This document shows, piece by piece, positions 1 through 64,000 of a DNA stretch of 64,000 nucleotides. The translations under genes and the position numbers were made by a program. The stretch spans positions 1-64,000 of the forward strand of contig NZ_SOAW01000001.1 in assembly GCF_004364645.1 (NCBI RefSeq). The letters run 5' to 3'. The stretch comes from Naumannella halotolerans. Lineage in GTDB: Bacteria > Actinomycetota > Actinomycetes > Propionibacteriales > Propionibacteriaceae. The notes below the pieces were generated by a model. It was given only the letters and a program-made list of their open reading frames with translations. It ran no database searches and was not told the origin of the DNA. Each line of letters opens with the position of its first letter. Position 1 is the first letter of the stretch.

Positions 1-126
1 GGCGATCCCGAGCTGTTTCGCGACCCGCCCGATCAACTGATACTCCGTGCTGCCGTCCTCACGATCGGCCTCCCGGATCATCCGGACCGCACGCTACCGG
101 AACTCCGGCGGATACTGACGTGGCAT
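1..126 (-). pseudogene. IS3-type transposase OrfA, N-terminal fragment with an internal stop
   Basis: The minus-strand reading gives MPRQYPPEFR, a TAG stop at codon 11, then RAVRMIREADREDGSTEYQL and a continuing helix-turn-helix-like segment to the window edge. This matches the N-terminus of IS3/IS911-type OrfA proteins, whose HTH binds the element ends. The stop replaces an arginine-type codon in the conserved FRxRAV stretch, so this copy is probably inactive unless it restarts downstream. The rest of OrfA and all of OrfB are outside the window. Confidence 0.7.
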
Positions 127-180
127 GACTCCATCCTCCTAAAAGAAGCGGAACCAAAACCAGTACGGTTCAGCACGTCA
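1..180 (-). mobile_element. IS3-family insertion sequence, left end (partial)
   Basis: Read on the minus strand, position 180 begins TGACGTGCTGAACC, a TG-starting terminus as in IS3-family elements. It is followed by a strong Shine-Dalgarno (AGGAGG, plus-strand 136-141) and an OrfA-like start at 126. The rest of the element lies beyond the left edge. The element abuts a histidine kinase ORF that has lost its N-terminus, so the insertion probably cut that gene. The right inverted repeat and target duplication cannot be checked here. Confidence 0.7.
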
Positions 181-181
181 C

Positions 182-1090
182 ATGGCCTGTGCTGCGATGG
201 TCCTGGCCCTGCGGTGGCCGTGGCAGTTCGCGGCCGGGGCGATCTTGATCGGGATCGTGGCGACCACCGCGACCAGTGTCAGCATCTCGACGTTCTCGTT
301 CGCGCCACTGCATCCCTCGGACCTGATCACGCCGACCGCGATCCTGTTGCTGGTCCTGGTCCTGGGCAGTCTGGTACGGCAGTGGCTGCTCAGCCGGGAA
401 CAGGTGCAGCTGCAGGAGCAACGCGCCGAACACGAGGCCGGTCTGCGGCGCGCCATGGAGGAACGCAGCCGGATCGCTCGGGAGCTGCACGATGTGGTGG
501 CGCACGGTCTGTCGATCATCTCGATCCAGGCCTCGACCGTGCGGTACCGGGTGGAAGGGGTGCCGGAACCGGTGGTCGTCGAACTGGAGCAGATCAGCGA
601 GTCGGCCCGCGAGGCCCTGGCCGAGATGCGTTCCCTGCTGCAGGTGCTGCGGGCCGAGGACACCGAGACCGAACTCGCCCCGCAGCCCTCGGTGGCGCGA
701 CTCCCGGAGTTGATCGCCGCCAGCCGCCGCGGTGGTCAGGAGGTGAACCTGGAGATCAGCGGTGACCTCGATACCGACCTGTCGGAGGTGACCTCGCTGG
801 GGGCGTACCGGATCGTCCAGGAGGCGCTGAGCAATGTGCTGCGGCACGCGCCGGGACAACCGATCGAGGTCCGGGTCACGGTCGGGGAGCGCGCGGTACG
901 GGTCGAGATCAGCAATCCGCTGGCCGGTGCCGACCGGGGGCGGACCGAACCCCGTCGCGACGGTCTCGGGCTGCTGGGAATGGCCGAGCGGGCCAAGATG
1001 GCCGGCGGCTGGGTGGAAGCCGGCCGGATCGGGGACGACTTCCGCGTGGTCGCGGAGCTACCGCGACACGGTCGGGCGACCCGCTCCTGA
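182..1090 (+). pseudogene. Sensor histidine kinase (NarL-partner type), probably 5'-truncated by the IS
   Basis: Two-component sensor of the HisKA_3/HATPase_c class. Visible are two hydrophobic stretches (about residues 8-35 and 50-65), the phospho-acceptor motif RIARELHDVVAHGLS with His near residue 103, and a C-terminal ATPase domain with GLGLLGMAERA. Relatives usually have about 400 residues and four or more membrane helices; this ORF has 302 and starts two bases after the IS end, so its sensor part is probably lost. No response regulator gene follows; a strong hairpin terminator lies directly downstream. The catalytic half is intact, so leftover activity is possible but would lack normal input. 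Confidence 0.75.
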
Positions 1091-1095
1091 AAGCG

Positions 1096-1135
1096 ACCGG
1101 GCCCGGCACCTCGGAATCGAGGTGCCGGGCCCGGT
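1096..1135. terminator. Bidirectional hairpin terminator
   Basis: A perfect stem of at least 17 bp with a GAAT loop is centred at 1114-1117 (arms 1097-1113 and 1118-1134). It lies between the convergent histidine kinase and surface-protein remnant. Confidence 0.8.
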
Positions 1136-1151
1136 TGGCCTCGTCAGTGAC

Positions 1152-1780
1152 TCAGCTGCGATCGGTGCCGTCGAACCCGTGCGGATCGCGCCGGCCTCGG
1201 GCCCAGGCAGCAGCGCCCAGGCCGACGGACAGCAACCGTCGCCACCGTCGGCGCCGCCGTTGTCACCGTCGTCGGAGCCACCCGAGGACTTCTCGGTGAC
1301 GGTCACCACCGTGGAGGAGATGGCCTGGTTCCCGTTGGTGTCCTGCACCGTGTAGGTCAGGGCGTGGCTGCCGGGCTCGGAGGTGTTCACCGAGCCGATC
1401 ACCTCGACCTCGGGAGTCAGGTCACCATCGGTGTCGTCGGTGGCCGAGACCCCCGCCAGCGGGTCGAAATCGTCGCCGACACCGACCTCGGTGCCCTCGG
1501 GCACCGTCAGCTCCGGGGCGGTGACATCGGTACCCGCTGCGGTGGCGGTGAACACCGACATCTGGGTGATCGATCCCGGGGTCAGGTTCTCCCCGGTCTC
1601 CGCGTCACGGCTGACCGCGTACCAGGCGTAGGTCTCGCCTTCGGTGAGCCCCGACCATTCCACCGAGGCCGGCCAGCCCGACTCCGCGGTGTCCTCGCCG
1701 ATGACCTCGTCGGTGGGAGTGGTTGTCCATGAGGTGGAGAGGACATGCCCGGTGACGATTTCGGCCCAGATGCCCTGCCC
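1152..1780 (-). pseudogene. Remnant of a secreted or cell-surface protein (FN3-like plus DUF5011-like Ig domain)
   Basis: Reading down from about 1770, an FN3-like segment (VEWSGLTEGETYAWYAVS) is followed by an Ig-like domain of the DUF5011 type (ATDDTDGDLTP, YTVQDTNGNQA) and a Gly/Asp/Ser-rich linker. In the current frame the end is nonsense and runs through the terminator. One frame over, the same DNA encodes LSVGLGAAAWARGRRDPHG and a stop at 1152-1154, a typical C-terminal membrane anchor. The N-terminal part, probably an enzyme domain, is missing, and the ORF enters repeat DNA at about 1781. It is therefore truncated at the 5' end and frameshifted at the 3' end. The original enzyme cannot be named. 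Confidence 0.65.
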
Positions 1781-1857
1781 GCACCGTCGCGGTGGAACTG
1801 TTCCGCCGAACGCACCGTCGCGGTGGACCTCCAGATGAACGCACCGTCGCGTTGAAA
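1781..1857. repeat. Three tandem units of about 30 bp
   Basis: Units begin at 1781, 1812 and 1841, each starting GCACCGTCGC. Units 1 and 3 also carry AACTGTTCCG. The array runs directly into the 60-bp palindromic element at 1858. Confidence 0.75.
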
Positions 1858-1917
1858 CTGTTCCGCAGCACCTGCAGCTCTGCTTCCGTCTGGGGTGCAG
1901 ATACTGCGGAACGGATG
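1858..1917 (+). repeat. 60-bp palindromic-end repeat, copy A
   Basis: The element starts CTGTTCCGCAG and ends CTGCGGAACGGATG, so its ends are inverted repeats, with a 35-bp middle. Copies B (2872-2931) and C (48604-48663) have exactly the same length and ends. It lies upstream of the sulfurtransferase gene. Confidence 0.8.
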
Positions 1918-2016
1918 GTGGGAGTGGGCGGTACGAGCCCCGCTGGCGCGACCGCAGAGGCAACGGCGATCATGGCCGGAGGACGAATCCGGCCGAACGC
2001 AGGGAGATGGGTACCG

Positions 2017-2869
2017 ATGAGTGATCGTGAACGCGTACTGATCGAGGTCGAGGAACTGCTGCACCAACTCGGTTCCGGTTCGCCCCCGGTGCTGCTCGAC
2101 GTGCGTTGGACCCTCGGTGGCCCCTCAGGCCACGGTGACTACCTGGCCGGGCACATCCCGGGCGCGGTCTTCGTCGACCTGGACACCGAGCTGGCTGCCC
2201 ACGGGGAGCCGACCGAGGGACGGCACCCGCTGCCGTCGGTGGCCGACCTGCAGGCGGCGGCTCGCCGCTGGGGGATCGACGACGACTCCTCGGTGGTCGT
2301 CTACGACGGTGGGGGCAATCTGGCCGCTGCCCGGGCCTGGTGGCTGCTGCGCTGGGCGGGGCTGAGCCGGGTACGGCTGCTCGACGGTGCGCTGCCGGCC
2401 TGGCAGGCCGCCGGTGGAGCGTTGGAGACCGGTGAGGTCGTACCGGAACCGGGCAGGGTCGAACTGAGCGAAGGACATGTGCCGAGCCTTGATCTGGATC
2501 AGGTGGCCGAGGTCGCCGACACGGGGGTGTTGCTGGACGCCCGGGCGGGGGAGCGCTATCGCGGGGAGACCGAACCGATGGACCCGAAGGCCGGCCACGT
2601 ACCCGGTGCGCTGAGCGCCCCGACCAGTGAGAACCTGACCGCCGACGGGCGGTTCCGCGATCCCCAGGAGCTGCAGCAACGGTTCGACGCGCTGGGGGGT
2701 CGGCCCCGGCACCGAGGAGGTTGCCGTCTACTGCGGCTCCGGGGTCTACGCCGCGCACGAGGTCGCCGCGTTGGCCTCGATCGGAGTCAGCGCCGCGCTC
2801 TACCCGGGATCGTGGTCGCAATGGAGCAATCACGACCTGCCCGTGGCCACCGGACCGCACCCCCGATGA
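2017..2869 (+). pseudogene. sseA: Thiosulfate/3-mercaptopyruvate sulfurtransferase (two rhodanese domains), frameshifted
   Basis: The enzyme moves sulfane sulfur from thiosulfate or mercaptopyruvate to cyanide or thiols. The start is ATG 2017 (MSDRERVLIEVEELL), with a purine-rich site at 2001-2006. The N-terminal inactive rhodanese domain (VLLDVRWTLGG, GHIPGAVFVDLDTEL) and most of the catalytic domain are in frame. At the six-G run 2694-2699 the frame shifts; removing one G restores a reading with active-site loop [13 protein letters not shown] and a stop at 2867-2869, giving about 283 residues, normal for the family. Either a real one-base insertion or a homopolymer sequencing error. The gene is bracketed by two 60-bp repeats. 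Confidence 0.8.
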
Positions 2870-2871
2870 GT

Positions 2872-2931
2872 CTGTTCCGCAGCATCGGCAGCTTTCGTTG
2901 CCGGATGGGTGCGTTTGCTGCGGAACGGATG
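2872..2931 (+). repeat. 60-bp palindromic-end repeat, copy B
   Basis: It has the same ends and length as copy A and the same orientation, and begins two bases after the sulfurtransferase stop codon. The middle contains GGATGGGTGCGTTT, shared in reverse orientation with copy C. Confidence 0.85.
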
Positions 2932-2971
2932 TGGGGCCGGGTTGTGGAGGCGGTGGGGCCGGGGCTGATGG

Positions 2972-3044
2972 AGCCCCCAATCGGAGTCGAACCGATGACC
3001 TTCGCTTTACAAGAGCGCTGCTCTGGCCTCTGAGCTATGGGGGC
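2972..3044 (-). tRNA. tRNA-Thr (anticodon TGT)
   Basis: The cloverleaf folds on the minus strand: acceptor GCCCCCA with TGGGGGC, D-arm GCTC/GAGC, anticodon loop CTTGTAA, T-arm ATCGG-TTCGACT-CCGAT and discriminator T. CCA is not encoded. The anticodon stem has one G-A mismatch at its base. Confidence 0.95.
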
Positions 3045-3122
3045 CGAGGCATCGCACACTCTAACCTGTCCGATGCTGCTTCCTCATCTCCGGGAACCGG
3101 TGCCCGCGGGCGGTGAGGAGAC

Positions 3123-4574
3123 TCAGCCGGGGTCGCTGGACAAGCCGATCCCGAACAGTCCGAGCGACAGCACGGCGAGGATGCAGGCCAGGGTCGACAA
3201 CAGGCGTGACTGCACCCAGGTACGGTCCGCCCGGGCATGCCGGTCGTTCTCGGACCCGGCCAGTCGCAGGGCCATCTCCACCCTGGCCGGGGCCGCCAGG
3301 GTGCAGATCGACGCGGCCACATTGTGCACCGCCAGGCCGAGGGCGAGGGGTACGCCGGTGCCGGCGAGCGCAGCCGTCTGCGGGCCGGCCAGCATGGCAT
3401 TGGCCCCGGTGTTCGAGCCGGTGACGAAACCGCCGATCCCGGCCAGCCACGGCACCACGAGTGCGTAGGCGGCGCCGAGTGATCCGAATCCGGCGGCCAT
3501 CGCCGCCGACATCCCCGAGGCCGCCATCAGTGCGCCGAGGACGATGAACATGCCGGTGGCCGGGCCGACGTGCAGCCAACCGCGACCGGCCGCCGACCAG
3601 GCCGACCTGCGCAGCGCGACATCGGTCCCGGGCAGCGATCCCGCCACCGCGCTGGTCACCAGCAACCACAGCGCCGGGGAGGCCAGGTACCTCCCGGGGC
3701 CCTCCTCCAGCCCACCGAGGCGGACCAGGGCCGAGGTGCTGACCACCCCCAGCAGCAACACCGCATACGGTACGAGCGCGCGGCGCAGCGGGGCCGAGCC
3801 GCGCATGGAGCCGCCGCGCAGGCGGGCGAGGAGCAGGTGCCCGGTCAGCACCACCAACGCGCCGACCGCCCCGGCCGGGGCGGTGCCGAGGGTGAGGTTG
3901 GCACCCAGCACGGCCAGCCAGAGGGCCGCTGCGGAGGCAGCGGCGGCGAGCAGTGACCGCAGTCGCACCGGCGCCGGGGCCAGGAGGACGGCGGCGAAGC
4001 CGACGCCGAGGAAGACCGGCAGACTGGCCACGGCCGAGAGCACGCCCAAGGTCTGGAACGACACACCGCTGAGCTGGGAGGCGATCAGGGTGCCCGGACC
4101 CATCGAACCCCAGGGGACCGCGCACAGACCGAGCAGTCCGATTCCCGCCGCCCGACCGATCCCCAGTCCGAGGGCGGCCAGCAGCGGGATGGCCAGGGCG
4201 GCGCCGATGCCGTAGCCGGTCAGCGACTCGGCCAGCGGGGTCAGCCCGTGGACGATCGCCAGGACCGGTCCGATGCCGTTGCCCAGACAGTTCCGCAGCC
4301 AGTCCGAGAGAACCCTCTGGCCACCGCTCCGGCGGCCGAGCTCGGCGAAGGCGATTCCGCCGAGGATGATCAACAAGACCTCCACCGTGACCGGCAGCCA
4401 GTCGTGTACCAACCCGGGAATCGCCTGTGCCGGCAGGGGAAAGGCGATGACCATCACCACCAGCGTCAACGCCAGACCGAGCGCCGCGGCGAGGGTGGTG
4501 GACAGCCGCACAGCCAGCGCGATGATCACCGCGATGATCGGCAGCGCTGCCAGCAGACTGATCATCGGGCCCAC
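3123..4574 (-). CDS. lctP: L-lactate permease (LctP family)
   Basis: Integral membrane importer for lactate or related hydroxy-acids, of the LctP/LldP family. The 483 residues form about 12-14 hydrophobic helices. The family-typical segment GFVTGSNTGANAM is near residues 382-394, and a conserved polar loop (HGLTPLAESLTGYG) near 110-123. Bacterial LctP proteins are usually 500-560 residues, so this is a short member. The start is ATG 4574, with a second ATG at 4565. It is a single gene; no lactate dehydrogenase adjoins it, so substrate is inferred from family only. Confidence 0.85.
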   Translation of the reverse strand: MGPMISLLAALPIIAVIIALAVRLSTTLAAALGLALTLVVMVIAFPLPAQAIPGLVHDWLPVTVEVLLIILGGIAFAELGRRSGGQRVLSDWLRNCLGNGIGPVLAIVHGLTPLAESLTGYGIGAALAIPLLAALGLGIGRAAGIGLLGLCAVPWGSMGPGTLIASQLSGVSFQTLGVLSAVASLPVFLGVGFAAVLLAPAPVRLRSLLAAAASAAALWLAVLGANLTLGTAPAGAVGALVVLTGHLLLARLRGGSMRGSAPLRRALVPYAVLLLGVVSTSALVRLGGLEEGPGRYLASPALWLLVTSAVAGSLPGTDVALRRSAWSAAGRGWLHVGPATGMFIVLGALMAASGMSAAMAAGFGSLGAAYALVVPWLAGIGGFVTGSNTGANAMLAGPQTAALAGTGVPLALGLAVHNVAASICTLAAPARVEMALRLAGSENDRHARADRTWVQSRLLSTLACILAVLSLGLFGIGLSSDPG

Positions 4575-4646
4575 TGTACGGATCGGTCCCGGGCCGGATC
4601 AGCCGGTCCCGGTGCCGGCGTGCGGGGACGAATCGAACCCTCGCGG

Positions 4647-5798
4647 TCAGTCACCGGGTCCGGCCAGGTAGCCCAGCCCGGTGCCGTCGACGGTGACCGC
4701 CTCACCGGCTGGCAGGAAGACCGCCTGCCCTGTTTCCAGGGTGAGTTCCTGATCGGTGCCGGTGAGCCTCAGGTCACCGGCGACCGACAACAGGATCCGT
4801 GGCGCATCGGTGGCCGGGACCGAGGCGGCCACGGGATCGCGTACCTCCCAGATGGCGAACTCCGGGGCCGGCGTGGGATAGCGGGAGATCCCCGGCCCTT
4901 CCGGCACCGGGTGCAGCACCCGGGGGACCTCGGGGGAGAAGTCGACCACCCGGCTGAGCTCGGCCACATCGATGTGCTTGGGGGTCAGCCCACCCCGCAG
5001 CACATTGTCGGAATTGGCCATGATCTCGATCCCGGTGCCGTGGAGATAGGCGTGCATGTTCCCCGCACCGAGGAACAACGCCTCACCCGGCTGCAGGTCG
5101 ACCCGGTTCAACATCAGGGCCGCGACGATCCCGGGATCATCGGGGAAGTCGCGGGCCAACTGCAGCACCGTCCGGGCATCCCGGCCGGCCGGGCCGCCGG
5201 CCTCGGCATAGGTGTGCGCGGTGTCGACCACCTTCCGTACCTGTCGTTCGGTCAGTTCCAGGGCAGCCAGGAAGGCGTGCTCCAGCGGTGCGGCGCCGGA
5301 GAGTTCGGCCACCAGTTCGCGAGGGGCGTTGAACAGGTTCAATGCTTCGCGGGCCGCGGCGACGCTGCGGAAACCGCAGAGCCCGGAGAACTCGGTACGA
5401 GCGATGATCGCCTCCGGCTTCGGCCAGTCGTCGCGATAGTTGCGTTCGACGGCGTCGCGGGCGAGGCCGGCCGACTCCTCGGCCCGGTAGCCCTCCTCGG
5501 CCTGGCTGCGCGAGGGGTGGGCCTGCAGCGAGAGCGCCTTGGCCGCGGAGAGGATCTTCAACAGGAACGGCAGCCGGTCGCCGAAGCGGCGGCGTACCGA
5601 TTCCCCCAGCAGTGCCGGGTGCTCGGTGATCGCGATGTCCAGGCCGCGTCCGTCGGACAGCTTCGAGGGTGCCGAGCTGTGCGCCCCCAGCCAGTACTCG
5701 GCCTGTGGCTCGCCGGTGGCAGGGGTGCCGAGCAACTCGGCGATGGCGTCGGTGGTGCCCCAGGCGTAGTGCTGGACCTGTCCGCTCAGTCGGTACAT
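4647..5798 (-). CDS. manA: Mannose-6-phosphate isomerase, class I
   Basis: Zinc-dependent cytoplasmic isomerase linking fructose-6-phosphate to mannose-6-phosphate, supplying GDP-mannose for glycans. At 383 residues it has normal length. The start MYRLSGQVQHYAWG is the standard class I N-terminus. Zinc-site segments are visible: SLQAHPSRSQAEEGY near residue 95, and PGEALFLGAGNMHAYLHG near 237-254. It is monocistronic; a leaderless-type DUF3263 gene diverges from it. It could feed the mannose-related GT4/GH92 pair at 48.8-52.5 kb, but that link is inferred. Confidence 0.92.
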   Translation of the reverse strand: MYRLSGQVQHYAWGTTDAIAELLGTPATGEPQAEYWLGAHSSAPSKLSDGRGLDIAITEHPALLGESVRRRFGDRLPFLLKILSAAKALSLQAHPSRSQAEEGYRAEESAGLARDAVERNYRDDWPKPEAIIARTEFSGLCGFRSVAAAREALNLFNAPRELVAELSGAAPLEHAFLAALELTERQVRKVVDTAHTYAEAGGPAGRDARTVLQLARDFPDDPGIVAALMLNRVDLQPGEALFLGAGNMHAYLHGTGIEIMANSDNVLRGGLTPKHIDVAELSRVVDFSPEVPRVLHPVPEGPGISRYPTPAPEFAIWEVRDPVAASVPATDAPRILLSVAGDLRLTGTDQELTLETGQAVFLPAGEAVTVDGTGLGYLAGPGD

Positions 5799-5923
5799 GG
5801 GGCACAGTCTTGCAAAGCCGGGCCGATCCGGTGACCCCGATCACCACCGGGGATCACCACCTCGGCCGGGAACGGTCCCATGTGCTCGGCGAGGGAATGA
5901 CACCGGTGTGATTACGGCCTACG

Positions 5924-6229
5924 ATGGTGGGCATGGTCGAAGCCAACCCTGCTCCTCGTCGGGCCACCGAGCTCTCTGACCGCGATCGCGATCTGCTGGA
6001 TTTCGAACGCGAGTGGTGGAGTTTCGCGAGCTCCAAGGAGGAGGGCATCCGGACCAAGTTCGGTATGTCGGCCACCCGCTACTACCAGGTCCTCAACTCG
6101 CTGCTGAACACCGCCGAGGCCGAGGCCTACGACCCGTTGCTGGTGAAGCGGTTGCGCCGGTTGCGTGACTCCCGGCAGCGCGCCCGCTCGGCGCGGCGAC
6201 TGGGGTTCGACCCGGATCAGACCGGCTAG
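5924..6229 (+). CDS. DUF3263 protein, small DNA-binding-like
   Basis: A 101-residue actinobacterial protein of unknown function. The core (LSDRDRDLLDFEREWW then KFGMSATRYYQVLNSLL) matches DUF3263 and looks like a small helix-turn-helix fold. The C-terminus is Arg-rich (LRRLRDSRQRARSARRLG). ATG 5924 and ATG 5933 are both possible starts. There is no clear Shine-Dalgarno and a TACGAT-like -10 lies only about 10 bases upstream, so the message may be leaderless. Convergent with the next gene. Confidence 0.8.
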   Translation: MVGMVEANPAPRRATELSDRDRDLLDFEREWWSFASSKEEGIRTKFGMSATRYYQVLNSLLNTAEAEAYDPLLVKRLRRLRDSRQRARSARRLGFDPDQTG

Positions 6230-6277
6230 GAAACCATCCGGCTGGGAAACGATCCGGATAGGAGGCAGGACCCGGAT

Positions 6278-6673
6278 TCATCGGTAGCCACCGCGCTCCA
6301 GTCCGGCCAGTCGCTCGAAGAGGTTCGCCCGGGCCGGATTCCCGGTGCGCAGCGCGGACCAGCCCATGGCCAGCAGATAGGCCGGCAGGAACGGCGGACC
6401 CGCCAGCGCGAACCACTGCCAGGCATGGGTCTCCTCGTGCAGCATCACTTCCGGATGCCGCCGCACCAGGCGCGGTACGGAGGACTGGGTGAGGACCACA
6501 TTGCCGATGGTGAATGCCCCGGCGATCGGGAACCGCAGCCGGTAGCCCTCCCCGACGATCATCCCCCGGGGCCCGTGTTTGAACCGGACTCCACCGATCC
6601 GTCCCACGAGCAGCCCGAACAGGGTGCTGCCGTTGATCAGGTTGCCCAGTTCCCGAATCCGCCACGCGTCCAC
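6278..6673 (-). CDS. Small membrane-associated protein with an HEETH zincin-like motif
   Basis: The ORF from GTG 6673 ([14 protein letters not shown]) gives 131 residues. The motif [15 protein letters not shown] fits the HExxH zinc-metalloprotease pattern, followed by a hydrophobic stretch ([16 protein letters not shown]). No third zinc ligand can be assigned with confidence. Similar short HExxH proteins are common in actinobacteria without a known role. The longer upstream reading to 7072 overlaps the groEL promoter and start and is not credible. It ends convergently with the DUF3263 gene and diverges from groEL. Confidence 0.65.
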
Positions 6674-6723
6674 GGACCGAGTGTGCCCGATACGGGCGAA
6701 GGGCGGGTCGGAGTGCCGAGGCG

Positions 6724-6750
6724 TTTGCACTCTCACATGCCGAGTGCTAA
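6724..6750 (+). promoter_or_regulatory. CIRCE element 1 (HrcA operator)
   Basis: TTTGCACTC, nine bases, then GAGTGCTAA: one mismatch to the CIRCE consensus TTAGCACTC-N9-GAGTGCTAA. HrcA binds here and represses groEL until heat shock. Confidence 0.93.
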
Positions 6751-6758
6751 AAATGAAA

Positions 6759-6785
6759 TTGGCACTCGACTCATGAGAGTGCCAC
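6759..6785 (+). promoter_or_regulatory. CIRCE element 2 (HrcA operator, diverged)
   Basis: TTGGCACTC, nine bases, then GAGTGCCAC. The spacing is exactly that of CIRCE and both arms keep the core. Two CIRCEs 8 bp apart suggest tight HrcA control. Confidence 0.85.
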
Positions 6786-6857
6786 CGGCAAGCCGGTGAG
6801 GGGTGGCGAGAGCCTCCCCGTCCGTCGCGGGCACCAACCTTGTCACCGAAAACCTGA

Positions 6858-8531
<1,674 letters not shown>

Positions 8532-8549
8532 TCCCAGCCTCCGAGCTCA

Positions 8550-8592
8550 CGAAGGGCGGTTCCCCACACGGGGAGCCGCCCTTCGGCGTTTT
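8550..8592 (+). terminator. groEL terminator
   Basis: A 16-bp stem (8550-8565 with 8570-8585, one G-T wobble), loop ACAC, followed by GCGTTTTG. Confidence 0.85.
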
Positions 8593-8708
8593 GCGGTACG
8601 GGCGGGTCAGGGAGGTTCGTGCCGGTCCGGCAACCTCCGGTGCCCCGACCGGCAACTTGCAGGCATTGGCTCCGGCCGGTGTCCCCGGGTGCTTCGGGGA
8701 CCGGCACA

Positions 8709-9824
8709 ATGGGGCCGGTGAGTGAAGCACTGTTTCCGGTGATCGATGGACACAACGATCTTCCCTGGGCGCTGCGGGGCGACAGCTACGACCTGGACAA
8801 GGTGGACATCGCCCGCCCCCAGCCGCAGCTCAACACCGACCTGATCCGGGCCAAACAAGGAGGCCTGGCGGCACAGTTCTGGTCGGTCTACGTCCCCTCC
8901 GCCCTGCCCGAACCCGAAGCAGTGACCGCGACCCTGGAGCAGATCGACGCGGTCTTCTCCATCGCCGAACGCTATCCCGACGACCTGCACCTGGTCCGTA
9001 CCCCCGACGAACTCGACGCCGCCCTGGCCGACTGGCGACCCGGCGGGCCGATCGCCTCCCTGATGGGCGCCGAGGGCGGGCACTCGATCAACAACTCCCT
9101 GGCGGTCCTGCGCAACCTCCATCGTCTGGGCGTGCGCTACCTGACGCTGACCCACAACGACAACACCGACTGGGCCGATTCGGCGACCGATGAGCCGGTG
9201 CACGGTGGACTGACCGATTTCGGTCGGCAGGTGGTCGCAGAGATGAACCGGATCGGGATGATGGTCGACCTCTCCCACGTCGCCGACACCACGATGAACG
9301 ACGCCCTGGACGTCACCACCGCGCCGGTCATCTTCTCCCACTCCTCGGCCCGGGCCGTCTGTGACCACCCGCGCAATGTGCCCGATCAGGTGCTGCAGCG
9401 GCTCCCCGGCAACGGTGGCCTGTGCATGATCACCTTCGTGCCCTACTTCATCTCCACCACCGTCCGGGCCTGGGCGCTGCGCCGCTCCGAAGGCGCCGAA
9501 CAGGCCGGGATCGACCCGAAGGACTGGCCCGCCATGGACGAGTTCGCCAAGACCTGGCCCGAGCCGACCCCCGAATCGACCATCGCCGACGTGGTCGCCC
9601 ACCTGAACCACGCCCGGGAAGTGGTCGGCATCGACCACATCGGCCTCGGTGGAGACTACGACGGGACCGACGCCTTCCCCGACGGGATGGACGATGTGTC
9701 GGGCTATCCGGCGCTGATGGGCGCCCTGTTGGACGAGGGATGGTCGGCCGCGGAGCTGAACAAGCTCACCCACCGCAACCTGCAGCGGGTCTTCCGCGAC
9801 GTCACCGACGCCGCAGCGGGCTGA
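8709..9824 (+). CDS. Dipeptidase, peptidase family M19
   Basis: Zinc metallopeptidase of the renal dipeptidase type, cleaving dipeptides in the cytoplasm. Metal ligands appear in order: [10 protein letters not shown] at the N-terminus, [27 protein letters not shown] and [13 protein letters not shown] near residues 306-318. The start ATG 8709 gives 371 residues, normal for non-secreted M19; GTG 8718 is an alternative. The longer reading from 8619 adds a non-homologous lead through the region after the groEL terminator. No signal peptide. It converges with maltokinase; the stops are only two bases apart. Confidence 0.88.
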
Positions 9825-9826
9825 GG

Positions 9827-11265
9827 TCAGCCCAACCGGCCCAGGGCAGCCAGCGGGATCCCCAACCACGACGGTCGGTTGCGCGCCTCGTAGACCGCCT
9901 CGTAGACCGCCTTGTCGGCGACATAGGCGGCCAGCAGTGCCGATTCGGTCGGGGTCAGTTCCTGTTCCTCGGTGTACCCGTCGAGGAAAGCCTGCTGGTT
10001 CCGGGCGGCCCAGCCGGTCGCCTGCAGCTCACGCTCACCCTCATCGCTCAGATCCGCGCTGACCTCGGTCATCACCACCGAATGAGCGGCGTAGTCGAAG
10101 GAGCGCAGCATTCCGGCGACATCGCGCCAGCGGGAATCGGGTTGGCGCCGCTGCGGCAACGGTTTGGCCGGTTCGCCTTCGAAGTCGACCAGTTTCCAGC
10201 CGTTCACCGTCCGCAGCGTCTGCCCCAGATGCAGGTCACCGTGGATCCGCTGGGTCGGCGTACCGGGCAAGGTTGCCAAGCCCTGGTAGAGCTCGGTCAG
10301 GCCGGGGGCGAACTCGGCCAGTTCCGGCACCGCGACGACCGCCTCGGCCAACCGGCCGCGCATCCGGGCGATCAACTCCGCGACCCCCTCGGCGGTGCGC
10401 TCGGTGGTGCCGAAGTGCTCGGCCAGCGCCCGATGGACCGAGGCCAGCGCCGCACCCAGCCGGTAGGCCTCATCGGCGAAGTCACCGCCGGCCTGGTTGG
10501 CATCCATCTCACCCTCGGCGCTCCAGGCGGCTTCGGCGAACAGGTTGCGAACCGAGGTCAGCGCCAGCTCCCAGCCGTCGCTGGCGGTCTTCAGGAACTG
10601 TTGCAGGATGGCCAGTTGCAGGGGCTCCTCCTCGGTGTCCCAGGACAGCCAGCCGTACAACCGGGCGACGTGCTCGGAATGGTCCTGGGTCAACACGTCG
10701 AGGACCTCGATGTCGGGATTCATCCCGCGGGTCAGTTTGCGGAAGATCTTCAACAGCGCGTCGTCGCCGAACATCACCGAGGAGTTCGACTGCTCCCCGG
10801 TGAAGGGGGAGGACTGGGCCTCGGAGGACAGCTCGCAGCCGGGCTCGAGGTGGAACTGCAGGCCGATCGCCCCGGTCCCGGCACCGATCACGTCCGTGGA
10901 CTGGAAACCGGCCAGCCAGCAGGCCATGGCTGCCCGGTCGTGGATCGCGTCATAGGCGTGGCGCCACTGTTCGGGTTCACCCTCGGGCGCCTCGTTGTGC
11001 CAGCTGATGAAGGCATGCCCGAGGTTCTCCTGCGGTTGGCTGTAGAGAGCGAGCGGCAACTGGTACAGCTCGGTGTCACCATCGACGTAGTGCACATGGA
11101 CCACGTCGATCACCACCCGCAGATCAGGTTGGGCGGTGGGCAGTTCACCGATCCGGGTCACCCAGGTGACCTCGAAGTCACGGCCTTTGCCGCCGAACCA
11201 GCGGGCGGTGGCCAGGTAGTCGGCCAATCCGGTGGTCGGCAGCGGGCTGGGGGTGCCGATGGATG

Positions 11266-11269
<4 letters not shown>
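9827..11269 (-). CDS. mak: Maltokinase
   Basis: Phosphorylates maltose at C1 to maltose-1-phosphate with ATP, feeding GlgE and alpha-glucan synthesis. The kinase signatures are RIHGDLHLGQTLR (catalytic loop) and LVDFEGEP (Mg-binding). The start is ATG 11269, which overlaps the treS stop by four bases, giving 480 residues (family about 440-470). The N-terminus LADYLATARWFGGKGRDF is typical of Pep2-type maltokinases. TreS makes maltose from trehalose, so the pair forms the first two steps of the TreS-Mak-GlgE route. glgE and glgB are not in this window. Confidence 0.92.
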
Positions 11270-13011
<1,742 letters not shown>

Positions 13012-13104
13012 GCCAACCTAGTGGCCCGTTCGTCGCGGCGCGGCCGGGCCCCCGAAACGGTTCGGATCCGTATGCTGATGCCGAGTCCGGAACGGGAGGC
13101 TGGG

Positions 13105-13851
13105 ATGGCAGATGCAGAGCCGCTGCTGGAGGTCATCTGCCTGCACGAACACGATGCCGTGCGTGCCCAGGCCGGTGGTGCCGATCGGGTCGAGCTGGTC
13201 GGCACCTTGGACGACGGCGGGTTGTCACCGGCACCGGAGCTGGTGGAGAAGGTACGCGACGCGGTCGATCTCGAGGTACGGGTGATGCTGCGCCTGCACG
13301 GCGGATTCGACATCACCGGCTCGGAGTTCTCCCGACTGCGCGGCCTGGCCGCGGCCTATCTCGATTCGGGCGCCGACGGGTTGGTGCTGGGATTCCTCAA
13401 CGGCCACGCCGAGGTCGACACCGCAGTGGTGGAGGCGCTGGTCGAGGGTGGTGACTGGCCGTGGACCTTCCACCGGGCGATCGACCATGCCTTGGACCCC
13501 CGGCGGGCCTGGCGGGCACTGCTCGGGCTCCCGCGACTGGACCAGGTGCTGACCGCGGGTTCCCCCCGAGGGGTCGAGCACGGCCTGGACGAGCTGATCG
13601 GTTTCGCCGGCCAGGATCACCGGATCGCGGAGTTGATCATGGCCGGTGGGGGACTGCGGGCCGAGGACGTGCCCTGGTTGTGCCGGGCAGGGATCCGCGC
13701 CTTCCACATCGGCACCCCGGCGCGACCGGGTGGGTCGCTGAAGGCCTATGTCGATGCCGATCTGGTCCGGACCTGGCGGACGTTGATCGACGACTCCCAC
13801 CAGCGGGCCCGACGGGCTGCCACGACAGGTCCGGAATCGCCGGCAGGCTGA
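13105..13851 (+). CDS. cutC: CutC family protein
   Basis: TIM-barrel protein of the CutC family, long called copper homeostasis protein although its biochemical role is unsettled. The 248 residues are full length. Typical segments are LEVICLHEHDAVRAQAGGADRVEL, given here only by its ends (LEVICLHE and GADRVELV), VRVMLRLHGGFDITGSE, WTFHRAIDH and AGIRAFHIG. The start is ATG 13105 with GGGAGG at 13094-13099; the much longer upstream frame is antisense to treS. Monocistronic. Confidence 0.88.
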   Translation: MADAEPLLEVICLHEHDAVRAQAGGADRVELVGTLDDGGLSPAPELVEKVRDAVDLEVRVMLRLHGGFDITGSEFSRLRGLAAAYLDSGADGLVLGFLNGHAEVDTAVVEALVEGGDWPWTFHRAIDHALDPRRAWRALLGLPRLDQVLTAGSPRGVEHGLDELIGFAGQDHRIAELIMAGGGLRAEDVPWLCRAGIRAFHIGTPARPGGSLKAYVDADLVRTWRTLIDDSHQRARRAATTGPESPAG

Positions 13852-13892
13852 GCGGATCAGCGGGCCGAGCCGGCCGCCACCGCCGGCGTCGA

Positions 13893-15929
13893 TCAGCCCA
13901 GGGCAGCCGGCAGGGGACGCTCGTGCAGCACCAGCAGGCCGGAGACCGCTCGGGTGAGCACCACGTAGAGCCGGCGGAGGCCGGTCAGCTCGTCGGCCTC
14001 GGCCTCGACGATCTCGGCCGGTTCGACGACGATCACCTGGTCGAATTCCAGGCCCTTGGCCAGGCTCGCCGGAACCAGGTCCACTGCGCCCTCACCGGGT
14101 TCGACAGCACCGAGGGTACGGAAGTCGACAGCGGCCTCGGTGAGCAGTCCGGCCATCTCGGGCAACCGCCGATCGGCGCAGATCAGCCCCAGGGTGCCCG
14201 GTCGGTCGATCCGCTCGCGGATGCCGCGGAGCAGGGTGTCGCGCTCGGCGGAGGCGATCACGGCGAAATCGCCGTCGCCACGGCGGACCGAATGCGGCGG
14301 TGCCAGCTCCGGTGCGATCGAGGGCAGCAACCTGGCCGCGTACTCGATCACCGAGGCCGGTACCCGGAAGCCGGCGGTCAGCTCGCTGACCCGGGTCTCG
14401 GGCTGCTGCAGATGTGCCAGCGCCACCGGCCAACTCCCGGTCGACCAGGCGGTGGTCGCCTGGGCAAGATCACCGAGCAGGGTGACCGAGCCGCTGCTCG
14501 CCCGGCGGCCCAGGGCACGCAACTGCATCGGCGACAGGTCCTGGGCCTCGTCGATGATCAGGTGACCGTAGGACGGGGTCCGGTACAACTCGTCGGCGGC
14601 AGCGTCCAGCAACGCCAGATCGGCACTGCTCCATCGCATCGAGCGGACACTGCGGGGTGGTCGGTCGATCAGCAGGGCAGCGATCTCGGCCTCGTCCAGG
14701 ATCCCCTCGGCAGCCGTCCGCAGGACGAGCTCGTCGGTCAGCAGGGCGAAGATCAACTTGCGTGGATCGACCTGTGGCCAGAGTTTCTTCGCGCAGTCCT
14801 TCACCGGTTTGCTGCGGGCCACCGCTGCCTGCACCCGGTCGTCGGGGGAGTCGCCGGCGGCCTCCATCCGCAACAGCACCTGATGGGCCAGGCGCATCGG
14901 CAACATCTCCCGGGCCGCCCCGTAGCGGACGCCCCGATCACGCAGGTTCTGCAGGGTCTCGGCGATCAGGTACGTCGGCACCCGCCACTGCCGCGAACCC
15001 CGGGGGACGACCAGGTTCTCGGTCGGCTCGGCCAGGTTGTTCCAGACCGCGCGAGCGATCACCTGCGCCATCCGGGCATCGGATTTGATCATGGCGACCT
15101 CGACCGGGTCGACACCGCGGACCTCGACGCCCAGGCAGCGTTCCAGCAGGGAGTCGATGGTGTACTGCTCGACCTCGATCTCGCCCAGCGCCGGCAGGAC
15201 ATCACCGATGTAGGACAGGAAGCTGTCATTCGGGCCGATCACCATCACCCCGGCCCGTCGCAGCTGTTCGGCGAAGGCATACAGCAGATAGGCCGCACGG
15301 TGCAGGCCGACGGCGGTCTTGCCCGTACCCGGTGCTCCCTGGATGCACAGCGAGGTCTGCAGGTCGGCACGGACCAGCAGATCCTGTTCGGGCTGGATGG
15401 TGGCCACGATGTCGCGCATCGGTCCGCTGCGCGGTCGCTCCACCTCGGCCTGCAGGATGTCGGAGTCCGCGGCTGCATCGGCGGGGGCGGTCAGGTCCTC
15501 GTCCTCGTAGGCGGTCAGCTCACCGTCGGCGAAACCGAATCGGCGGCGCAGCCCGACCCCCATCGGTTCGGTCGGGCTGGCCCGGTAGAAGGGGCGGGCC
15601 ATGTCGGCGCGCCAGTCGATCACCAGCGGCTCGTCCCCGGCCTCGGCGGTGACGTGCTGGCGGCCCAGGTGCAGACTCTCGTCCCGGCCGGCACCGGCCT
15701 CGCGGCGGTAGTCCAGGCGGCCGAAGAAGGGCGGGGTGGCGGGGTCGGTCTGCAATCTCACCATCCGCCGGAACAGCGCCTGCCGCAGGTACGCGGTGGA
15801 GACCGCGTCACCGGCGGTGACGGTGCCGTCGAACAGGGCACCGGCGCGCTCGTGCATCGCCACCAGGGCGGCTCGGGAACGGTGCAGATGGGCGGCCTCG
15901 GCGGCCAGGACGGGATCGGTCGACGGCAT
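13893..15929 (-). CDS. HelD/HelR-like RNA polymerase-associated ATPase (UvrD-like fold)
   Basis: Superfamily 1 ATPase of 678 residues. Order: a coiled-coil-forming N-terminus (LAAEAAHLHRSRAALVAMHER), Walker A GAPGTGKTAVGLHRAAYLL near residue 215, Walker B YGHLIIDEAQDLSPMQ near 475, and late helicase motifs (VPASLAKGLEFDQVIVVEP, RRLYVVLTRAV). This layout matches actinobacterial HelD, which rescues stalled RNA polymerase and displaces rifamycins (HelR). The lack of a full UvrD 2B region argues against a DNA repair helicase. HelR identity and any rifampicin phenotype are inferred. Start ATG 15929. Confidence 0.8.
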   Translation of the reverse strand: MPSTDPVLAAEAAHLHRSRAALVAMHERAGALFDGTVTAGDAVSTAYLRQALFRRMVRLQTDPATPPFFGRLDYRREAGAGRDESLHLGRQHVTAEAGDEPLVIDWRADMARPFYRASPTEPMGVGLRRRFGFADGELTAYEDEDLTAPADAAADSDILQAEVERPRSGPMRDIVATIQPEQDLLVRADLQTSLCIQGAPGTGKTAVGLHRAAYLLYAFAEQLRRAGVMVIGPNDSFLSYIGDVLPALGEIEVEQYTIDSLLERCLGVEVRGVDPVEVAMIKSDARMAQVIARAVWNNLAEPTENLVVPRGSRQWRVPTYLIAETLQNLRDRGVRYGAAREMLPMRLAHQVLLRMEAAGDSPDDRVQAAVARSKPVKDCAKKLWPQVDPRKLIFALLTDELVLRTAAEGILDEAEIAALLIDRPPRSVRSMRWSSADLALLDAAADELYRTPSYGHLIIDEAQDLSPMQLRALGRRASSGSVTLLGDLAQATTAWSTGSWPVALAHLQQPETRVSELTAGFRVPASVIEYAARLLPSIAPELAPPHSVRRGDGDFAVIASAERDTLLRGIRERIDRPGTLGLICADRRLPEMAGLLTEAAVDFRTLGAVEPGEGAVDLVPASLAKGLEFDQVIVVEPAEIVEAEADELTGLRRLYVVLTRAVSGLLVLHERPLPAALG

Positions 15930-16057
15930 GCGAAACTCCGGACGAAGGTACGACTGGTGTCACGGGGAAGGCTGCCGCGCGCCTGCGCGCCGGTCAGGGA
16001 CAGCCCACCGTACTCCGTGCCGCCCGTCGGTGCCAGCCGAACGGCGCCACCACCGGC

Positions 16058-16114
16058 GTGTGACAGCGGGTGTGACAGTCAGCGGGTGTGACGGTCAGCG
16101 GGTGTGACAGTCAG
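16058..16114 (+). repeat. Tandem 16-bp repeat, about 3.5 copies
   Basis: Units at 16058 (12 bp, shortened), 16070, 16086 and 16102 share GTGTGACAGTCAGCGG. The array sits in the divergent promoter region, 58 bp before the glutamine amidotransferase start, and may hold operator sites. Confidence 0.8.
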
Positions 16115-16171
16115 ATGACGGATTCGGTGTCGCACTTCCCGGCTGCCGCCGCGCGGCAATAGCGTGCCGAC

Positions 16172-16975
16172 ATGTGTCGACTGCTTGCGATGACCGCTGG
16201 TGAGTCCAGGACCATGTCCGAGCATCTGGGCGAGGACCTGGATCGTTTCGTGGCGCTGTCGGAGCGTCATCGCGACGGCTGGGGTCTGGCCAGTTCCAGC
16301 GGTGGTGCACCGGAGCTGGTGAAGGCCCCGGAGCAGGCACTGGGCTCGCCGCGGTTCGCCGAGGCCGCCACCCAGTGGCCCGCCGAGCAGTTCCTGCTGC
16401 ACCTGCGGCTGGCGTCGCCGAACAAGCGGCACTCGATGCAGAACACCCATCCGTTCGTGTCCACCGAGGTCCCCGGTGGGCATCCGGACCTGGCCTTCGC
16501 CCACAACGGTCATGTGTTCGACAACGCCTCGCTGAATGCCCGGACCGGGCAGGTCACCGCCCGCCGCCCGCTCGGGCAGACCGACTCCGAGGCCTACTTC
16601 TTCATCGTCGACGAGTTCCTGCGCCGGGGCGAGGAGCCCTTGCGGGCGCTGGCCGCGGCGATGCAGGTGGTCGCCGATTCGACCGAGTACACCGGGCTGA
16701 ATGCCGTTCTCTCGATGCCGGAGGGGCTGTACGCGATCCATGCCGCCGATCCGAATCCGCGCCAGGGTGATCTCGATCGGGCACCGGATCCGCAGCAGTT
16801 CGAACTCCGTTACCGGGTCGAGGAACGGTTGTCCGTGGTCGCCTCCAACGACTGGCAGCCGGCTACCGACGGCTGGCAGGTGTTGGCGAACCGGCAGTTG
16901 CTGTTCCTGCCCGCCGGTGGCGGGTCGTCGATGACCGTCGATGTCGACGAGGCCTTGTTGCCGATGGCCGCCTGA
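16172..16975 (+). CDS. Class II glutamine amidotransferase (YafJ/EgtC-like)
   Basis: Ntn-type amidotransferase domain protein of 267 residues. The start ATG is followed directly by Cys2 (MCRLLAM), which becomes the N-terminal nucleophile after Met removal. Further family segments are RHRDGWGLA, FLLHLRLAS, NTHPFV and AFAHNGHV. It lacks a synthase domain, so it belongs with stand-alone YafJ or EgtC-type hydrolases. None of the other ergothioneine genes is nearby, so EgtC is not claimed. The promoter region carries a 16-bp tandem repeat. Confidence 0.85.
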   Translation: MCRLLAMTAGESRTMSEHLGEDLDRFVALSERHRDGWGLASSSGGAPELVKAPEQALGSPRFAEAATQWPAEQFLLHLRLASPNKRHSMQNTHPFVSTEVPGGHPDLAFAHNGHVFDNASLNARTGQVTARRPLGQTDSEAYFFIVDEFLRRGEEPLRALAAAMQVVADSTEYTGLNAVLSMPEGLYAIHAADPNPRQGDLDRAPDPQQFELRYRVEERLSVVASNDWQPATDGWQVLANRQLLFLPAGGGSSMTVDVDEALLPMAA

Positions 16976-17014
16976 CGGGCCCCGGTCCGGCGCCCGGGGT
17001 GATAGACAGAAGCC

Positions 17015-17533
17015 GTGATCGAACGTCCCCGAAAGACCCGCAGCGCCGTCCGGCTGATCGTGCTCAGCGATGACGACCGGGTGCTGCTGCTGCAGGACAG
17101 CGACCCCGGGATCGCCGAGGTGACCTGGTGGGTCACTCCCGGCGGTGGGATCGACCCCGGTGAGAACGAACTGCAGACCGGGGTACGGGAGCTGGCCGAG
17201 GAGACCGGCTGGCAGGCCGCGGAGTCCGACCTGATCGGCCCGGTCGCCCGGCGCCGGGTGGTGCACGGCTACAGCGACGAGATCCTCGATCAGTACGAGG
17301 CGTTCTACCTGATCCGGACCCCGGCCTTCACCGTCGACATCGCCGGGCACACCCCGGAGGAGCAACTCACCCTGCAGGGCAACCGCTGGTGGCCCCGGGC
17401 CGAGCTGGAGACCACGAAGGCCTGGATCTGGCCGGCCGAACTGCAGCAGATGATCAGCATCGGGCAGACCGGCGGCCAGCCGCTGGAGCTCGGTCTGGTC
17501 ACCCGCGAGTCGACCGTACCCGTCGACGACTGA
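17015..17533 (+). CDS. Nudix hydrolase
   Basis: A 172-residue pyrophosphohydrolase. The Nudix box is complete: GGGIDPGEN then VRELAEETGW (G, E, RE and EE positions all present) near residues 45-67. The substrate is unknown; this family cleaves nucleoside diphosphates linked to other groups. The start is GTG 17015. It ends convergently with the XPB helicase, with 22 bases between stops. Confidence 0.88.
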   Translation: MIERPRKTRSAVRLIVLSDDDRVLLLQDSDPGIAEVTWWVTPGGGIDPGENELQTGVRELAEETGWQAAESDLIGPVARRRVVHGYSDEILDQYEAFYLIRTPAFTVDIAGHTPEEQLTLQGNRWWPRAELETTKAWIWPAELQQMISIGQTGGQPLELGLVTRESTVPVDD

Positions 17534-17555
17534 GGAGGGTCAGGTCAGTTGTTGA

Positions 17556-19193
17556 TCAACTGGCGAGGTCCTCGGCGTCGGTGACGTGGTAGGCGTAGCC
17601 CTGTTCGGCCAGGAACCGCTGCCGGTGCTGGGCGAACTCGGCATCGACGGTGTCCCGGGCCACCACGGCGTAGAAACGGGCGGTGGTGCCATCACCCTTC
17701 GGCCGCAACAGCCGTCCCAGCCGCTGGGCCTCCTCCTGCCGGGAACCGAAGGCGCCGGAGACCTGGATCGCCACCTGGGCAGTCGGCAGGTCGACGGAGA
17801 AGTTCGCCACCTTCGAGACCACCAACAAGTCGATCTCGCCGGTACGGAACTGCTCGTAGAGCTCCTCGCGCCGTCTGGTCGTCGTCTCCCCGGTGATCAC
17901 CGGGGCCTCCAGCCGCTCGGCCAGGTCGGCCAGCTGATCGACGTACTGGCCGATCACCAGCCGGGGCACTCCGGCATGGCGGTTCACCAGATCCACCACC
18001 GCAGCCGACTTCGAGTCCGCGGTCGCGGCCACCCGGTAACGGACCTCGGGATCGGCCAGGGCGTAGGTCATCCGCTCGTCCTCGGCCAGGCTCACCCGAA
18101 CCTCCACGCAGTCGGCGGGGGCGATGTAACCCTGGGACTCGATCTCCTTCCACGGAGCGTCGTAGCGCTTCGGGCCGATCAGTGAGAACACATCACCCTC
18201 ATGGCCGTCCTCGCGGACCAGGGTCGCGGTCAGGCCGAGCCGCCGGCGGGCCTGCAGCCCGGCGGTCATCCGGAACACCGGCGCCGGCAACAGATGCACC
18301 TCGTCGTAGACGATCAGCCCCCAATCGCGGGCGTCGAACAGCTCCAGATGCGGATGGATCCCGTTCCGCTTCGTCGTCACCACCTGGTACGTGGCGATGG
18401 TCACCGGGCGGATCTCCTTCTTCGCCCCGGAGTACTCACCGATCTCCTCGGCGCTCAGCGAGGTGCGCCGCAACAGCTCGGCCCGCCACTGCCGGGCCGA
18501 GACGGTGTTGGTGACCAGGATCAGCGTGGTGGCCTTGGCATGGGCCATCGCGGCGGCACCGACCAGCGTCTTCCCGGCGCCGCAGGGCAGCACCACCACA
18601 CCGGAGCCGCCGTGCCAGATCGATTCGGCGGCCTGTCGCTGGTAGGGCCGCAGCTCCCAGCCGTCGGGGCGCAGGTCGATCTCGTGGGCCTCACCGTCGA
18701 CATAACCGGCGACGTCGTCGGCCGGCCAGCCCAGGGTCAGCAGCAACTGTTTCAGGTGGCCGCGCTCGGAGGGATGCACCGCCACGGTGTGCTCGTCGAT
18801 CCGGGAACCGACCACCCCGGACAGCTTCGAGGACCGCAGCACCTCGGTCAGCACCGGGATGTCGGTGCTGGTCAGCACCAGCCCGTGGACGGGATGCTTC
18901 TCGATCCGCAACCGGCCGTACCGGTCCATCGTCTCGGCGACGTCGACCAGCAGGCTGCTCGGCACCGGGTAGCGGCTGTAGTTCAACAGCACGTCGACGA
19001 CCTGCTCGGCATCGTGACCGGCGGCCCGGGCGTTCCACAGCCCCAGCGGGGTCAACCGGTAGGTGTGGATGTGTTCGGGTGCCCGTTCGAGCTCGGCGAA
19101 CGGGGCGATCGCGATCCGGCACTCGTCGGACTGGGGGTGGTTGACCTCCAGCAGCAGGGTGCGGTCGGACTGCACGACCAACGGGCCACTCAA
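17556..19193 (-). CDS. XPB/ERCC3-type DNA repair helicase
   Basis: Superfamily 2 3'-5' DNA helicase related to eukaryotic XPB, common in actinobacteria. The 545 residues show Walker A LPCGAGKTLVGAAAM, motif Ia LILVTNTVSARQWRAEL, DEVH box GLIVYDEVHLLP, motif III LGLTATLVREDGHE, and motif VI QRLGRLLRP. The N-terminal damage-recognition region is present. It follows the Helicase_C_3 protein gene with a four-base overlap, so the two are translationally coupled and may form one repair complex. The biological role of bacterial XPB is not settled. Confidence 0.92.
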   Translation of the reverse strand: MSGPLVVQSDRTLLLEVNHPQSDECRIAIAPFAELERAPEHIHTYRLTPLGLWNARAAGHDAEQVVDVLLNYSRYPVPSSLLVDVAETMDRYGRLRIEKHPVHGLVLTSTDIPVLTEVLRSSKLSGVVGSRIDEHTVAVHPSERGHLKQLLLTLGWPADDVAGYVDGEAHEIDLRPDGWELRPYQRQAAESIWHGGSGVVVLPCGAGKTLVGAAAMAHAKATTLILVTNTVSARQWRAELLRRTSLSAEEIGEYSGAKKEIRPVTIATYQVVTTKRNGIHPHLELFDARDWGLIVYDEVHLLPAPVFRMTAGLQARRRLGLTATLVREDGHEGDVFSLIGPKRYDAPWKEIESQGYIAPADCVEVRVSLAEDERMTYALADPEVRYRVAATADSKSAAVVDLVNRHAGVPRLVIGQYVDQLADLAERLEAPVITGETTTRRREELYEQFRTGEIDLLVVSKVANFSVDLPTAQVAIQVSGAFGSRQEEAQRLGRLLRPKGDGTTARFYAVVARDTVDAEFAQHRQRFLAEQGYAYHVTDAEDLAS

Positions 19194-21370
19194 TGGATGC
19201 TCCTTTCGGTGGCAAGGGGTTCCACGGTACGGATCCGGGCAAGCGGCACCGACAGTTCCCGGTCACCGCCGTCAGGTCGCAGCCGCAACCGGCCGCCGGC
19301 CACCTCGACCGCCAGGCCCCGGTCCTGCAACTCATTGCCCTGCTGGTCGACCCAGCCGAGGTCGACCCGGGAACCGGCCACCTCGGTCAGGTTGCGCTGC
19401 AACCGATCGGCGTCGCGGCGCCGCTGTTCCTCGGCCTCCCCGCGGCGGACGGTCGCCAGCAGCTGCTCGGCCAGGGCCTGTGGTGTCGCCGTCGGGCGGG
19501 TACGGACGGTACGTGGCCGGGCGCGTTGCGGGGCGGGTGCGACCAGCCGGTTGCCGCCCATCCCCTCGGCGGCCGGGGACAGCCCCAGGTCGTGCAGCCA
19601 GTCGACCATCTCGGCGGCATCGGCGGCGGCGATGATCACCCCCGGGGCGACCTGCCGTACCCCGAATTCACCGGCCCGGGGGTGACCGGTGACCAGGGCC
19701 AGTTGCGCCGGATCGTCGATCCGCAGCCAGCTGCCGGCGCTGCCGATCCGGATCGCACCGTGGCGGCGGGCGGCATCGGTGATCAGGTACTGCAGCGGCT
19801 GCGGTACGTCGGTCTCGGTGTGCTCACCCAGCCAGTCGATGATCTCCTCGGCCGACCAACCGCGGTCCAGTCCGCGGCGGATGCTGTCGGCGCTGAACCG
19901 GTAGACCGAGGCGGTGCCGCGGCTCTCGGTGTCGGCCAGCAGCCGCAGCACCCCGAGCACCGGCGGTTGCAGCGGGCCTGCTGCCACCGCGGTCAGGTCG
20001 GCCTGCAGGATGACGGTGCTGATCGGCTCGGGGAAGGACAGCTCGGCGGGGAGCTCACCGGTGACCGCGACCTCGGCCAGGCCGGTACGCCCGCCCATCG
20101 CGGTCAGCCCGAACCACTCCGCGGCTTCGGCCACCTCGGCAGCAGCCGCGGCCAGATCCAGGTTCTGCCAGGCCGGGCGCAGCCAGCCGACGGTAGCGGT
20201 GATCAGCTCCCAGTCGACCGTCGCACCCACCTCGACGGAGATCAACTCGGCCAGGAACAGGCCGCGTAGCTCGGCGGCGCGGGCATCCAGCGGTCCGGGT
20301 TCCTGTTCCAGTGGGCGGGGATCGCGCTCGGGCCAGTGGGGAAGGTCGCGCCAACCGAGGACCAGGCTCAGCCAGCGTTCGGCGCCGGGCCGGGCGAGCC
20401 AGCTGTCGTAGGCGCTGGTGATCTCCACCCGCCCGCCGGCGGCCCGCAGCAACCCCAGGGATTCGGCGAGCGCGGTGGTCCGCAGCAGTCCCTTCGAGGT
20501 GAGGCCGAGCCGACGGATGAGCGTGGACTGATCGGCCGCGCCGATACCGCCGGCCCGCAGGAGCTGGGGGTTCATCCGGTCGAGCTCGTCGACCAGTCCA
20601 TCGGTCTCCTGGATGCTCGCGAAGGCGGCACCCAGTCCGGCCAGGTCCACCCGGCGGTGCCGGGCGGGGTCGACCACGGCGGGCTCGACCGCCCGGGGCG
20701 GGCCGTCCCCGACCTCGGCCGCGGCGAAACCGCCGCGGGCGGCCAGGGCGACCTCACGGGGCAGGATCACCGTCTCGGTGTCGGTCGGCCGCAGCAGCCC
20801 GCGAGCCAGCAGTCGCTCGACCGGCGTCCGGGCACTCGCCAGATCCACCGTCCGGTCGGCCTGGCGCAGGGCACCGGTCGGTGGTCCCCAGGCCAGCCGG
20901 TCGACGACGGCCCGCTCGTCGGTGCCGAGTTCGGCCAGCAACTGCTCGGGATCGGCGATCCGCTGACCGGGCGTGCTCGGTGGGGCCAGACCGCCCGGCC
21001 AGGGCCCGAGCGCCAGGCGTACCTCCCGCAGCAGTTGCAGCGACTCCTCGCCACCCCAGACCAGCCCGCGCTCGCGGAGTTCGCCGACCCGGTCGGCCAG
21101 CCACCGGCGGTCCCGCCCGGTCAGCTCGACCAGCTCCGCGATCGACGGTTCGCCGTGGGTCGCCGCGATCGCCCGGGCGGTCATCAGCTGGGCGGCGTCC
21201 AGACGTTCCAGCGCCCGGCCGACCGAGGCGGCGGTGGCAGCACGGTTCGCCACCTCGGCCAGATCGGCCGGCGGTGGACTGCACAGATCGGGGCGCAGCT
21301 CCAACAGCCGGACCAGTGCGGACTGGTCCAGCCGCCGCAGGGCTTCGCTGTAGGTGCGGGGCGGACGCAT
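19190..21370 (-). CDS. Helicase-associated domain protein (Helicase_C_3) coupled to XPB
   Basis: A 726-residue cytoplasmic protein without ATPase motifs. The actinobacterial XPB neighbour has a C-terminal XPB/Ssl2-like domain (Helicase_C_3); here this is the segment with SFPEPISTVILQADLTAV and VYRFSADSIRRGLDRGW. The N-terminus is Leu/Arg/Ala-rich, with YSEALRRLDQSALVRLLELR starting near residue 8. The gene overlaps the XPB start (ATGA), which strongly suggests joint action. Function is unknown beyond this partnership. A 21-bp gap separates it from the proline-rich membrane protein gene upstream. Confidence 0.8.
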   Translation of the reverse strand: MRPPRTYSEALRRLDQSALVRLLELRPDLCSPPPADLAEVANRAATAASVGRALERLDAAQLMTARAIAATHGEPSIAELVELTGRDRRWLADRVGELRERGLVWGGEESLQLLREVRLALGPWPGGLAPPSTPGQRIADPEQLLAELGTDERAVVDRLAWGPPTGALRQADRTVDLASARTPVERLLARGLLRPTDTETVILPREVALAARGGFAAAEVGDGPPRAVEPAVVDPARHRRVDLAGLGAAFASIQETDGLVDELDRMNPQLLRAGGIGAADQSTLIRRLGLTSKGLLRTTALAESLGLLRAAGGRVEITSAYDSWLARPGAERWLSLVLGWRDLPHWPERDPRPLEQEPGPLDARAAELRGLFLAELISVEVGATVDWELITATVGWLRPAWQNLDLAAAAAEVAEAAEWFGLTAMGGRTGLAEVAVTGELPAELSFPEPISTVILQADLTAVAAGPLQPPVLGVLRLLADTESRGTASVYRFSADSIRRGLDRGWSAEEIIDWLGEHTETDVPQPLQYLITDAARRHGAIRIGSAGSWLRIDDPAQLALVTGHPRAGEFGVRQVAPGVIIAAADAAEMVDWLHDLGLSPAAEGMGGNRLVAPAPQRARPRTVRTRPTATPQALAEQLLATVRRGEAEEQRRRDADRLQRNLTEVAGSRVDLGWVDQQGNELQDRGLAVEVAGGRLRLRPDGGDRELSVPLARIRTVEPLATERSIH

Positions 21371-21391
21371 GGGACCGAGCCTACGCGCGGC

Positions 21392-22252
21392 TCACACCTG
21401 GTCGGGCCGTTCTCCGCGTTGCAGTGCCCGGGCCTGGACGAAGCCGAGCACGACCAGCACCACCCAGCTGGTGACCAGTAGCACCGAGGACATGTCGGTC
21501 CACCAGCCGCCGAAGGTGCTCGAGCTCAGCGCGAGCAGCAGCAGGCTGAGGGTGAGACCCGCGCCCAAGGCGCCGAGGAAGACATTGCGTACCAGCCGGC
21601 GGCGGTACCGGATCCGGACCGAGCAGAACATCGCGATGACGAAGAACGGCAGGGACAGCGGGCGGATCAGACCGCCCAGCAGCAGGAAGATCACCACCGC
21701 CGGGGTGAGCGCTCGCAGCACCTCACCGAAACCGGGGGCGGGCAGGCTCGGCGGCGGTCCGCTGGAGGGGCCGAACCATTGCGGGGTACCCGGTTGCGGG
21801 AAGCCTGCCGGTGGAACGCCGCGGTCGGCCGGCACCGGGGGGCCCTGGGGTGGGGGGAAGTCCGGTGCCGGGGCCGCCAGGACCTCCCGCATCGGCAACC
21901 GGGGGTCGAACCCGGGCTCGGTGGCCGGTGCGGTGTCGAACGGTGTACCCGGTGCGGCCTCCTGGGCCCGGCGGGGGGAGTCGTCGGCGAATGCGGTCAG
22001 GGCCGCCCGCTCGGTGCGGTAGGGCTGTCCGGGATCACGGCCGGGCTCGGTGAGAAGTCCCAGGACCTCCAGCGGCGGTGCCTCGGGGGCACCGTAGTGC
22101 GGCTGCCCGGCCGGTACCTCGGTGGCCGCGGGCACCGGGTCGGCATCGGGTTCGGCGCGGCTCAGCGGGGCCGCTGCCGGAGCCTCGAATCGTCCGGGCC
22201 GTTCGCTCGGCGCGTACTCCGGTCCGTCCTCCCAAGTGGCCATGGCCGCCAT
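21392..22252 (-). CDS. Proline-rich membrane protein
   Basis: An unknown protein with two parts. About 180 residues are Pro/Ala/Glu-rich and disordered (for example PPPSLPAPGFGEVL); the C-terminal 110 residues contain three to four hydrophobic helices (ALTPAVVIFLLLGGLI, LPFFVIAMFCS, GALGAGLTLSLLLLAL, VLLVTSWVVLVVLGF). The starts ATG 22252 or 22243 exclude a longer upstream reading through the divergent cold-shock promoter. It is probably the first gene of a unit with the Helicase_C_3 and XPB genes, spacing 21 bp. No family name recognised. Confidence 0.7.
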   Translation of the reverse strand: MAAMATWEDGPEYAPSERPGRFEAPAAAPLSRAEPDADPVPAATEVPAGQPHYGAPEAPPLEVLGLLTEPGRDPGQPYRTERAALTAFADDSPRRAQEAAPGTPFDTAPATEPGFDPRLPMREVLAAPAPDFPPPQGPPVPADRGVPPAGFPQPGTPQWFGPSSGPPPSLPAPGFGEVLRALTPAVVIFLLLGGLIRPLSLPFFVIAMFCSVRIRYRRRLVRNVFLGALGAGLTLSLLLLALSSSTFGGWWTDMSSVLLVTSWVVLVVLGFVQARALQRGERPDQV

Positions 22253-22448
22253 CGTAGTTCGCGCCCGGTCACCCGGCGCACCGAGCGGCTTCGATTCCCG
22301 GTTCGGCTGTGCGGTCGGTACGGGTACGCTGTGCCCCGTCACGGTGACGCGTCGTCGTGCCGTGACGATGGGATTCGTTGGACCAGTGCACACCTGTCCG
22401 GAACATCCGGTCGGGTCGGTGGCCTGGGAATCAGAAAGGGTACGTGTC

Positions 22449-22832
22449 GTGGCGGTTGGCAGAGTGCGTTTCTTCGATGCGGAGAAGGGCTTCGGCTTCC
22501 TCACCAAGGATGATGGTGGCGATGTCTACGTCCGGTCCTCGGCGCTCCCCGCCGGCGTGAGCACGCTGAAGCCGGGGCAGAAGGTCGAGTTCGGGGTGAT
22601 CGACGGCCGCAAGGGTGAGCAGGCATTGTCGGTGGAGCTGTTGGAGGCGCCGCCGTCGTTGTCCAAGGCCTCCCGCAAGTCGCCGGAGCAGATGGCGGTG
22701 ATCGTCGAGGACCTGGTGAAGATGCTGGACGGCATCGGCGCGGGTTATCGCCGTGGACGGCATCCCGACGGACGTACCTCGGGCAAGATCGCCAGTGTGC
22801 TGCGGGCCGTCGCCGACGAACTGGAGCTGTGA
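22449..22832 (+). CDS. Cold-shock domain protein with C-terminal extension
   Basis: RNA/ssDNA-binding protein of 127 residues. The cold-shock domain occupies about residues 1-65, with RNP1-like KGFGFLTKD and RNP2-like DVYVRSSAL. A 60-residue tail with basic stretch GYRRGRHPDGRTSGK follows, as in the longer actinobacterial CspB type. The start is GTG 22449 with GAAAGGG upstream; the long 5' frame is non-coding and may form the regulatory leader usual for cold-shock messages. The stop overlaps the next gene's GTG start by four bases (coupled translation). Confidence 0.88.
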   Translation: MAVGRVRFFDAEKGFGFLTKDDGGDVYVRSSALPAGVSTLKPGQKVEFGVIDGRKGEQALSVELLEAPPSLSKASRKSPEQMAVIVEDLVKMLDGIGAGYRRGRHPDGRTSGKIASVLRAVADELEL

Positions 22833-23614
22833 GCGTGCCGCAGGTGACGGAGCGGAAGCGGCCCAAGCTGGACGCCCAGCTGGCCGCGGCGATCGACGAT
22901 GCCCGGCGCGCGGCCGAGGAGTCGGCCGATGTCTTCGAGGTCGGTGAGCATCTCGGTGTGGTGCCGGAGGCAGAACGGGTGGTGACCCACTGGTTCGCCT
23001 GTCACCACCCGGGATACCCCGGCTGGCGCTGGGCGGTCACCTTGACCCGGGCCTCCCGGGCACGGACGGTGACCGTGAACGAGGTGGCACTGCTGCCCGG
23101 TACCGAGGCACTGGGTGCCCCGGAGTGGCTTCCCTGGGACGAGCGGATCCAGCCCGGTGACGTGGGCCCCGGTATGTTGCTGGCGACCCCGGACAACGAC
23201 CCGCGACTGGAGCCCGGTTACACCGCCGGATCGATCGAGGTCGACCCCGAGGAACGGGTGGCCCTGCGCTCGGTGGTCAGCGAGCTCGGACTCGGCCGGG
23301 AGCGGGTGCTCACCGCGCACGGGCGGGACCTGGCCGCGCAGCGGTGGCTGCACGCTGCTCCCGGGCCGCACAACGACCTGACCCGGCAGGCGCCGGACGT
23401 CTGCGGCAGCTGCGGCTACCTGGTCCGGCTGCAGGGCGGCCTGGGTGTGATGTTCGGTGCCTGTGCCAACGAGTACTCACCCTCGGACGGCCGGGTGGTC
23501 AGCATCGACCACGGGTGCGGTGCGCATTCGTCGGTGACCGAACCCGAGCGCGGGGTGGAGATCCCCGAGCCGGTGTGGGACACGATCAGCGTCGGGGAGA
23601 GCATCTTCGACTGA
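22829..23614 (+). CDS. DUF3027 domain protein
   Basis: Actinobacterial protein of unknown function, 261 residues. Characteristic segments are VTHWFACHHPGYPGWRW, GAPEWLPWDERI, GPHNDLTRQAPDVCGSCGYL and GACANEYSPSDGRVV. The C-terminal CxxC, Cys and SIDHGCGAHS suggest a metal site. The GTG start overlaps the cold-shock gene, a pairing seen widely in actinobacteria, so the two may act together in RNA metabolism (inference). A very strong terminator overlaps its stop codon. Confidence 0.85.
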   Translation: MSVPQVTERKRPKLDAQLAAAIDDARRAAEESADVFEVGEHLGVVPEAERVVTHWFACHHPGYPGWRWAVTLTRASRARTVTVNEVALLPGTEALGAPEWLPWDERIQPGDVGPGMLLATPDNDPRLEPGYTAGSIEVDPEERVALRSVVSELGLGRERVLTAHGRDLAAQRWLHAAPGPHNDLTRQAPDVCGSCGYLVRLQGGLGVMFGACANEYSPSDGRVVSIDHGCGAHSSVTEPERGVEIPEPVWDTISVGESIFD

Positions 23615-23660
23615 ACCCACAGCGGCCCCGCCGGGATCCCGGCGGGGCCGCTGTGGGTTC
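23613..23660 (+). terminator. Perfect 48-bp palindromic terminator
   Basis: The arms 23613-23636 and 23637-23660 are exact reverse complements, beginning inside the DUF3027 stop codon. Being symmetric, it can also end the convergent mtnN transcript. Confidence 0.85.
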
Positions 23661-23695
23661 GCCTGCCCGTTTCGGGCGCCCGGCGATCGGCCCGG

Positions 23696-24418
23696 TCAGC
23701 TCGCCTTCACCGACCGGTGCGCCCAACTGCCGATCAGGTCGATCGCCGCCGTGGCCGAAACCTCGGCAGCGTTGATCACCTGGTCGTTGAACACCTGCTG
23801 GTTGTCGGTCTCGATGCACAGATCGGAGACCCCGCGCAGGTAGGCGAACGGCAACCGGTGGTGATAGCTGACCTGGGCCAGGGCCAGTGACTCCATGTCG
23901 GCGGCCAGGGCCTCGGGCCATTCGGCGATGATCTCGGCAGCCTTGGCAGCGGTGATAAAGCTGTAGGAGGAGACCGCCATCCCCGACACCGCCCGCTCGC
24001 CGTGGTGGGTGGCCACCAGCCGGGAGACCCGCGGATCGGCGAGATAGCGGAACGGCATCCCGGGGACCTCACCCCGGCGGTAGCCGAAGGCGGTGGCGTC
24101 GGCGTCGATGTTCACGAACTCGGTGCCGATCACCAACCGGTTCAACGTGTTCGCCCGCAGCCCACCGGCCGTACCGGCGCTGATCACCAGCGGATCCCGG
24201 CTCTGCACGGTGCTGATCGCGGTGGACAGGGCGGCGGCGGCGTTGACCAGTCCGACCCCGGACTGGATCAGCACGAACTCGACCCCGTCGCGTTCGAGGG
24301 TGAGCATCAGCGCACCGCCGACGAACCGGGAGTCGACCTCGGTGCACAGGTCGAGGAACGGTTCGGCCTCCTGGCGCATCGCCACACTGACGATCGCTGC
24401 CGGGAAGGCAGCGCTCAT
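23696..24418 (-). CDS. mtnN: 5'-methylthioadenosine/S-adenosylhomocysteine nucleosidase
   Basis: Cleaves SAH and methylthioadenosine, giving adenine plus S-ribosylhomocysteine or methylthioribose. The 240 residues show the nucleoside phosphorylase fold, SAGTAGGL near residue 80, and a catalytic-region [13 protein letters not shown] segment, with [10 protein letters not shown] near the end. The start ATG 24418 overlaps the luxS stop by four bases. The product S-ribosylhomocysteine is the LuxS substrate, so the operon completes the LuxS branch of the activated methyl cycle. Confidence 0.92.
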
Positions 24419-24879
24419 GCCCAGACCTGTTCCCAGGCCTCGCGGGCGGCCAGGAAGGCGGCCGCTTCCCGCTGGGCATCGACCAGGGAGTGGGAGGCGG
24501 CCCAGCCGCACTGCTCGATGTTGGCGGCCGGCACGGCCTCGGCCGACATCACATCGGTCAGGGTCTGCTCCACCAGTTCGGCCACCTCACTCCACTGCGG
24601 GGCGCCGTCGAGGGTCAGGTAGAAACCGGTCTGGCAGCCCATCGGGCCGAAGTCGATCACCTTGTCGCTGTGGTTGCGGCTGAGTTCGGCGAACAGATGC
24701 TCCAGCGAGTGCAGGGCCGGCATCTCCAGTGCCTCGGCGTTCGGCTGCTTGAAGCGGATGTCCCATTTGGTGATCGTGCTGCCGCCGTCCAGCTGCTTCT
24801 CCGAGGCGAGTCGGATGTAGGGCGCGGCGACGGCGCGGTGGTCGAGGTTGAACGATTCGACGTTCATCTGCTTGTTCAC
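24415..24879 (-). CDS. luxS: S-ribosylhomocysteine lyase (AI-2 synthase) LuxS
   Basis: Splits S-ribosylhomocysteine into homocysteine and DPD, the AI-2 precursor. The zinc motif [10 protein letters not shown] (HxxEH) and the later [10 protein letters not shown] (Cys ligand) are present, and [11 protein letters not shown] carries the catalytic Cys. The start GTG 24879 has GGAAGA eight bases upstream and gives 154 residues; ATG 24867 is an alternative. Coupled to mtnN. LuxS is found in only part of the actinobacteria, and whether AI-2 is a signal here is unknown. Confidence 0.94.
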
Positions 24880-24988
24880 GTTGATCTTCCGTCGGGTGCA
24901 TTCGTGGGTGGTCCGGGACCGGCCGGACAGGGCAGGTCCCAAACGGGACAAGTCTAGGCGAGGACCGGCCTCGGCCGGCAGTCGCCGG

Positions 24989-25622
24989 TCAGGCCGGCGC
25001 GGGGCCGGTCGACTCCCGGATGGTCAGCGCCGGTGTCAGGCTCAGCTGGCGCAGCGCCCGGCCGGGTTGTTCCAACCGGTCCAGCAGCAGATCGACCGCC
25101 GCGGCACCGACCTCGGCCCGGGGCGGCTTCACCGCGGTCAACGGTGGTGTCATCAGCTCGGCGATCTCGTCGTCGTAGGAGACGATCGACAGGTCACCGG
25201 GCACCGAGATGCCCGCACTCAGGGCCGCCTCGATCATCGCCATCACCTCGGCGGCCTGCGGCGACTGCATGTTCGGTGCGACCAGCAGGCCTTGCACACC
25301 CTCGGTCCGCAGCATCCGTTCCATCATCGGTCGCTCGTCCAGCAACTCGTAGGAGGCGCCGCGCAGCAACAACCGGTGGCCGCGCGCGGCGGCCTTGCGC
25401 TTCATCCCGGTGATCACCTCGGGCCAGTAGAAGCTCAGGGAGGGCACCAGCACCGCCAGCGCCGGCGCGGTCTGCGGCTTCGGCGGTTCGGTACGGCCGC
25501 GCGGCGGCTGGTCGACCCGTACCGCGCCGCCGTGCACCCGGGTGAGCAGACCCCGGCGCTCCATCGCGGCCAGATCCCGGCGCAGGGTCACCGGGGTCAC
25601 GCCCAGCTCATCGACCAGTAGC
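24989..25622 (-). pseudogene. DeoR-type HTH / LacI-type sensor regulator, decayed
   Basis: The fragment begins without a start codon in the middle of a DeoR-type HTH (VDELGVTPVTLRRDLAAMER), then the beginning of a periplasmic-binding-like sensor domain (LAVLVPSLSFYWPEVITGMK). It jumps from VAPNMQSPQAAEVM to ISVPGDLSIVSYDDE, so about 100 residues of the sensor core are missing. The C-terminus is normal (PPRAEVGAAAVDLLLDRL). Its 5' end is fused to the end of the esterase pseudogene. It cannot sense normally and is very probably dead. Confidence 0.75.
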
Positions 25623-26251
25623 CCTCGTCGAACTGGTGGTAGGACGCGGTGTCGAAGTCGGCATTCGTCACCGGATAGAGCAGGACCTGCGACCGCAGGT
25701 CCCCGCCGCCGCGCTCGGCGTTCATCAGGCGAACACCGTCGACATGCAGCCGCCGACCGATTCGCCGGTGACCGCGACCCGGGAGGTGTCCAGATTGTGT
25801 TCGGCACCATGCTCGGCCAGCCACTGACCGACGGCGTAGTTCTGCTCGATCTGGGTGGGGTAGCCCTTCTCCGGTGCCCGGTCGTAGACGCGGAAGACGC
25901 CGGCCGCTCCGGCACCGACCACCAGTTCGCGGAACAATCGGTCGTGGGTGTGCTGGTCACCGAAGACCCAGCCGGCGCCGTGGATGTAGAAGATGACCGG
26001 CAACGGCCCCTGGGTGCCGACGGGACGGATGATCCGGGTACGCACGGTGCCCCACTCCCCGGCGTCCACGTCCACCACTCCTCCTCGACCTGGGGGCGCT
26101 CGACGCCCTGCCCGCTCTGCAGGTCGGCGAGGATCTTGCGTCCCTCCTCCGGTGGTACCTCGTAGATCCGTGGGTGCGGATCGGTCTGTTCGGCCAGCGC
26201 GGCCGCCTCGGGCTCGAGGTAGGGCTGGATCGGATCCGGCAGTTCGGACAT
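25622..26251 (-). pseudogene. Alpha/beta hydrolase (acetyl-esterase family), frameshifted and truncated
   Basis: The start ATG 26251 (MSELPDPIQPYLEPEA) is intact. Near 26070-26080 a two-base insertion shifts the frame; the next frame carries the oxyanion motif YIHGAGWVFGDQH and the nucleophile elbow VAVTGESVGG (canonical GDSAGG). At about 25733 a missing base creates a TGA; the third frame continues RSQVLLYPVTNADFDTAS to FDEGYW and stops. The C-terminal third, including the catalytic His, has been replaced by the regulator remnant. Two independent frameshifts plus a deletion make this a true pseudogene rather than a sequencing artefact. Confidence 0.8.
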
Positions 26252-26572
26252 GGAATGCCTCCATTCGCTCGAAAGGTGGTGGTGCGTGTGCTCCTGGTGT
26301 GCTGTCGGGGGCAGAAGTAAGCACTGCTTACTCAGTGTAGTCGGGTCCACCTCGACGCTCCACGGGGGTGTCGGCGTCGGGTTCGGGGACGCATCGCCTG
26401 CAGTCGCAAATCGATCGGCGAGTGGTGGCGGTACCCGGCTTCGTTCGGCGGTCGAAGCTGGGCCTGCGGGGCGGCCGGGGTGGGCGGGAGTGTCGGCGGC
26501 CAGCGTGGTGGCGCCGCGCACGCAGGTGCTTAGCGTTTGTAATTAGCGTTGCTAACTATTAACCTCGAAGTA
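26252..26572. promoter_or_regulatory. Divergent promoter region, esterase versus marR
   Basis: This non-coding stretch of 321 bases holds two related palindromes, one near each gene: AGTAAGC-ACT-GCTTACT (26316-26332) and AATTAGC-GTT-GCTAACT (26541-26557). A half-related TTAGCGTTTGTAA (26530-26542) abuts the second. They share AGC-N3-GCT cores with similar flanks, as expected for operators of one MarR dimer. Base composition is locally AT-rich compared with the surroundings. Confidence 0.6.
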
Positions 26573-27034
26573 GTGACGAGCGAACCGACCCAGCATCCCG
26601 AACCGGGCCTGCGGACCACCGCGGGTCTGGCCAGCACACTCAGGTTGGCCACGATGCGGCTGGCCCGCCGGCTCCGACAGGTCCACGCCGGCGGTCACGA
26701 CCTGGGTGCGAACCAGCTGTCGACCATGAGTGCCCTGATGCGCGACGGCGAACTGGGGATGTCGGAGCTGGCCGAGCACGAGAAGGTGAAACCGCCCTCG
26801 ATGACCCGGATCGTCGGCTCCCTGGTCGAACTGGGGATAGTCGAACGCCGCTGTGATGATCATGATCGTCGGCACCAGCGCGTCCGCCTCACCGCCGAGG
26901 GGCGCAATGTCGTCACCGCCGAACGTCGTCGCCGCGACCAGTGGATGGCCCAACAGGTGGCCGCCCTGAGTCCGGCCGAACGCGCCGCCCTGCGGGCGGT
27001 CGTACCAGTCCTGCAGAAGTTGGCCCAACAATGA
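26573..27034 (+). CDS. MarR-family transcriptional regulator
   Basis: Winged-helix repressor of about 153 residues. The HTH reads LGMSELAEHEKVKPPSMTR, and the wing RCDDHDRRHQRVRLT contains the DxRxxxxxLT pattern. The start is probably GTG 26573 (VTSEPTQHP); there is no Shine-Dalgarno and a palindrome lies 16-32 bases upstream, so the message may be leaderless and autoregulated. The stop overlaps the MFS exporter start by four bases, the usual MarR-efflux arrangement, suggesting that MarR ligand relieves repression of the pump. Confidence 0.88.
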   Translation: MTSEPTQHPEPGLRTTAGLASTLRLATMRLARRLRQVHAGGHDLGANQLSTMSALMRDGELGMSELAEHEKVKPPSMTRIVGSLVELGIVERRCDDHDRRHQRVRLTAEGRNVVTAERRRRDQWMAQQVAALSPAERAALRAVVPVLQKLAQQ

Positions 27035-28311
27035 ACCTTGCTCGCTCCCGTACCTTCTCGGCCTTGCAGAACCCGAACTACCGGATCTACCTGGCCGGCT
27101 CCTTCGGCTCCAACATCGGCACCTGGATGCAGCGTGTCGCCCAGGACTGGCTGGTCCTGGAACTGACCGGTTCGGCGCTCGCCGTCGGCATCACCACCGC
27201 GCTGCAGTTCCTGCCGACCCTGCTGCTCTCGCCCTACACCGGGCTGATCGCCGACCGCTTCGACAAGCGGAAGGTGCTGTGGTTCAGCCAGGGCTGGATG
27301 GCGCTGATGGCCGCTGTCCTCGGGGCAGCCGCGATCACCGGCGTCGCCACCGCCGAGACCGTCTACCTGCTGGCCCTGCTCTTCGGTGTCGGCTCGGCCA
27401 TCGACGTACCGGCACGGCAGTCCTTCGTCTCCGAACTCGTCGGCCGGGAGAACCTGACCAATGCGATCGGGTTGAACAGTGCCACCTTCCACCTGGCCCG
27501 GATCATCGGCCCGGCCCTGGCCGGTGTGGTGATCGCCGGCTTCGGTTCAGGCTGGGCGATCGCGACCAATGCCGTCACCTACCTGGCATTCCTGCTCGCG
27601 ATCACCCTGCTGGATGCCTCGAAGCTGCAAACCGTCGCCCGGGTGGAACGGGCCAAGGGGCAGATCCGCGAGGGGATCGCCTATGTCCGCGACCGGGCCG
27701 ATCTGCTGCTGGTGCTGTTGATCGCCTTCTCCGTCGGCACCTGGGGGATGAACTTCCAGATGACGATCGCCCTGATGGCCTCCCAGGAGTTCGACAAGGG
27801 CGCCGAGCAGTACGGCATCCTCGGCTCCTTCATGGCCGTCGGTTCGCTGGCCGGGGCGCTGATGGCGGCCCGGCGTACCTCGGCGCCCCGGGTCCGCCAG
27901 GTGGTGATGAGCGCGATCGCCTTCGCCGTCGCCGAGATGGCCCTGGGGTTGATGCCGAGCTACCTCTTCTTCGCGATCGGCCTGCCGGTCGTCGGCCTGA
28001 TCTCCCTGCTCACGCTGACCGCGGCCAATGCGGCGGTGCAGATGGGCACCACCTCGGGGATGCGCGGCCGGGTGATGGCGCTGTACTCGATGGTGCTGAT
28101 GGGCGGTACCCCGATCGGGGCCCCGCTGCTGGGCCTGCTCGCCGAGCACTTCGGGCCCCGATCCACCCTGATCGGCGGCGGTGCACTCACCCTGATCGGG
28201 ATCGGCATCAGCGTCGCCCTGGTGATCCGGTTCAAGCACCTGGATGTGGAGACCCATCTGCGACCGCGTCCCAGTCTGGCGGTACGCGAACCCAGCACCC
28301 CCCGGGTCTGA
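27031..28311 (+). CDS. MFS transporter, EntS-like exporter
   Basis: Twelve-helix major facilitator of 426 residues. The start ATG 27031 (MNLARSRTFSALQNPNYRIYLAG, shown here as MNLARSRTF) is of the MFS_3 type. The loop 2-3 motif GLIADRFDKRKVL is near residue 70, and DVPARQSFVSEL near 130 is typical of this subfamily. Members export siderophores or drugs. It is co-transcribed with marR. The substrate is unknown; siderophore genes are absent here. Confidence 0.85.
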   Translation: MNLARSRTFSALQNPNYRIYLAGSFGSNIGTWMQRVAQDWLVLELTGSALAVGITTALQFLPTLLLSPYTGLIADRFDKRKVLWFSQGWMALMAAVLGAAAITGVATAETVYLLALLFGVGSAIDVPARQSFVSELVGRENLTNAIGLNSATFHLARIIGPALAGVVIAGFGSGWAIATNAVTYLAFLLAITLLDASKLQTVARVERAKGQIREGIAYVRDRADLLLVLLIAFSVGTWGMNFQMTIALMASQEFDKGAEQYGILGSFMAVGSLAGALMAARRTSAPRVRQVVMSAIAFAVAEMALGLMPSYLFFAIGLPVVGLISLLTLTAANAAVQMGTTSGMRGRVMALYSMVLMGGTPIGAPLLGLLAEHFGPRSTLIGGGALTLIGIGISVALVIRFKHLDVETHLRPRPSLAVREPSTPRV

Positions 28312-28380
28312 GCCTGCCGAACCCGAGCTGAGACCTGGACGGGCCGCAGGCGAGCACGGCGGTCGGGATAGATTGCCGCC

Positions 28381-31300
28381 ATGTTCTCGAAAGTGCTGGT
28401 GGCAAACCGTGGTGAGATTGCCGTCCGTGCGCTGCGAGCAGCACATGAGCTGGGTGCCCGCACCGTCGCGGTCTTCGCCTACGAGGATCGCAACGCCGTG
28501 CACCGGATCAAGGCTGACGAGGCGTACCTGATCGGTGAGGAGGGGCACCCGGTCCGGGCCTACCTCGATGTCGACGAGATCGTCCGGGTGGCCCGTGAAT
28601 CCGGTGCCGATGCGGTCTATCCCGGGTACGGCTTCCTCTCGGAGAACCCCCAGCTGGCGCGGGCCTGCAGCGCCGCCGGGCTGACCTTCATCGGCCCGCC
28701 GGCCGAGGTGCTGGAACTGGCCGGCAACAAGGTACGGGCGATCGGCAAGGCCCGCGAGGCCGGTGTACCCACCTTGTCCTCGACCTCGCCGAGCACCGAC
28801 ATCGACGCCCTGGTCGCCGGCGCGACCGAGATCGGTTTCCCGGTCTTCGTCAAGGCGGTCGCCGGTGGTGGTGGCCGCGGTATGCGCCGGGTGGACGAAC
28901 CGTCGGAACTGCGGGGAGCGATCGAGGCCGCATCGCGGGAGGCCGAGGCCGCCTTCGGTGACGGCACGGTCTTCGTCGAACAGGCAGTCGCCCGGCCACG
29001 GCACATCGAGGTACAGATCCTGGCCGACACCCAGGGCGAGGTGATGCACCTGTTCGAGCGGGACTGCTCGATCCAGCGCCGGCACCAGAAGGTGATCGAG
29101 ATCGCCCCGGCGCCGCACATCTCCGACGAACTGCGGGCAGCCCTCACCACCGATGCGGTGAAGTTCGCCGAGGCCCTGGACTACTCCTGTGCCGGCACCG
29201 TGGAGTTCCTGGTCGAGACCGAGGGACCGCGCGCCGGCGAACATGTGTTCATCGAGATGAACCCGCGGATCCAGGTCGAGCACACCGTCACCGAGGAGAT
29301 CACCGATGTCGACCTGGTGCAGGCGCAGATGCGGATCGCCTCGGGTGAATCGTTGTCCGATCTGGGGTTGAGCCAGGACACGGTACGGATCAACGGCGCC
29401 GCCCTGCAGTGCCGGATCACCACCGAGGACCCGGCGAACGAGTTCCGCCCCGACATCGGCACCATCACCGCCTACCGGTCCGCCGGTGGAGCCGGTATCC
29501 GGCTCGACGGCGGCACCGCGGCCACCGGTGCCGAGATCAGCGCCCACTTCGATTCGATGCTGGTGAAGCTGACCGCCCGCGCGCGTACCTTCCCCGAGGC
29601 GATCGTCCGGGCCAAACGGGCCCTGGCCGAGTTCCGGATCCGCGGCGTGGCGACCAACATCCCGTTCCTGTTGGCGGTGCTGAACGACCCCGACTTCACC
29701 GCCGGGGACCTGTCGACCTCCTTCATCGCCGAGCGGCCGGCACTGCTGACCTCCCACACCCCGGCCGACCGTGGCACGAAGCTGTTGCGGTGGCTGGCCG
29801 ATGTGACGGTTAACCAGCCCCACGGGCAGGCGCCGACCGACATGGACCCGGCGGAGAAGTTGCCGCCGGCCGATCTGGAGACGGCCCCGCCGGCCGGCTC
29901 GCGACAACTGCTGGTCGAACAGGGGCCCGAGGGGTTCGCCGCGGCACTGCGGGGTTCGCAGGCGGTGCAGGTCACCGACACGACCATGCGTGATGCGCAC
30001 CAGTCCCTGCTCGCCACCCGGGTCCGGACCAAGGACCTGCTGACCGTCGCGCCCTACCAGGCGCGACTGCTGCCCGGCCTGCTGTCGGTCGAGTGCTGGG
30101 GTGGGGCCACCTACGACGTGGCGTTGCGGTTCCTCGGCGAGGACCCCTGGCAACGGTTGGCGCAGTTGCGCGAGACGATGCCGAACCTGTGTCTGCAGAT
30201 GTTGCTGCGCGGGCGGAACACGGTCGGCTACACCCCGTACCCGACCCAGGTCACCGACGCCTTCGTCGCCGAGGCGGCGCAGACCGGGATCGACATCTTC
30301 CGGATCTTCGACGCCCTGAACGATGTGGAACAGATGCGCCCGGCGATCGAGGCCGTGCGGGCCACCGGGACCGCGGTCGCGGAGGTGGCGCTGTGCTACT
30401 CCGGTGATCTGTCCAGTCCCGAGGAGGACATCTACACCCTCGACTACTACCTGCGGCTGGCCGAGCAGATCGTCGAGGCCGGCGCCCACGTCCTGGCGAT
30501 CAAGGACATGGCCGGGCTGCTCCGTGCGCCGGCGGCGACCACCTTGGTCAGCGCGCTGCGGGAACGATTCGACCTGCCGGTGCATCTGCACACCCATGAC
30601 ACCCCCGGTGGCCAGCTGGCAACCCTGTTGGCCGCTGTCGAGGCCGGGGTCGATGCCGTCGACGTGGCCAGTGCACCGATGGCGGCGACCACCAGTCAAC
30701 CGCCGTTCTCGGCCCTGGTGGCGGCCTTGCAGAACACGCCCCGGCAGACCACGCTGACCGGTGCCGACGGTACGCGGGATCTGCGTACCGTGATGGACTT
30801 CGAGCCCTACTGGGAGGCGGTCCGCAAGCTCTATCGGCCCTTCGAGTCCGGACTGCCCAGTCCCACCGGCCGGGTCTACGACCATGAAATCCCCGGTGGT
30901 CAGCTGTCCAACCTGCGGCAGCAGGCGATCGCACTCGGGCTGGCCGATCGATTCGAGCAGATCGAGGACACCTACGCCGCGGCGAACAAGATCCTCGGCC
31001 GACCGACGAAGGTGACCCCGAGTTCGAAGGTCGTGGGCGACCTGGCGTTGCACCTGGTGGCGGTGGGCGCCGACCCGGCCGACTTCGCCGAGAACCCGCA
31101 GAACTACGACATCCCCGATTCGGTGATCGGTTTCCTGGCCGGTGAGCTCGGTCGGCCGGTGAACGGATTTCCCGAGCCGTTCACCAGCAAGGCCCTGGCG
31201 GGCCGGCAGGTGCCGATCCGGGAGGCCGAGGTCAGCAGCGAGGATGCCGCGCTGTTGGACGAACCCGGTGAGGTGCGGCGCCGTACCCTGAACCGGTTGC

Positions 31301-31806
31301 TGTTCCCGGGCCCGACCAAGGACTACGAGGGTGTGCTGGAGACCTACGGAGACCTGTCGGCGGTGCCCACCCTGGACTACCTCTACGGCCTGGGCGAGAC
31401 CGGTGAGCACACCATCCGGATGGGCAAGGGCGTGAACATCATCGTCGCCCTGGAGGCGATCGGTGAACCCGACGAACGCGGGGTCCGCAATGTGATGACG
31501 TTGATGAACGGCCAGTTGCGTCCGATGCGGGTACGGGACCAGTCGATCAAGGTCTCCGACGTCGGTGCCGAACGCGCCGACGCCCAGAACCCGGGACATG
31601 TCGCGGCGCCGTTCGCCGGGGTGGTGACCGTCTCGGTGGAGGTCGGTGACACCGTCGAGGCCGGTCAGGCGGTCGCCACCATCGAGGCGATGAAGATGGA
31701 GGCCGCGATCACCGCCCAGGTCGGTGGCACGGTGGAACGGGTCGCCCTGAGCGGTGTCCGTTCGGTCGAGGGTGGCGACCTGGTGCTGGTGATCGCACCG
31801 GAATGA
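28381..31806 (+). CDS. pyc: Pyruvate carboxylase
   Basis: Biotin enzyme making oxaloacetate from pyruvate, bicarbonate and ATP. The 1141 residues are a single polypeptide. The order is biotin carboxylase (1-450; KVLVANRGEIAVRALRAA, VAGGGGRGMR, EMNPRIQVEHTVTEE), carboxyltransferase (about 530-800; VTDTTMRDAHQSLLATR and metal ligands in HLHTHDTPGG), the tetramerisation region, and biotinyl domain with AMKMEA near the C-terminus, Lys being the biotin site. The start ATG 28381 is 70 bp after the MFS stop. A small membrane peptide gene and a surface-protein gene follow on the same strand. Confidence 0.97.
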   Translation: MFSKVLVANRGEIAVRALRAAHELGARTVAVFAYEDRNAVHRIKADEAYLIGEEGHPVRAYLDVDEIVRVARESGADAVYPGYGFLSENPQLARACSAAGLTFIGPPAEVLELAGNKVRAIGKAREAGVPTLSSTSPSTDIDALVAGATEIGFPVFVKAVAGGGGRGMRRVDEPSELRGAIEAASREAEAAFGDGTVFVEQAVARPRHIEVQILADTQGEVMHLFERDCSIQRRHQKVIEIAPAPHISDELRAALTTDAVKFAEALDYSCAGTVEFLVETEGPRAGEHVFIEMNPRIQVEHTVTEEITDVDLVQAQMRIASGESLSDLGLSQDTVRINGAALQCRITTEDPANEFRPDIGTITAYRSAGGAGIRLDGGTAATGAEISAHFDSMLVKLTARARTFPEAIVRAKRALAEFRIRGVATNIPFLLAVLNDPDFTAGDLSTSFIAERPALLTSHTPADRGTKLLRWLADVTVNQPHGQAPTDMDPAEKLPPADLETAPPAGSRQLLVEQGPEGFAAALRGSQAVQVTDTTMRDAHQSLLATRVRTKDLLTVAPYQARLLPGLLSVECWGGATYDVALRFLGEDPWQRLAQLRETMPNLCLQMLLRGRNTVGYTPYPTQVTDAFVAEAAQTGIDIFRIFDALNDVEQMRPAIEAVRATGTAVAEVALCYSGDLSSPEEDIYTLDYYLRLAEQIVEAGAHVLAIKDMAGLLRAPAATTLVSALRERFDLPVHLHTHDTPGGQLATLLAAVEAGVDAVDVASAPMAATTSQPPFSALVAALQNTPRQTTLTGADGTRDLRTVMDFEPYWEAVRKLYRPFESGLPSPTGRVYDHEIPGGQLSNLRQQAIALGLADRFEQIEDTYAAANKILGRPTKVTPSSKVVGDLALHLVAVGADPADFAENPQNYDIPDSVIGFLAGELGRPVNGFPEPFTSKALAGRQVPIREAEVSSEDAALLDEPGEVRRRTLNRLLFPGPTKDYEGVLETYGDLSAVPTLDYLYGLGETGEHTIRMGKGVNIIVALEAIGEPDERGVRNVMTLMNGQLRPMRVRDQSIKVSDVGAERADAQNPGHVAAPFAGVVTVSVEVGDTVEAGQAVATIEAMKMEAAITAQVGGTVERVALSGVRSVEGGDLVLVIAPE

Positions 31807-31892
31807 TCGACCGGCCACCGGTGCCGTACCGACGGCAGGTCGTGGGTCGATCGTCCATTTGCGGTGTTTTCCCCCGCCGCTAGTGTGTTCGG

Positions 31893-31988
31893 GTGAATAC
31901 TCGCAGCCGGCGCAGGTTGGTGACAGCAGCCTTGCTGGCGCTGATCCTGATCGTGATCGTCGGCGCGTTGCTGCAAGGAACCCGCTGA
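31893..31988 (+). CDS. Small single-pass membrane peptide (31 aa)
   Basis: GTG 31893 to TGA 31988 encodes VNTRSRRRLVTAALLALILI followed by VIVGALLQGTR: a positively charged start and one hydrophobic helix. The TGA ends immediately before the GTG of the next ORF (31989), and the codon pattern is like its neighbours. It is too short for family assignment. It sits between pyc and the surface protein. It may be a real small protein or a translational lead-in for the next gene. Confidence 0.5.
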   Translation: MNTRSRRRLVTAALLALILIVIVGALLQGTR

Positions 31989-32072
31989 GTGTCTGTCCGC
32001 AGGCGCTCGCGGTACGAACGGATGGAGACCGGACGCAACGTTCGGCGCGGACGGATTGTTGGGGCAGGCTGG

Positions 32073-33908
32073 ATGGTGCGAGGCAACGGTACGAGGCGCT
32101 GGGCGAGCCTGCTGATCGCTCTGCTGACTCTGCTGATCGGCCCGGCCGGGTTCGCCGTCGCTGCCGACGATGTCGCCTTCACCGTCGACGACGAGGCGAT
32201 CGCCGCTCCCACCGGTTTCGCCTACGACGTGGAGACCGACCGATACTGGATGGCCCGGTCCTCGGGCGCCGGCGAGGTCGTCGGACTGAACTCCGACGGC
32301 GAGGTCGAGGGTGTGGTCGGCTTCGGTGCCGAGACCCAGCAGGTGCAGGCCCTGGCCGACGATGCCGATCGGTTGTTCGTCGGCGACATCGGTGATGTCG
32401 ACCTGAACCGGGAGTTCGTCACCGTCTACTTCCTGACCAATGCCGAGCCCGGTACCGGTGACGGCACCTACGGTGCGTTCGATCTCGCCTACCCCGACGG
32501 GCCGCATGACGCCAAGGCCATGTTCGTGCGTTCGGGCCGGGTCTACCTGGTCACCGCCGGGGACGATCCGGCGATCTATGCCGCACCCGAGCAACCTGAC
32601 CGGACCGGGGTGAACCAGCTCGAACGCCTCGGCGATGCGCCGGCCAATGTCACCGATGCGACGGTGCTCGGCGACGGCCGGGTGGTCCTGCGTACCTACA
32701 CCTCGCTGCATGTGCTCGACGGTGACGGGGTCGAGGTCGGCAGTTCCGAATTGCCCTGGCAACAGGCCGGGGAGACGATCGCCCGCGATGCCGAGGACGA
32801 CTCCCAGGTGCTGATCGGCGACAGTGCCCAACCGATCCAGGTCCTGCGGACCGCGATCCCCGACGAGGTCACCCCGGTTGCCGAGGCGCCGGCCGAGCCG
32901 CCGGCCTCGCCTGGTGCCGAGCCGGCCGAGGACACCTCGGGTGAGACCGAGGTGGCCGAACCGTCGAGTGGCGGTGCTGCCCGTACCGGCACCTTCGTGG
33001 CGATCGGGCTGGCGGCATTGGTGGCGGTGCTCGCCGCGGTGATCGCGTTCCGGGCCAAGTCACCGGCCGGTGCCGACCTGCGACCTCGGGTGACCTTCAG
33101 CGAACCTCCGGGCTCGGCGGTGTGGCGCGCCGGCCGGGAGGACGAGCAGAGTTCGGAACAGGCCGATCGCGTCGCGGAGTCCCCGGAGGAGGCCGAGAGT
33201 TCCGAGGTCGACGCCGAGGGATCCGCCGGCCGGGCTGGGGCTGCTGAGTCCGATGCCTCCGGTGAGCGTGGCCGGGAAACCGCTGGGTTTGCCGGGGCGG
33301 TCGGTGAGGCCGATGTTGGCGATGAGCGTGCCGCGGAATCCGGAAGCCCGGCTGAAGATCTCGGTGAGCGTGGCGGTTCCAAGGAGGACGTCGGCGCGGC
33401 GGCCGAGGAGGTCACCGGCGCCGCCGGCCAGGGATCAACGGCGGGTGAGCTGGCCACCAGTACAGCCGCTGAGGAAGCGAACGGTGCAGGCAATCGTGCC
33501 GATCCCGCGCTGACGAACCCGTCAGCCGTGCGCACCGCTGATGCCACCGACGGCGCGGCGGAGGCCGCGACCACCCGCTCACCGTGGCAGCGTCTGCACC
33601 CGCCCGCCGAGGCGCCCGACGTTTCCGGCGCTGGAGCCGCGGGTGCTGGAGCCGCGGGCGCTGGAGCCGCGGGTGCTGGTGCTGAAGGGACCGGAGCTAG
33701 CGGCCAGGAAAGCGGTGCCGGGGAGCAATCCGACGAGGTGGCACCGGCGCCGACACCACGGCGAGCGGTCCGGCGTACGACGTTCACCGAGACGGACCTC
33801 GACGATGACGATGACGACCTCGGTCTCGCGCCGTGGGAACGCCAACCCGTCGATGATGCGGCCGGCGAGCCGTCCCGACCGCGCCGCGGTTTCCCGTTCA
33901 CTGACTGA
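32073..33908 (+). CDS. Exported beta-propeller-like protein with membrane anchor and long acidic tail
   Basis: Starting at ATG 32073 (GTG 31989 gives 28 more residues) there is a signal-like helix ASLLIALLTLLIGPAGFAVA, then about 250 residues of short beta-rich repeats (YDVETDRYWMARSS, RLFVGDIGDVDLNRE) resembling a propeller, a TM helix near residue 320 (FVAIGLAALVAVLAAVIAF), and about 280 residues of Glu/Ala/Gly-rich, probably disordered cytoplasmic tail. DNA 33630-33674 repeats a 15-bp unit encoding AGAAG. The tail ends with DDDDDDLGLAPWERQP. Role unknown; a sensor or envelope protein is possible. Confidence 0.7.
   Translation: MVRGNGTRRWASLLIALLTLLIGPAGFAVAADDVAFTVDDEAIAAPTGFAYDVETDRYWMARSSGAGEVVGLNSDGEVEGVVGFGAETQQVQALADDADRLFVGDIGDVDLNREFVTVYFLTNAEPGTGDGTYGAFDLAYPDGPHDAKAMFVRSGRVYLVTAGDDPAIYAAPEQPDRTGVNQLERLGDAPANVTDATVLGDGRVVLRTYTSLHVLDGDGVEVGSSELPWQQAGETIARDAEDDSQVLIGDSAQPIQVLRTAIPDEVTPVAEAPAEPPASPGAEPAEDTSGETEVAEPSSGGAARTGTFVAIGLAALVAVLAAVIAFRAKSPAGADLRPRVTFSEPPGSAVWRAGREDEQSSEQADRVAESPEEAESSEVDAEGSAGRAGAAESDASGERGRETAGFAGAVGEADVGDERAAESGSPAEDLGERGGSKEDVGAAAEEVTGAAGQGSTAGELATSTAAEEANGAGNRADPALTNPSAVRTADATDGAAEAATTRSPWQRLHPPAEAPDVSGAGAAGAGAAGAGAAGAGAEGTGASGQESGAGEQSDEVAPAPTPRRAVRRTTFTETDLDDDDDDLGLAPWERQPVDDAAGEPSRPRRGFPFTD
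33630..33682 (+). repeat. 15-bp coding tandem repeat (three copies)
   Basis: Units GCTGGAGCCGCGGGT begin at 33630, 33645 and 33660, followed by a decayed fourth. They encode Ala/Gly repeats in the tail of the surface protein. Confidence 0.85.
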
Positions 33909-33933
33909 TTCGGCGCATCCACTCTCACATGGA

Positions 33934-34015
33934 GAACACCACTGGTGTGGCTCCAGATCGCAACAACGGTCGTCGCGGGACCTGTTTGGGGTTCTGGCGC
34001 CACCTCAGCGGTGTC
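33934..34015 (+). repeat. 83-bp inverted-end repeat, copy 1 (82 bp)
   Basis: It begins GAACACCACTGGTGTGGCTC and ends CACCTCAGCGGTGTC. About 75% identical to copy 2 at 34067-34149, in the same orientation. Confidence 0.8.
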
Positions 34016-34066
34016 GGGACCTGCCGCGGGTGGTCACCGTCATCGGCCGGGGCGGTAGGTCGGCAT

Positions 34067-34149
34067 GAACACCGCTGGTGTGGCTCCAGATCGCAGAACC
34101 GGCCGCTGCGGGTCCCGTTTCAGGTTCTGACGCCAGCTCAGCGGTGTTC
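34067..34149 (+). repeat. 83-bp inverted-end repeat, copy 2
   Basis: The ends are perfect 11-bp inverted repeats, GAACACCGCTG and CAGCGGTGTTC. The two copies are 51 bp apart and together with spacers fill the 383-bp gap 33909-34291, which otherwise holds nothing recognisable. Confidence 0.85.
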
Positions 34150-34291
34150 CGTGCAGGGAACGGGTCGGTGGTGATGCCTTGGCTCGGGCACGCTGATGGC
34201 CCCGGCTCGTGGCGGCCGGGTTGCGGATGGACTGCAGAACCGGTGACCGCGGTCGGTCGGGCGAGCTCGCACCGACCCAGCGGTTTCGGGC

Positions 34292-35416
34292 TCAGCCGAC
34301 TCGTTCCAGGATCCAGTCCAGACAACGGATCAGTGCCTGCACATCCTCGGGATCGACCGCGGCATAGGTGCCGATCCGCAGCTGGTTGCGGCCCAGCTTC
34401 CGGTACGGCTCGACGTCGACGATCCCGTTCGCCCGCAGCACGGCCGCCAAGGCAGCCGCGTCCAGTTCCTCGGAGAAGTCGATCGTCACCACCACCGGCG
34501 AGCGGTACTGCGGATCGGCGACGAACGGGGTCGCCAGCGGATGCGCCGATGCCCAGGCATACAGCGCGTCCGAGCCCCGACGGGTGCGGTCGGCGGCGAA
34601 CTCGATGCCGCCGTTGTCCAACAGCCACTGCACCTGCGCGTCCAACATCAGCAAGGTCGCGATCGCCGGGGTGTTCACCGTCTGGTTCTTCCGCGACTGT
34701 TCGATCGGGCCGACCAGCTCCAGCCCGCCCGGGATCCAGCGCGAACCCGCGGCCAGCCGGTACGCACGATCGATCGCGGCGGGGGAGAGGAAGGCCAGCC
34801 ACAGCCCGCCGTCGGACCCGAGGTTCTTCTGCGGCGCGAAGTACCAAGCGTCGGTCTGGGACAGGTCCACATCGATGCCGCCGGCGGCCGAGGTGGCATC
34901 GATCAGCATCAGCGAACCGTCGTCCACGACCCGCCGGACCGGCAGGCTGACCCCCGTGGAGGTCTCGTTCTGCGGCCAGGCGTAGACATCGGCATCGGTC
35001 GGAGCGAGTGCCACCCCGGAACCGGGCTCCACCCGATCGACCTCGGGCTCGTCCAGGAACGGTGCCGCCGCGGAGGCCGCGGCGAACTTGGCCGAGAACT
35101 CACCGAGCACCGCATGGGCACTGCGACGCTCGATCAGCGAACTGACCGCGATGTCCCAGAACAAGGTGCTGCCACCGTTTCCGAGCACCAACTCGTACCC
35201 CTCCGGCGCCCGGTACAACGCCGAGAGACCCTCGCGTACCCGGCCGACCAGTGTGCGCACCGGTTCCTGCCGGTGGGAGGTGCCCAGCACCGGTGAGGTC
35301 GAGACGACCGCGGCGGCCGCCTGGCGAATCTTCGCCGGTCCGGACCCGAAACGTCCGTCGGCCGGCAGCAGGTCGACGGGGAGGCGCAGGTCGGGGTCGA
35401 GGTGAAGGTGGGCCAT
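34292..35416 (-). CDS. serC: Phosphoserine aminotransferase
   Basis: PLP enzyme making 3-phosphoserine in serine synthesis; the same enzyme acts in the DXP-dependent PLP pathway. The 374 residues match the actinobacterial/archaeal-like SerC type. The PLP lysine is in [14 protein letters not shown], with [12 protein letters not shown] before it. The start is ATG 35416 ([13 protein letters not shown]). It diverges from pdxH with only 37 bp between starts, so their promoters overlap. Confidence 0.94.
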
Positions 35417-35453
35417 GCTGCGATCCTTGCAGGTTCCGTGCCACGCTTGGAAC

Positions 35454-36131
35454 ATGAGCACGCATGGCGAGATGCCGGAAGTCGCCTCCATCCGTACCGA
35501 TTACGTCGGTGGCCGGCTGGTGGAATCCGAGGTGCCGGACAACCCCTGGGAACTCTTTGCCGTCTGGCTGGCCGAGGCTTTGGCCGCGCATGCGGACGGT
35601 CTGCTCAGTGAACCGACCGCGATGGCCCTGGCGACCGCTGCGACCGAACGTGACCAGACGGTGATGCCGAGTGTGCGTACCGTCCTGTTGAAGGGCCACG
35701 ACGACCATTCGATCACCTGGTTCACCAACTACGAGTCCCGCAAGGGCGTCGAACTGGCGCAGAACCCGCACGCGGCGATCATGCTGCACTGGGCGCCGCT
35801 GTACCGGCAGGTACGGATGGTCGGCGCGGTGGAGAAGGTCCCCGAGGAGGAGTCGATCGCCTACTTCGCCACCCGACCGCGCGGCTCCCAGATCGCGGCC
35901 CGGGCCTCGGCCCAGTCGCGGTTCGTCGGGGCCAGGTCCCTGGCCGAGGACTACGCCGCCGAGGAGCAACGGTGGGTCGACCGGGAGGTCCCGCGTCCGG
36001 AGCACTGGGGCGGGTACCGACTGCTGCCGAACCAGATCGAGTTCTGGCAGGGCCGGCCGAACCGGCTGCACGACCGGATCGCCTACCGCCGGGTCGCCGC
36101 CAACTGGACCTTCGAGCGCCTCGCCCCCTGA
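35454..36131 (+). CDS. pdxH: Pyridoxamine 5'-phosphate oxidase
   Basis: FMN enzyme that oxidises PNP or PMP to PLP. The 225 residues show [23 protein letters not shown] (FMN site; here given as [10 protein letters not shown]), [15 protein letters not shown] (phosphate binding), [14 protein letters not shown], and the C-terminal signature [18 protein letters not shown]. The start is ATG 35454 or ATG 35472. Divergent to serC, a PLP-dependent enzyme that can also supply the PLP pathway, so shared control is plausible. Confidence 0.95.
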
Positions 36132-36252
36132 CCCGGAGGGAATGCGCGCACACGCATGGGTGTTGGGTGCAATAGGATCACCGCATCACCGGAGTCGTGC
36201 GGACTTCGCACGCCCGCCGGTCGGATGCGCCGAGGAGCAGGAGACGTGACAC

Positions 36253-36942
36253 GTGAGTGACCTTATTCATCCCACCGAGATGTATCTGCGGACCATCTTC
36301 GAGTTGGAGGAGGAAGGCATCGTGCCGATCCGGGCACGGATCGCCGAGCGCCTGCAGATGTCGAATCCGACCGTCTCGGAGCGGGTTGCCGGGATGGAGC
36401 GCGAAGGCCTGTTGACCGTCGAGGGCGACCGACACCTGGAGTTGACCGAGACCGGCCGCGAGCTCGCCACCAAGGTGATGCGCAAACACCGCCTGGCCGA
36501 GCGGTTGCTGACCGATGTGATCGGCCTGGACTGGGAACTGGTCCATGTCGAGGCCTGTCGCTGGGAGCACGTGATCAGTGACGAGGTGGAGAAGCGCCTG
36601 ATCGAGGTCCTGAACCACCCGACCGAATCGCCGTACGGCAACCCGATCCCGGGGCTGGCCGCGCTCGGCGCCACCCACGAGGTGCCCGGATTCCGCGATG
36701 GCACCGAGCCGCTCAGTGCGGTGGTCAAGAACGGCCCGGTCGAGGTCGTCCTGCGCCGGATCAGCGAGGAACTCCAGAAGGAGGACGAGGTGCTGATCAA
36801 CCTGCGCGGTGGCGGTATCGAACCCGGAGTCGCCCTCAAGGCCGAGCCCGGCGGCCTCGGCGTACGACTGATCCCCGCCAGTGGGCCCGGGGTGGAGGTC
36901 GACGTCGACACGGCGCAGTACCTGTACGTGAGCAAGGCCTGA
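36253..36942 (+). CDS. ideR: Iron-dependent repressor, DtxR/IdeR
   Basis: Metal-activated repressor of iron uptake. The 229 residues contain a winged helix (about 1-73; RLQMSNPTVSERVAGME), dimerisation domain (74-140) and SH3-like domain (150-229). Residues equivalent to DtxR ligands fall at the same numbers: Met10, Cys102, Glu105, His106 (primary) and His79, Glu83, His98 (ancillary), which supports iron rather than manganese specificity. The start is GTG 36253 with AGGAGCAGGAG upstream. Monocistronic, before thioredoxin. Confidence 0.92.
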   Translation: MSDLIHPTEMYLRTIFELEEEGIVPIRARIAERLQMSNPTVSERVAGMEREGLLTVEGDRHLELTETGRELATKVMRKHRLAERLLTDVIGLDWELVHVEACRWEHVISDEVEKRLIEVLNHPTESPYGNPIPGLAALGATHEVPGFRDGTEPLSAVVKNGPVEVVLRRISEELQKEDEVLINLRGGGIEPGVALKAEPGGLGVRLIPASGPGVEVDVDTAQYLYVSKA

Positions 36943-37046
36943 GCCAGCAACTCGCCATCGGCTCGGGAATACCTGCCGGGCACGGCCGGTTGTGCTGGTG
37001 AACGCAATTGACGGGCCCCACCGAGGGGCCGTGATCTGGAGGAGAA

Positions 37047-37406
37047 ATGGCAACCGTCGATCTTGACACCCAGTCCTTTGCCGAAACCGTGCAAAGCAGC
37101 GATCGGGTGATCGTTGACTTCTGGGCCGACTGGTGCCAGCCGTGCAAGCGGTTCGGACCGATCTTCACCAAGGCGTCGGACAACGAGGGCTATGGCGAGG
37201 TCGTCTTCGCCAAGGTGGACACCGACGCCAACCAGCAACTCGCGATGCAGCTCGGAATCCAGTCGATCCCGACCCTGATGGCCTTCCACAAGGGGGATCT
37301 GGTCTTCAGCCAGCCGGGCGCCCTGAACTCCCAGCAGTTGGAGCAGGTGCTTGACGCGCTGGTGCAGTACGACGGCGAGGAGCCGGCCGCCGAGACCGCC
37401 GACTGA
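37047..37406 (+). CDS. Thioredoxin with WCQPC active site
   Basis: A 119-residue thioredoxin fold: VIVDFWADWCQPCKRF (active cysteines 30 and 33), AKVDTDANQQLAMQLGIQSIPTLM with cis-Pro, and LDALVQYDGEE at the end. Gln replaces Gly in the usual WCGPC, which should alter the redox potential. Excellent ribosome site GGAGGAG before ATG 37047. No thioredoxin reductase is nearby, so it is likely a secondary thioredoxin. Confidence 0.9.
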   Translation: MATVDLDTQSFAETVQSSDRVIVDFWADWCQPCKRFGPIFTKASDNEGYGEVVFAKVDTDANQQLAMQLGIQSIPTLMAFHKGDLVFSQPGALNSQQLEQVLDALVQYDGEEPAAETAD

Positions 37407-37448
37407 GCACCTCGGTGACGATGGCCATGGGGCACTAGCGTGTGACCC

Positions 37449-37751
37449 ATGGCCATTTTCGCTATCACCTACACCTATGCCGCGGACTCCGCCAGCCAGC
37501 GGGATCAGTACCGGCCCGAACATCGCGAGCACCTGACCGAACTGGCGAAACGGGACCAGCTCCTGCTCTCCGGGCCGATCAACGACGACGGGCCGCCGGC
37601 GGCCCTGCTGATCGTTCGCGCCGGTGATGCGTCGGAGGCCGAGCGTCTGCTGGCCGAGGATCCCTTCCAGCGTGAGGGGCTGGTCGCCGAGATCGGTGTC
37701 CGTGCCTGGGAGCCGGTGCTCGGTTCCCTGTCGGGGCCCTTCGTTTCCTGA
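37449..37751 (+). CDS. YciI family protein
   Basis: A 100-residue alpha/beta barrel dimer protein. The family pattern (RPEHREHLTELAKRDQLLLS, GPINDDGPPAALLI, FQREGLVAEIGVRAWEPV) is clear, with the conserved His in HREHL and Asp in EDPFQREG. YciI proteins are small enzymes or stress proteins of largely unknown activity. The start is ATG 37449. It is 42 bp after thioredoxin and may be co-transcribed with it. Confidence 0.82.
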   Translation: MAIFAITYTYAADSASQRDQYRPEHREHLTELAKRDQLLLSGPINDDGPPAALLIVRAGDASEAERLLAEDPFQREGLVAEIGVRAWEPVLGSLSGPFVS

Positions 37752-37892
37752 TTCCGGTCTCGATCGTGACGGGTCCGTGACACCTGCGGCGGGTTGCGGC
37801 AGGTTCTCCGAAATCCCGTGTTCAGGCTGCTAACGTCGCCTGCGGTGCTCCATCGGGTGCCACATTCATTCGACGATAGGAGCATCTGAGCC

Positions 37893-38258
37893 ATGAAGGG
37901 GTTCAAGGAGTTCTTGTTGCGCGGCAATCTGATCGATCTTGCCGTCGCATTCATCATGGCGACCGCCTTCGGAGCAGTTGTCACCGCGTTCACCGAGCTG
38001 GTTGTGGCTCTGATCGCTTTCGCCCTCGGCGGAGCGACGCCCGAGGTCGGGCGGATCCTGATCCTCAACAGTGTGGACATCGCACCGTTCATCAACGCCG
38101 TGATCTCGTTCGTGATCATGGCCGCCGTGGTCTACTTCGGCATCGTCAAGCCGTACCAGATGTTCCAGGACCGGTTCGGCAAGAAGGAGCCCGAGGAAGA
38201 GCTCGACGACCAGACCAAGTTGCTGGGTGAGATCCGCGACCTGCTGGCCGGGCGCTGA
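37893..38258 (+). CDS. mscL: Large-conductance mechanosensitive channel MscL
   Basis: Pentameric emergency pore opened by membrane tension. The 121 residues show N-terminal MKGFKEFLLRGNLIDLAVAF, TM1 with the gate segment AFIMATAFGAVVTAF, a periplasmic loop, TM2 (INAVISFVIMAAVVYFGIV), and a charged C-terminal bundle (KKEPEEELDDQTKLLGEIRDLL). Good AGGAG site. A hairpin terminator follows. In mycobacteria mscL also lies close to the fmdB-moeA1 locus found next here. Confidence 0.94.
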   Translation: MKGFKEFLLRGNLIDLAVAFIMATAFGAVVTAFTELVVALIAFALGGATPEVGRILILNSVDIAPFINAVISFVIMAAVVYFGIVKPYQMFQDRFGKKEPEEELDDQTKLLGEIRDLLAGR

Positions 38259-38273
38259 TCAACCTCCCCGACA

Positions 38274-38304
38274 TGCCCCGACCCGTCGTGGGTCGGGGCA
38301 TTGT
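38274..38304 (+). terminator. mscL terminator
   Basis: Stem ATGCCCCGACCC with GGGTCGGGGCAT around a short GTCGT loop, followed by TGTCATG. It may also serve the convergent small gene. Confidence 0.8.
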
Positions 38305-38382
38305 CATGTCCAGGGGTTCGGCAACTGCCGGTGCGAGGGTACGGGCCGGCCGCTCGACCGTACCGACCAACTGCCGCGGCGC

Positions 38383-38682
38383 TCACCAATGCGGCGGGCG
38401 GTCCTGCAGCAACCGGCGATCATCGGGCCCCAGGGCACCGGGGTGGCGGGTCGGTGAGTTCGCCGGCCCGACCTGTGCCACCGCCTCGGCCAGCAGGGCC
38501 GCCCATCTGCCGTACCCGATCCGGGCCAGCAGTTCCGGTGGTACGGGCATCGGCCACGGCCGCGCGGCATCACGACACCGCTGCCGTACCTCCCGGGCAC
38601 GTTCGAGGTCGACCGGACCGGGGGAGCCGGTCAGGGCCAGGCCGATCGCTTCGGCGACCGGGTCGGCTGACTCCTTCGCCAT
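38383..38682 (-). CDS. Hypothetical protein downstream of UGPase
   Basis: A 99-residue protein without recognised family. It is charged and helical (ADPVAEAIGLALTGSPGP, LERAREVRQRCRDAAR), with PVPPELLARIGYGRWAALLAE in the middle. ATG 38682 lies two bases after the UGPase stop, so it is almost surely translated from the same message. No membrane segment or signal. Confidence 0.6.
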   Translation of the reverse strand: MAKESADPVAEAIGLALTGSPGPVDLERAREVRQRCRDAARPWPMPVPPELLARIGYGRWAALLAEAVAQVGPANSPTRHPGALGPDDRRLLQDRPPHW

Positions 38683-38684
38683 CC

Positions 38685-40070
38685 TCAGTGCAGCTCGGTG
38701 CCGTCGGGCACCTGCCCGCCCGGTCCGTCGACCACGACATCGCCGATCACGACCACCCGGTCGCCGAAGGTCCAGTCGCCGCGAACGGTGAAGGCGGTCG
38801 CTCCCTTCAGTGACGGCGGTCCGGCCGGGAACCGGGCATCGAAGTCCTTGATCAACTTGTAGAACTTCGGGTCGAGATCGACATTGGTCGCCTCCGGGGT
38901 GACCGCGCGCAGACGTCCGTCCTCGGTACGTTCGTAGAGGTCGCTGCGGACCACCAGCAGATCGTTGGTCGTCTTCACCGGCTGGAACCGCGATCGCGGG
39001 ACCTCGATCACCTGCGCGCCCTCGAAAGCCTCGATCGCCGAACCCATGGCCGTCTCGATCTGGATCACCTTCGGTGACTGCGAATCCGACGGGTCGACGG
39101 TCTTCCGGTTGACGATCATGGGCAGGCCCAGCACACCGTCACGCTGATCGAGCAGTGCGGCGAGTTTGCGCAGGTCCAGCCACAGGTTGTTGGTGTTGAA
39201 GTAGCTGTGCCGGTGGATGTCGCCGAAGGCGTCGGCATCGGCATCGCGGACCTGGGCGGACTCGCGCAGGACCAGCCGGCCGTCGGACCTGCGTACCGCC
39301 AGATGACCACCCTTGCGGTCGGCTGCGGTACGTCGGCACACCTCGATCGCGAAGGGTGCGTCGCTGTCGATGAACCAGGCGGCGATCTCCGGTGAGGGGG
39401 TGGCGCCCAGATTGTCGACATTCGCCACGCAGGCATAGCGGAAACCGGCATCCAGCAGGGCCTGCAGAACACCGGAATCGCGCAGCGAGGGATAGAGGTC
39501 GCCGTGGCCCGGCGGGGTCCATTCGAGCTCCGGGTCGGCGGGCCAGTGCGCGGGGGTCAGGTCCTCGGCCAGCAACTTCGGCTCCTGACTCTGCAGGAAA
39601 TCCAGCGGGATCCCGTCGACCGTGATCTCGGGGTGGCGCTCGAGATGGGCCAGGGTGGGTTGACGGGTACGGAAGCTGTCCATCAGCACCAACGGCATCG
39701 CCACGTCGTAGGTCCGTCGTGCATGCAGCACCTGTTCGACGATCAGGTCCAGGAAGGTCTCCTCCCCGCGGACCGGCAGCAGCGACTTCGGGCCGGTCAT
39801 CCCCATCGAGGTACCGAGCCCGCCGTTCAGCCGGATCAAGGCGACCTCGGACAAGGCCGCGGCGCGTTCGGCGTCGCTGAGGTCGATGTCGGCCAGGCTG
39901 CTCGGTGCGGACAGCGGCTCGATCTCGTCCTCGGCGACGATCCCGGTCACGCCGTCGGCGAGCTGCCGGTAGTAGGAGCTGAATGCCTCGATCGCGGCCG
40001 GGTAGACCTCGGCCTGTTGCATCTTGGTCCGGGCCTGGCTCAGTCCGGCCGGTTCGGTGGTCTGCGACAT
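38685..40070 (-). CDS. UTP--glucose-1-phosphate uridylyltransferase, eukaryotic-like UDPGP family
   Basis: Makes UDP-glucose from UTP and glucose-1-phosphate. Unlike bacterial GalU (about 300 aa), this 461-residue protein belongs to the UDPGP family: nucleotide-binding loop RLNGGLGTSMGMTGPKSLLP near residue 80, PPGHGDLYPSL near 188, and ANVDNLGATP near 220. Such enzymes occur in some actinobacteria. It occupies roughly the position of galU in the related mycobacterial locus. It is first in an operon with a 99-aa protein. The start is ATG 40070. Confidence 0.88.
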   Translation of the reverse strand: MSQTTEPAGLSQARTKMQQAEVYPAAIEAFSSYYRQLADGVTGIVAEDEIEPLSAPSSLADIDLSDAERAAALSEVALIRLNGGLGTSMGMTGPKSLLPVRGEETFLDLIVEQVLHARRTYDVAMPLVLMDSFRTRQPTLAHLERHPEITVDGIPLDFLQSQEPKLLAEDLTPAHWPADPELEWTPPGHGDLYPSLRDSGVLQALLDAGFRYACVANVDNLGATPSPEIAAWFIDSDAPFAIEVCRRTAADRKGGHLAVRRSDGRLVLRESAQVRDADADAFGDIHRHSYFNTNNLWLDLRKLAALLDQRDGVLGLPMIVNRKTVDPSDSQSPKVIQIETAMGSAIEAFEGAQVIEVPRSRFQPVKTTNDLLVVRSDLYERTEDGRLRAVTPEATNVDLDPKFYKLIKDFDARFPAGPPSLKGATAFTVRGDWTFGDRVVVIGDVVVDGPGGQVPDGTELH

Positions 40071-40255
40071 GGCCCAATCGTGTCATGTCCGGCCCGGCTG
40101 TAGGGCTGCCGGCACCGGTCGGCGCGATCGTTCCGGCCGGGTTCACCGGTTGTTCTGCCGCAGGCATCGGTCGGGGCCCCATCCGGGGTGGTGATCGACC
40201 GCGAACCGCCGAGCCGGGACGGTGCGGCCCGGGCATGGAATTCAGGAATCCGAAG

Positions 40256-40328
40256 CGCCCCCGGCAGGATTCGAACCTGCGACGCACGGTTTAGGAAACC
40301 GACGCTCTATCCCCTGAGCTACGAGGGC
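40256..40328 (-). tRNA. tRNA-Arg (anticodon CCT)
   Basis: Minus-strand cloverleaf: acceptor GCCCTCG/CGGGGGC (one T-G pair), anticodon loop TTCCTAA, T-arm GCAGG-TTCGAAT-CCTGC and discriminator G. CCA is not encoded. Confidence 0.95.
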
Positions 40329-40390
40329 CTTGTCGCCGAGGCGACTCGGGCAGTGTACGCGCGATTGCGGTCGGCTCGCACGGTCGGTAC

Positions 40391-41014
40391 TCAGCGCAGC
40401 ACCGCCGACAGCGGGCCGGAGTTGGCTGCCGTGGTCAGGCTGACCGCGGTGGCTTCGGGGACCTCGACCAGGATCAGCGAGGAGTCGGCGGTCGACGGCC
40501 CGAGACCGCCGCCGGACCCGGTCGGAGCCGGCACCGAGACCAGCCGGGCGCCCTCGGCGATCACGGTGGTCGTACCGGTCTCGTCGACCCCGATCAGGTC
40601 GACCCGTTCACCCGGTTGCAGCAGGGAGACCAGCTCGGCGTCGGAGAGCCGGACCGGTGCGATCACCATCCCCAAAGCGGCTGCCGCGGAGTCCTCGGAG
40701 ACCACGCTCACCTGGGTCACCGGACTGCCGGCGCTCAGCGGTGCGGTGAGGGTACGCCCGACCAGCGGCTCCGGATCGGGCAGGCTCGCCGCCGGCGCCA
40801 GCTCGACCGGCCACTGGGCCGGCTGCAGATCGGCGGCGGTCAGCCGGTGCCCACCGGGCAGGTCGGCGCGGGTCACCACGACCGGGGTCTGCGCCGGTTC
40901 GGGCGGTCGCAGGGCCATGGTCATCGAGAACACCGCCAGCGCGGCCGCCCCGGCTGCCACCGGACGGCGATGCCAGGACAACCAACGGGTGAGGCGGGTG
41001 ATCGGCTGGGCCAT
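40391..41014 (-). CDS. SAF-domain (CpaB/RcpC-like) membrane-anchored protein
   Basis: A 207-residue protein with one N-terminal helix (VAAGAAALAVFSMTMAL) after a positive start, then an SAF domain: VVVTRADLPGGHRLTAADLQ, LVGRTLTAPLSAGSPVTQVSV, and a beta-rich second half (LLQPGERVDLIGVD). The pattern resembles CpaB pilus-assembly proteins, but no other pilus genes are here. The same arrangement next to fmdB is seen in other actinobacteria. Start ATG 41014; the gene ends 62 bp before tRNA-Arg. Confidence 0.78.
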   Translation of the reverse strand: MAQPITRLTRWLSWHRRPVAAGAAALAVFSMTMALRPPEPAQTPVVVTRADLPGGHRLTAADLQPAQWPVELAPAASLPDPEPLVGRTLTAPLSAGSPVTQVSVVSEDSAAAALGMVIAPVRLSDAELVSLLQPGERVDLIGVDETGTTTVIAEGARLVSVPAPTGSGGGLGPSTADSSLILVEVPEATAVSLTTAANSGPLSAVLR

Positions 41015-41117
41015 GTCGCCCAGCGTGGTCGATCGGGATCCCGGTTTCGACCTCGGACCGCGGTTGTCCACAGATCAATGCGTCGACCGGCCCGATCAAC
41101 TCCGGCAGACAGGTCGG

Positions 41118-41510
41118 TCAGGACTTGTTCGCACTGCCCGAGCCGGCAGGCGTCGAGGACGAGCTGCTCGATCCGGAGTCCGTCGATTTGCTCGATCCGG
41201 AGTCCGTCGATTTGCTCGATCCGGAGTCGGTGGAGGTGCTCGGCGAGGAATCGGATTTCGACGACGAATCCGAACCGGAGTCGGACGACTTGTCCGAGTG
41301 GCTGCTGCTGTGCGTGGACTTCGTCGAACCGTTGGACCGGCTGTCGGTCTTGTAGAAGCCCGATCCCTTGAACACCACGCCGACGGCGTTGTAGACCTTG
41401 CGCAGCTTGCCGCCGCAGGCCGGACATTCGGTCAGCGGCGCATCGGAGAACTTCTGCACGGCCTCGAGGTCGTGGCCACATTCGGTGCAGCGGTACTGGT
41501 AGGTGGGCAT
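41118..41510 (-). CDS. FmdB-type zinc ribbon protein with repeat tail
   Basis: A 130-residue protein. The first 50 residues are an FmdB/CxxC zinc ribbon: MPTYQYRCTECGHDLE and LTECPACGGKLRKVYN give two CxxC pairs, followed by GVVFKGSGFYKTD. The remaining 75 residues are Ser/Asp/Lys low-complexity, partly built by a 24-bp tandem repeat encoding an eight-residue unit with GSSKSTD. Related mycobacterial protein Rv0991c is a redox-regulated chaperone-like factor. It lies between the SAF protein and a penicillin-acylase-type gene. Confidence 0.85.
   Translation of the reverse strand: MPTYQYRCTECGHDLEAVQKFSDAPLTECPACGGKLRKVYNAVGVVFKGSGFYKTDSRSNGSTKSTHSSSHSDKSSDSGSDSSSKSDSSPSTSTDSGSSKSTDSGSSKSTDSGSSSSSSTPAGSGSANKS
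41167..41238 (-). repeat. 24-bp coding tandem repeat
   Basis: Exact copies at 41167-41190 and 41191-41214, and a decayed third to 41238, in the fmdB tail. This length is likely to vary between strains. Confidence 0.85.
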
Positions 41511-41596
41511 GTGTTCGGTTCGCTCTCTGGACGGTCTGTGTGTCAGTCGGTGTCTGGCACTCAAGCATAGCGACTGCTAACGGTATTCTCTGGCCG

Positions 41597-44119
41597 GTGC
41601 GCTCCATTCCTCGCTGGCTGACCGTGACCCTGGTCGTGGTCGTGCTGCTCGCCCTCGCGTTGAGCAGCGCCATCACGGTGATGTTGCGCAATCCGTACCC
41701 GCAGGTCGAGGGGGAGATCCCGGTCAGTGCCGTGGGCGCCCCGGTGACCGTGCTCCGGGACGACTTCGGCATCCCGCAGATCTATGCCGACACCCCCGAG
41801 GACCTGTTCGCCGCCCAGGGGTTCGTCGCCGCCCAGGAGCGGTTCTTCGAGATGGACGTGCGACGCCATGCGACCTCGGGTCGGCTGGCCGAACTCTTCG
41901 GGGCCGATCAGGTCGAGTCCGACGCCTATGTGCGGACCATGGGCTGGCACCGGGTCGCCGAGGAGGAGGTAGAACTGCTGCCGGCCGACACCCGCCGACT
42001 GCTCGAGTCCTATGCCGCCGGTGTCAACGAGTACCTGTTCGGGCGGGCCACCGAGGACATCTCCACCGAGTACGCCATCCTCGGGGTCAGCGGCCTGACC
42101 TACCGGCCGGAACCGTGGACGGTGGCTGATTCGCTGGCCTGGCTGAAGGCGATGGCCTGGTCCCTGGACGGCAACCTGACCTCGGAGGTGGAGAACGCGC
42201 AGCTGCGGCAGGTGCTCGATGCCGAGCAGTGGGAACTGCTCGACGACGACCCCGATCTGGCGCCGGTGCTCACCGAGGGCACCGTCGTCGACGGCGAGTT
42301 CGTCGGCGATGCCGACCAGGGCAGTTCGCGACCCGCCGACGACCTGCCCACCGAGGCCGCCGAACCGTTGCAGGATGCGGGCAAGGTGACCGAGGCGGTG
42401 CAGGGTCTGCTGGGGAGCTCGGCCGACAATGCGGTCGGGTCCAACTCCTGGGTGATCTCGGGCGATCACACCGCCTCGGGTATGCCGATCCTGTCCAACG
42501 ATCCGCATCTGGGGACCTCCATCCCCTCGGTGTTCATGCAGATCGGGCTGCACTGCCGGACCGTCGACGAGCAGTGCCCCTATGACGTCTCCGGCTACTC
42601 CTTCTCCGGGATGCCCGGGGTGATCATCGGCCACAACCAGTCCATCGGCTGGGGGCTGACCACCCCGTACCTCGACACCCAGGACCTGGTGATCGAACGG
42701 GTCCGCAACGGGCGGGTGGAGACCGCGGACGGTGAGGCCGAGCTGCAGGTACGGACCGAGCGGATCGAGGTGCGTGACGCCGAACCCCGGGAGCTGCAGG
42801 TACGGGAGGGCCCGAACGGGCCGTTGCTGTCCGACGTCGACCCGCAACTCGCCGGGGTGGCCGAGATCGGATCCGGGGCCGACGCGGCAGCGGGTGAGGA
42901 GTACGCGGTCGCGCTCAGTTGGACCGGGTTGTCACCGTCCACCTCGGCGGAGGCGATCTTCGCGCTCGACCGGGCCCAGGACTTCGACGAGTTCCGGGAT
43001 GCCGCGCGGTTGCTCGGCAGCCCGGCGCAGAACCTCGTCTACGCCGATGTGGAGGGCAACATCGGCTATCAGTTGCCGGGCACCGTACCGATCCGCAACG
43101 GCGGGGACGGCACCGTACCGACGCTCGGCTGGACCGAGGACGCAGGCTGGTCCGGCACGATCCCGTTCGAGGAACTGCCCTATTCCTACAATCCGCCCAG
43201 CGGACTGATCGTGGCGGCGAACCAGACGATCGTCGAGGACTATCCGGGAGTCCTGCAGGCCGGACAGTCGGCCGGTTGGCGGGCCGAACAGTTGGAGCAG
43301 GCGCTGCGCGAGGCCGACCGGCTCGATCTCGACACCGCCCAGGAGCTGTTCGTCGACGACGACTTCCGGCTGGCCGAGACCATGGTGCCGTTGCTGCAGA
43401 ACGTCTATCTCGGTGACCCGTGGGTACGCGAGGGCCGCGACCTGCTCGGTGACTGGGACGGTTCGATGGACTCCGATTCGGCCACCGCCGCCTGGTTCGC
43501 CCTGGTCGTCCGGAGCACGATCGCGAAATCGTTCGGTGCCAACCTGCCCGAGGACCTCGCCCCGGCCGGGGGTGAACGCTGGTACGCCGCCTTGGAGCAA
43601 CTGCTGCTGGATCCGGAGAACCCTTGGTGGGACGACCCGGAGACCTCACTGGTGGAGCGCCGCGACGACGTCCTGGCCGCTGCCATGGTGCAGGCCAGGA
43701 AGGAGGGGACGGTGCTGATGTCGGACCGGATGGACACCTGGTCCTGGGGGCGGCTGCACCGCTTGGAACTGCAGCACCAGACGCTGGGCAGCTCCGGGGT
43801 GGGCCTGCTGGAGTCACTGTTCAATCGCGGCCAGGAACCGATCGGTGGTGGTTCGGGCATCGTCGAGGCCTGGGGTTGGGACGACCGCAACGGCGACTTC
43901 ACCGTCACCACCGGGCCGGCGATGCGGATGCTGGTCGACTTCTCCAACCTGGACAACTCCCGCTGGATCAACCAGTCCGGGACGTCGGGGCACACGACGA
44001 ATCCGAACTATGCCGATCAGTATCCGCTGATGGTGCGCAACGAACTGCAGCCCTTCCTGTTCAGCGCGCCGGCGATCGATGCTGCCAGCACCCGGCGGTT
44101 GACCCTGGTTCCTCGCTGA
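41597..44119 (+). CDS. Penicillin-acylase family Ntn hydrolase
   Basis: Exported autoprocessing amidase of 840 residues. The start GTG 41597 gives signal/anchor SIPRWLTVTLVVVVLLALAL. The alpha-chain begins VLRDDFGIPQIYADTPEDLFAAQGFVAAQERFFEM (short parts: GIPQIYADT, GFVAAQERFFEMD). The nucleophile is probably Ser in NAVGSNSWVISG near residue 297, the first residue of the beta-chain after a spacer; SNDPHLGTSIPS follows. Substrates could be acyl-homoserine lactones, beta-lactams or other amides; none can be chosen from sequence. Confidence 0.88.
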   Translation: MRSIPRWLTVTLVVVVLLALALSSAITVMLRNPYPQVEGEIPVSAVGAPVTVLRDDFGIPQIYADTPEDLFAAQGFVAAQERFFEMDVRRHATSGRLAELFGADQVESDAYVRTMGWHRVAEEEVELLPADTRRLLESYAAGVNEYLFGRATEDISTEYAILGVSGLTYRPEPWTVADSLAWLKAMAWSLDGNLTSEVENAQLRQVLDAEQWELLDDDPDLAPVLTEGTVVDGEFVGDADQGSSRPADDLPTEAAEPLQDAGKVTEAVQGLLGSSADNAVGSNSWVISGDHTASGMPILSNDPHLGTSIPSVFMQIGLHCRTVDEQCPYDVSGYSFSGMPGVIIGHNQSIGWGLTTPYLDTQDLVIERVRNGRVETADGEAELQVRTERIEVRDAEPRELQVREGPNGPLLSDVDPQLAGVAEIGSGADAAAGEEYAVALSWTGLSPSTSAEAIFALDRAQDFDEFRDAARLLGSPAQNLVYADVEGNIGYQLPGTVPIRNGGDGTVPTLGWTEDAGWSGTIPFEELPYSYNPPSGLIVAANQTIVEDYPGVLQAGQSAGWRAEQLEQALREADRLDLDTAQELFVDDDFRLAETMVPLLQNVYLGDPWVREGRDLLGDWDGSMDSDSATAAWFALVVRSTIAKSFGANLPEDLAPAGGERWYAALEQLLLDPENPWWDDPETSLVERRDDVLAAAMVQARKEGTVLMSDRMDTWSWGRLHRLELQHQTLGSSGVGLLESLFNRGQEPIGGGSGIVEAWGWDDRNGDFTVTTGPAMRMLVDFSNLDNSRWINQSGTSGHTTNPNYADQYPLMVRNELQPFLFSAPAIDAASTRRLTLVPR

Positions 44120-44125
44120 GGCCGG

Positions 44126-44737
44126 TCACTCGACGGCGATCACCCGCTCCTCGGTGATGATCACGTCCACCGGTACGTCGTTCTCGGCGGTCGGCAGCGA
44201 GTCCAGCACCTCGTTGTCGTTCAGCAGCAGCACCACGGCCGCCTTCGGGTCCGACCAGGTCAGTGCCCGGTCGTACCAGCCGCCGCCGGTGCCCAGTCGA
44301 TCACCGGAGGCGGTCGCGGCCAGCCCGGGGCAGATGATCACCTGTGCCTCGGCCAGGGTCTGCGGCCGCAGCCGCTCGGTGGTGGGCTGCGGGATGCCGA
44401 AGGGTCCGCGCTGCAGTTCCTCCGGACCGGCGTACCAGGCCCACTGCGGATCGGCGGCCGAGGCATCGGGGCCGAAGGCCGGCAACAACACCTTCGCGCC
44501 CGCCGCGCGCAACATGCCGACCGCCTGCAGGGTGCCCGGTTCGCCGGGGCGGGAGAGGTAGCAGGCAACGACCAGGTCAGGGCCCAGGTTGTTGCCCAGG
44601 AAGTCGATCAGATGCTGTGCCCGTACCCGGTCCATCTCGGCGGTCTCGGCCGCCGGGCGTACCGATCGTCGAAGGAGGACCGCCTGGCGAAGTCGCTGCT
44701 TCGACTCGGCGATGGCTGCCCGGAGGTTGTCGTCCAC
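44126..44737 (-). CDS. 5-formyltetrahydrofolate cyclo-ligase
   Basis: ATP-dependent enzyme (MTHFS/YgfA type) that turns 5-formyl-THF into 5,10-methenyl-THF. The signature GTGGGWYDRAL is complete, with the basic N-terminal ATP-binding SKQRLRQAVLLRRS. The start is GTG 44737 (VDDNLRAAIAE), 203 residues. It diverges from moeA with 17 bp between starts, the same pairing as in mycobacteria. Confidence 0.9.
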   Translation of the reverse strand: MDDNLRAAIAESKQRLRQAVLLRRSVRPAAETAEMDRVRAQHLIDFLGNNLGPDLVVACYLSRPGEPGTLQAVGMLRAAGAKVLLPAFGPDASAADPQWAWYAGPEELQRGPFGIPQPTTERLRPQTLAEAQVIICPGLAATASGDRLGTGGGWYDRALTWSDPKAAVVLLLNDNEVLDSLPTAENDVPVDVIITEERVIAVE

Positions 44738-44754
44738 TGTCCTATCGTAGGGAC

Positions 44755-46089
44755 ATGGCATTGTTCGGCCGACGCAAGAAGCGACAGGAGGAGGCGGAAG
44801 AGCCTGTCGTGGAGGTCCAGAAACTTCCCGACCCTCCGGCTCCCACGATCAACGGCATGCGCAGCATGGCTGATCACCGGGACTACCTGCTGTCCCTGGT
44901 CGAGCCGTTGCCGCCGTTCGGGCAGAACCTGCTGGAGGCCCAGGGGCTCGCGCTCTGCGAGGACATCGTCTCCACGATCGAGCTGCCGGGCTTCGACAAC
45001 TCCTCGATGGACGGGTACGCGGTGCGCTGCGCCGATGTCGCCGAGGCGGCCGAGGACAACCCGATCGATCTGCCGGTCGCCGGTGAGATCGCCGCCGGTG
45101 ACGGTGACATCCCGCAGCTCGCCGTCGGTACGGCGGTGAAGATCATGACCGGTGCACCGATCCCCGACGGTGCCGATGCGGTGATCCCCTACGAGGGCAC
45201 CAACCGCGGCACCGATCGGGTACGGATCATGGTCTCGGCCACCCCGGGCCTGCATATCCGCCGACGCGGTGAGGACATCGCCGCCGGCACCTTGTTGATG
45301 AACGACGGTGATCAACTCGGGCCGCGCAACATCGGGTTGCTCGCCGGTGTCGGGATCGACAAGGTGCTCGCCCGGCCGCGTCCTCGGGTGGTCGTGCTGT
45401 CCACCGGCAGTGAGCTGGTGCAACCCGGATCCCCGCTGACCGGCGGGGGACAGGTCTATGACTCCAACTCCTACCTGCTCGCCGCCGCGGCGAAGGCCGC
45501 CGGGGCGCTGGTGTACCGCGTCGGACTGGTCTCCGACGACCGGGAGGAGATCAAGCAGACGATCTCGGACCAGATGGTCCGCGCCGACCTGATCGTCTCC
45601 TCCGGCGGTGTCAGCCAGGGCGACTACGACCTGGTGAAGTCGGTCATGCCCGAGCTGGGACTCACCGACTTCTGCCAGGTGGCGATGCAGCCGGGCAAAC
45701 CGCAGGGCTTCGGCCTGATCGGGGAGGACGACGAGGAGCGGGTACCGATGATCATGGTCCCGGGGAACCCGGTCAGTGCCTTCGTCTCCTTCGAGGCCTT
45801 CGTCCGTCCGGTGATCCGCAAGTTGATGGGGGTCGAGCCCTACGTCCGGCCGACCGAACGGGCCTTCACCACCCATGTCATCCGGTCGGTGAAGAACAAG
45901 ACCCAGCTCGCCCGGGCACTGGTCACCACCGATCCCGGCGGACGCCGCACGGTGGAACTGGTGGGCGGCCACGGATCCCATCTGCTGGGCGACCTGTCCA
46001 AGGCCAATGCGCTGATCCTGCTCGGCCCCGATGTGGAGACGGTCACCGCCGGTCAGCCGATCGCCTACTGGCCGCTGAACGATGGCTGA
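44755..46089 (+). CDS. moeA: MoeA/Glp: molybdopterin molybdotransferase-like, gephyrin-like protein
   Basis: A 444-residue MoeA fold. After a basic, charged N-terminal extension (MALFGRRKKRQEEAEEPVVE, about 35 residues) come FDNSSMDGYAVR, KIMTGAPIPDGADAVIPYE, VVLSTGSELVQPG, SGGVSQGDYDLVKSV and VPGNPVSAFVSFEAFVRP. This could insert molybdenum into molybdopterin. However, in the actinobacterial moeA-rimJ-glpR locus the MoeA paralogue Glp binds FtsZ and the membrane protein GlpR during division. Both roles are possible; the adjacent moaC and mog favour cofactor synthesis too. Start ATG 44755, site TAGGGA; stop overlaps moaC. Confidence 0.87.
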   Translation: MALFGRRKKRQEEAEEPVVEVQKLPDPPAPTINGMRSMADHRDYLLSLVEPLPPFGQNLLEAQGLALCEDIVSTIELPGFDNSSMDGYAVRCADVAEAAEDNPIDLPVAGEIAAGDGDIPQLAVGTAVKIMTGAPIPDGADAVIPYEGTNRGTDRVRIMVSATPGLHIRRRGEDIAAGTLLMNDGDQLGPRNIGLLAGVGIDKVLARPRPRVVVLSTGSELVQPGSPLTGGGQVYDSNSYLLAAAAKAAGALVYRVGLVSDDREEIKQTISDQMVRADLIVSSGGVSQGDYDLVKSVMPELGLTDFCQVAMQPGKPQGFGLIGEDDEERVPMIMVPGNPVSAFVSFEAFVRPVIRKLMGVEPYVRPTERAFTTHVIRSVKNKTQLARALVTTDPGGRRTVELVGGHGSHLLGDLSKANALILLGPDVETVTAGQPIAYWPLNDG

Positions 46090-46627
46090 GGAGCCGCAGC
46101 TCACCCACCTCTCCGAACGCGGTGAGGCCCGGATGGTCGACGTCTCCGACAAGCAGGTGACGGCCCGCCGGGCGAGTGCGCTGGGAGTGGTGGCCATCAG
46201 CGCCGAATGCGCTGCGCTGCTGCGATCGGGCGGGGTGCCGAAGGGTGATGCCTTCTCGGTCGCCCGGATCGCCGGGATCATGGCGGCGAAGAACACCGCG
46301 CAACTGATACCGCTGTGTCATCCGTTGCCGTTGACCGGCACGACGGTGGAGGTTGAACTGGTCGGGGAGACGGTGGAGATCCGGACCAGTGTGAAGACGA
46401 CCTCGCGGACCGGCGTCGAGATGGAGGCCCTGACTGCGGCCGCCGTCGCCTGCTGTGCTTTCATCGATATGGTCAAAGGAGTGGACCGGCTCGCTAGGAT
46501 CGAGCGGGTGGAGGTCGTCACCAAGTCGGGCGGCCGAAGTGGAGACTGGAGTCGGCAGACGGATGGCACAAACGCAGCTGGGTCGGGCGATGGTGATAAC
46601 GGTGTCGACGCGGGCGGCAGCCGGTGA
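46082..46627 (+). CDS. moaC: Cyclic pyranopterin monophosphate synthase MoaC
   Basis: Second enzyme of molybdopterin synthesis. It has the family motifs ARMVDVSDKQVTARRASA, AAKNTAQLIPLCHPLPL, and GVEMEALTAAAVACCAFIDM then VKGVDRLARIERV. The ATG 46082 overlaps the moeA stop by eight bases. The C-terminal 25 residues are low-complexity and overlap the start of the next gene, so the functional protein ends near residue 160. The partner MoaA is not in the window. Confidence 0.93.
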   Translation: MAEEPQLTHLSERGEARMVDVSDKQVTARRASALGVVAISAECAALLRSGGVPKGDAFSVARIAGIMAAKNTAQLIPLCHPLPLTGTTVEVELVGETVEIRTSVKTTSRTGVEMEALTAAAVACCAFIDMVKGVDRLARIERVEVVTKSGGRSGDWSRQTDGTNAAGSGDGDNGVDAGGSR

Positions 46628-47057
46628 GCGTCCCGACACGACCGGCCCGCTGATCGTCGAGGCACTGAAAGACTGGGGTTTCACCCTCTACCCGAAGGTC
46701 GTGGTTCCCGACGGTGACGGGATCGAGTCGGCACTGAAGGCGGCGGTGAACAGCAAGGTCGCCCTGGTGGTCACCACCGGCGGCACCGGCATCTCGCCGA
46801 CCGACCGTACCCCGGAGGCCACCGCGGCCCTGTTGGACAAGACCTTGTTCGGGCTGTCGGCGCAGATCGTCGCCCGCGGTGTGGACAACGGCGTGCCCGA
46901 GGCGGTGCTCTCGCGTGGGCTGGCCGGTGTCTGCGGCACCACCTTGGTGGTGAACCTGCCCGGTTCGCCCGGTGGGGTGAAGGACGGGCTGGCAGTGCTG
47001 GAGAAGGTCCTGCCGCATGCCATCGGTCAGATCGCCGGCGAAGATCATGAGCAGTGA
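46563..47057 (+). CDS. mog: Molybdopterin adenylyltransferase, MogA/MoaB family
   Basis: Activates molybdopterin with AMP before metal insertion. The 164 residues include AMVITVSTRAAAGERPDTTGP, ALVVTTGGTGISPTDRTPEA and TTLVVNLPGSPGGVKDGL, all MoCF-domain motifs. The start ATG 46563 overlaps moaC by 65 bases; ATG 46590 is also possible and gives a more usual N-terminus. The stop overlaps the rimJ-like start. Confidence 0.9.
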   Translation: MAQTQLGRAMVITVSTRAAAGERPDTTGPLIVEALKDWGFTLYPKVVVPDGDGIESALKAAVNSKVALVVTTGGTGISPTDRTPEATAALLDKTLFGLSAQIVARGVDNGVPEAVLSRGLAGVCGTTLVVNLPGSPGGVKDGLAVLEKVLPHAIGQIAGEDHEQ

Positions 47058-47691
47058 GGCGCGATTTCCTGATCATCATCACTGGCCGGTTTCGCTGCGT
47101 CACGGAAGTGTGAGGCTGGATCCGCTGCGACGCAGTGATCGTCGCGAGTGGAACGAGGTACGCGGGCGCAACTTCGGCTGGTTGCTGGCCTGGGAGCCGA
47201 CGGTGCCGCCCGGTGGGGACAATCGCCCCGGCTCGTTCACCGAGCTGGTCCGGACGATGAACGCCCAGGCTCGACACGATGCCACGCTGCCCTGGGTCAT
47301 CAGGTACACCCATGGCAGCGATCAGCCGGTGCTCGCGGGTCAGCTGACGGTGAACAACATCATCGGCGGGGCGGCGATGACGGGTTCGATCGGTTACTGG
47401 GTGGATGAACGCTGGGCCGGCCGGGGGATCGTACCGACCGCGGTGGCGCTGGCCATGGACTACTGCTTCAGCGTGATGCGGCTGCACCGGATCGAGGTGG
47501 CGATCCGGCCGGAGAACGGCAGATCGCTGCGGGTGGTGGAGAAACTCGGCTTCCGCTCCGAGGGCTTGCGTCCGCGCTATCTGCACATCAACGGGCAGTG
47601 GCGTGATCATTTGATCTTCGCCCTGCACGCCGATGAGCTCAGCGGGCCGATGTTGAGTCGGGTCGGCGACACTCCGCGCCGCCTCGCCTGA
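47047..47691 (+). CDS. GNAT acetyltransferase, RimJ-like
   Basis: A 214-residue N-acetyltransferase. It has the RimJ-type N-terminus (VRLDPLRRSDRREWNEVR), LAGQLTVNNIIGG, GYWVDERWAGRGIVPTAVAL (acetyl-CoA P-loop), HRIEVAIRPENGRSLRVVEKLGF (shown as IRPENGRSLRVVEKLGF) and GLRPRYLHINGQWRDH. The start ATG 47047 overlaps mog by eleven bases. The same gene sits between moeA1 and glpR in mycobacteria and corynebacteria. The target protein is unknown. Confidence 0.88.
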   Translation: MSSEARFPDHHHWPVSLRHGSVRLDPLRRSDRREWNEVRGRNFGWLLAWEPTVPPGGDNRPGSFTELVRTMNAQARHDATLPWVIRYTHGSDQPVLAGQLTVNNIIGGAAMTGSIGYWVDERWAGRGIVPTAVALAMDYCFSVMRLHRIEVAIRPENGRSLRVVEKLGFRSEGLRPRYLHINGQWRDHLIFALHADELSGPMLSRVGDTPRRLA

Positions 47692-47722
47692 TCGGCATCG
47701 GCGGGCGCTTACCGTTGCCCTC

Positions 47723-48502
47723 GTGGAGGCTTTGATCTATGCAGCGATTGTCGTGGTCTGGTTGGCCTACCTGATTCCGATGTTCCTGCGACGGCAGAAG
47801 GTTGCCGGTCAGGCGCCGATCCAGCCCATGGAGTCCGGTGTGCGCATGGTCCGTCGGCCGACGGTGGTCGAGGCCGAGGAGGCGGGTTCGTCGCTGGTGT
47901 CGACACCGCTGACCCGGCGGGCAGGGTTGTACAACCTGCGTCGTCGGGAGCTGCTGGCTGCCCGTCGCCGGCGCAATGTGCTGACACTGTTGATGTTCGC
48001 CACCACTGTCGTGTTGGTCCTCTGCGTCGCCGGCATCACGCCCTGGTGGGCAGTGGCCGTCCCCGGAGGGATGGTCATCGCCTTCCTCGTCCTGGCACGG
48101 GTTTCGGTGGTGTACCTGCGTCGTGATCTTGATCGTCGGCGCGACGCGCTGCTGCGCGACGGCGACGAGGAGGAGACGGTCGCGGTCTCCCTCGATCAGG
48201 TACGCCCCGGTGCGGCCGTCGAGGGTGTCGCCCTCGGTGTCCCCGACGACGAGGGTGGCCAGCTGTGGCAACCGCTGCCGATCACCTCGCCGACCTACGT
48301 CTCCCGTCCGGTTGCCGGGCGCTCGATCCGGACCATCGATCTCTCCACTCCGGCCTCGGCCCCCGCGGCCACCGACCATCAGGATCGCCCGGTGACGGCC
48401 GATGAGCCCACCGAGGCGATCAGCCGTACCGGCAGCACCGCGCTGTGGCGTGACGGCTCGCCCGAGGGCGAGCAACAGCGCCCCCGCGCCGTCGGCGAGT
48501 GA
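47723..48502 (+). CDS. GlpR/SepX-type membrane protein, putative divisome component
   Basis: A 259-residue membrane protein. TM1 is at the start (LIYAAIVVVWLAYLIPMFL), then a basic loop (RRAGLYNLRRRELLAARRRR), two further helices (VLTLLMFATTVVLVLCVAGI, VAVPGGMVIAFLVLARVSVV), and a long Thr/Pro/Asp-rich cytoplasmic tail. This layout and the position behind moeA and rimJ match GlpR of Corynebacterium (receptor of the gephyrin-like Glp) and SepX of Streptomyces. Its role in division is inferred from locus and topology. Start ATG 47723, or GTG close by. Confidence 0.75.
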   Translation: MEALIYAAIVVVWLAYLIPMFLRRQKVAGQAPIQPMESGVRMVRRPTVVEAEEAGSSLVSTPLTRRAGLYNLRRRELLAARRRRNVLTLLMFATTVVLVLCVAGITPWWAVAVPGGMVIAFLVLARVSVVYLRRDLDRRRDALLRDGDEEETVAVSLDQVRPGAAVEGVALGVPDDEGGQLWQPLPITSPTYVSRPVAGRSIRTIDLSTPASAPAATDHQDRPVTADEPTEAISRTGSTALWRDGSPEGEQQRPRAVGE

Positions 48503-48603
48503 GGCGCCGGTCGTAGTCGGCTCGGCCGGCCGGCCGGCAGTCGTAGTCGTCTCGGCCGGATCTTCACGGCGCTGCGCGGCCGATCACCCGCTCGCCTCTG
48601 CGT

Positions 48604-48663
48604 CTGTTCCGCAGGAAACGCACCCATCCGAGGGTTTTGAGTGCGTGTGCTGCGGAACGGATG
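48604..48663 (-). repeat. 60-bp palindromic-end repeat, copy C
   Basis: Same ends and same 60-bp length as copies A and B. The middle matches copy B in reverse (AAACGCACCCATCCG), so the element is inverted here. As with A and B, a G-rich stretch follows. Confidence 0.85.
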
Positions 48664-48728
48664 AGTGGGGGAGGTGCTCGTCCGCGGACCCTCTGCGAGT
48701 TCGGTCTTCATGAGTTCGGGCAGCAGCA

Positions 48729-48766
48729 GATCGCCATCACTCGACGCGCTCGGAGTGATGGCGATC
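48729..48766 (-). terminator. Hairpin after the GT4 gene
   Basis: Perfect 14-bp arms GATCGCCATCACTC and GAGTGATGGCGATC, ten-base loop. It is placed 26 bp past the glycosyltransferase stop codon. Confidence 0.75.
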
Positions 48767-48792
48767 GTTGCTGAGACTGTCGGCAGGCGAGG

Positions 48793-50115
48793 TCAGGCGG
48801 CGAGCGGCAGCCTGCCCAGCAACCTTTCGAAGACCAGTTGCCGGTCGAACTGCAGACCGTAGGCCCGGGCCGCGATGGCCATTGCCTCGCGCTGCATCGG
48901 GGTCAGTTCCATCGCCTTGTCCAGTTCCCGGGTGATGGACTCGGCATCGCCGGCTTCGATGATCATCGCCGTGTCACCGACCGCCTCACCGATCCCGCCG
49001 GTCAGGGCGGTGATCACCGGCCCGCCACCCGCGAGCATCTTCTCCACCAGGGCGATGCCGAAGGTCTCGGTGAACTCCGGACGCGGTTTGCTCGGCAGCA
49101 CATAGGCGGCACAACCGGCCATCAGCGCGGGCTTCTCCACGTCGTCGACGTCATCGAAGAAGACGATCCGATCGGCTACCCCGGAGCCCTCGGCGACGGA
49201 CTTGAAGTAGTCCTTGTCCGGACCGTTCCCGGCGATCACCAACTGCTTGTCCACACCTGCCTTGCAGTTGGCGAAACCTTCGATCAGGTCGTCCACGCCC
49301 TTGGCCAGGGCGAGCCGGGAGAGGAAGAGCACATAACCGTCGGCGGTCAATCCGCGACGCTCCAAGACCGCGGTGATCTCCTCGCGGCTCTGCTGCACGT
49401 ACGGGGTGGAGTCGATCGCCGGGTAGGAGATCTCCACCCGGTCGGCCAGCTGGGGTGCGAATCTGGTTCCGGCACGGGCATCGAGCTCGGTCGCCGAGCT
49501 GACGATCAACTCCTTGGTGTACTCCGAGACCGCCACACAATGATCATTGGCCAGATAGGTCGCCAAGATGTCGACCGCGGCCCCGAACCGTCCCTCGGCG
49601 ACACAGGAACGGACGACATTGGTGATGTCGGAACCGACCGCCTCGGCAATCGTGGTCACCCGACAGGGCAGACCGGCGGCCTCGGTGAGCCGGCGGGCAT
49701 CGACCACGGCCCGGTCGTGCGGGCTCAGGTAGAGCGACATGCAGACGGTCGGCGTACCGTCGGAGAACAGTTCGATCAATCTGCCGGTCAGGCCGGCCAG
49801 GTAACGGCCGTCGGGCACCTTGTAGTCGCCGACCGGTTCGGGCCGTTCGACAATGATCCCGGGTGAGTAGTCGGGAACGGTGTCCAGTGGCTTCAACGGC
49901 AGGCCGGCCTCGGCCAACCGGTCGATCGGCCAGCTGAGGATGCGTACCTCGTCGAATCCGCGTAGGCGGGCGACCTCGGCCAGGTTGCGGGCCTCGACCG
50001 AATGCCCGCAGATCACCGGGTCGGCGCGGACGACGATGACCATCCGACTGTTCACCGATGGGCTGAGGATCGAGAGTTCGCCGTTCTCCTGGGTGGCGTT
50101 GGGGTGGAGGGTCAT
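48793..50115 (-). CDS. GT4-family glycosyltransferase
   Basis: A GT-B fold transferase of about 440 residues. The C-terminal donor-binding half is clear: YVLFLSRLALAKGVDDLIEGF, LVIAGNGPDKDYF, AYVLPSKPRPEFTETFGIAL (E-x7-E-like motif) and GGPVITALTGGIGEAVGD. The N-terminal half includes CGHSVEARNLAEVARLRGF. The start ATG 50115 is best spaced from GAAGGTGAG; ATG 50121 is adjacent. It follows the GH92 gene by 47 bp on the same strand, forming an apparent operon. The donor sugar is not known; mannose or glucose is likely for the family. Confidence 0.82.
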   Translation of the reverse strand: MTLHPNATQENGELSILSPSVNSRMVIVVRADPVICGHSVEARNLAEVARLRGFDEVRILSWPIDRLAEAGLPLKPLDTVPDYSPGIIVERPEPVGDYKVPDGRYLAGLTGRLIELFSDGTPTVCMSLYLSPHDRAVVDARRLTEAAGLPCRVTTIAEAVGSDITNVVRSCVAEGRFGAAVDILATYLANDHCVAVSEYTKELIVSSATELDARAGTRFAPQLADRVEISYPAIDSTPYVQQSREEITAVLERRGLTADGYVLFLSRLALAKGVDDLIEGFANCKAGVDKQLVIAGNGPDKDYFKSVAEGSGVADRIVFFDDVDDVEKPALMAGCAAYVLPSKPRPEFTETFGIALVEKMLAGGGPVITALTGGIGEAVGDTAMIIEAGDAESITRELDKAMELTPMQREAMAIAARAYGLQFDRQLVFERLLGRLPLAA

Positions 50116-50162
50116 GGACATCTCACCTTCTTTCGACTCGGGTCTGTGGGTCCTGCGGTGGT

Positions 50163-52478
50163 TCAGCCGACGGCGGAGTGGAAGCCGATCGACGGCGGCC
50201 GGTTGTGCCTGCCCCACTCCGACGGCTCGGGGCCGAGCTCGATGTCCAGGCGCCCGCCCCGGCGGACGTCGGCAGCATCGATCCAGGTCTGTTGCAGCAA
50301 CTGGCCGTCCAACCAGGCCTCCTGCACGTACTGGTACGGCCCACCCCTGCTGGGGGTACGGAAACCCTGGGTGGTGATCTCGAACAATCCGCCGGGTACG
50401 CGCAGCCGGGCGGCGCGGACGTTCGGGGTGTTGATCAGGAAGCGGGACTGTCCGGTGACCGGGAACAGGCCGAGCGTGGCCCAGACGTACCAGGAGCTGA
50501 GGCCGCCGGAATCGTCATTGCCCGGCAGCCCGCCGGCGCCGGTACCGAACTGGTTCAACCAGGCCGACTGGATGATCTCGGCGGTCCGGTCGGGACGGCC
50601 GGTGTAATGGTAGGCCCACGGCGCGTCGAGATCGGGTTCGTTGTTCAACCCCTCGAAGCGGTTCAGCGCATATCCCGCGGCCATCTCCTCGATCCCGGGT
50701 TGCTGGCCGGGTTGGGTGACCGGCTCGGCGCCGTACCCGAAGAAGGCGTCCAACAAGGCGGTGTAGGCCTCATCGCCGCCGGACAGTTCGATCCGCGAGG
50801 CCATGTCGTGCACCAGCCGGAAGGAGTAGTTCCACTTGCCGCCCTCGTAGTAGGTCGAGTCGCGCAGCAGGCCGGTCTCGGGATCGAAGGCATTGCGCCA
50901 GTTCTGTGCCAGCTCGGCATAGCGCGCGGCGCCGGCATGATCGCCGACGTACTCGGCGACGATCGCGGTGCAGTGGAAGGCATGGGCCAGATCGAGGGTG
51001 TGACTGATCGGGTGGGTCAGCCCGCGGGTCATGTACTCCTCACCGTAGGAGCGGCGGAAATCGGCATCCATGAAACACAGGGCCCAGTCCCAGTCCACGC
51101 CACTGAGTCCGAGCTGGCACAGATCGGCCAGGAAGGGATGAGCCAGCGCGCTGCCCTGGCGGGCGAACCGGTCGGCGCCCTTGGCCATCCGATAGCCGAT
51201 CGGCAGGTTGCCCTCGTTCTCACAGATGTGCAGCAGGGCGATGCCGAGTTCGACCGCCCGCTCCGGCAGCACGGTGGTGAGCAGCGGTAGCTGGGTCCGG
51301 TAGATGTCCCACATGGTGCTCAGGTCGAAGGCGAACGGGCTGTTCATCGGCCACAAGGGGCTCTCGTTCAGCGCCATGCACGGTTTGATCAAGGAGTGGT
51401 ACAGCGCGGTGGAGAAGATCGTCCGGACGCCTGCGTCGTCGCTGTCGATCTCGATCAGGTCCAGATGATCACTCCAACTACGGGCGGTCTCGGTGCGCCG
51501 GGCGTCGAAGCTGGGCGGGATCGTACCGGTGAGCTCGTCCACCCCACCGCAGTCGCGGTACAGGCTGGCCCGGGCTTGTTCCACCCCGCGCAGGGAGAAT
51601 CCGATGCGTACCTCGATCTGCTGACCGGGTACGGCAGGGCCTCGCCACATCAGACCGAAGGAACGCAGGGTGGTGGCGCGGATGTAGTCGAAGTCGAGCC
51701 GGGTTCCGCCCTGCATCAGGCGCTGGTCGTACCACAGCGTCTGCCGCCAGCCGGGGACATCGCACTCGATGTGCACCGACAGCGGCACGCCCTCGACGAC
51801 GACCTCACCCTGAGCGACATTGGGGGAGACGATCTCCAGATGTGCCCGCAGCGGTACGGTCTCGCCGTGCGGGATCTCCAGCCCGCCGTGGGAGAAGTCG
51901 ATCACCACCCGGGCATCGCGATGGGCCTGGCCGAAGGTGTAACGGTGGACTGCCGATTTGGGGCCGACTGTCAGTTCGCAGTCGATCATCGAGCCCGGGT
52001 CGTCGGGGTCGACACCGGTCAGCCGGGTGCCGTACCAACCGGGTTGGGCTGCCTCGTCGACCATCCGCCAGGAATCGCCCAGGGCATCCAGCGGCTGCAC
52101 CATCGGGGTGACCCGGAAGTAGTTGTAGTACTTGCGGATGGCGCCGGTGCCGGACTGCTGGAAGTGGGTGAATCCGCTGATCTGCCCGGCGGGTCCGAGG
52201 CGCACGGGCACCCCCTCGGTGTTCAGCGCGTAGTTGGAGTACCCGGTCGGGTAGCCGCCGGAGTAGGCGCAGGCCGAGACCATGCCGAGCGGGTAGGTGG
52301 CTCCGGGATGGGTGTTGCCGACCTGCGGCTTCGGCCACCACCAGGTGGCTGCCAGCCCGACCGGGTCGGGCAGGTCGGTGGCGGCGGTCCCGATGAAGGG
52401 ATCGACCCAGGAGTAGTTGCCGGCCTGCTCGGCCCGAGGCCAGGCACCGGCATGCCCGATCGACGCATCTCGATGCAT
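50163..52478 (-). CDS. GH92 alpha-mannosidase-like glycosidase, apparently intracellular
   Basis: A 771-residue protein of glycoside hydrolase family 92, calcium-dependent exo-alpha-mannosidases. It starts YSWVDPFIGTAATDL, then VGNTHPGATYPLGMVS, SGFTHFQQSG, the catalytic-domain segment FDLSTMWDIYRTQLPLL, EGGKWNYSF and the signature GLPGNDDSGGLSSWYVW. Most GH92 enzymes are secreted; this one has no signal peptide from ATG 52478. Its pairing with a cytoplasmic-type glycosyltransferase suggests turnover of an internal mannoside or oligosaccharide (inference). Confidence 0.88.
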   Translation of the reverse strand: MHRDASIGHAGAWPRAEQAGNYSWVDPFIGTAATDLPDPVGLAATWWWPKPQVGNTHPGATYPLGMVSACAYSGGYPTGYSNYALNTEGVPVRLGPAGQISGFTHFQQSGTGAIRKYYNYFRVTPMVQPLDALGDSWRMVDEAAQPGWYGTRLTGVDPDDPGSMIDCELTVGPKSAVHRYTFGQAHRDARVVIDFSHGGLEIPHGETVPLRAHLEIVSPNVAQGEVVVEGVPLSVHIECDVPGWRQTLWYDQRLMQGGTRLDFDYIRATTLRSFGLMWRGPAVPGQQIEVRIGFSLRGVEQARASLYRDCGGVDELTGTIPPSFDARRTETARSWSDHLDLIEIDSDDAGVRTIFSTALYHSLIKPCMALNESPLWPMNSPFAFDLSTMWDIYRTQLPLLTTVLPERAVELGIALLHICENEGNLPIGYRMAKGADRFARQGSALAHPFLADLCQLGLSGVDWDWALCFMDADFRRSYGEEYMTRGLTHPISHTLDLAHAFHCTAIVAEYVGDHAGAARYAELAQNWRNAFDPETGLLRDSTYYEGGKWNYSFRLVHDMASRIELSGGDEAYTALLDAFFGYGAEPVTQPGQQPGIEEMAAGYALNRFEGLNNEPDLDAPWAYHYTGRPDRTAEIIQSAWLNQFGTGAGGLPGNDDSGGLSSWYVWATLGLFPVTGQSRFLINTPNVRAARLRVPGGLFEITTQGFRTPSRGGPYQYVQEAWLDGQLLQQTWIDAADVRRGGRLDIELGPEPSEWGRHNRPPSIGFHSAVG

Positions 52479-52810
52479 CTCAGGCTCCCGTCACCGTCCG
52501 TGCGGTGAACTGCGGGCACGGCTTCACCATGGGGCCGAAGCTACGACAGGACCGTAACGGCGGTGTTTCGCGGCGGTGACAAACGATGGCGTCCCAGCCG
52601 AGAAGTTGCTGAGGACTGCCTCGGGAAGAACTGGGCTGCGCGGGGATGTGTGGTGGGGACTACGACGGGGAAGAACCGGGACCGTGAGGGAGAACCGGGA
52701 CTGCGACGGTGGCCCGCCGCGGTGGACATCACCAGAGCCTGTCCCTGGCGGGGTGGTTGCGGATCGTGCCCGAGGTAGCCGGGACTGTGAACCACCGGCC
52801 GGAGACCGGG

Positions 52811-52897
52811 CATTTGTGGTCGGTATTCGGCCTTTGCTGCCGTAAATGGCAGCAGTGGCCGATTAGCGACTGTTTGTGCCAGTGGTCGGTCGAGAAG
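52811..52897 (+). repeat. 87-bp repeat with hairpin, copy 1
   Basis: From CATTTGTGGTCGG to GGTCGGTCGAGAAG, with the hairpin TGCTGCC-GTAAAT-GGCAGCA in the middle and TGGCCGATTAGCGACTGTTT after it. About 77 of 87 positions match copy 2. Confidence 0.85.
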
Positions 52898-53055
52898 CGG
52901 CATGGGTCGGTCGATGGGTCAGGGGTCAGCAAGCATGCCCCCGGTGCCGACCGCCGAACCGGTGGCCGAGGTCCGCCGGTCGTGAAGAGTCGGAGACGGG
53001 CGAGGTGAGAAGTGCGAAGGCAGATGATGGGCCTGTGAACAGGGCGCTGATCCGA

Positions 53056-53142
53056 CATTTGTGGTCGTCATAGGGCGATTGCTGCCGTATATGGCAGCAG
53101 TGGCCGATTAGTGACTGTTTGTGCCAGTGATCGGTCGAGAAG
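53056..53142 (+). repeat. 87-bp repeat with hairpin, copy 2
   Basis: Exactly the same length and orientation as copy 1. The hairpin is TGCTGCC-GTATAT-GGCAGCA: the loop changed while both arms stayed intact. Confidence 0.85.
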
Positions 53143-53192
53143 TGACCGGGGCCGCGGTCGGCGGGGTTGGAGGTCTCGGGGTTGGAGGCCTC

Positions 53193-53252
53193 GTGGTCGG
53201 TGGGCACGTGGTCGGTGGGCACGTGGTCGGTGGGCACGTGGTCGGTGGGCCC
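53193..53252 (+). repeat. 15-bp tandem repeat, four copies
   Basis: GTGGTCGGTGGGCAC at 53193, 53208 and 53223, with one changed base in the copy at 53238. Confidence 0.9.
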
Positions 53253-53402
53253 GGGTCGGTGACCTCGGGTCGGTGGGTTCGGGGTCGGCGTGTTGGCAGG
53301 TCAGTGGCAGGCGACCGGGATGGTTGACCGGGGAGGCCGGTTGCTGGGCCTGGGGGTCTTCTGGCCGGGGCAGGAGGGGTATCTGGTTCGGCAACCGGCA
53401 GG

Positions 53403-54221
53403 TCAGCGAAATCGGTGGCGTCTGCTGCGCAGGATCTGTGACAACGCGGCGGAGGTCCGATCCCAGTCCCCGAAAACCTGGAGATAGGTCAACCGGATCA
53501 CGCTGAAGCCTGCCCGTCGCAGTTCGAGGTCTCGGCGCCGATCAGTGGCATAGCTCGTGCTGTGGCTGTGGTGGGCCCGGCTGTCGGCCTCGAGGACCAG
53601 TGAATCGCCGACCAGCAGATCCACGTGTCCGACATCGGGGATCGGCACCTGGATCTTCACCGGAACCCCACGGAGTTCGAAGAACAACCGCAGTCGGGTC
53701 TCGGTGCCCGACTGTGCACCTGCGCGGACCCGCCGCAGGATCCGCTGCTTCTTCACCTGTCCGATTGCGGCGATCGTCCGGGCATCGGCGAGGGTGATCA
53801 GCTTCTGCTCCACAGCGGATTCGAGGACGATCACTGCGGTCTCTGCTTCGTGCCGCAGAACCGCGGACTCCAGGCTGTGCCACAGCGACATCGTCGGCGA
53901 GCGGTCGGGCCAGTTCTGCAGCCGATGATCGAGTCGATCCGGCGACCGCGGCGGCTGGTTCCGGCGGAAGAACACATGGGTGAACGAGTCCGGTGGTGTC
54001 CAGACCCCGTGCAGGCGGAGCACGCTCAGGCACCCCAGCCGACATCCCAGTCGGAGAGCGCCGAGGACTGCGGGGTCGGCGGTGCCGGTGGCATACCAAC
54101 CGTGTCCGATGTGCAGCAATCTGTTCTCGGCGATCGCACGGTGAAGCGCGGGGCGACCCGCACTACCGATCAGGTCGGCATGGGACCAGACACCGAGTGC
54201 GGGCAGATGGTCATGATTCAT
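53403..54221 (-). CDS. DUF559/Vsr-like nuclease-fold protein with AbiEi-like N-terminus
   Basis: About 272 residues from ATG 54221 (an upstream ATG at 54269 is possible). The N-terminal winged-helix-like part (GVWSHADLIGSAGRPALHRA, HIGHGWYAT) resembles AbiEi-type antitoxin heads. The C-terminal part (GHVDLLVGDSLVLEADSRAH, RRRDLELRRAGFSVIRLTY) fits the PD-(D/E)xK fold of DUF559/Vsr proteins, with Asp and Glu at catalytic positions. Such proteins are frequent and variable in actinobacteria and of unknown role; a defence function is only a guess. Tandem repeats flank both ends. Confidence 0.72.
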   Translation of the reverse strand: MNHDHLPALGVWSHADLIGSAGRPALHRAIAENRLLHIGHGWYATGTADPAVLGALRLGCRLGCLSVLRLHGVWTPPDSFTHVFFRRNQPPRSPDRLDHRLQNWPDRSPTMSLWHSLESAVLRHEAETAVIVLESAVEQKLITLADARTIAAIGQVKKQRILRRVRAGAQSGTETRLRLFFELRGVPVKIQVPIPDVGHVDLLVGDSLVLEADSRAHHSHSTSYATDRRRDLELRRAGFSVIRLTYLQVFGDWDRTSAALSQILRSRRHRFR

Positions 54222-54302
54222 CCAGTGATCGTGGAGCGAACTCGACCGCACTCGACCGCTCGGAGACACCCGGACGACACGGCAGCCGCGACGGGCGACA
54301 CC

Positions 54303-54392
54303 GAGGCGGGTGGCATCGAGGCGGGTGGCATCGAGGCGGGTGGCATCGAGGCGGGCGGCACCGAGGCGGGCGGCACCGAGGCGGGTGATGAG
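54303..54392 (+). repeat. 15-bp tandem repeat, about six copies
   Basis: GAGGCGGGTGGCATC at 54303, 54318 and 54333, GAGGCGGGCGGCACC at 54348 and 54363, and a partial unit at 54378. It lies upstream of the nuclease-like gene, in the gap before the MFS gene's end. Confidence 0.9.
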
Positions 54393-54513
54393 GTGTCAGT
54401 GCCACCGGCCAGTGCTCTCACCGTAGTTTGGCCTGGATCACCGACAGGGAGCTGGGGTTGGTCCGGGCGACGAGGCCGGTGCGGTGAACCGGTGTGATCC
54501 GACCCGGTGCCGA

Positions 54514-56160
54514 TCAGCGCAGCGTGTCGCGGATGCTCTGTCCTGCCTCGCCGATGTGGTCCAGCTCGTCGTGATCGCGCGCCGGCTCCTCGTGATCGTG
54601 CGCCGGCTCGTCCTGATCGCGCCTCAACTCGGCCTGATCGCGCGTCGGTTCGTGATGATCCTGCGCCTTCTCGGTCTGGCCCTGTGCCGGCTGGGCCTGT
54701 GCACCCGGCTCGTGGGCGACCGGTGGATCTGCCGACGACACCTCGTCACCGCCCGATCCGGCGACCCCGTCGTCCGGTTGCGTGGTGTCGCCCGACAGCG
54801 GCGGTACGGCCTCGGCATAGGCTGCGGACAGCCGACGGTACGGGCGGGAGACGAAGGCCACCACGACCGCCAGCAACATCACCAGGCTGGCTCCGACGAA
54901 GGCCAGTGCGATCCCGCGGGCTTCACCGTCACCGAGCAGCCAACCGAAGGTCTGCCGGCCCTCGCGGGACTCCATGTAGGGGATCAGCACGAACTCCGCC
55001 AGTGGGCCCACCAGGAACGACGACACCGGCGCGGCGGCGGCTTCCACACTGGCGGCGAAGCCGAACACACGTCCCTGTTTGGCGAACGGCACCACCCGCT
55101 GGATGATCGTCTGCTCCGTCGCCTCGGCCATCGGCGTCAGGCACATGAAGACCCAGATCCCCAGCGCATAGAGCCACCACAGCTCGCGGATGGCGAAGGT
55201 CATCCCGAGCAGGGCGATGCCGACGTTGACCAGCAGCATGGTACGTACCGGATTCTTGCCCAGACCGAACTTCGCCACCAGCATGCCGCCGATGATGAAA
55301 CCGGTGCTGGTGACACCGAGCACGACACCCCACGCCTCGACGCTGAACAGGGTCAGCCCGTAGGGATCCATGAGTGCCAGGAAGACACCGCCGACGAGGT
55401 TGTTGAAGGTGGAGAACAGGATCAGTGCGAGCAGTCCGGGCACCACCAGGACCGCCGGCAGCATCTCCCGCAGACCGAGGAACTTCGGTGCCTCCGCGCC
55501 GGCCTCGGCAGTGCTGACGATCCGCTCCTCGGGGATGGCGATGGTCAGCAGGTGCGCCAGCGCCAGCCCGGTCGCGGCGGTGGCGATGACCACCGTCCAG
55601 CCCATGCCGAGCAGGCCGATCGACAGTCCGGAGAAGACGCTGGTGACCATGAAGGCGAGGCCTTGGACCGTACCGACCAGACCATTGGCCCGGTCGCGGC
55701 GGTCGGCCGGGACGAGCAGGGTGACGGTCGTCGACAGCGCGATGTTCCGCAGGTGCTCCACCACGCCACCGATCAGGATGACACCGGCGAACAGCCAGAA
55801 CCAGGGTCGGCTCCAGTCGACCAGCGTGGTGACGTCGAAGATCAGGTAGAGCAGGCCGGCCAGCAGGTACGCACTCACGGTGATGCTGCTGGACAGCACC
55901 ATCACCGCCTTCTTCCGCATCCGGTCGACCAGACCGCCGAAGATCATCCCGAAGACGGCGATCAGCAGCATGTAGGAGCCGCCGATGATCGACGTGGCCA
56001 GCACCGAGCGGGTCTCCAGATAGGCCCAGAAGGTCAGGCCCCACCACAGATAACTGGAGGTGATGTTGGCGACTGCGGTGTTCACCAGCACTTGGTGGAA
56101 ACTGCGCATGGTCGCGCCGACCGGGCCCTGTGGCCGTGGGGTGGCGGTGCCGTCGGTCAT
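54514..56160 (-). CDS. MFS transporter with long charged C-terminal tail
   Basis: A 548-residue major facilitator. Twelve helices occupy residues 20-440, with the loop motif FGGLVDRMRKKAVMVL near residue 75 and VPADRRDRANGLVGTVQG near 155. The C-terminal 110 residues are hydrophilic, with Asp/His/Glu/Arg repeats (DHHEPTRDQAEL, DHEEPARDHDELDH). Such tails are unusual in this family and could bind metal or a partner. The promoter region has an 11-bp inverted repeat. Substrate unknown. Confidence 0.83.
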   Translation of the reverse strand: MTDGTATPRPQGPVGATMRSFHQVLVNTAVANITSSYLWWGLTFWAYLETRSVLATSIIGGSYMLLIAVFGMIFGGLVDRMRKKAVMVLSSSITVSAYLLAGLLYLIFDVTTLVDWSRPWFWLFAGVILIGGVVEHLRNIALSTTVTLLVPADRRDRANGLVGTVQGLAFMVTSVFSGLSIGLLGMGWTVVIATAATGLALAHLLTIAIPEERIVSTAEAGAEAPKFLGLREMLPAVLVVPGLLALILFSTFNNLVGGVFLALMDPYGLTLFSVEAWGVVLGVTSTGFIIGGMLVAKFGLGKNPVRTMLLVNVGIALLGMTFAIRELWWLYALGIWVFMCLTPMAEATEQTIIQRVVPFAKQGRVFGFAASVEAAAAPVSSFLVGPLAEFVLIPYMESREGRQTFGWLLGDGEARGIALAFVGASLVMLLAVVVAFVSRPYRRLSAAYAEAVPPLSGDTTQPDDGVAGSGGDEVSSADPPVAHEPGAQAQPAQGQTEKAQDHHEPTRDQAELRRDQDEPAHDHEEPARDHDELDHIGEAGQSIRDTLR

Positions 56161-56198
56161 CCGGACTCCTGAGCAGGTCTGCGGCTCCGCACGCCTGC

Positions 56199-56240
56199 CG
56201 TGTCGGTCCGTGACTCAGCGTAACCAAGGGGACCGACACG
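56199..56240. promoter_or_regulatory. Inverted repeat upstream of the MFS gene
   Basis: Perfect 11-bp arms CGTGTCGGTCC (56199-56209) and GGACCGACACG (56230-56240), 39 bp before the MFS start. It could be an operator or a leader hairpin. Confidence 0.55.
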
Positions 56241-56264
56241 TTCCCATCGATAAATCCGACAGGC

Positions 56265-56299
56265 ACCGGGGGCCGGCCAGCAGGGTGGCCGACCCCGGT
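56265..56299 (-). terminator. Hairpin after cysK
   Basis: ACCGGGG-GCCGGCCA pairs imperfectly with TGGCC-GACCCCGGT around a short loop, directly after the cysK pseudogene stop. Confidence 0.6.
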
Positions 56300-56305
56300 A
56301 GCGGC

Positions 56306-56999
56306 TCAGGCCGGCTGCGGTACGCGCCCGTCGGTCTGTGCACTCGCCGTTGCGAACGTACCCGCCGCCAGATAGCGCTCACCGCTGTCGGGTAGGACGG
56401 CGACGATGGTCTTCCCGGCATTCTCCGGACGCTGGGCCAACTGGGTGGCGACCCAGGTGATGGCGCCGGCGGAGGTGCCGATGAGCAGGCCCTCCTCGGC
56501 TGCCAGGGCCTGGGCGGCGGTCCGGGCGTCGGCGGTCTCCAGGGCGATCACCTCGGCCCTTCCTGGCCACCCTGGTCGAGAATCCCGACGCCTACTTCAC
56601 CGATCAGCTCGCCAATCCGGGTCGGCGAAGTTCACATTGGGCACGGTCACCACTTCGGCACCGAAGGCCTGCAGCAAGGTGATCTTGTCCGGGCTGATGT
56701 TGTCGCTGAGGTAGAACTTCGTGCGGTAACCGTGGCGGGCGGCGATCGCGGCCAGGGAGATCCCCGGTGTTGCCGCTGGTGACGTCGACGATCGTCCCGC
56801 CGGGCTGCAGGGCGCCCGATTCCTCGGCCTGGCGGATGATCGACCAGGCGGCCCGGTCCTTCACGCTGCCGAGTGGGTTGAGGTATTCGAGCTTCGCGAG
56901 CAGTCGTGCCCTCAGGCCGCGGTTGGTGGAGTACTTCTGCAGTTCGAGCAGCGGGGTGTGGCCGATCAGATCGGTGATGCTGGTGGCGATGGTGGTCAT
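56306..56999 (-). pseudogene. cysK: Cysteine synthase (O-acetylserine sulfhydrylase), broken
   Basis: The intact N-terminus (MTTIATSITDLIGHTPLLEL) carries the PLP lysine region LGSVKDRAAW and VTSGNTG. Then an extra G at the GGGG run near 56771 shifts the frame; the next frame continues ISLAAIAARHGYRTKFYLSD to NVNFADPD. Here a segment of about 60 bp (56568-56622) is inverted: the plus strand reads [20 protein letters not shown], the sequence expected next on the minus strand. After it about 120 residues are missing and the gene resumes at [20 protein letters not shown], with normal C-terminus [17 protein letters not shown]. Non-functional. Confidence 0.85.
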
Positions 57000-57077
57000 G
57001 GTTCGAGATCCGGTCCTGATGCGTACAACACAATGTCTAGTGACTTAATGCTAAAAACGTCGGTAAGGGGAACCCGG

Positions 57078-57094
57078 TGTCCAGCTGCTGGACA
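57078..57094. promoter_or_regulatory. Palindrome between cysK and the small hypothetical gene
   Basis: Perfect TGTCCAG-CTG-CTGGACA, 79 bp upstream of the cysK start and 84 bp upstream of the divergent gene. Candidate operator, otherwise no clear features in this 178-bp gap. Confidence 0.5.
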
Positions 57095-57177
57095 GGGGGA
57101 GTGGTGTCTCGAGCCCGGTAGGCCTGGGTGAACCCGGTACGCACTAGTCTGCGGACAGGCCAACTCCACTGCCGCAG

Positions 57178-57588
57178 TTGCTCGCCGAAGTGCCCGCATT
57201 GAACGACCCTTCCGAACCGTTCAGCTACACCGTCGACGGGGAAACGATCGTCGCCCGCTGGGACATCGGCAAGGCCAATCAGTTGCACCCGGGTGAGGTC
57301 GGTGAGCTGAACACCGAGTTCGCGGTGGTCGTCAGCTTCGACGAGGCGAAGGGGACCTGGAAGTCCAAGGACCATGAGAACACCTCCGGCTGGTCGGCCG
57401 GCGGTGGTGGGCTCAGCTGGGGCACCTCGATGTCGTCGGGAAAATCGGCCAGCAAGGGATTCAGTGTCTCCTTCGGTGGCGGCGACGGCCCGAAGGTGAC
57501 GACCTGGGACACGAAGCGGATGAAAGAGCCGCTGTTCGCGTTCCTCGAGGTCCACGGCTGGACCAAGAAGCGCGGTCTGTTCGGCTGA
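57178..57588 (+). CDS. Hypothetical small Gly/Ser-rich protein
   Basis: Up to 136 residues from TTG 57178; GTG 57190 is an alternative start. A -10-like TAGTCT is 29 bases upstream. The protein is beta-rich with no signal or TM segment: YTVDGETIVARWDIGKANQL, VVVSFDEAKGTWKSKDH, then GGGGLSWGTSMSSGKSASKG and FAFLEVHGWTKKRGLFG. Codon use is like its neighbours. Not recognised. It is the last chromosomal gene before the integrated element. Confidence 0.6.
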   Translation: MLAEVPALNDPSEPFSYTVDGETIVARWDIGKANQLHPGEVGELNTEFAVVVSFDEAKGTWKSKDHENTSGWSAGGGGLSWGTSMSSGKSASKGFSVSFGGGDGPKVTTWDTKRMKEPLFAFLEVHGWTKKRGLFG

Positions 57589-57647
57589 GTCCGCGGCCGA
57601 CGGATTGCCGCCCGGAGCAGTTCCGGTGGTATAGTCGGCCCTTGCCT

Positions 57648-57720
57648 GGGGCTATGGCGCAGTTGGTAGCGCGTCTCGTTCGCAATGAGAAGGTCAGGGG
57701 TTCGAATCCCCTTAGCTCCA
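57648..57720 (+). tRNA. tRNA-Ala (anticodon CGC), integration site of the AICE
   Basis: Acceptor GGGGCTA/TAGCTCC, anticodon loop TTCGCAA, T-arm with TTCGAAT, discriminator A; CCA is encoded at 57721-57723. The 3' end is followed after 33 bases by an integrase gene that faces it, the classic arrangement of an element inserted in a tRNA gene. Confidence 0.95.
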
Positions 57721-57723
57721 CCA
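57696..57723 (+). other. Probable attL core in the 3' half of tRNA-Ala
   Basis: Site-specific AICE integrases use the T-arm and acceptor end of tRNA genes. The expected core is AGGGGTTCGAATCCCC plus the acceptor end. The matching attR would lie to the right of this window, so the core is inferred from position only. Confidence 0.55.
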
Positions 57724-57755
57724 CCGGAAACAGTGGGGTTTCCACACCCGCGAAG

Positions 57756-58841
57756 TCAGTTCTCCACCTCGTCATGTCGTTCACGTGTGCCCCCGGCGTG
57801 CCCCGGACCATTCAGCCGTGCCAGACCCGCTCGATCCGCACCCGTTCCCAGATGGTGCAGATAGATGTTCGTCGTCGCGATCGACGCGTGCCCCATCCAC
57901 GCCTGCACGGTCACCGGATCGACCCCGCGAGCCAGCCACAAGCAGGCGGCCGTGTGCCGCAGATCGTGAATCCGTCGACCGCCAGCCGTCGATGACCAGT
58001 TCAGCGTCCGCTTCACCGCCGTCGCATGCAACCGGTGCCCGGTCACGGTCGTGAACAGCGGCTCATCAGGAGCACGATCGGCAGCCATCGACCGGACCAG
58101 CGGCAGCACCTTTCCGGCCAGCGGCACTCGCCGACCCTTGCCCGATTTCGAAGCCTTCGCCGCGACACCTTCGGGCTCGGCGCGCTCCACCACCAGCATC
58201 GGCATCGGAACCTCAACCAGATCCCGTACGCGGACCGCGCGCAGCTCCGACCACCGCAGACCGGTCCACCCAGCGATCAGCATCACCTCGGCCAGGCGAT
58301 GATCCCGCTCAGCCGCCCGAGCGACGAAGGCATCCAACTCGGCCTCATTGAACGGATACATCTCGACCTTCGGGCTGGCCGCCTTCGGGACGCGTGTCGG
58401 CGTCACCGGATTCAGCAGGATCAGCCGCTCCCGCACCGCCCAGGCGAAGAAGGTCGACAACGACGCACGGAATCGCCGCACCGATGACTCCGCCAGACCC
58501 CGGCGGGTCAGATGGATCAAAGTACGCGTCACCTCGCGGTCGGTGACGGAGCCGATCGACAGTGCCGCCAGGTTCGTCGGCACCAGACGCGGCAACGCCC
58601 GATCGGCCACATACGTCTTGGCCGACACCGAGTCCTTGCGCTCCTCCAGCCAGATCGGCAGCAGCTTTGCCACCGTCTCCCGACCAGCACGAGGATCGAC
58701 ACCTCCGGACAGCGCCGCCCGCTCACGGTTCAGCCATGCTGTCGCTTCACGCTTGGTATCGAACGTCCTCCCCGCGACATAGGTGCGGCCGGACTTGAGC
58801 ACCGCCCGGAATCGTCCGGATGGCTCCTTGCGGATGGTCAT
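57756..58841 (-). CDS. int: Tyrosine recombinase integrase of the AICE
   Basis: Site-specific recombinase of 361 residues that inserts and, with Xis, excises the element. It has an N-terminal arm-binding part (FRAVLKSGRTYVAGRTFD), SAM-like core-binding domain (DSVSAKTYVADRALPRL), and catalytic domain with Arg in GWTGLRWSELRAVR, IHDLRHTAACLWLA, WMGHASIATTNIYLHH (R, H-x-x-R, H, Tyr). All catalytic residues are present. ATG 58841 overlaps the xis stop by four bases. Confidence 0.94.
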   Translation of the reverse strand: MTIRKEPSGRFRAVLKSGRTYVAGRTFDTKREATAWLNRERAALSGGVDPRAGRETVAKLLPIWLEERKDSVSAKTYVADRALPRLVPTNLAALSIGSVTDREVTRTLIHLTRRGLAESSVRRFRASLSTFFAWAVRERLILLNPVTPTRVPKAASPKVEMYPFNEAELDAFVARAAERDHRLAEVMLIAGWTGLRWSELRAVRVRDLVEVPMPMLVVERAEPEGVAAKASKSGKGRRVPLAGKVLPLVRSMAADRAPDEPLFTTVTGHRLHATAVKRTLNWSSTAGGRRIHDLRHTAACLWLARGVDPVTVQAWMGHASIATTNIYLHHLGTGADRAGLARLNGPGHAGGTRERHDEVEN

Positions 58842-59035
58842 GCCACTTGATCATGCAGCCAGGACAAGACATCGTCACGCTGATACCGAGGCACCGACGG
58901 GGACAACCACGTCACCCGAGGCCCCTGCCCGGCGGTGCGCCAACGACTCAGTGTCGACCGGTCGACCTTCAACACCTTGGCCACCTCCGCGCTGGTCATC
59001 AGCACCGGAAGATCACTGGACAACAATGCACTCAT
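58838..59035 (-). CDS. xis: Excisionase / MerR-like HTH protein
   Basis: A 65-residue protein with the helix-turn-helix LMTSAEVAKVLKVDRSTLSR and wing PRYQRDDVLSWLHDQ, as in AICE excisionases. It overlaps int and is the usual partner needed for directional excision. The start is ATG 59035, with AGGAGATTGTC upstream. Confidence 0.88.
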   Translation of the reverse strand: MSALLSSDLPVLMTSAEVAKVLKVDRSTLSRWRTAGQGPRVTWLSPSVPRYQRDDVLSWLHDQVA

Positions 59036-59221
59036 GACAATCTCCTCGTGTCAGTCGGGGAACGGCTTCCCCGGATTTGATCTTGAATGGGGTTCAGTCA
59101 CCGGGTGGCGCGTCAAGGGCACCTGCGGTGTCACTGCGTGATTCGCGTTGCTCACCCTGGACCCGCCACCCGGTGACCGAAGGGATGGCAGCTATCCGGG
59201 GAAGCCGGATCACGGTCGCGT
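59036..59221. promoter_or_regulatory. xis-int leader with nested inverted repeats
   Basis: Outer arms CGGCTTCCCCGGAT (59063-59076) and its exact complement (59194-59207) enclose inner arms TCACCGGGTGGCG (59098-59110) and its exact complement (59164-59176; matches extend with one mismatch to 59093 and 59181). The region lies between rep and xis, so it may be an operator, a long RNA stem, or a replication site. Confidence 0.7.
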
Positions 59222-60793
59222 TCACGGGTCGGGGCCGGTTGCCGAACGGGTTTCCACAGCCTGTTTCGCGGCGTCGTACTGATCACGCCAGGAGCGTCGT
59301 TGGACGATCAGGTCGCTGATGACGCGGGCGTAGGTGTCGGCGGGGACGTCGGTGTCGGTCCAGATGTAGCGGGGGTGGCCGTCGGTGCTGGTGACGTCGG
59401 CGGCCATGGATTCGATGTCGGGGTCGAGGTATCCGGCGGCGTGCAGGGCTTCGCGGACCACGCTGGCACGATCGGCGCGATGCCGGGCGAGGGTCTTGCC
59501 GGACCATTTGCGGGAGACCAGGACGCGGCGGCCGCCGAGGCCGAGGTGGTCACGATCGTGCGCCTTCTTCGGGCACCGGCCCGGTTCCATCCCGCGAGCA
59601 GCGTGGTCGGGCTGGACGCCGTAGCGCAGCCAGTTCCAACACCCAGGCGAGCAGGGCAGGAACCGCAGTTCGGCTTCCATCCGGGCGATGTGCGCGAGCC
59701 GCCGGGGATGATCGTCGGCGTCGTCACCGCCGAGCGGGTCGGAGACGGCTTTGGTGAGGTACTTCGTCAGATAGCGGACGGTCCGGTCAGCTTCGGGGGA
59801 GGGGGCGATGATCCCGCGTGAATCGTGCTGGGTCCCGAAGCGGAGCAGATGCGCTGGCCGATCCAGATCCTCGGTCGCCTCATCCCAGGTGGGGAGGAGT
59901 TCACCGGTGGTCGGGTCGGCGTATCCGGCACCGGTCCACACCGGCAGCTCGTCCAGATAGACCGGCTGGTCGTGTTGCGGCCACCACACCTGGTGATAGA
60001 CGGCTGCGAGTGCTTGGCGGATGATCTGGTGGGGGATGGTGCCCCGGATCGCCATGTGTAGGTGCGGCGCGAGCCGGGCTTGCGGTTCGACGGTGGCGAA
60101 GTATTGGAGCTTGAACCCACAGGTCCGGCGGAGCTGTTGGATGAATCGGTCGACGAGCTTCGCGAAGTGCACCGTGTCCCTGGCTTGCCGCTGGTAGTCA
60201 TAGCTGGCCGGGTCGGTCGGGGCACCGTCACGAACTGGACCGTAGGAGGGCAGGGTGAGGGTGAGGAACATCGACGGCCGGAACTCCCGACCCTCCGGCG
60301 TCCGATAGACGGTGCCGATCGTGCGGTCCTCGACCGGGACACGCGGCAAACTTCCCGCATCCTGCCGACGACGCGTCGACCGTTGCCGACGACCGCCCGC
60401 AACGGCCCCGACCAGGCCAGGTGTGGCGTCGTCGACCGGGCTCGTATCATCTGGACCAGATAGTCGGCTGTCGGCGTCCGCTCGGTCGTCGTTGTCGTGG
60501 TGATCTTGGTCGCCCGGACCGTCTGGAGCGTCCGGGTTGTCGTGGGTGTCGGGTTCGTCGGTGCGGTGCCAGCCTTCGGCGCATTGCTGCATGCGGAGCA
60601 CGCGTGCTTTGTGGGCGCAGGAGGGGCAGGCGGATGCGCGGGTGGCTCCGCAGGGGAGCGCGACGACGGTGTCGCTGCCGGTGTCGCGGTCGAGGACGCG
60701 GCGCATCATCGGCCGCACACAGACGCGTTCCTTGATCGCGAGTTCGCGCATGGTGTCGTTCAACACCTCCCGCAGCCGCACCGGCGCACCCAT
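59222..60793 (-). CDS. rep: RepSA-like replication initiator (rolling-circle, HUH type)
   Basis: Element-encoded initiator of 523 residues. An N-terminal zinc-finger-like part (VVALPCGATRASACPSCAHK), a low-complexity Asp/His-rich linker (about residues 77-150), then the endonuclease domain: FLTLTLPSYGP, the metal-binding HUH motif APHLHMAIRG near residue 245, and TVRYLTKYLTKAVSDPLG with the probable catalytic Tyr residues. It matches pSAM2 RepSA, which replicates the excised circle. GTG/ATG start 60793, 15 bp after the translocase stop. Confidence 0.9.
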   Translation of the reverse strand: MGAPVRLREVLNDTMRELAIKERVCVRPMMRRVLDRDTGSDTVVALPCGATRASACPSCAHKARVLRMQQCAEGWHRTDEPDTHDNPDAPDGPGDQDHHDNDDRADADSRLSGPDDTSPVDDATPGLVGAVAGGRRQRSTRRRQDAGSLPRVPVEDRTIGTVYRTPEGREFRPSMFLTLTLPSYGPVRDGAPTDPASYDYQRQARDTVHFAKLVDRFIQQLRRTCGFKLQYFATVEPQARLAPHLHMAIRGTIPHQIIRQALAAVYHQVWWPQHDQPVYLDELPVWTGAGYADPTTGELLPTWDEATEDLDRPAHLLRFGTQHDSRGIIAPSPEADRTVRYLTKYLTKAVSDPLGGDDADDHPRRLAHIARMEAELRFLPCSPGCWNWLRYGVQPDHAARGMEPGRCPKKAHDRDHLGLGGRRVLVSRKWSGKTLARHRADRASVVREALHAAGYLDPDIESMAADVTSTDGHPRYIWTDTDVPADTYARVISDLIVQRRSWRDQYDAAKQAVETRSATGPDP

Positions 60794-60808
60794 CGGACTC
60801 AGCCCTCC

Positions 60809-62137
60809 TCATCCGGACGCCGCGACCGCCGACGGCGCGAGCTGCGTGAGCCGGGCGTGCTGTCCCCGGTGCCCGGATCCTGGCTCGTGGCGGGTGGGCA
60901 GATGGGGGATCTTGTGACAGGTCGCCCCGGCCTGGACTGCTCCGTCGCCGAGGACCATCGCGACCTCTTCCCGGTCCCGCAGCCGCAGCCCCAACGACTG
61001 GGGGAACAGGTGCCGCATCTTCACTATCTCTTTGCGCGGGTCCTGCAAGAACGCGAGCACCAGGAACTTCGGTGCCCGGCCTGCGCTCAGCAGCCGCGAC
61101 AACGCCGCCTCCGCCCGCTTCACCAGATCCCGATCCGCCGAATAGGCCACCAGCGAGGCAAGTTCGTCGACCACGATCAGCACCAGCGGCTCCGCGATCG
61201 TCGGCCGGTGATCCCGCACCCGACCAGCCAAGGCGTGCGTGCGCTCCTCCAGCCGTTGCACGGCATCCTCCAGCAACTGAACGGCCTCAACAGGTGTGGT
61301 GGCGGTGCGGGTGAACAAGCGTCGGCCCATGGTGAGTTCCATGCCGCCTTTGAGATCGATCCCGTGCAGCTCCACCAGCCCGGACCGGACCGCCGGGGCG
61401 AGCGCCAAGATCGTGCTCCACATCACCGATGCCTTACCCGCGCCAGTGCACCCAGCGACCAAAGTCGAGATCAGCGGCAGCCACCACGTCGTGCTGTCCT
61501 CCGTCCGACCGACCGGCACCGCCACCAACTCGCCACCCGAGCCGTAATCGGCACCGTGGCCGTAGTCGGGGATGGTGGCGAGGAACGGTTCACCCAAGGG
61601 GTCACCGAAGGACCACACGATCCTGCAGGTCGTGTAGGTGTCGTCGGGGATGATCCGGACCCGGCGGGCACCGACAGCGGTCCGTAACCGGTCGGCGGCG
61701 TGTTCGACATCTTCGACGGTTTGGCCGATCAACAACAACAGATCGACCGACAGCTGACCGTCGATCCAGCGCAGCCGCCGCCGTGATGGCACCGCCACTG
61801 TTTCCTCGCCGGGGGTGCGGCGGGCGAGGCCGCAGGCATCCATGACCGGTCCCCAGCTCTTGCGGACCCACCGCTTCGTTCGCCGCCGAAATGACGGCAG
61901 TGCCACATGCCGGTCGAACGACACGGGCCAGACCCGCGCCCACACCCCCAGCAGGGCGAGGTAGGTGACGATGACGATCAGCGGCCACCGGTTCTGCTGG
62001 ATCTCGCCGACACAGACGATGATCACCGCGAGCAGCGACCACAGCCAGTACCGCAGCAGCAGCCGGACCAGCCGCGAGACCCACCACCACACTTCCAGCC
62101 CGCACCAGCGCAGCACCTTGATCGCCGGCATGATCAC
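60809..62137 (-). CDS. FtsK/SpoIIIE-type DNA translocase for conjugal transfer (TraSA/TraB-like)
   Basis: Membrane-bound hexameric motor that moves double-stranded DNA between mycelia or cells. Two TM helices near the N-terminus (LLLRYWLWSLLAVIIVCVGE, IVTYLALLGVWARVW), a linker, then the motor: Walker A LVAGCTGAGKASVMW, Walker B PLVLIVVDELASLVAY, and GRAPKFLVLAFLQDPRKE. Ala follows the Walker Lys, where Ser or Thr is usual; small residues at this position also occur in AICE relatives. The start is GTG 62137, overlapping the previous stop; ATG 62131 is close. Confidence 0.9.
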   Translation of the reverse strand: MIMPAIKVLRWCGLEVWWWVSRLVRLLLRYWLWSLLAVIIVCVGEIQQNRWPLIVIVTYLALLGVWARVWPVSFDRHVALPSFRRRTKRWVRKSWGPVMDACGLARRTPGEETVAVPSRRRLRWIDGQLSVDLLLLIGQTVEDVEHAADRLRTAVGARRVRIIPDDTYTTCRIVWSFGDPLGEPFLATIPDYGHGADYGSGGELVAVPVGRTEDSTTWWLPLISTLVAGCTGAGKASVMWSTILALAPAVRSGLVELHGIDLKGGMELTMGRRLFTRTATTPVEAVQLLEDAVQRLEERTHALAGRVRDHRPTIAEPLVLIVVDELASLVAYSADRDLVKRAEAALSRLLSAGRAPKFLVLAFLQDPRKEIVKMRHLFPQSLGLRLRDREEVAMVLGDGAVQAGATCHKIPHLPTRHEPGSGHRGQHARLTQLAPSAVAASG

Positions 62138-62547
62138 GCCGCCTTCGAATCACCAGCAGCACGTCCACCCTTGGGTGAGGCCATCCCGGTGGCTCGCAGC
62201 GAGAACGCGATCCGCTGCCGACCATTCCCCACATCCTTCAGATACGGGGTGACCGTCAACTCACTCAGCACCACCGGCCGCACTGGAACACCCGGGATCG
62301 CTTCCGGCGGCACCGGCTGCACGTCCGCCAGCAACTTGACCCGGTGGGTGCGTTCGCGGGCTTCGGGATCGAAATCCATCACATCGACAACCCACACCGG
62401 CAAGCCAGTGCGCTCGTCCACTTGCTGCACCTCACGTTCCTTCGATGAACGGTCGAAATCACGCTGCTTCGACACCTCACCAACCACCCCCGCACCATGC
62501 GGGAACACCTGCTGAAAACTGACCTGAAACGGACCCTGAACGCCCAT
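62134..62547 (-). CDS. Conserved AICE protein of unknown function
   Basis: A 137-residue soluble protein from ATG 62547 (MGVQGPFQVSFQQVFPHGAG) with AGGAGG eight bases upstream. The longer reading to 62757 would overlap the divergent promoter and is rejected. Segments ERTGLPVWVVDVMDFDPEARE and RPVVLSELTVTPYLKD suggest a beta-rich fold. It is the first gene of the tra-rep-xis-int run and overlaps the translocase start by four bases. Similar genes precede the translocase in other AICEs. Confidence 0.75.
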   Translation of the reverse strand: MGVQGPFQVSFQQVFPHGAGVVGEVSKQRDFDRSSKEREVQQVDERTGLPVWVVDVMDFDPEARERTHRVKLLADVQPVPPEAIPGVPVRPVVLSELTVTPYLKDVGNGRQRIAFSLRATGMASPKGGRAAGDSKAA

Positions 62548-62746
62548 GGCGTGTGCCTCCTGGTACTCGCTGCACATCGGAACTTCCGATGCATCTAGCG
62601 AACGGCGTGGGCGAGTTGCGCGAAAGATGGCAGGAGGTGGCAGGCACCGTGCCAGGAGTGCTAACCCTGCGAAACGGTTTGATATGTCAGTCCGATGAGG
62701 CAGCATGCTGTGCAACCGATGAGGCGCTACGCACCAGGAGTTGACG
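62548..62746. promoter_or_regulatory. Divergent control region of the AICE
   Basis: Separates the transfer-replication operon from its XRE regulator. Candidate operators: TGGCA-N7-TGCCA at 62638-62654, with a further direct TGGCAGG at 62628-62634, and the perfect palindrome CAGCATGCTG at 62701-62710. A -10-like GATATG is at 62681-62686. Confidence 0.5.
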
Positions 62747-63823
62747 ATGGCGTACAACCAAATTCGAGCGGCACGCGAAAGCCGCGGATGGTCGCAGTCA
62801 CGGCTTGTCGCGGAAATTGAGCGTGCAGCTCAAGCGAATGGCGTCTCGCTGATGACTCGGGGATCCCTGACGACCGCTCTTTCGCGCTGGGAAAACGGAC
62901 ACGTCGCACCGAAGCAGCACCACCGCAGTTTGCTCCGGGCGACCCTAGGGATTGACCTTGACGATGGCCACAACACGGGCGAGCCAATCGGTCAGGCAAT
63001 GACGCTGGTCCAGGTCGACGCGCAGGCCGAAGTGCTCAGTGCGATCCGTCGATCGGATCGTCACGGACTCGCGCACATGACCAACCCGCAGCTCGACATC
63101 TATGCAGCCGCCCTCCGAGGCAGCCTTGGCACCGGCGGACCGTTACCGGTACGAATCCGGCTGGCGGCGCTGCTCGCTGACGCAGAGGCCTTGATTGCCT
63201 GGCAACTCATTGACCTCAGCCAACCAGCAGCCGCTTTGAGTCGATATCGCAGGGCCGAGCAATACGCGCGCGATGCGGAGGACGCTCACCTGATCGCGCA
63301 CGCCCGGGCGGGTCAGGCTGTCGCGCTGATTGATCTTGATCACCCTGACGATGCGCATCAGCTCATGCAGGCCACACGAGCCCAGGCCGAAGGCAAGGTA
63401 TCCACGTTGTTCTGGGCGTGGCTGCTCGCCGCCAACGCTGAGACCGGTGCTGCCGCCGGCGATGGCAGGACATGTCGAGAATCTGTGCGCGCTGCTTTCG
63501 ATGTCTTGCCTGACGGTCAGCGGGCCGACCCAGCGCTGCCATACATCACGCTTGGTCCTGCCCACCTACAGCGGTGGGCGGGGCACTCACTGAGCATGAT
63601 CGGGGAGCGCAGCGCGATTGACATGCTGGAAGAAGCGGCAGAAGCGATGCCGATCGACTTCGTCCGTGCTCGGGGCAGTCTGCATACCGACATGGCCGAG
63701 TGCCATGCACTGCTTGGTCATAAGTCTGATGCCCGTCGAGAGCGGGGGACTGCGCTGGAGCTCGTCCAGGAGAGCGGATCCCGACGACAGCAGCGGCGGC
63801 TCAACTATCTGGTGGCCGCCTAA
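62747..63823 (+). CDS. XRE-family regulator with TPR-like sensor domain
   Basis: A 358-residue regulator. The N-terminal HTH (IRAARESRGWSQSRLVAEIE, ALSRWENGHVAPKQHHRSLL) is followed by a helical-repeat region (about 120-340; for example AAALSRYRRAEQYARDAED, MIGERSAIDMLEEAAEAM). This form is common at AICEs and probably represses the divergent transfer operon, its TPR part sensing a peptide or protein. ATG 62747 has CAGGAG six bases upstream; TTG 62741 is less likely. The end overlaps the convergent Nudix gene by 23 bp. Confidence 0.85.
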   Translation: MAYNQIRAARESRGWSQSRLVAEIERAAQANGVSLMTRGSLTTALSRWENGHVAPKQHHRSLLRATLGIDLDDGHNTGEPIGQAMTLVQVDAQAEVLSAIRRSDRHGLAHMTNPQLDIYAAALRGSLGTGGPLPVRIRLAALLADAEALIAWQLIDLSQPAAALSRYRRAEQYARDAEDAHLIAHARAGQAVALIDLDHPDDAHQLMQATRAQAEGKVSTLFWAWLLAANAETGAAAGDGRTCRESVRAAFDVLPDGQRADPALPYITLGPAHLQRWAGHSLSMIGERSAIDMLEEAAEAMPIDFVRARGSLHTDMAECHALLGHKSDARRERGTALELVQESGSRRQQRRLNYLVAA

Positions 63824-64000
63824 CGCGAGCAATCAAGTAGAGCAGGGCAACCAGCGAGCCAGAGCCCAGAACTTCACCTCGCGCGGCCATTTGGGGAATG
63901 CTGGCCAGCGGAACCCACCGAGACACGCCAGTCTCCTCGCTGTCAGTCTCCGATGTCACGTGAACCGCGTCACGGCTTGCGAAGAGGTCGTGAGGGCTAT
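63801..64000 (-). CDS. Nudix hydrolase, C-terminal fragment (runs off the right edge)
   Basis: Stop TGA at 63801-63803. The last 66 codons read SPHDLFASRDAVHVTSETDS, then EETGVSRWVPLASIPQMAAR and GSLVALLYLIARVRRPPDS. The W-V-P-L-x-x-I-P-x-M spacing and hydrophobic LLYLI end fit the C-terminal part of Nudix proteins that often sit beside the XRE regulator in AICEs. pSAM2 carries a Nudix protein, Pif, that blocks transfer between element-bearing cells. The Nudix box itself is outside the window, so the call is tentative. Confidence 0.55.
   Translation of the reverse strand, partial: SPHDLFASRDAVHVTSETDSEETGVSRWVPLASIPQMAARGEVLGSGSLVALLYLIARVRRPPDS

Follow-up and report, generated by a model that had tools for sequence, protein, structure and literature searches.

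Organization of the locus

At the right-hand end of the window (the whole stretch of Naumannella halotolerans DNA that was analysed, the first 64,000 nucleotides of contig NZ_SOAW01000001.1), a tRNA-Ala(CGC) gene is followed by genes for a tyrosine recombinase, an excisionase-like protein, a replication initiator, a DNA translocase and a 207-aa protein, then by a divergent regulator and a Nudix hydrolase, and, beyond the window, by a secreted metalloprotease (Table 1). Profile scans (Pfam, NCBIfam and PHROG) covered these eight proteins only and gave zero matches in all three collections for the 207-aa protein. The motifs named in Table 1 are those that we take to be the catalytic ones of their families. 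The xis ORF overlaps int by 4 bp, and the int stop lies 32 bp from the tRNA end. The initial annotation had described a core of int, xis, rep and tra with a divergent XRE regulator, all apparently intact, and an integrase facing the 3' end of the tRNA. The orientation of int agrees with this description, each of these genes has an uninterrupted frame and belongs to the family expected, and no broken gene was seen, including beyond the window up to the right end. In Tra, the residue after the Walker lysine is A, while 41 of 43 motif matches have G there and one N (the window's Tra is counted in the 43, and loci giving no strict-motif match, that of the second element of this genome on contig C4 among them, are excluded). 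The idea that this Walker A change is a defect of Tra was rejected: relatives carry G, not S/T, at the same place.

Table 1. Features of the element and its integration site (positions on the contig; the window ends at 64000)
Feature	Position	Strand	Evidence or remark
tRNA-Ala(CGC), integration site	57648..57723	+	ARAGORN; Rfam RF00005, 70.1 bits
attL core, 56-bp exact direct repeat	57676..57731	+	repeat search
int, tyrosine recombinase	57756..58841	-	PF00589, 2.4e-20; motifs GLRWSEL, HDLRH, GHAS, NIY
15-bp exact direct repeat CCCCCGGCGTGCCCC	57790..57804	+	second copy at 66103-66117, beyond window
xis, HTH_17 excisionase-like, 65 aa	58838..59035	-	PF12728, 2.5e-8; phrog_66
nested cruciform, candidate replication origin (single- or double-strand)	59036..59221	-	model R1 match 59033-59218
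rep, RepSA-type HUH rolling-circle initiator	59222..60793	-	PF20199, 296.9 bits, 3.9e-88; HLH and YLTKY motifs
tra, FtsK/SpoIIIE-like DNA translocase	60809..62137	-	PF01580, 4.3e-8; Walker A GCTGAGKAS, Walker B LIVVDE
207-aa protein, no family	62134..62757	-	relatives by tblastn in 49/65 RepSA loci
divergent XRE/NsdA-like TPR regulator	62741..63823	+	NF053720, 110.6 bits (cut-off 75); HTH_3 0.00025, below cut-off
Nudix hydrolase, candidate Pif-like immunity factor	63801..64445	-	PF00293, 6.6e-18; Nudix box; window holds 63801..64000 (3' part)
M10-type metalloprotease, secreted	64834..65910	-	beyond window; between Nudix and attR

The attL core begins in the 3' half of the tRNA gene. The initial annotation had proposed looking to the right for a second copy of the tRNA 3' end, and such a copy, attR, does exist further along the contig, past the window edge, at 66197-66252: the two 56-bp cores are identical and spaced 8,521 bp core to core, so that the contrary case of no repeat downstream does not arise. 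The 47-nt tRNA part of the repeat has two sites only in the genome, counting up to 3 mismatches. The two copies of CCCCCGGCGTGCCCC are candidate integrase arm sites flanking the core on either side, a role suggested by the sequence. Just outside attR lies a remnant of another integrase end. Two boundaries had been drawn differently before: the Nudix gene was taken as the end of the element, whereas the M10 gene sits between it and attR, and position 64000, given as the right end, is the edge of the window.

Assignment to the AICEs and relatives in other genomes

The recombinase and the att repeats at both ends, the tRNA 3' end being one of them, are accompanied by an excisionase-like gene, by a replication protein whose family (PF20199) falls among the RepSA, RepAM and prim-pol types and by a Tra of FtsK/SpoIIIE type, and no relaxase or type IV secretion match was found among the eight scanned proteins, as expected of an AICE (actinomycete integrative and conjugative element). 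The att repeats and the core gene families thus bear out the placing of an AICE in tRNA-Ala(CGC), and we conclude that an 8.5-kb AICE very probably extends from 57676 to 66252. The more precise label of the initial annotation, pSAM2 type, holds only loosely. The Pfam family of RepSA speaks for it; on the other hand, Rep scores 27.2 bits against the NCBIfam RepSA equivalog NF041486 (cut-off 700), a score that does not make it orthologous to the RepSA of pSAM2, and the eight scanned proteins include no match to a GntR (KorSA-like) regulator, the XRE/NsdA-like one being the only regulator among them. The features identified in the element include neither a clt site nor a spd or pra gene.

Relatives of RepSA were found in 13 of the 197 genomes of the family, own included (E<=1e-60). 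Public genome records contain a further set of 65 loci, where they are accompanied by a relative of tra (51 loci), of the 207-aa protein (49) or of int (42). The order 207-aa protein, tra, rep is kept at 45 of the 65 loci, and int then follows at 27 of these. Int relatives occur in 19 of the 197 family genomes, own included; within the fetched flank, the 20 int loci besides our own show tRNA-Ala(CGC) in seven cases and tRNA-Thr(CGT) in three. No Rep relatives were found in viral contigs, and three records contained them in the plasmid collection. The Nudix relatives were restricted to 3 of the 197 genomes (own, G073 and G167; E<=1e-30), and therefore a Nudix end is no general trait of the family.

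The M10 protease, which adjoins attR, is in our reading cargo of the element. Its relatives were found in 4 of the 197 family genomes (E<=1e-8) and in 16 of 396 genomes of the phylum (E<=1e-15), own included in both counts. At seven M10 loci elsewhere (three in the family and four in the phylum, one of the stretches beginning at a contig end), the remaining genes of the two AICEs of this genome have no relative nearby; the idea of M10 as a general AICE module was thus abandoned, a link to AICEs outside the own genome not being found at these seven loci. The same observation would suit a gene that is old chromosomal DNA, but the M10 gene is on the element side of attR, and the genome's one further PF00413 match is found just inside the attR of the second AICE, which makes a chromosomal origin very improbable. 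Among the literature matches listed, we recognised no description of an M10 gene carried by an AICE.

A conserved cruciform between rep and xis

The gap between rep and xis is strongly folded at the DNA level (z of -5.54) and holds two nested stems capped by GTCAAGGG/CCCTTGAC and small hairpins with GNA loops. A pattern search gave 45 matches, of which 17 distinct rep-adjacent copies were kept in alignment A2, after dropping 10 duplicates, two copies away from rep (L113 and L117) and 16 judged to be chance, several of them inside tra. The stems covary in relatives, with compensatory changes at 16 of 31 pairs and a covariation of 0.386 versus 0.140 for shuffled and at most 0.097 for slid controls; all 22 aligned copies have the TTGA motif, and only one lacks the C preceding it. 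The best match of model R1 in 91 kb of control DNA reached 16.5 bits, and that in pIJ101 12.9 bits. A pMR2-like subtype pattern was found in 4 of 69 sources and never in the reversed control. At gathering score, only tRNA matches the element in Rfam; three matches by E-value in the gap, to Mu-gpT-DE and to two miRNA families of animals, are far below the cut-offs and were taken as chance.

With default and filters-off searches combined, 29 out of the 30 intact rep genes have a cruciform on the same strand, a proportion to be read with the fact that the 24 genomes behind them were mostly chosen for having a cruciform match. It adjoins rep in 17 cases (searched for a second copy with default filters only), lies 3.4-25.6 kb upstream in 12 and was not found in one, and all 29 paired copies are on the rep strand. 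These 30 genes come from 37 RepSA places, seven of which were marked as fragments and left out (three with a match after rep, two upstream, one elsewhere and one with none); the rep of G017 is among the intact ones, even though its longer match runs through one TGA. Cruciforms accompany both high- and low-scoring RepSA genes. The family contains 41 matches in total (40 after merging overlapping strands and one from a further search), 11 of which have no RepSA within 30 kb, several being weak or on short contigs. One copy is found in G004, a genome that has no RepSA match, on a 32-kb contig where a ParB-like gene and a relaxase also occur. At the 65 public RepSA loci, searched with default filters and flanks of up to 9 kb, 13 R1 matches reached E<=0.001 (six beside rep and seven upstream), L099 gave only a 13.3-bit match (E 0.7) and the other 51 gave no match at E<=1.

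Possible origin of replication or RNA element

We regard the cruciform as a candidate replication origin, still unproven, and more likely a single-strand than a double-strand one. The origin reading is weakened by the low score in pIJ101, by the 51 of 65 public RepSA loci that gave no R1 match at E<=1 with default filters and by the choice of the 24 genomes, mostly made for a cruciform match. For the single-strand origin, three features of which (non-coding, strongly folded, on one fixed strand) are found in the cruciform, we see an even chance; among the literature matches listed, no description of such an origin in an AICE was recognised. A double-strand origin nicked by RepSA, the conserved CCCTTGA strand being the nick region, is conceivable but rather unlikely. 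The position of the window's copy directly 3' of rep suits it, and so do the invariant TTGA and the C before it (absent from one of 22 copies), which resemble the pC194-type nick region. A pC194-like nick site is also cited for pSAM2 in the excerpted text of Ghinet et al. (2011; PMC3218068). Against it stand the 12 of 30 intact cases in which the cruciform precedes rep by 3.4-25.6 kb, the occurrence with high- and low-scoring RepSA alike and the copy in G004, where RepSA has no match.

A role at the RNA level or of some other kind is improbable. Its most definite form, an attenuator, a terminator or a small RNA controlling the expression of xis and int, is a little less probable still: the window's cruciform does lie in the sense strand of a probable rep-xis-int transcript, but in the 12 upstream cases it is away from xis and int, and no Rfam family except tRNA was matched at gathering score. 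Returning to the origin, we suggest tentatively, and with rather less than even confidence, that an undescribed strand-specific origin class is common to AICEs of RepSA type and to one or more plasmid-like contigs devoid of RepSA. Such a class would usually be present in one copy per element, either immediately following rep or some kilobases upstream of it, in the direction of the end distant from int, a placement implying that it was retained through a reshuffling of the other parts. In the excerpted text of the same article (PMC3218068), replication is reported as necessary for pSAM2 transfer, and the authors predicted that RepSA proteins of pMR2 type recognise their own origin sequences. 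As an AICE, the element is ordinary, one more whose two ends are known. The covarying cruciform, for which there is a calibrated model and which accompanies all but one of the 30 intact RepSA genes, matters more and constitutes a concrete candidate origin.

Proposed working and mobility of the element

Judging by the gene families, Int, helped by Xis, would recombine attL and attR to give a circle, which RepSA would nick for rolling-circle replication, and Tra would transfer double-stranded DNA into a neighbouring cell. The Nudix protein may confer Pif-like transfer immunity and the XRE/NsdA-like protein may be the repressor of the operon, while the cruciform would most likely serve as a cis-acting replication site. 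It is unlikely that the element is a fixed remnant, no longer mobile. The relic of an integrase end just outside attR does point to a site with a history of partial loss and the regulator may hold the element silent, but the recognised genes are all open, the att cores identical and the catalytic motifs present. As a possible empty site, we considered the tRNA-Ala(CGC) of G004, the sole other genome of the host genus among the 197. The left side matches at 93% over 95 bp, but a recombinase-like ORF (judged by eye) reads over this tRNA and the match on the right is limited to 46 bp at the 3' end of the tRNA, so that no clean empty site is obtained from it.

Comparison with known systems

The description of pSAM2 from Streptomyces ambofaciens (in part from the excerpted text of PMC3218068, in part general background) includes an integrase of tyrosine type at the 3' end of a tRNA gene, together with xis, a rep of the RepSA family and an FtsK-like tra, likewise found here, and the Nudix gene Pif, to which the Nudix gene here is a candidate counterpart; pSAM2 has KorSA and the window's element an XRE/NsdA regulator instead. 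NsdA-like XRE proteins are reported in AICEs, and the Nudix protein likened to Pif, in the same excerpts of Ghinet et al. (2011). These also present AICEs from Frankia and others with an mdp-nud-xre cluster, in which Nudix stands beside an XRE regulator as here; unlike them, our element has no mdp-like (HD hydrolase) match among its eight proteins. The RepSA-type Rep of pMR2 from Micromonospora rosaria (NC_006910) matches the window's Rep at 42.6% over 96%, and both elements present the order rep-xis-int with an FtsK-like tra upstream. Differently from the window, pMR2 has only a weak R1 match (22.1 bits, rep strand), which sits in the intergenic stretch following int and does not adjoin rep; a UTRA-domain protein and a glycosyltransferase are annotated, and no Nudix or M10 appears among its 15 listed features.

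Finally, the same genome contains a second AICE (C4:35598-48426) in tRNA-Arg(ACG). It differs by its integrase (31% identical), its tRNA, a 54-bp att, several extra kb between M10 and Nudix and an M10 only about 35% alike. Its gene order is the same as that of the window's element, with related genes (tblastn: Nudix 73%, rep 67%, 207-aa protein 62%, XRE 56% and tra 48%), an M10 gene just inside attR and the same cruciform after rep.

The element, its ends and its genes

The integrase gene, read in the initial annotation as facing the 3' end of the tRNA, indeed ends 32 bp from tRNA-Ala(CGC) and points towards it. The contig extends past the window edge, and a fetched locus (L009, contig 55001-74000), identical to the window over the whole overlap, contains the attR that had been sought to the right, an exact second copy of a repeat running from the anticodon arm of the tRNA to 8 bp beyond its end. 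With up to three mismatches allowed, the 47-nt tRNA part of this repeat occurs at two places only in the genome, both of them att copies. A shorter repeat pair is placed as would be expected of integrase arm sites, for which it is a candidate.

Coordinates of the elements and of their associated features
Feature	Position	Remarks
tRNA-Ala(CGC) gene	57648-57723	
att core	57676-57731 and 66197-66252	56-bp exact direct repeat; 8,521 bp core to core
15-bp direct repeat CCCCCGGCGTGCCCC	57790 and 66103	inner side of each att core
Putative integrase C-terminus relic	66253-66310 (L009:11253-11310)	just outside attR, beyond the window; alignment to the int end
Second AICE, own genome (G000, L011)	C4:35598-48426	in tRNA-Arg(ACG); with M10 and Nudix genes

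Pfam and NCBIfam profiles recognised phage integrase, HTH_17, RepSA, FtsK/SpoIIIE, NsdA-family regulator, Nudix and Peptidase_M10 families, the 207-aa ORF having no match in either collection. The motifs seen, which we take to be the catalytic or signature residues of these proteins, are HDLRH, GHAS and NIY in the integrase, HLH and YLTKY in Rep, Walker A and B in Tra, a Nudix box and HEFGHAGGLGH in the M10 protein. The Walker A of Tra reads GAGKAS; GAGKGS is found in 41 of 43 strict-motif matches, that of the window being counted in. Judging from these families, the element would be excised, replicate by rolling circle and be transferred as double-stranded DNA driven by Tra, with the Nudix protein conferring immunity.

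The G+C content of the element is 0.644, versus 0.682 for the window, and that of the M10 gene 0.588. PF00413 (M10) has only two matches genome-wide, each being the first recognised gene inside attR, one per AICE; the second AICE presents a 54-bp repeat of its tRNA 3' end. M10 relatives outside this genome are rare, and none was linked to such elements in the seven loci examined.

History of the tRNA-Ala site

About 54 bp within the first 60 bp past the attR core resemble the attL-side end of int, with an alignment score of 33; the highest values reached by chance were 30 over 2000 shuffles and 27 over 4382 genomic windows. In frame they read THEAHAEMET-stop versus TRERHDEVEN-stop for int. On this resemblance, the sequence is taken as the probable relic of an earlier integrase, left by a former occupant of the same tRNA. 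In the sister species (G004, the only other genome of the genus among the 197 family genomes), the end of a recombinase-like ORF (L166:6143-6721, identified by eye) runs through the antisense of tRNA-Ala(CGC), and therefore another element may use that tRNA there. At 56306-56999 on the minus strand, a cysteine-synthase-like frame, also identified by eye, is seemingly split by a frame shift into two ORFs, 56604-56999 and 56306-56551.

A conserved cruciform near rep

Folded as DNA, the 186-nt gap between rep and xis reaches -51.4 kcal/mol (z -5.54), and a cruciform of the same design was found after rep in relatives. In an alignment of 17 distinct sequences, pairing holds in 94.7% of cells (81.6% after shuffling, no more than 48.3% after sliding) and covariation scores 0.386 (0.140 after shuffling, no more than 0.097 after sliding), it being understood that relatedness alone can beat the shuffles and that the slid control is biased in favour of the cruciform because the structure was derived from the same 17 sequences. 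Stronger evidence comes from counting compensatory changes: both sides changed in 16 of 31 pairs, and in a wider alignment (n=22) taking in copies far from rep, 24 predicted pairs are kept, 18 with both-side changes. Conservation of the cruciform is genuine, and it is a candidate replication origin.

Our search model of the cruciform, R1, matched 22 of the 197 family genomes, own counted (E<=0.01). RepSA (PF20199) was mapped in these and in two genomes with rep and no match (G020, G167), and was present in 16 of the 24; 30 RepSA places in 14 genomes were judged intact. For 17 of them the match follows the rep domain at a distance of no more than 240 bp, and for eight it lies 6.7-25.6 kb upstream (one by filters-off search only). 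The remaining five gave none at first; a filters-off search around them recovered same-strand upstream matches for four, at 3.4-9.0 kb (33.2, 28.8, 26.5 and 20.9 bits, where 91 kb of control DNA gave 16.5 bits at best), and still none for the G163 rep. Thus 29 of 30 have a match, in every case on the same strand as rep. The match at 20.9 bits is weak, and the sample leaves out genomes that carry RepSA of the other subtype and no R1 match. At the depth searched, and neighbouring elements aside, no rep has both an after-rep and an upstream match within 30 kb. At public RepSA loci, 13 of 65 have a match at E<=0.001 (filters at default, flanks of 9 kb at most). In G004, in which RepSA (PF20199) has no match, a copy (C2:12538-12692, L245:6539-6693; 51.7 bits) precedes a MobA-type relaxase gene by about 1.5 kb; the contig is plasmid-like, 32 kb long, and also has a ParB-like gene.

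A single-strand origin would fit best, because the cruciform, which is probably cis-acting, is strand-fixed and strongly folded, occupies two positions relative to rep and also occurs with a relaxase without RepSA. The double-strand origin of RepSA would come next.

Relatives and comparison with known systems

Among the 197 family genomes, own counted, RepSA relatives occur in 13 (E<=1e-60) and int relatives in 19 (E<=1e-30); close Nudix relatives are rare (three genomes, E<=1e-30). The fetched flanks of the 20 int loci besides that of the window contain tRNA-Ala(CGC) in seven cases and tRNA-Thr(CGT) in three, and in one genome (G070) the tRNA part of the att repeat occurs twice without mismatch, 28.7 kb apart. 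Another (G124, C1) has six intact RepSA genes and one split, which suggests that it would hold about seven AICEs. Public records gave 65 RepSA loci, with top scores in Microlunatus kandeliicorticis and Enemella; their neighbours include relatives of tra (51), the 207-aa protein (49), int (42), Nudix (4) and XRE (3). The order 207-aa, tra, rep is kept at 45 of them, with int next in 27.

Ghinet et al. 2011 (PMC3218068) describe AICEs by a tRNA att site, Xis, RepSA, FtsK-like Tra, a Nudix protein likened to Pif and an NsdA-like XRE regulator. All these were recognised here. The initial assignment as an AICE, of an ordinary kind, is well supported. The label pSAM2 type is not supported in its narrow sense: Rep reaches 27.2 bits against the pSAM2 RepSA equivalog NF041486, whose cut-off is 700, and the profile scan found no GntR regulator among the eight proteins. 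The Micromonospora rosaria record pMR2 also carries a relative of Rep and has a weak R1 match (22.1 bits) in the gap following int; pIJ101 scores 12.9 bits against R1.
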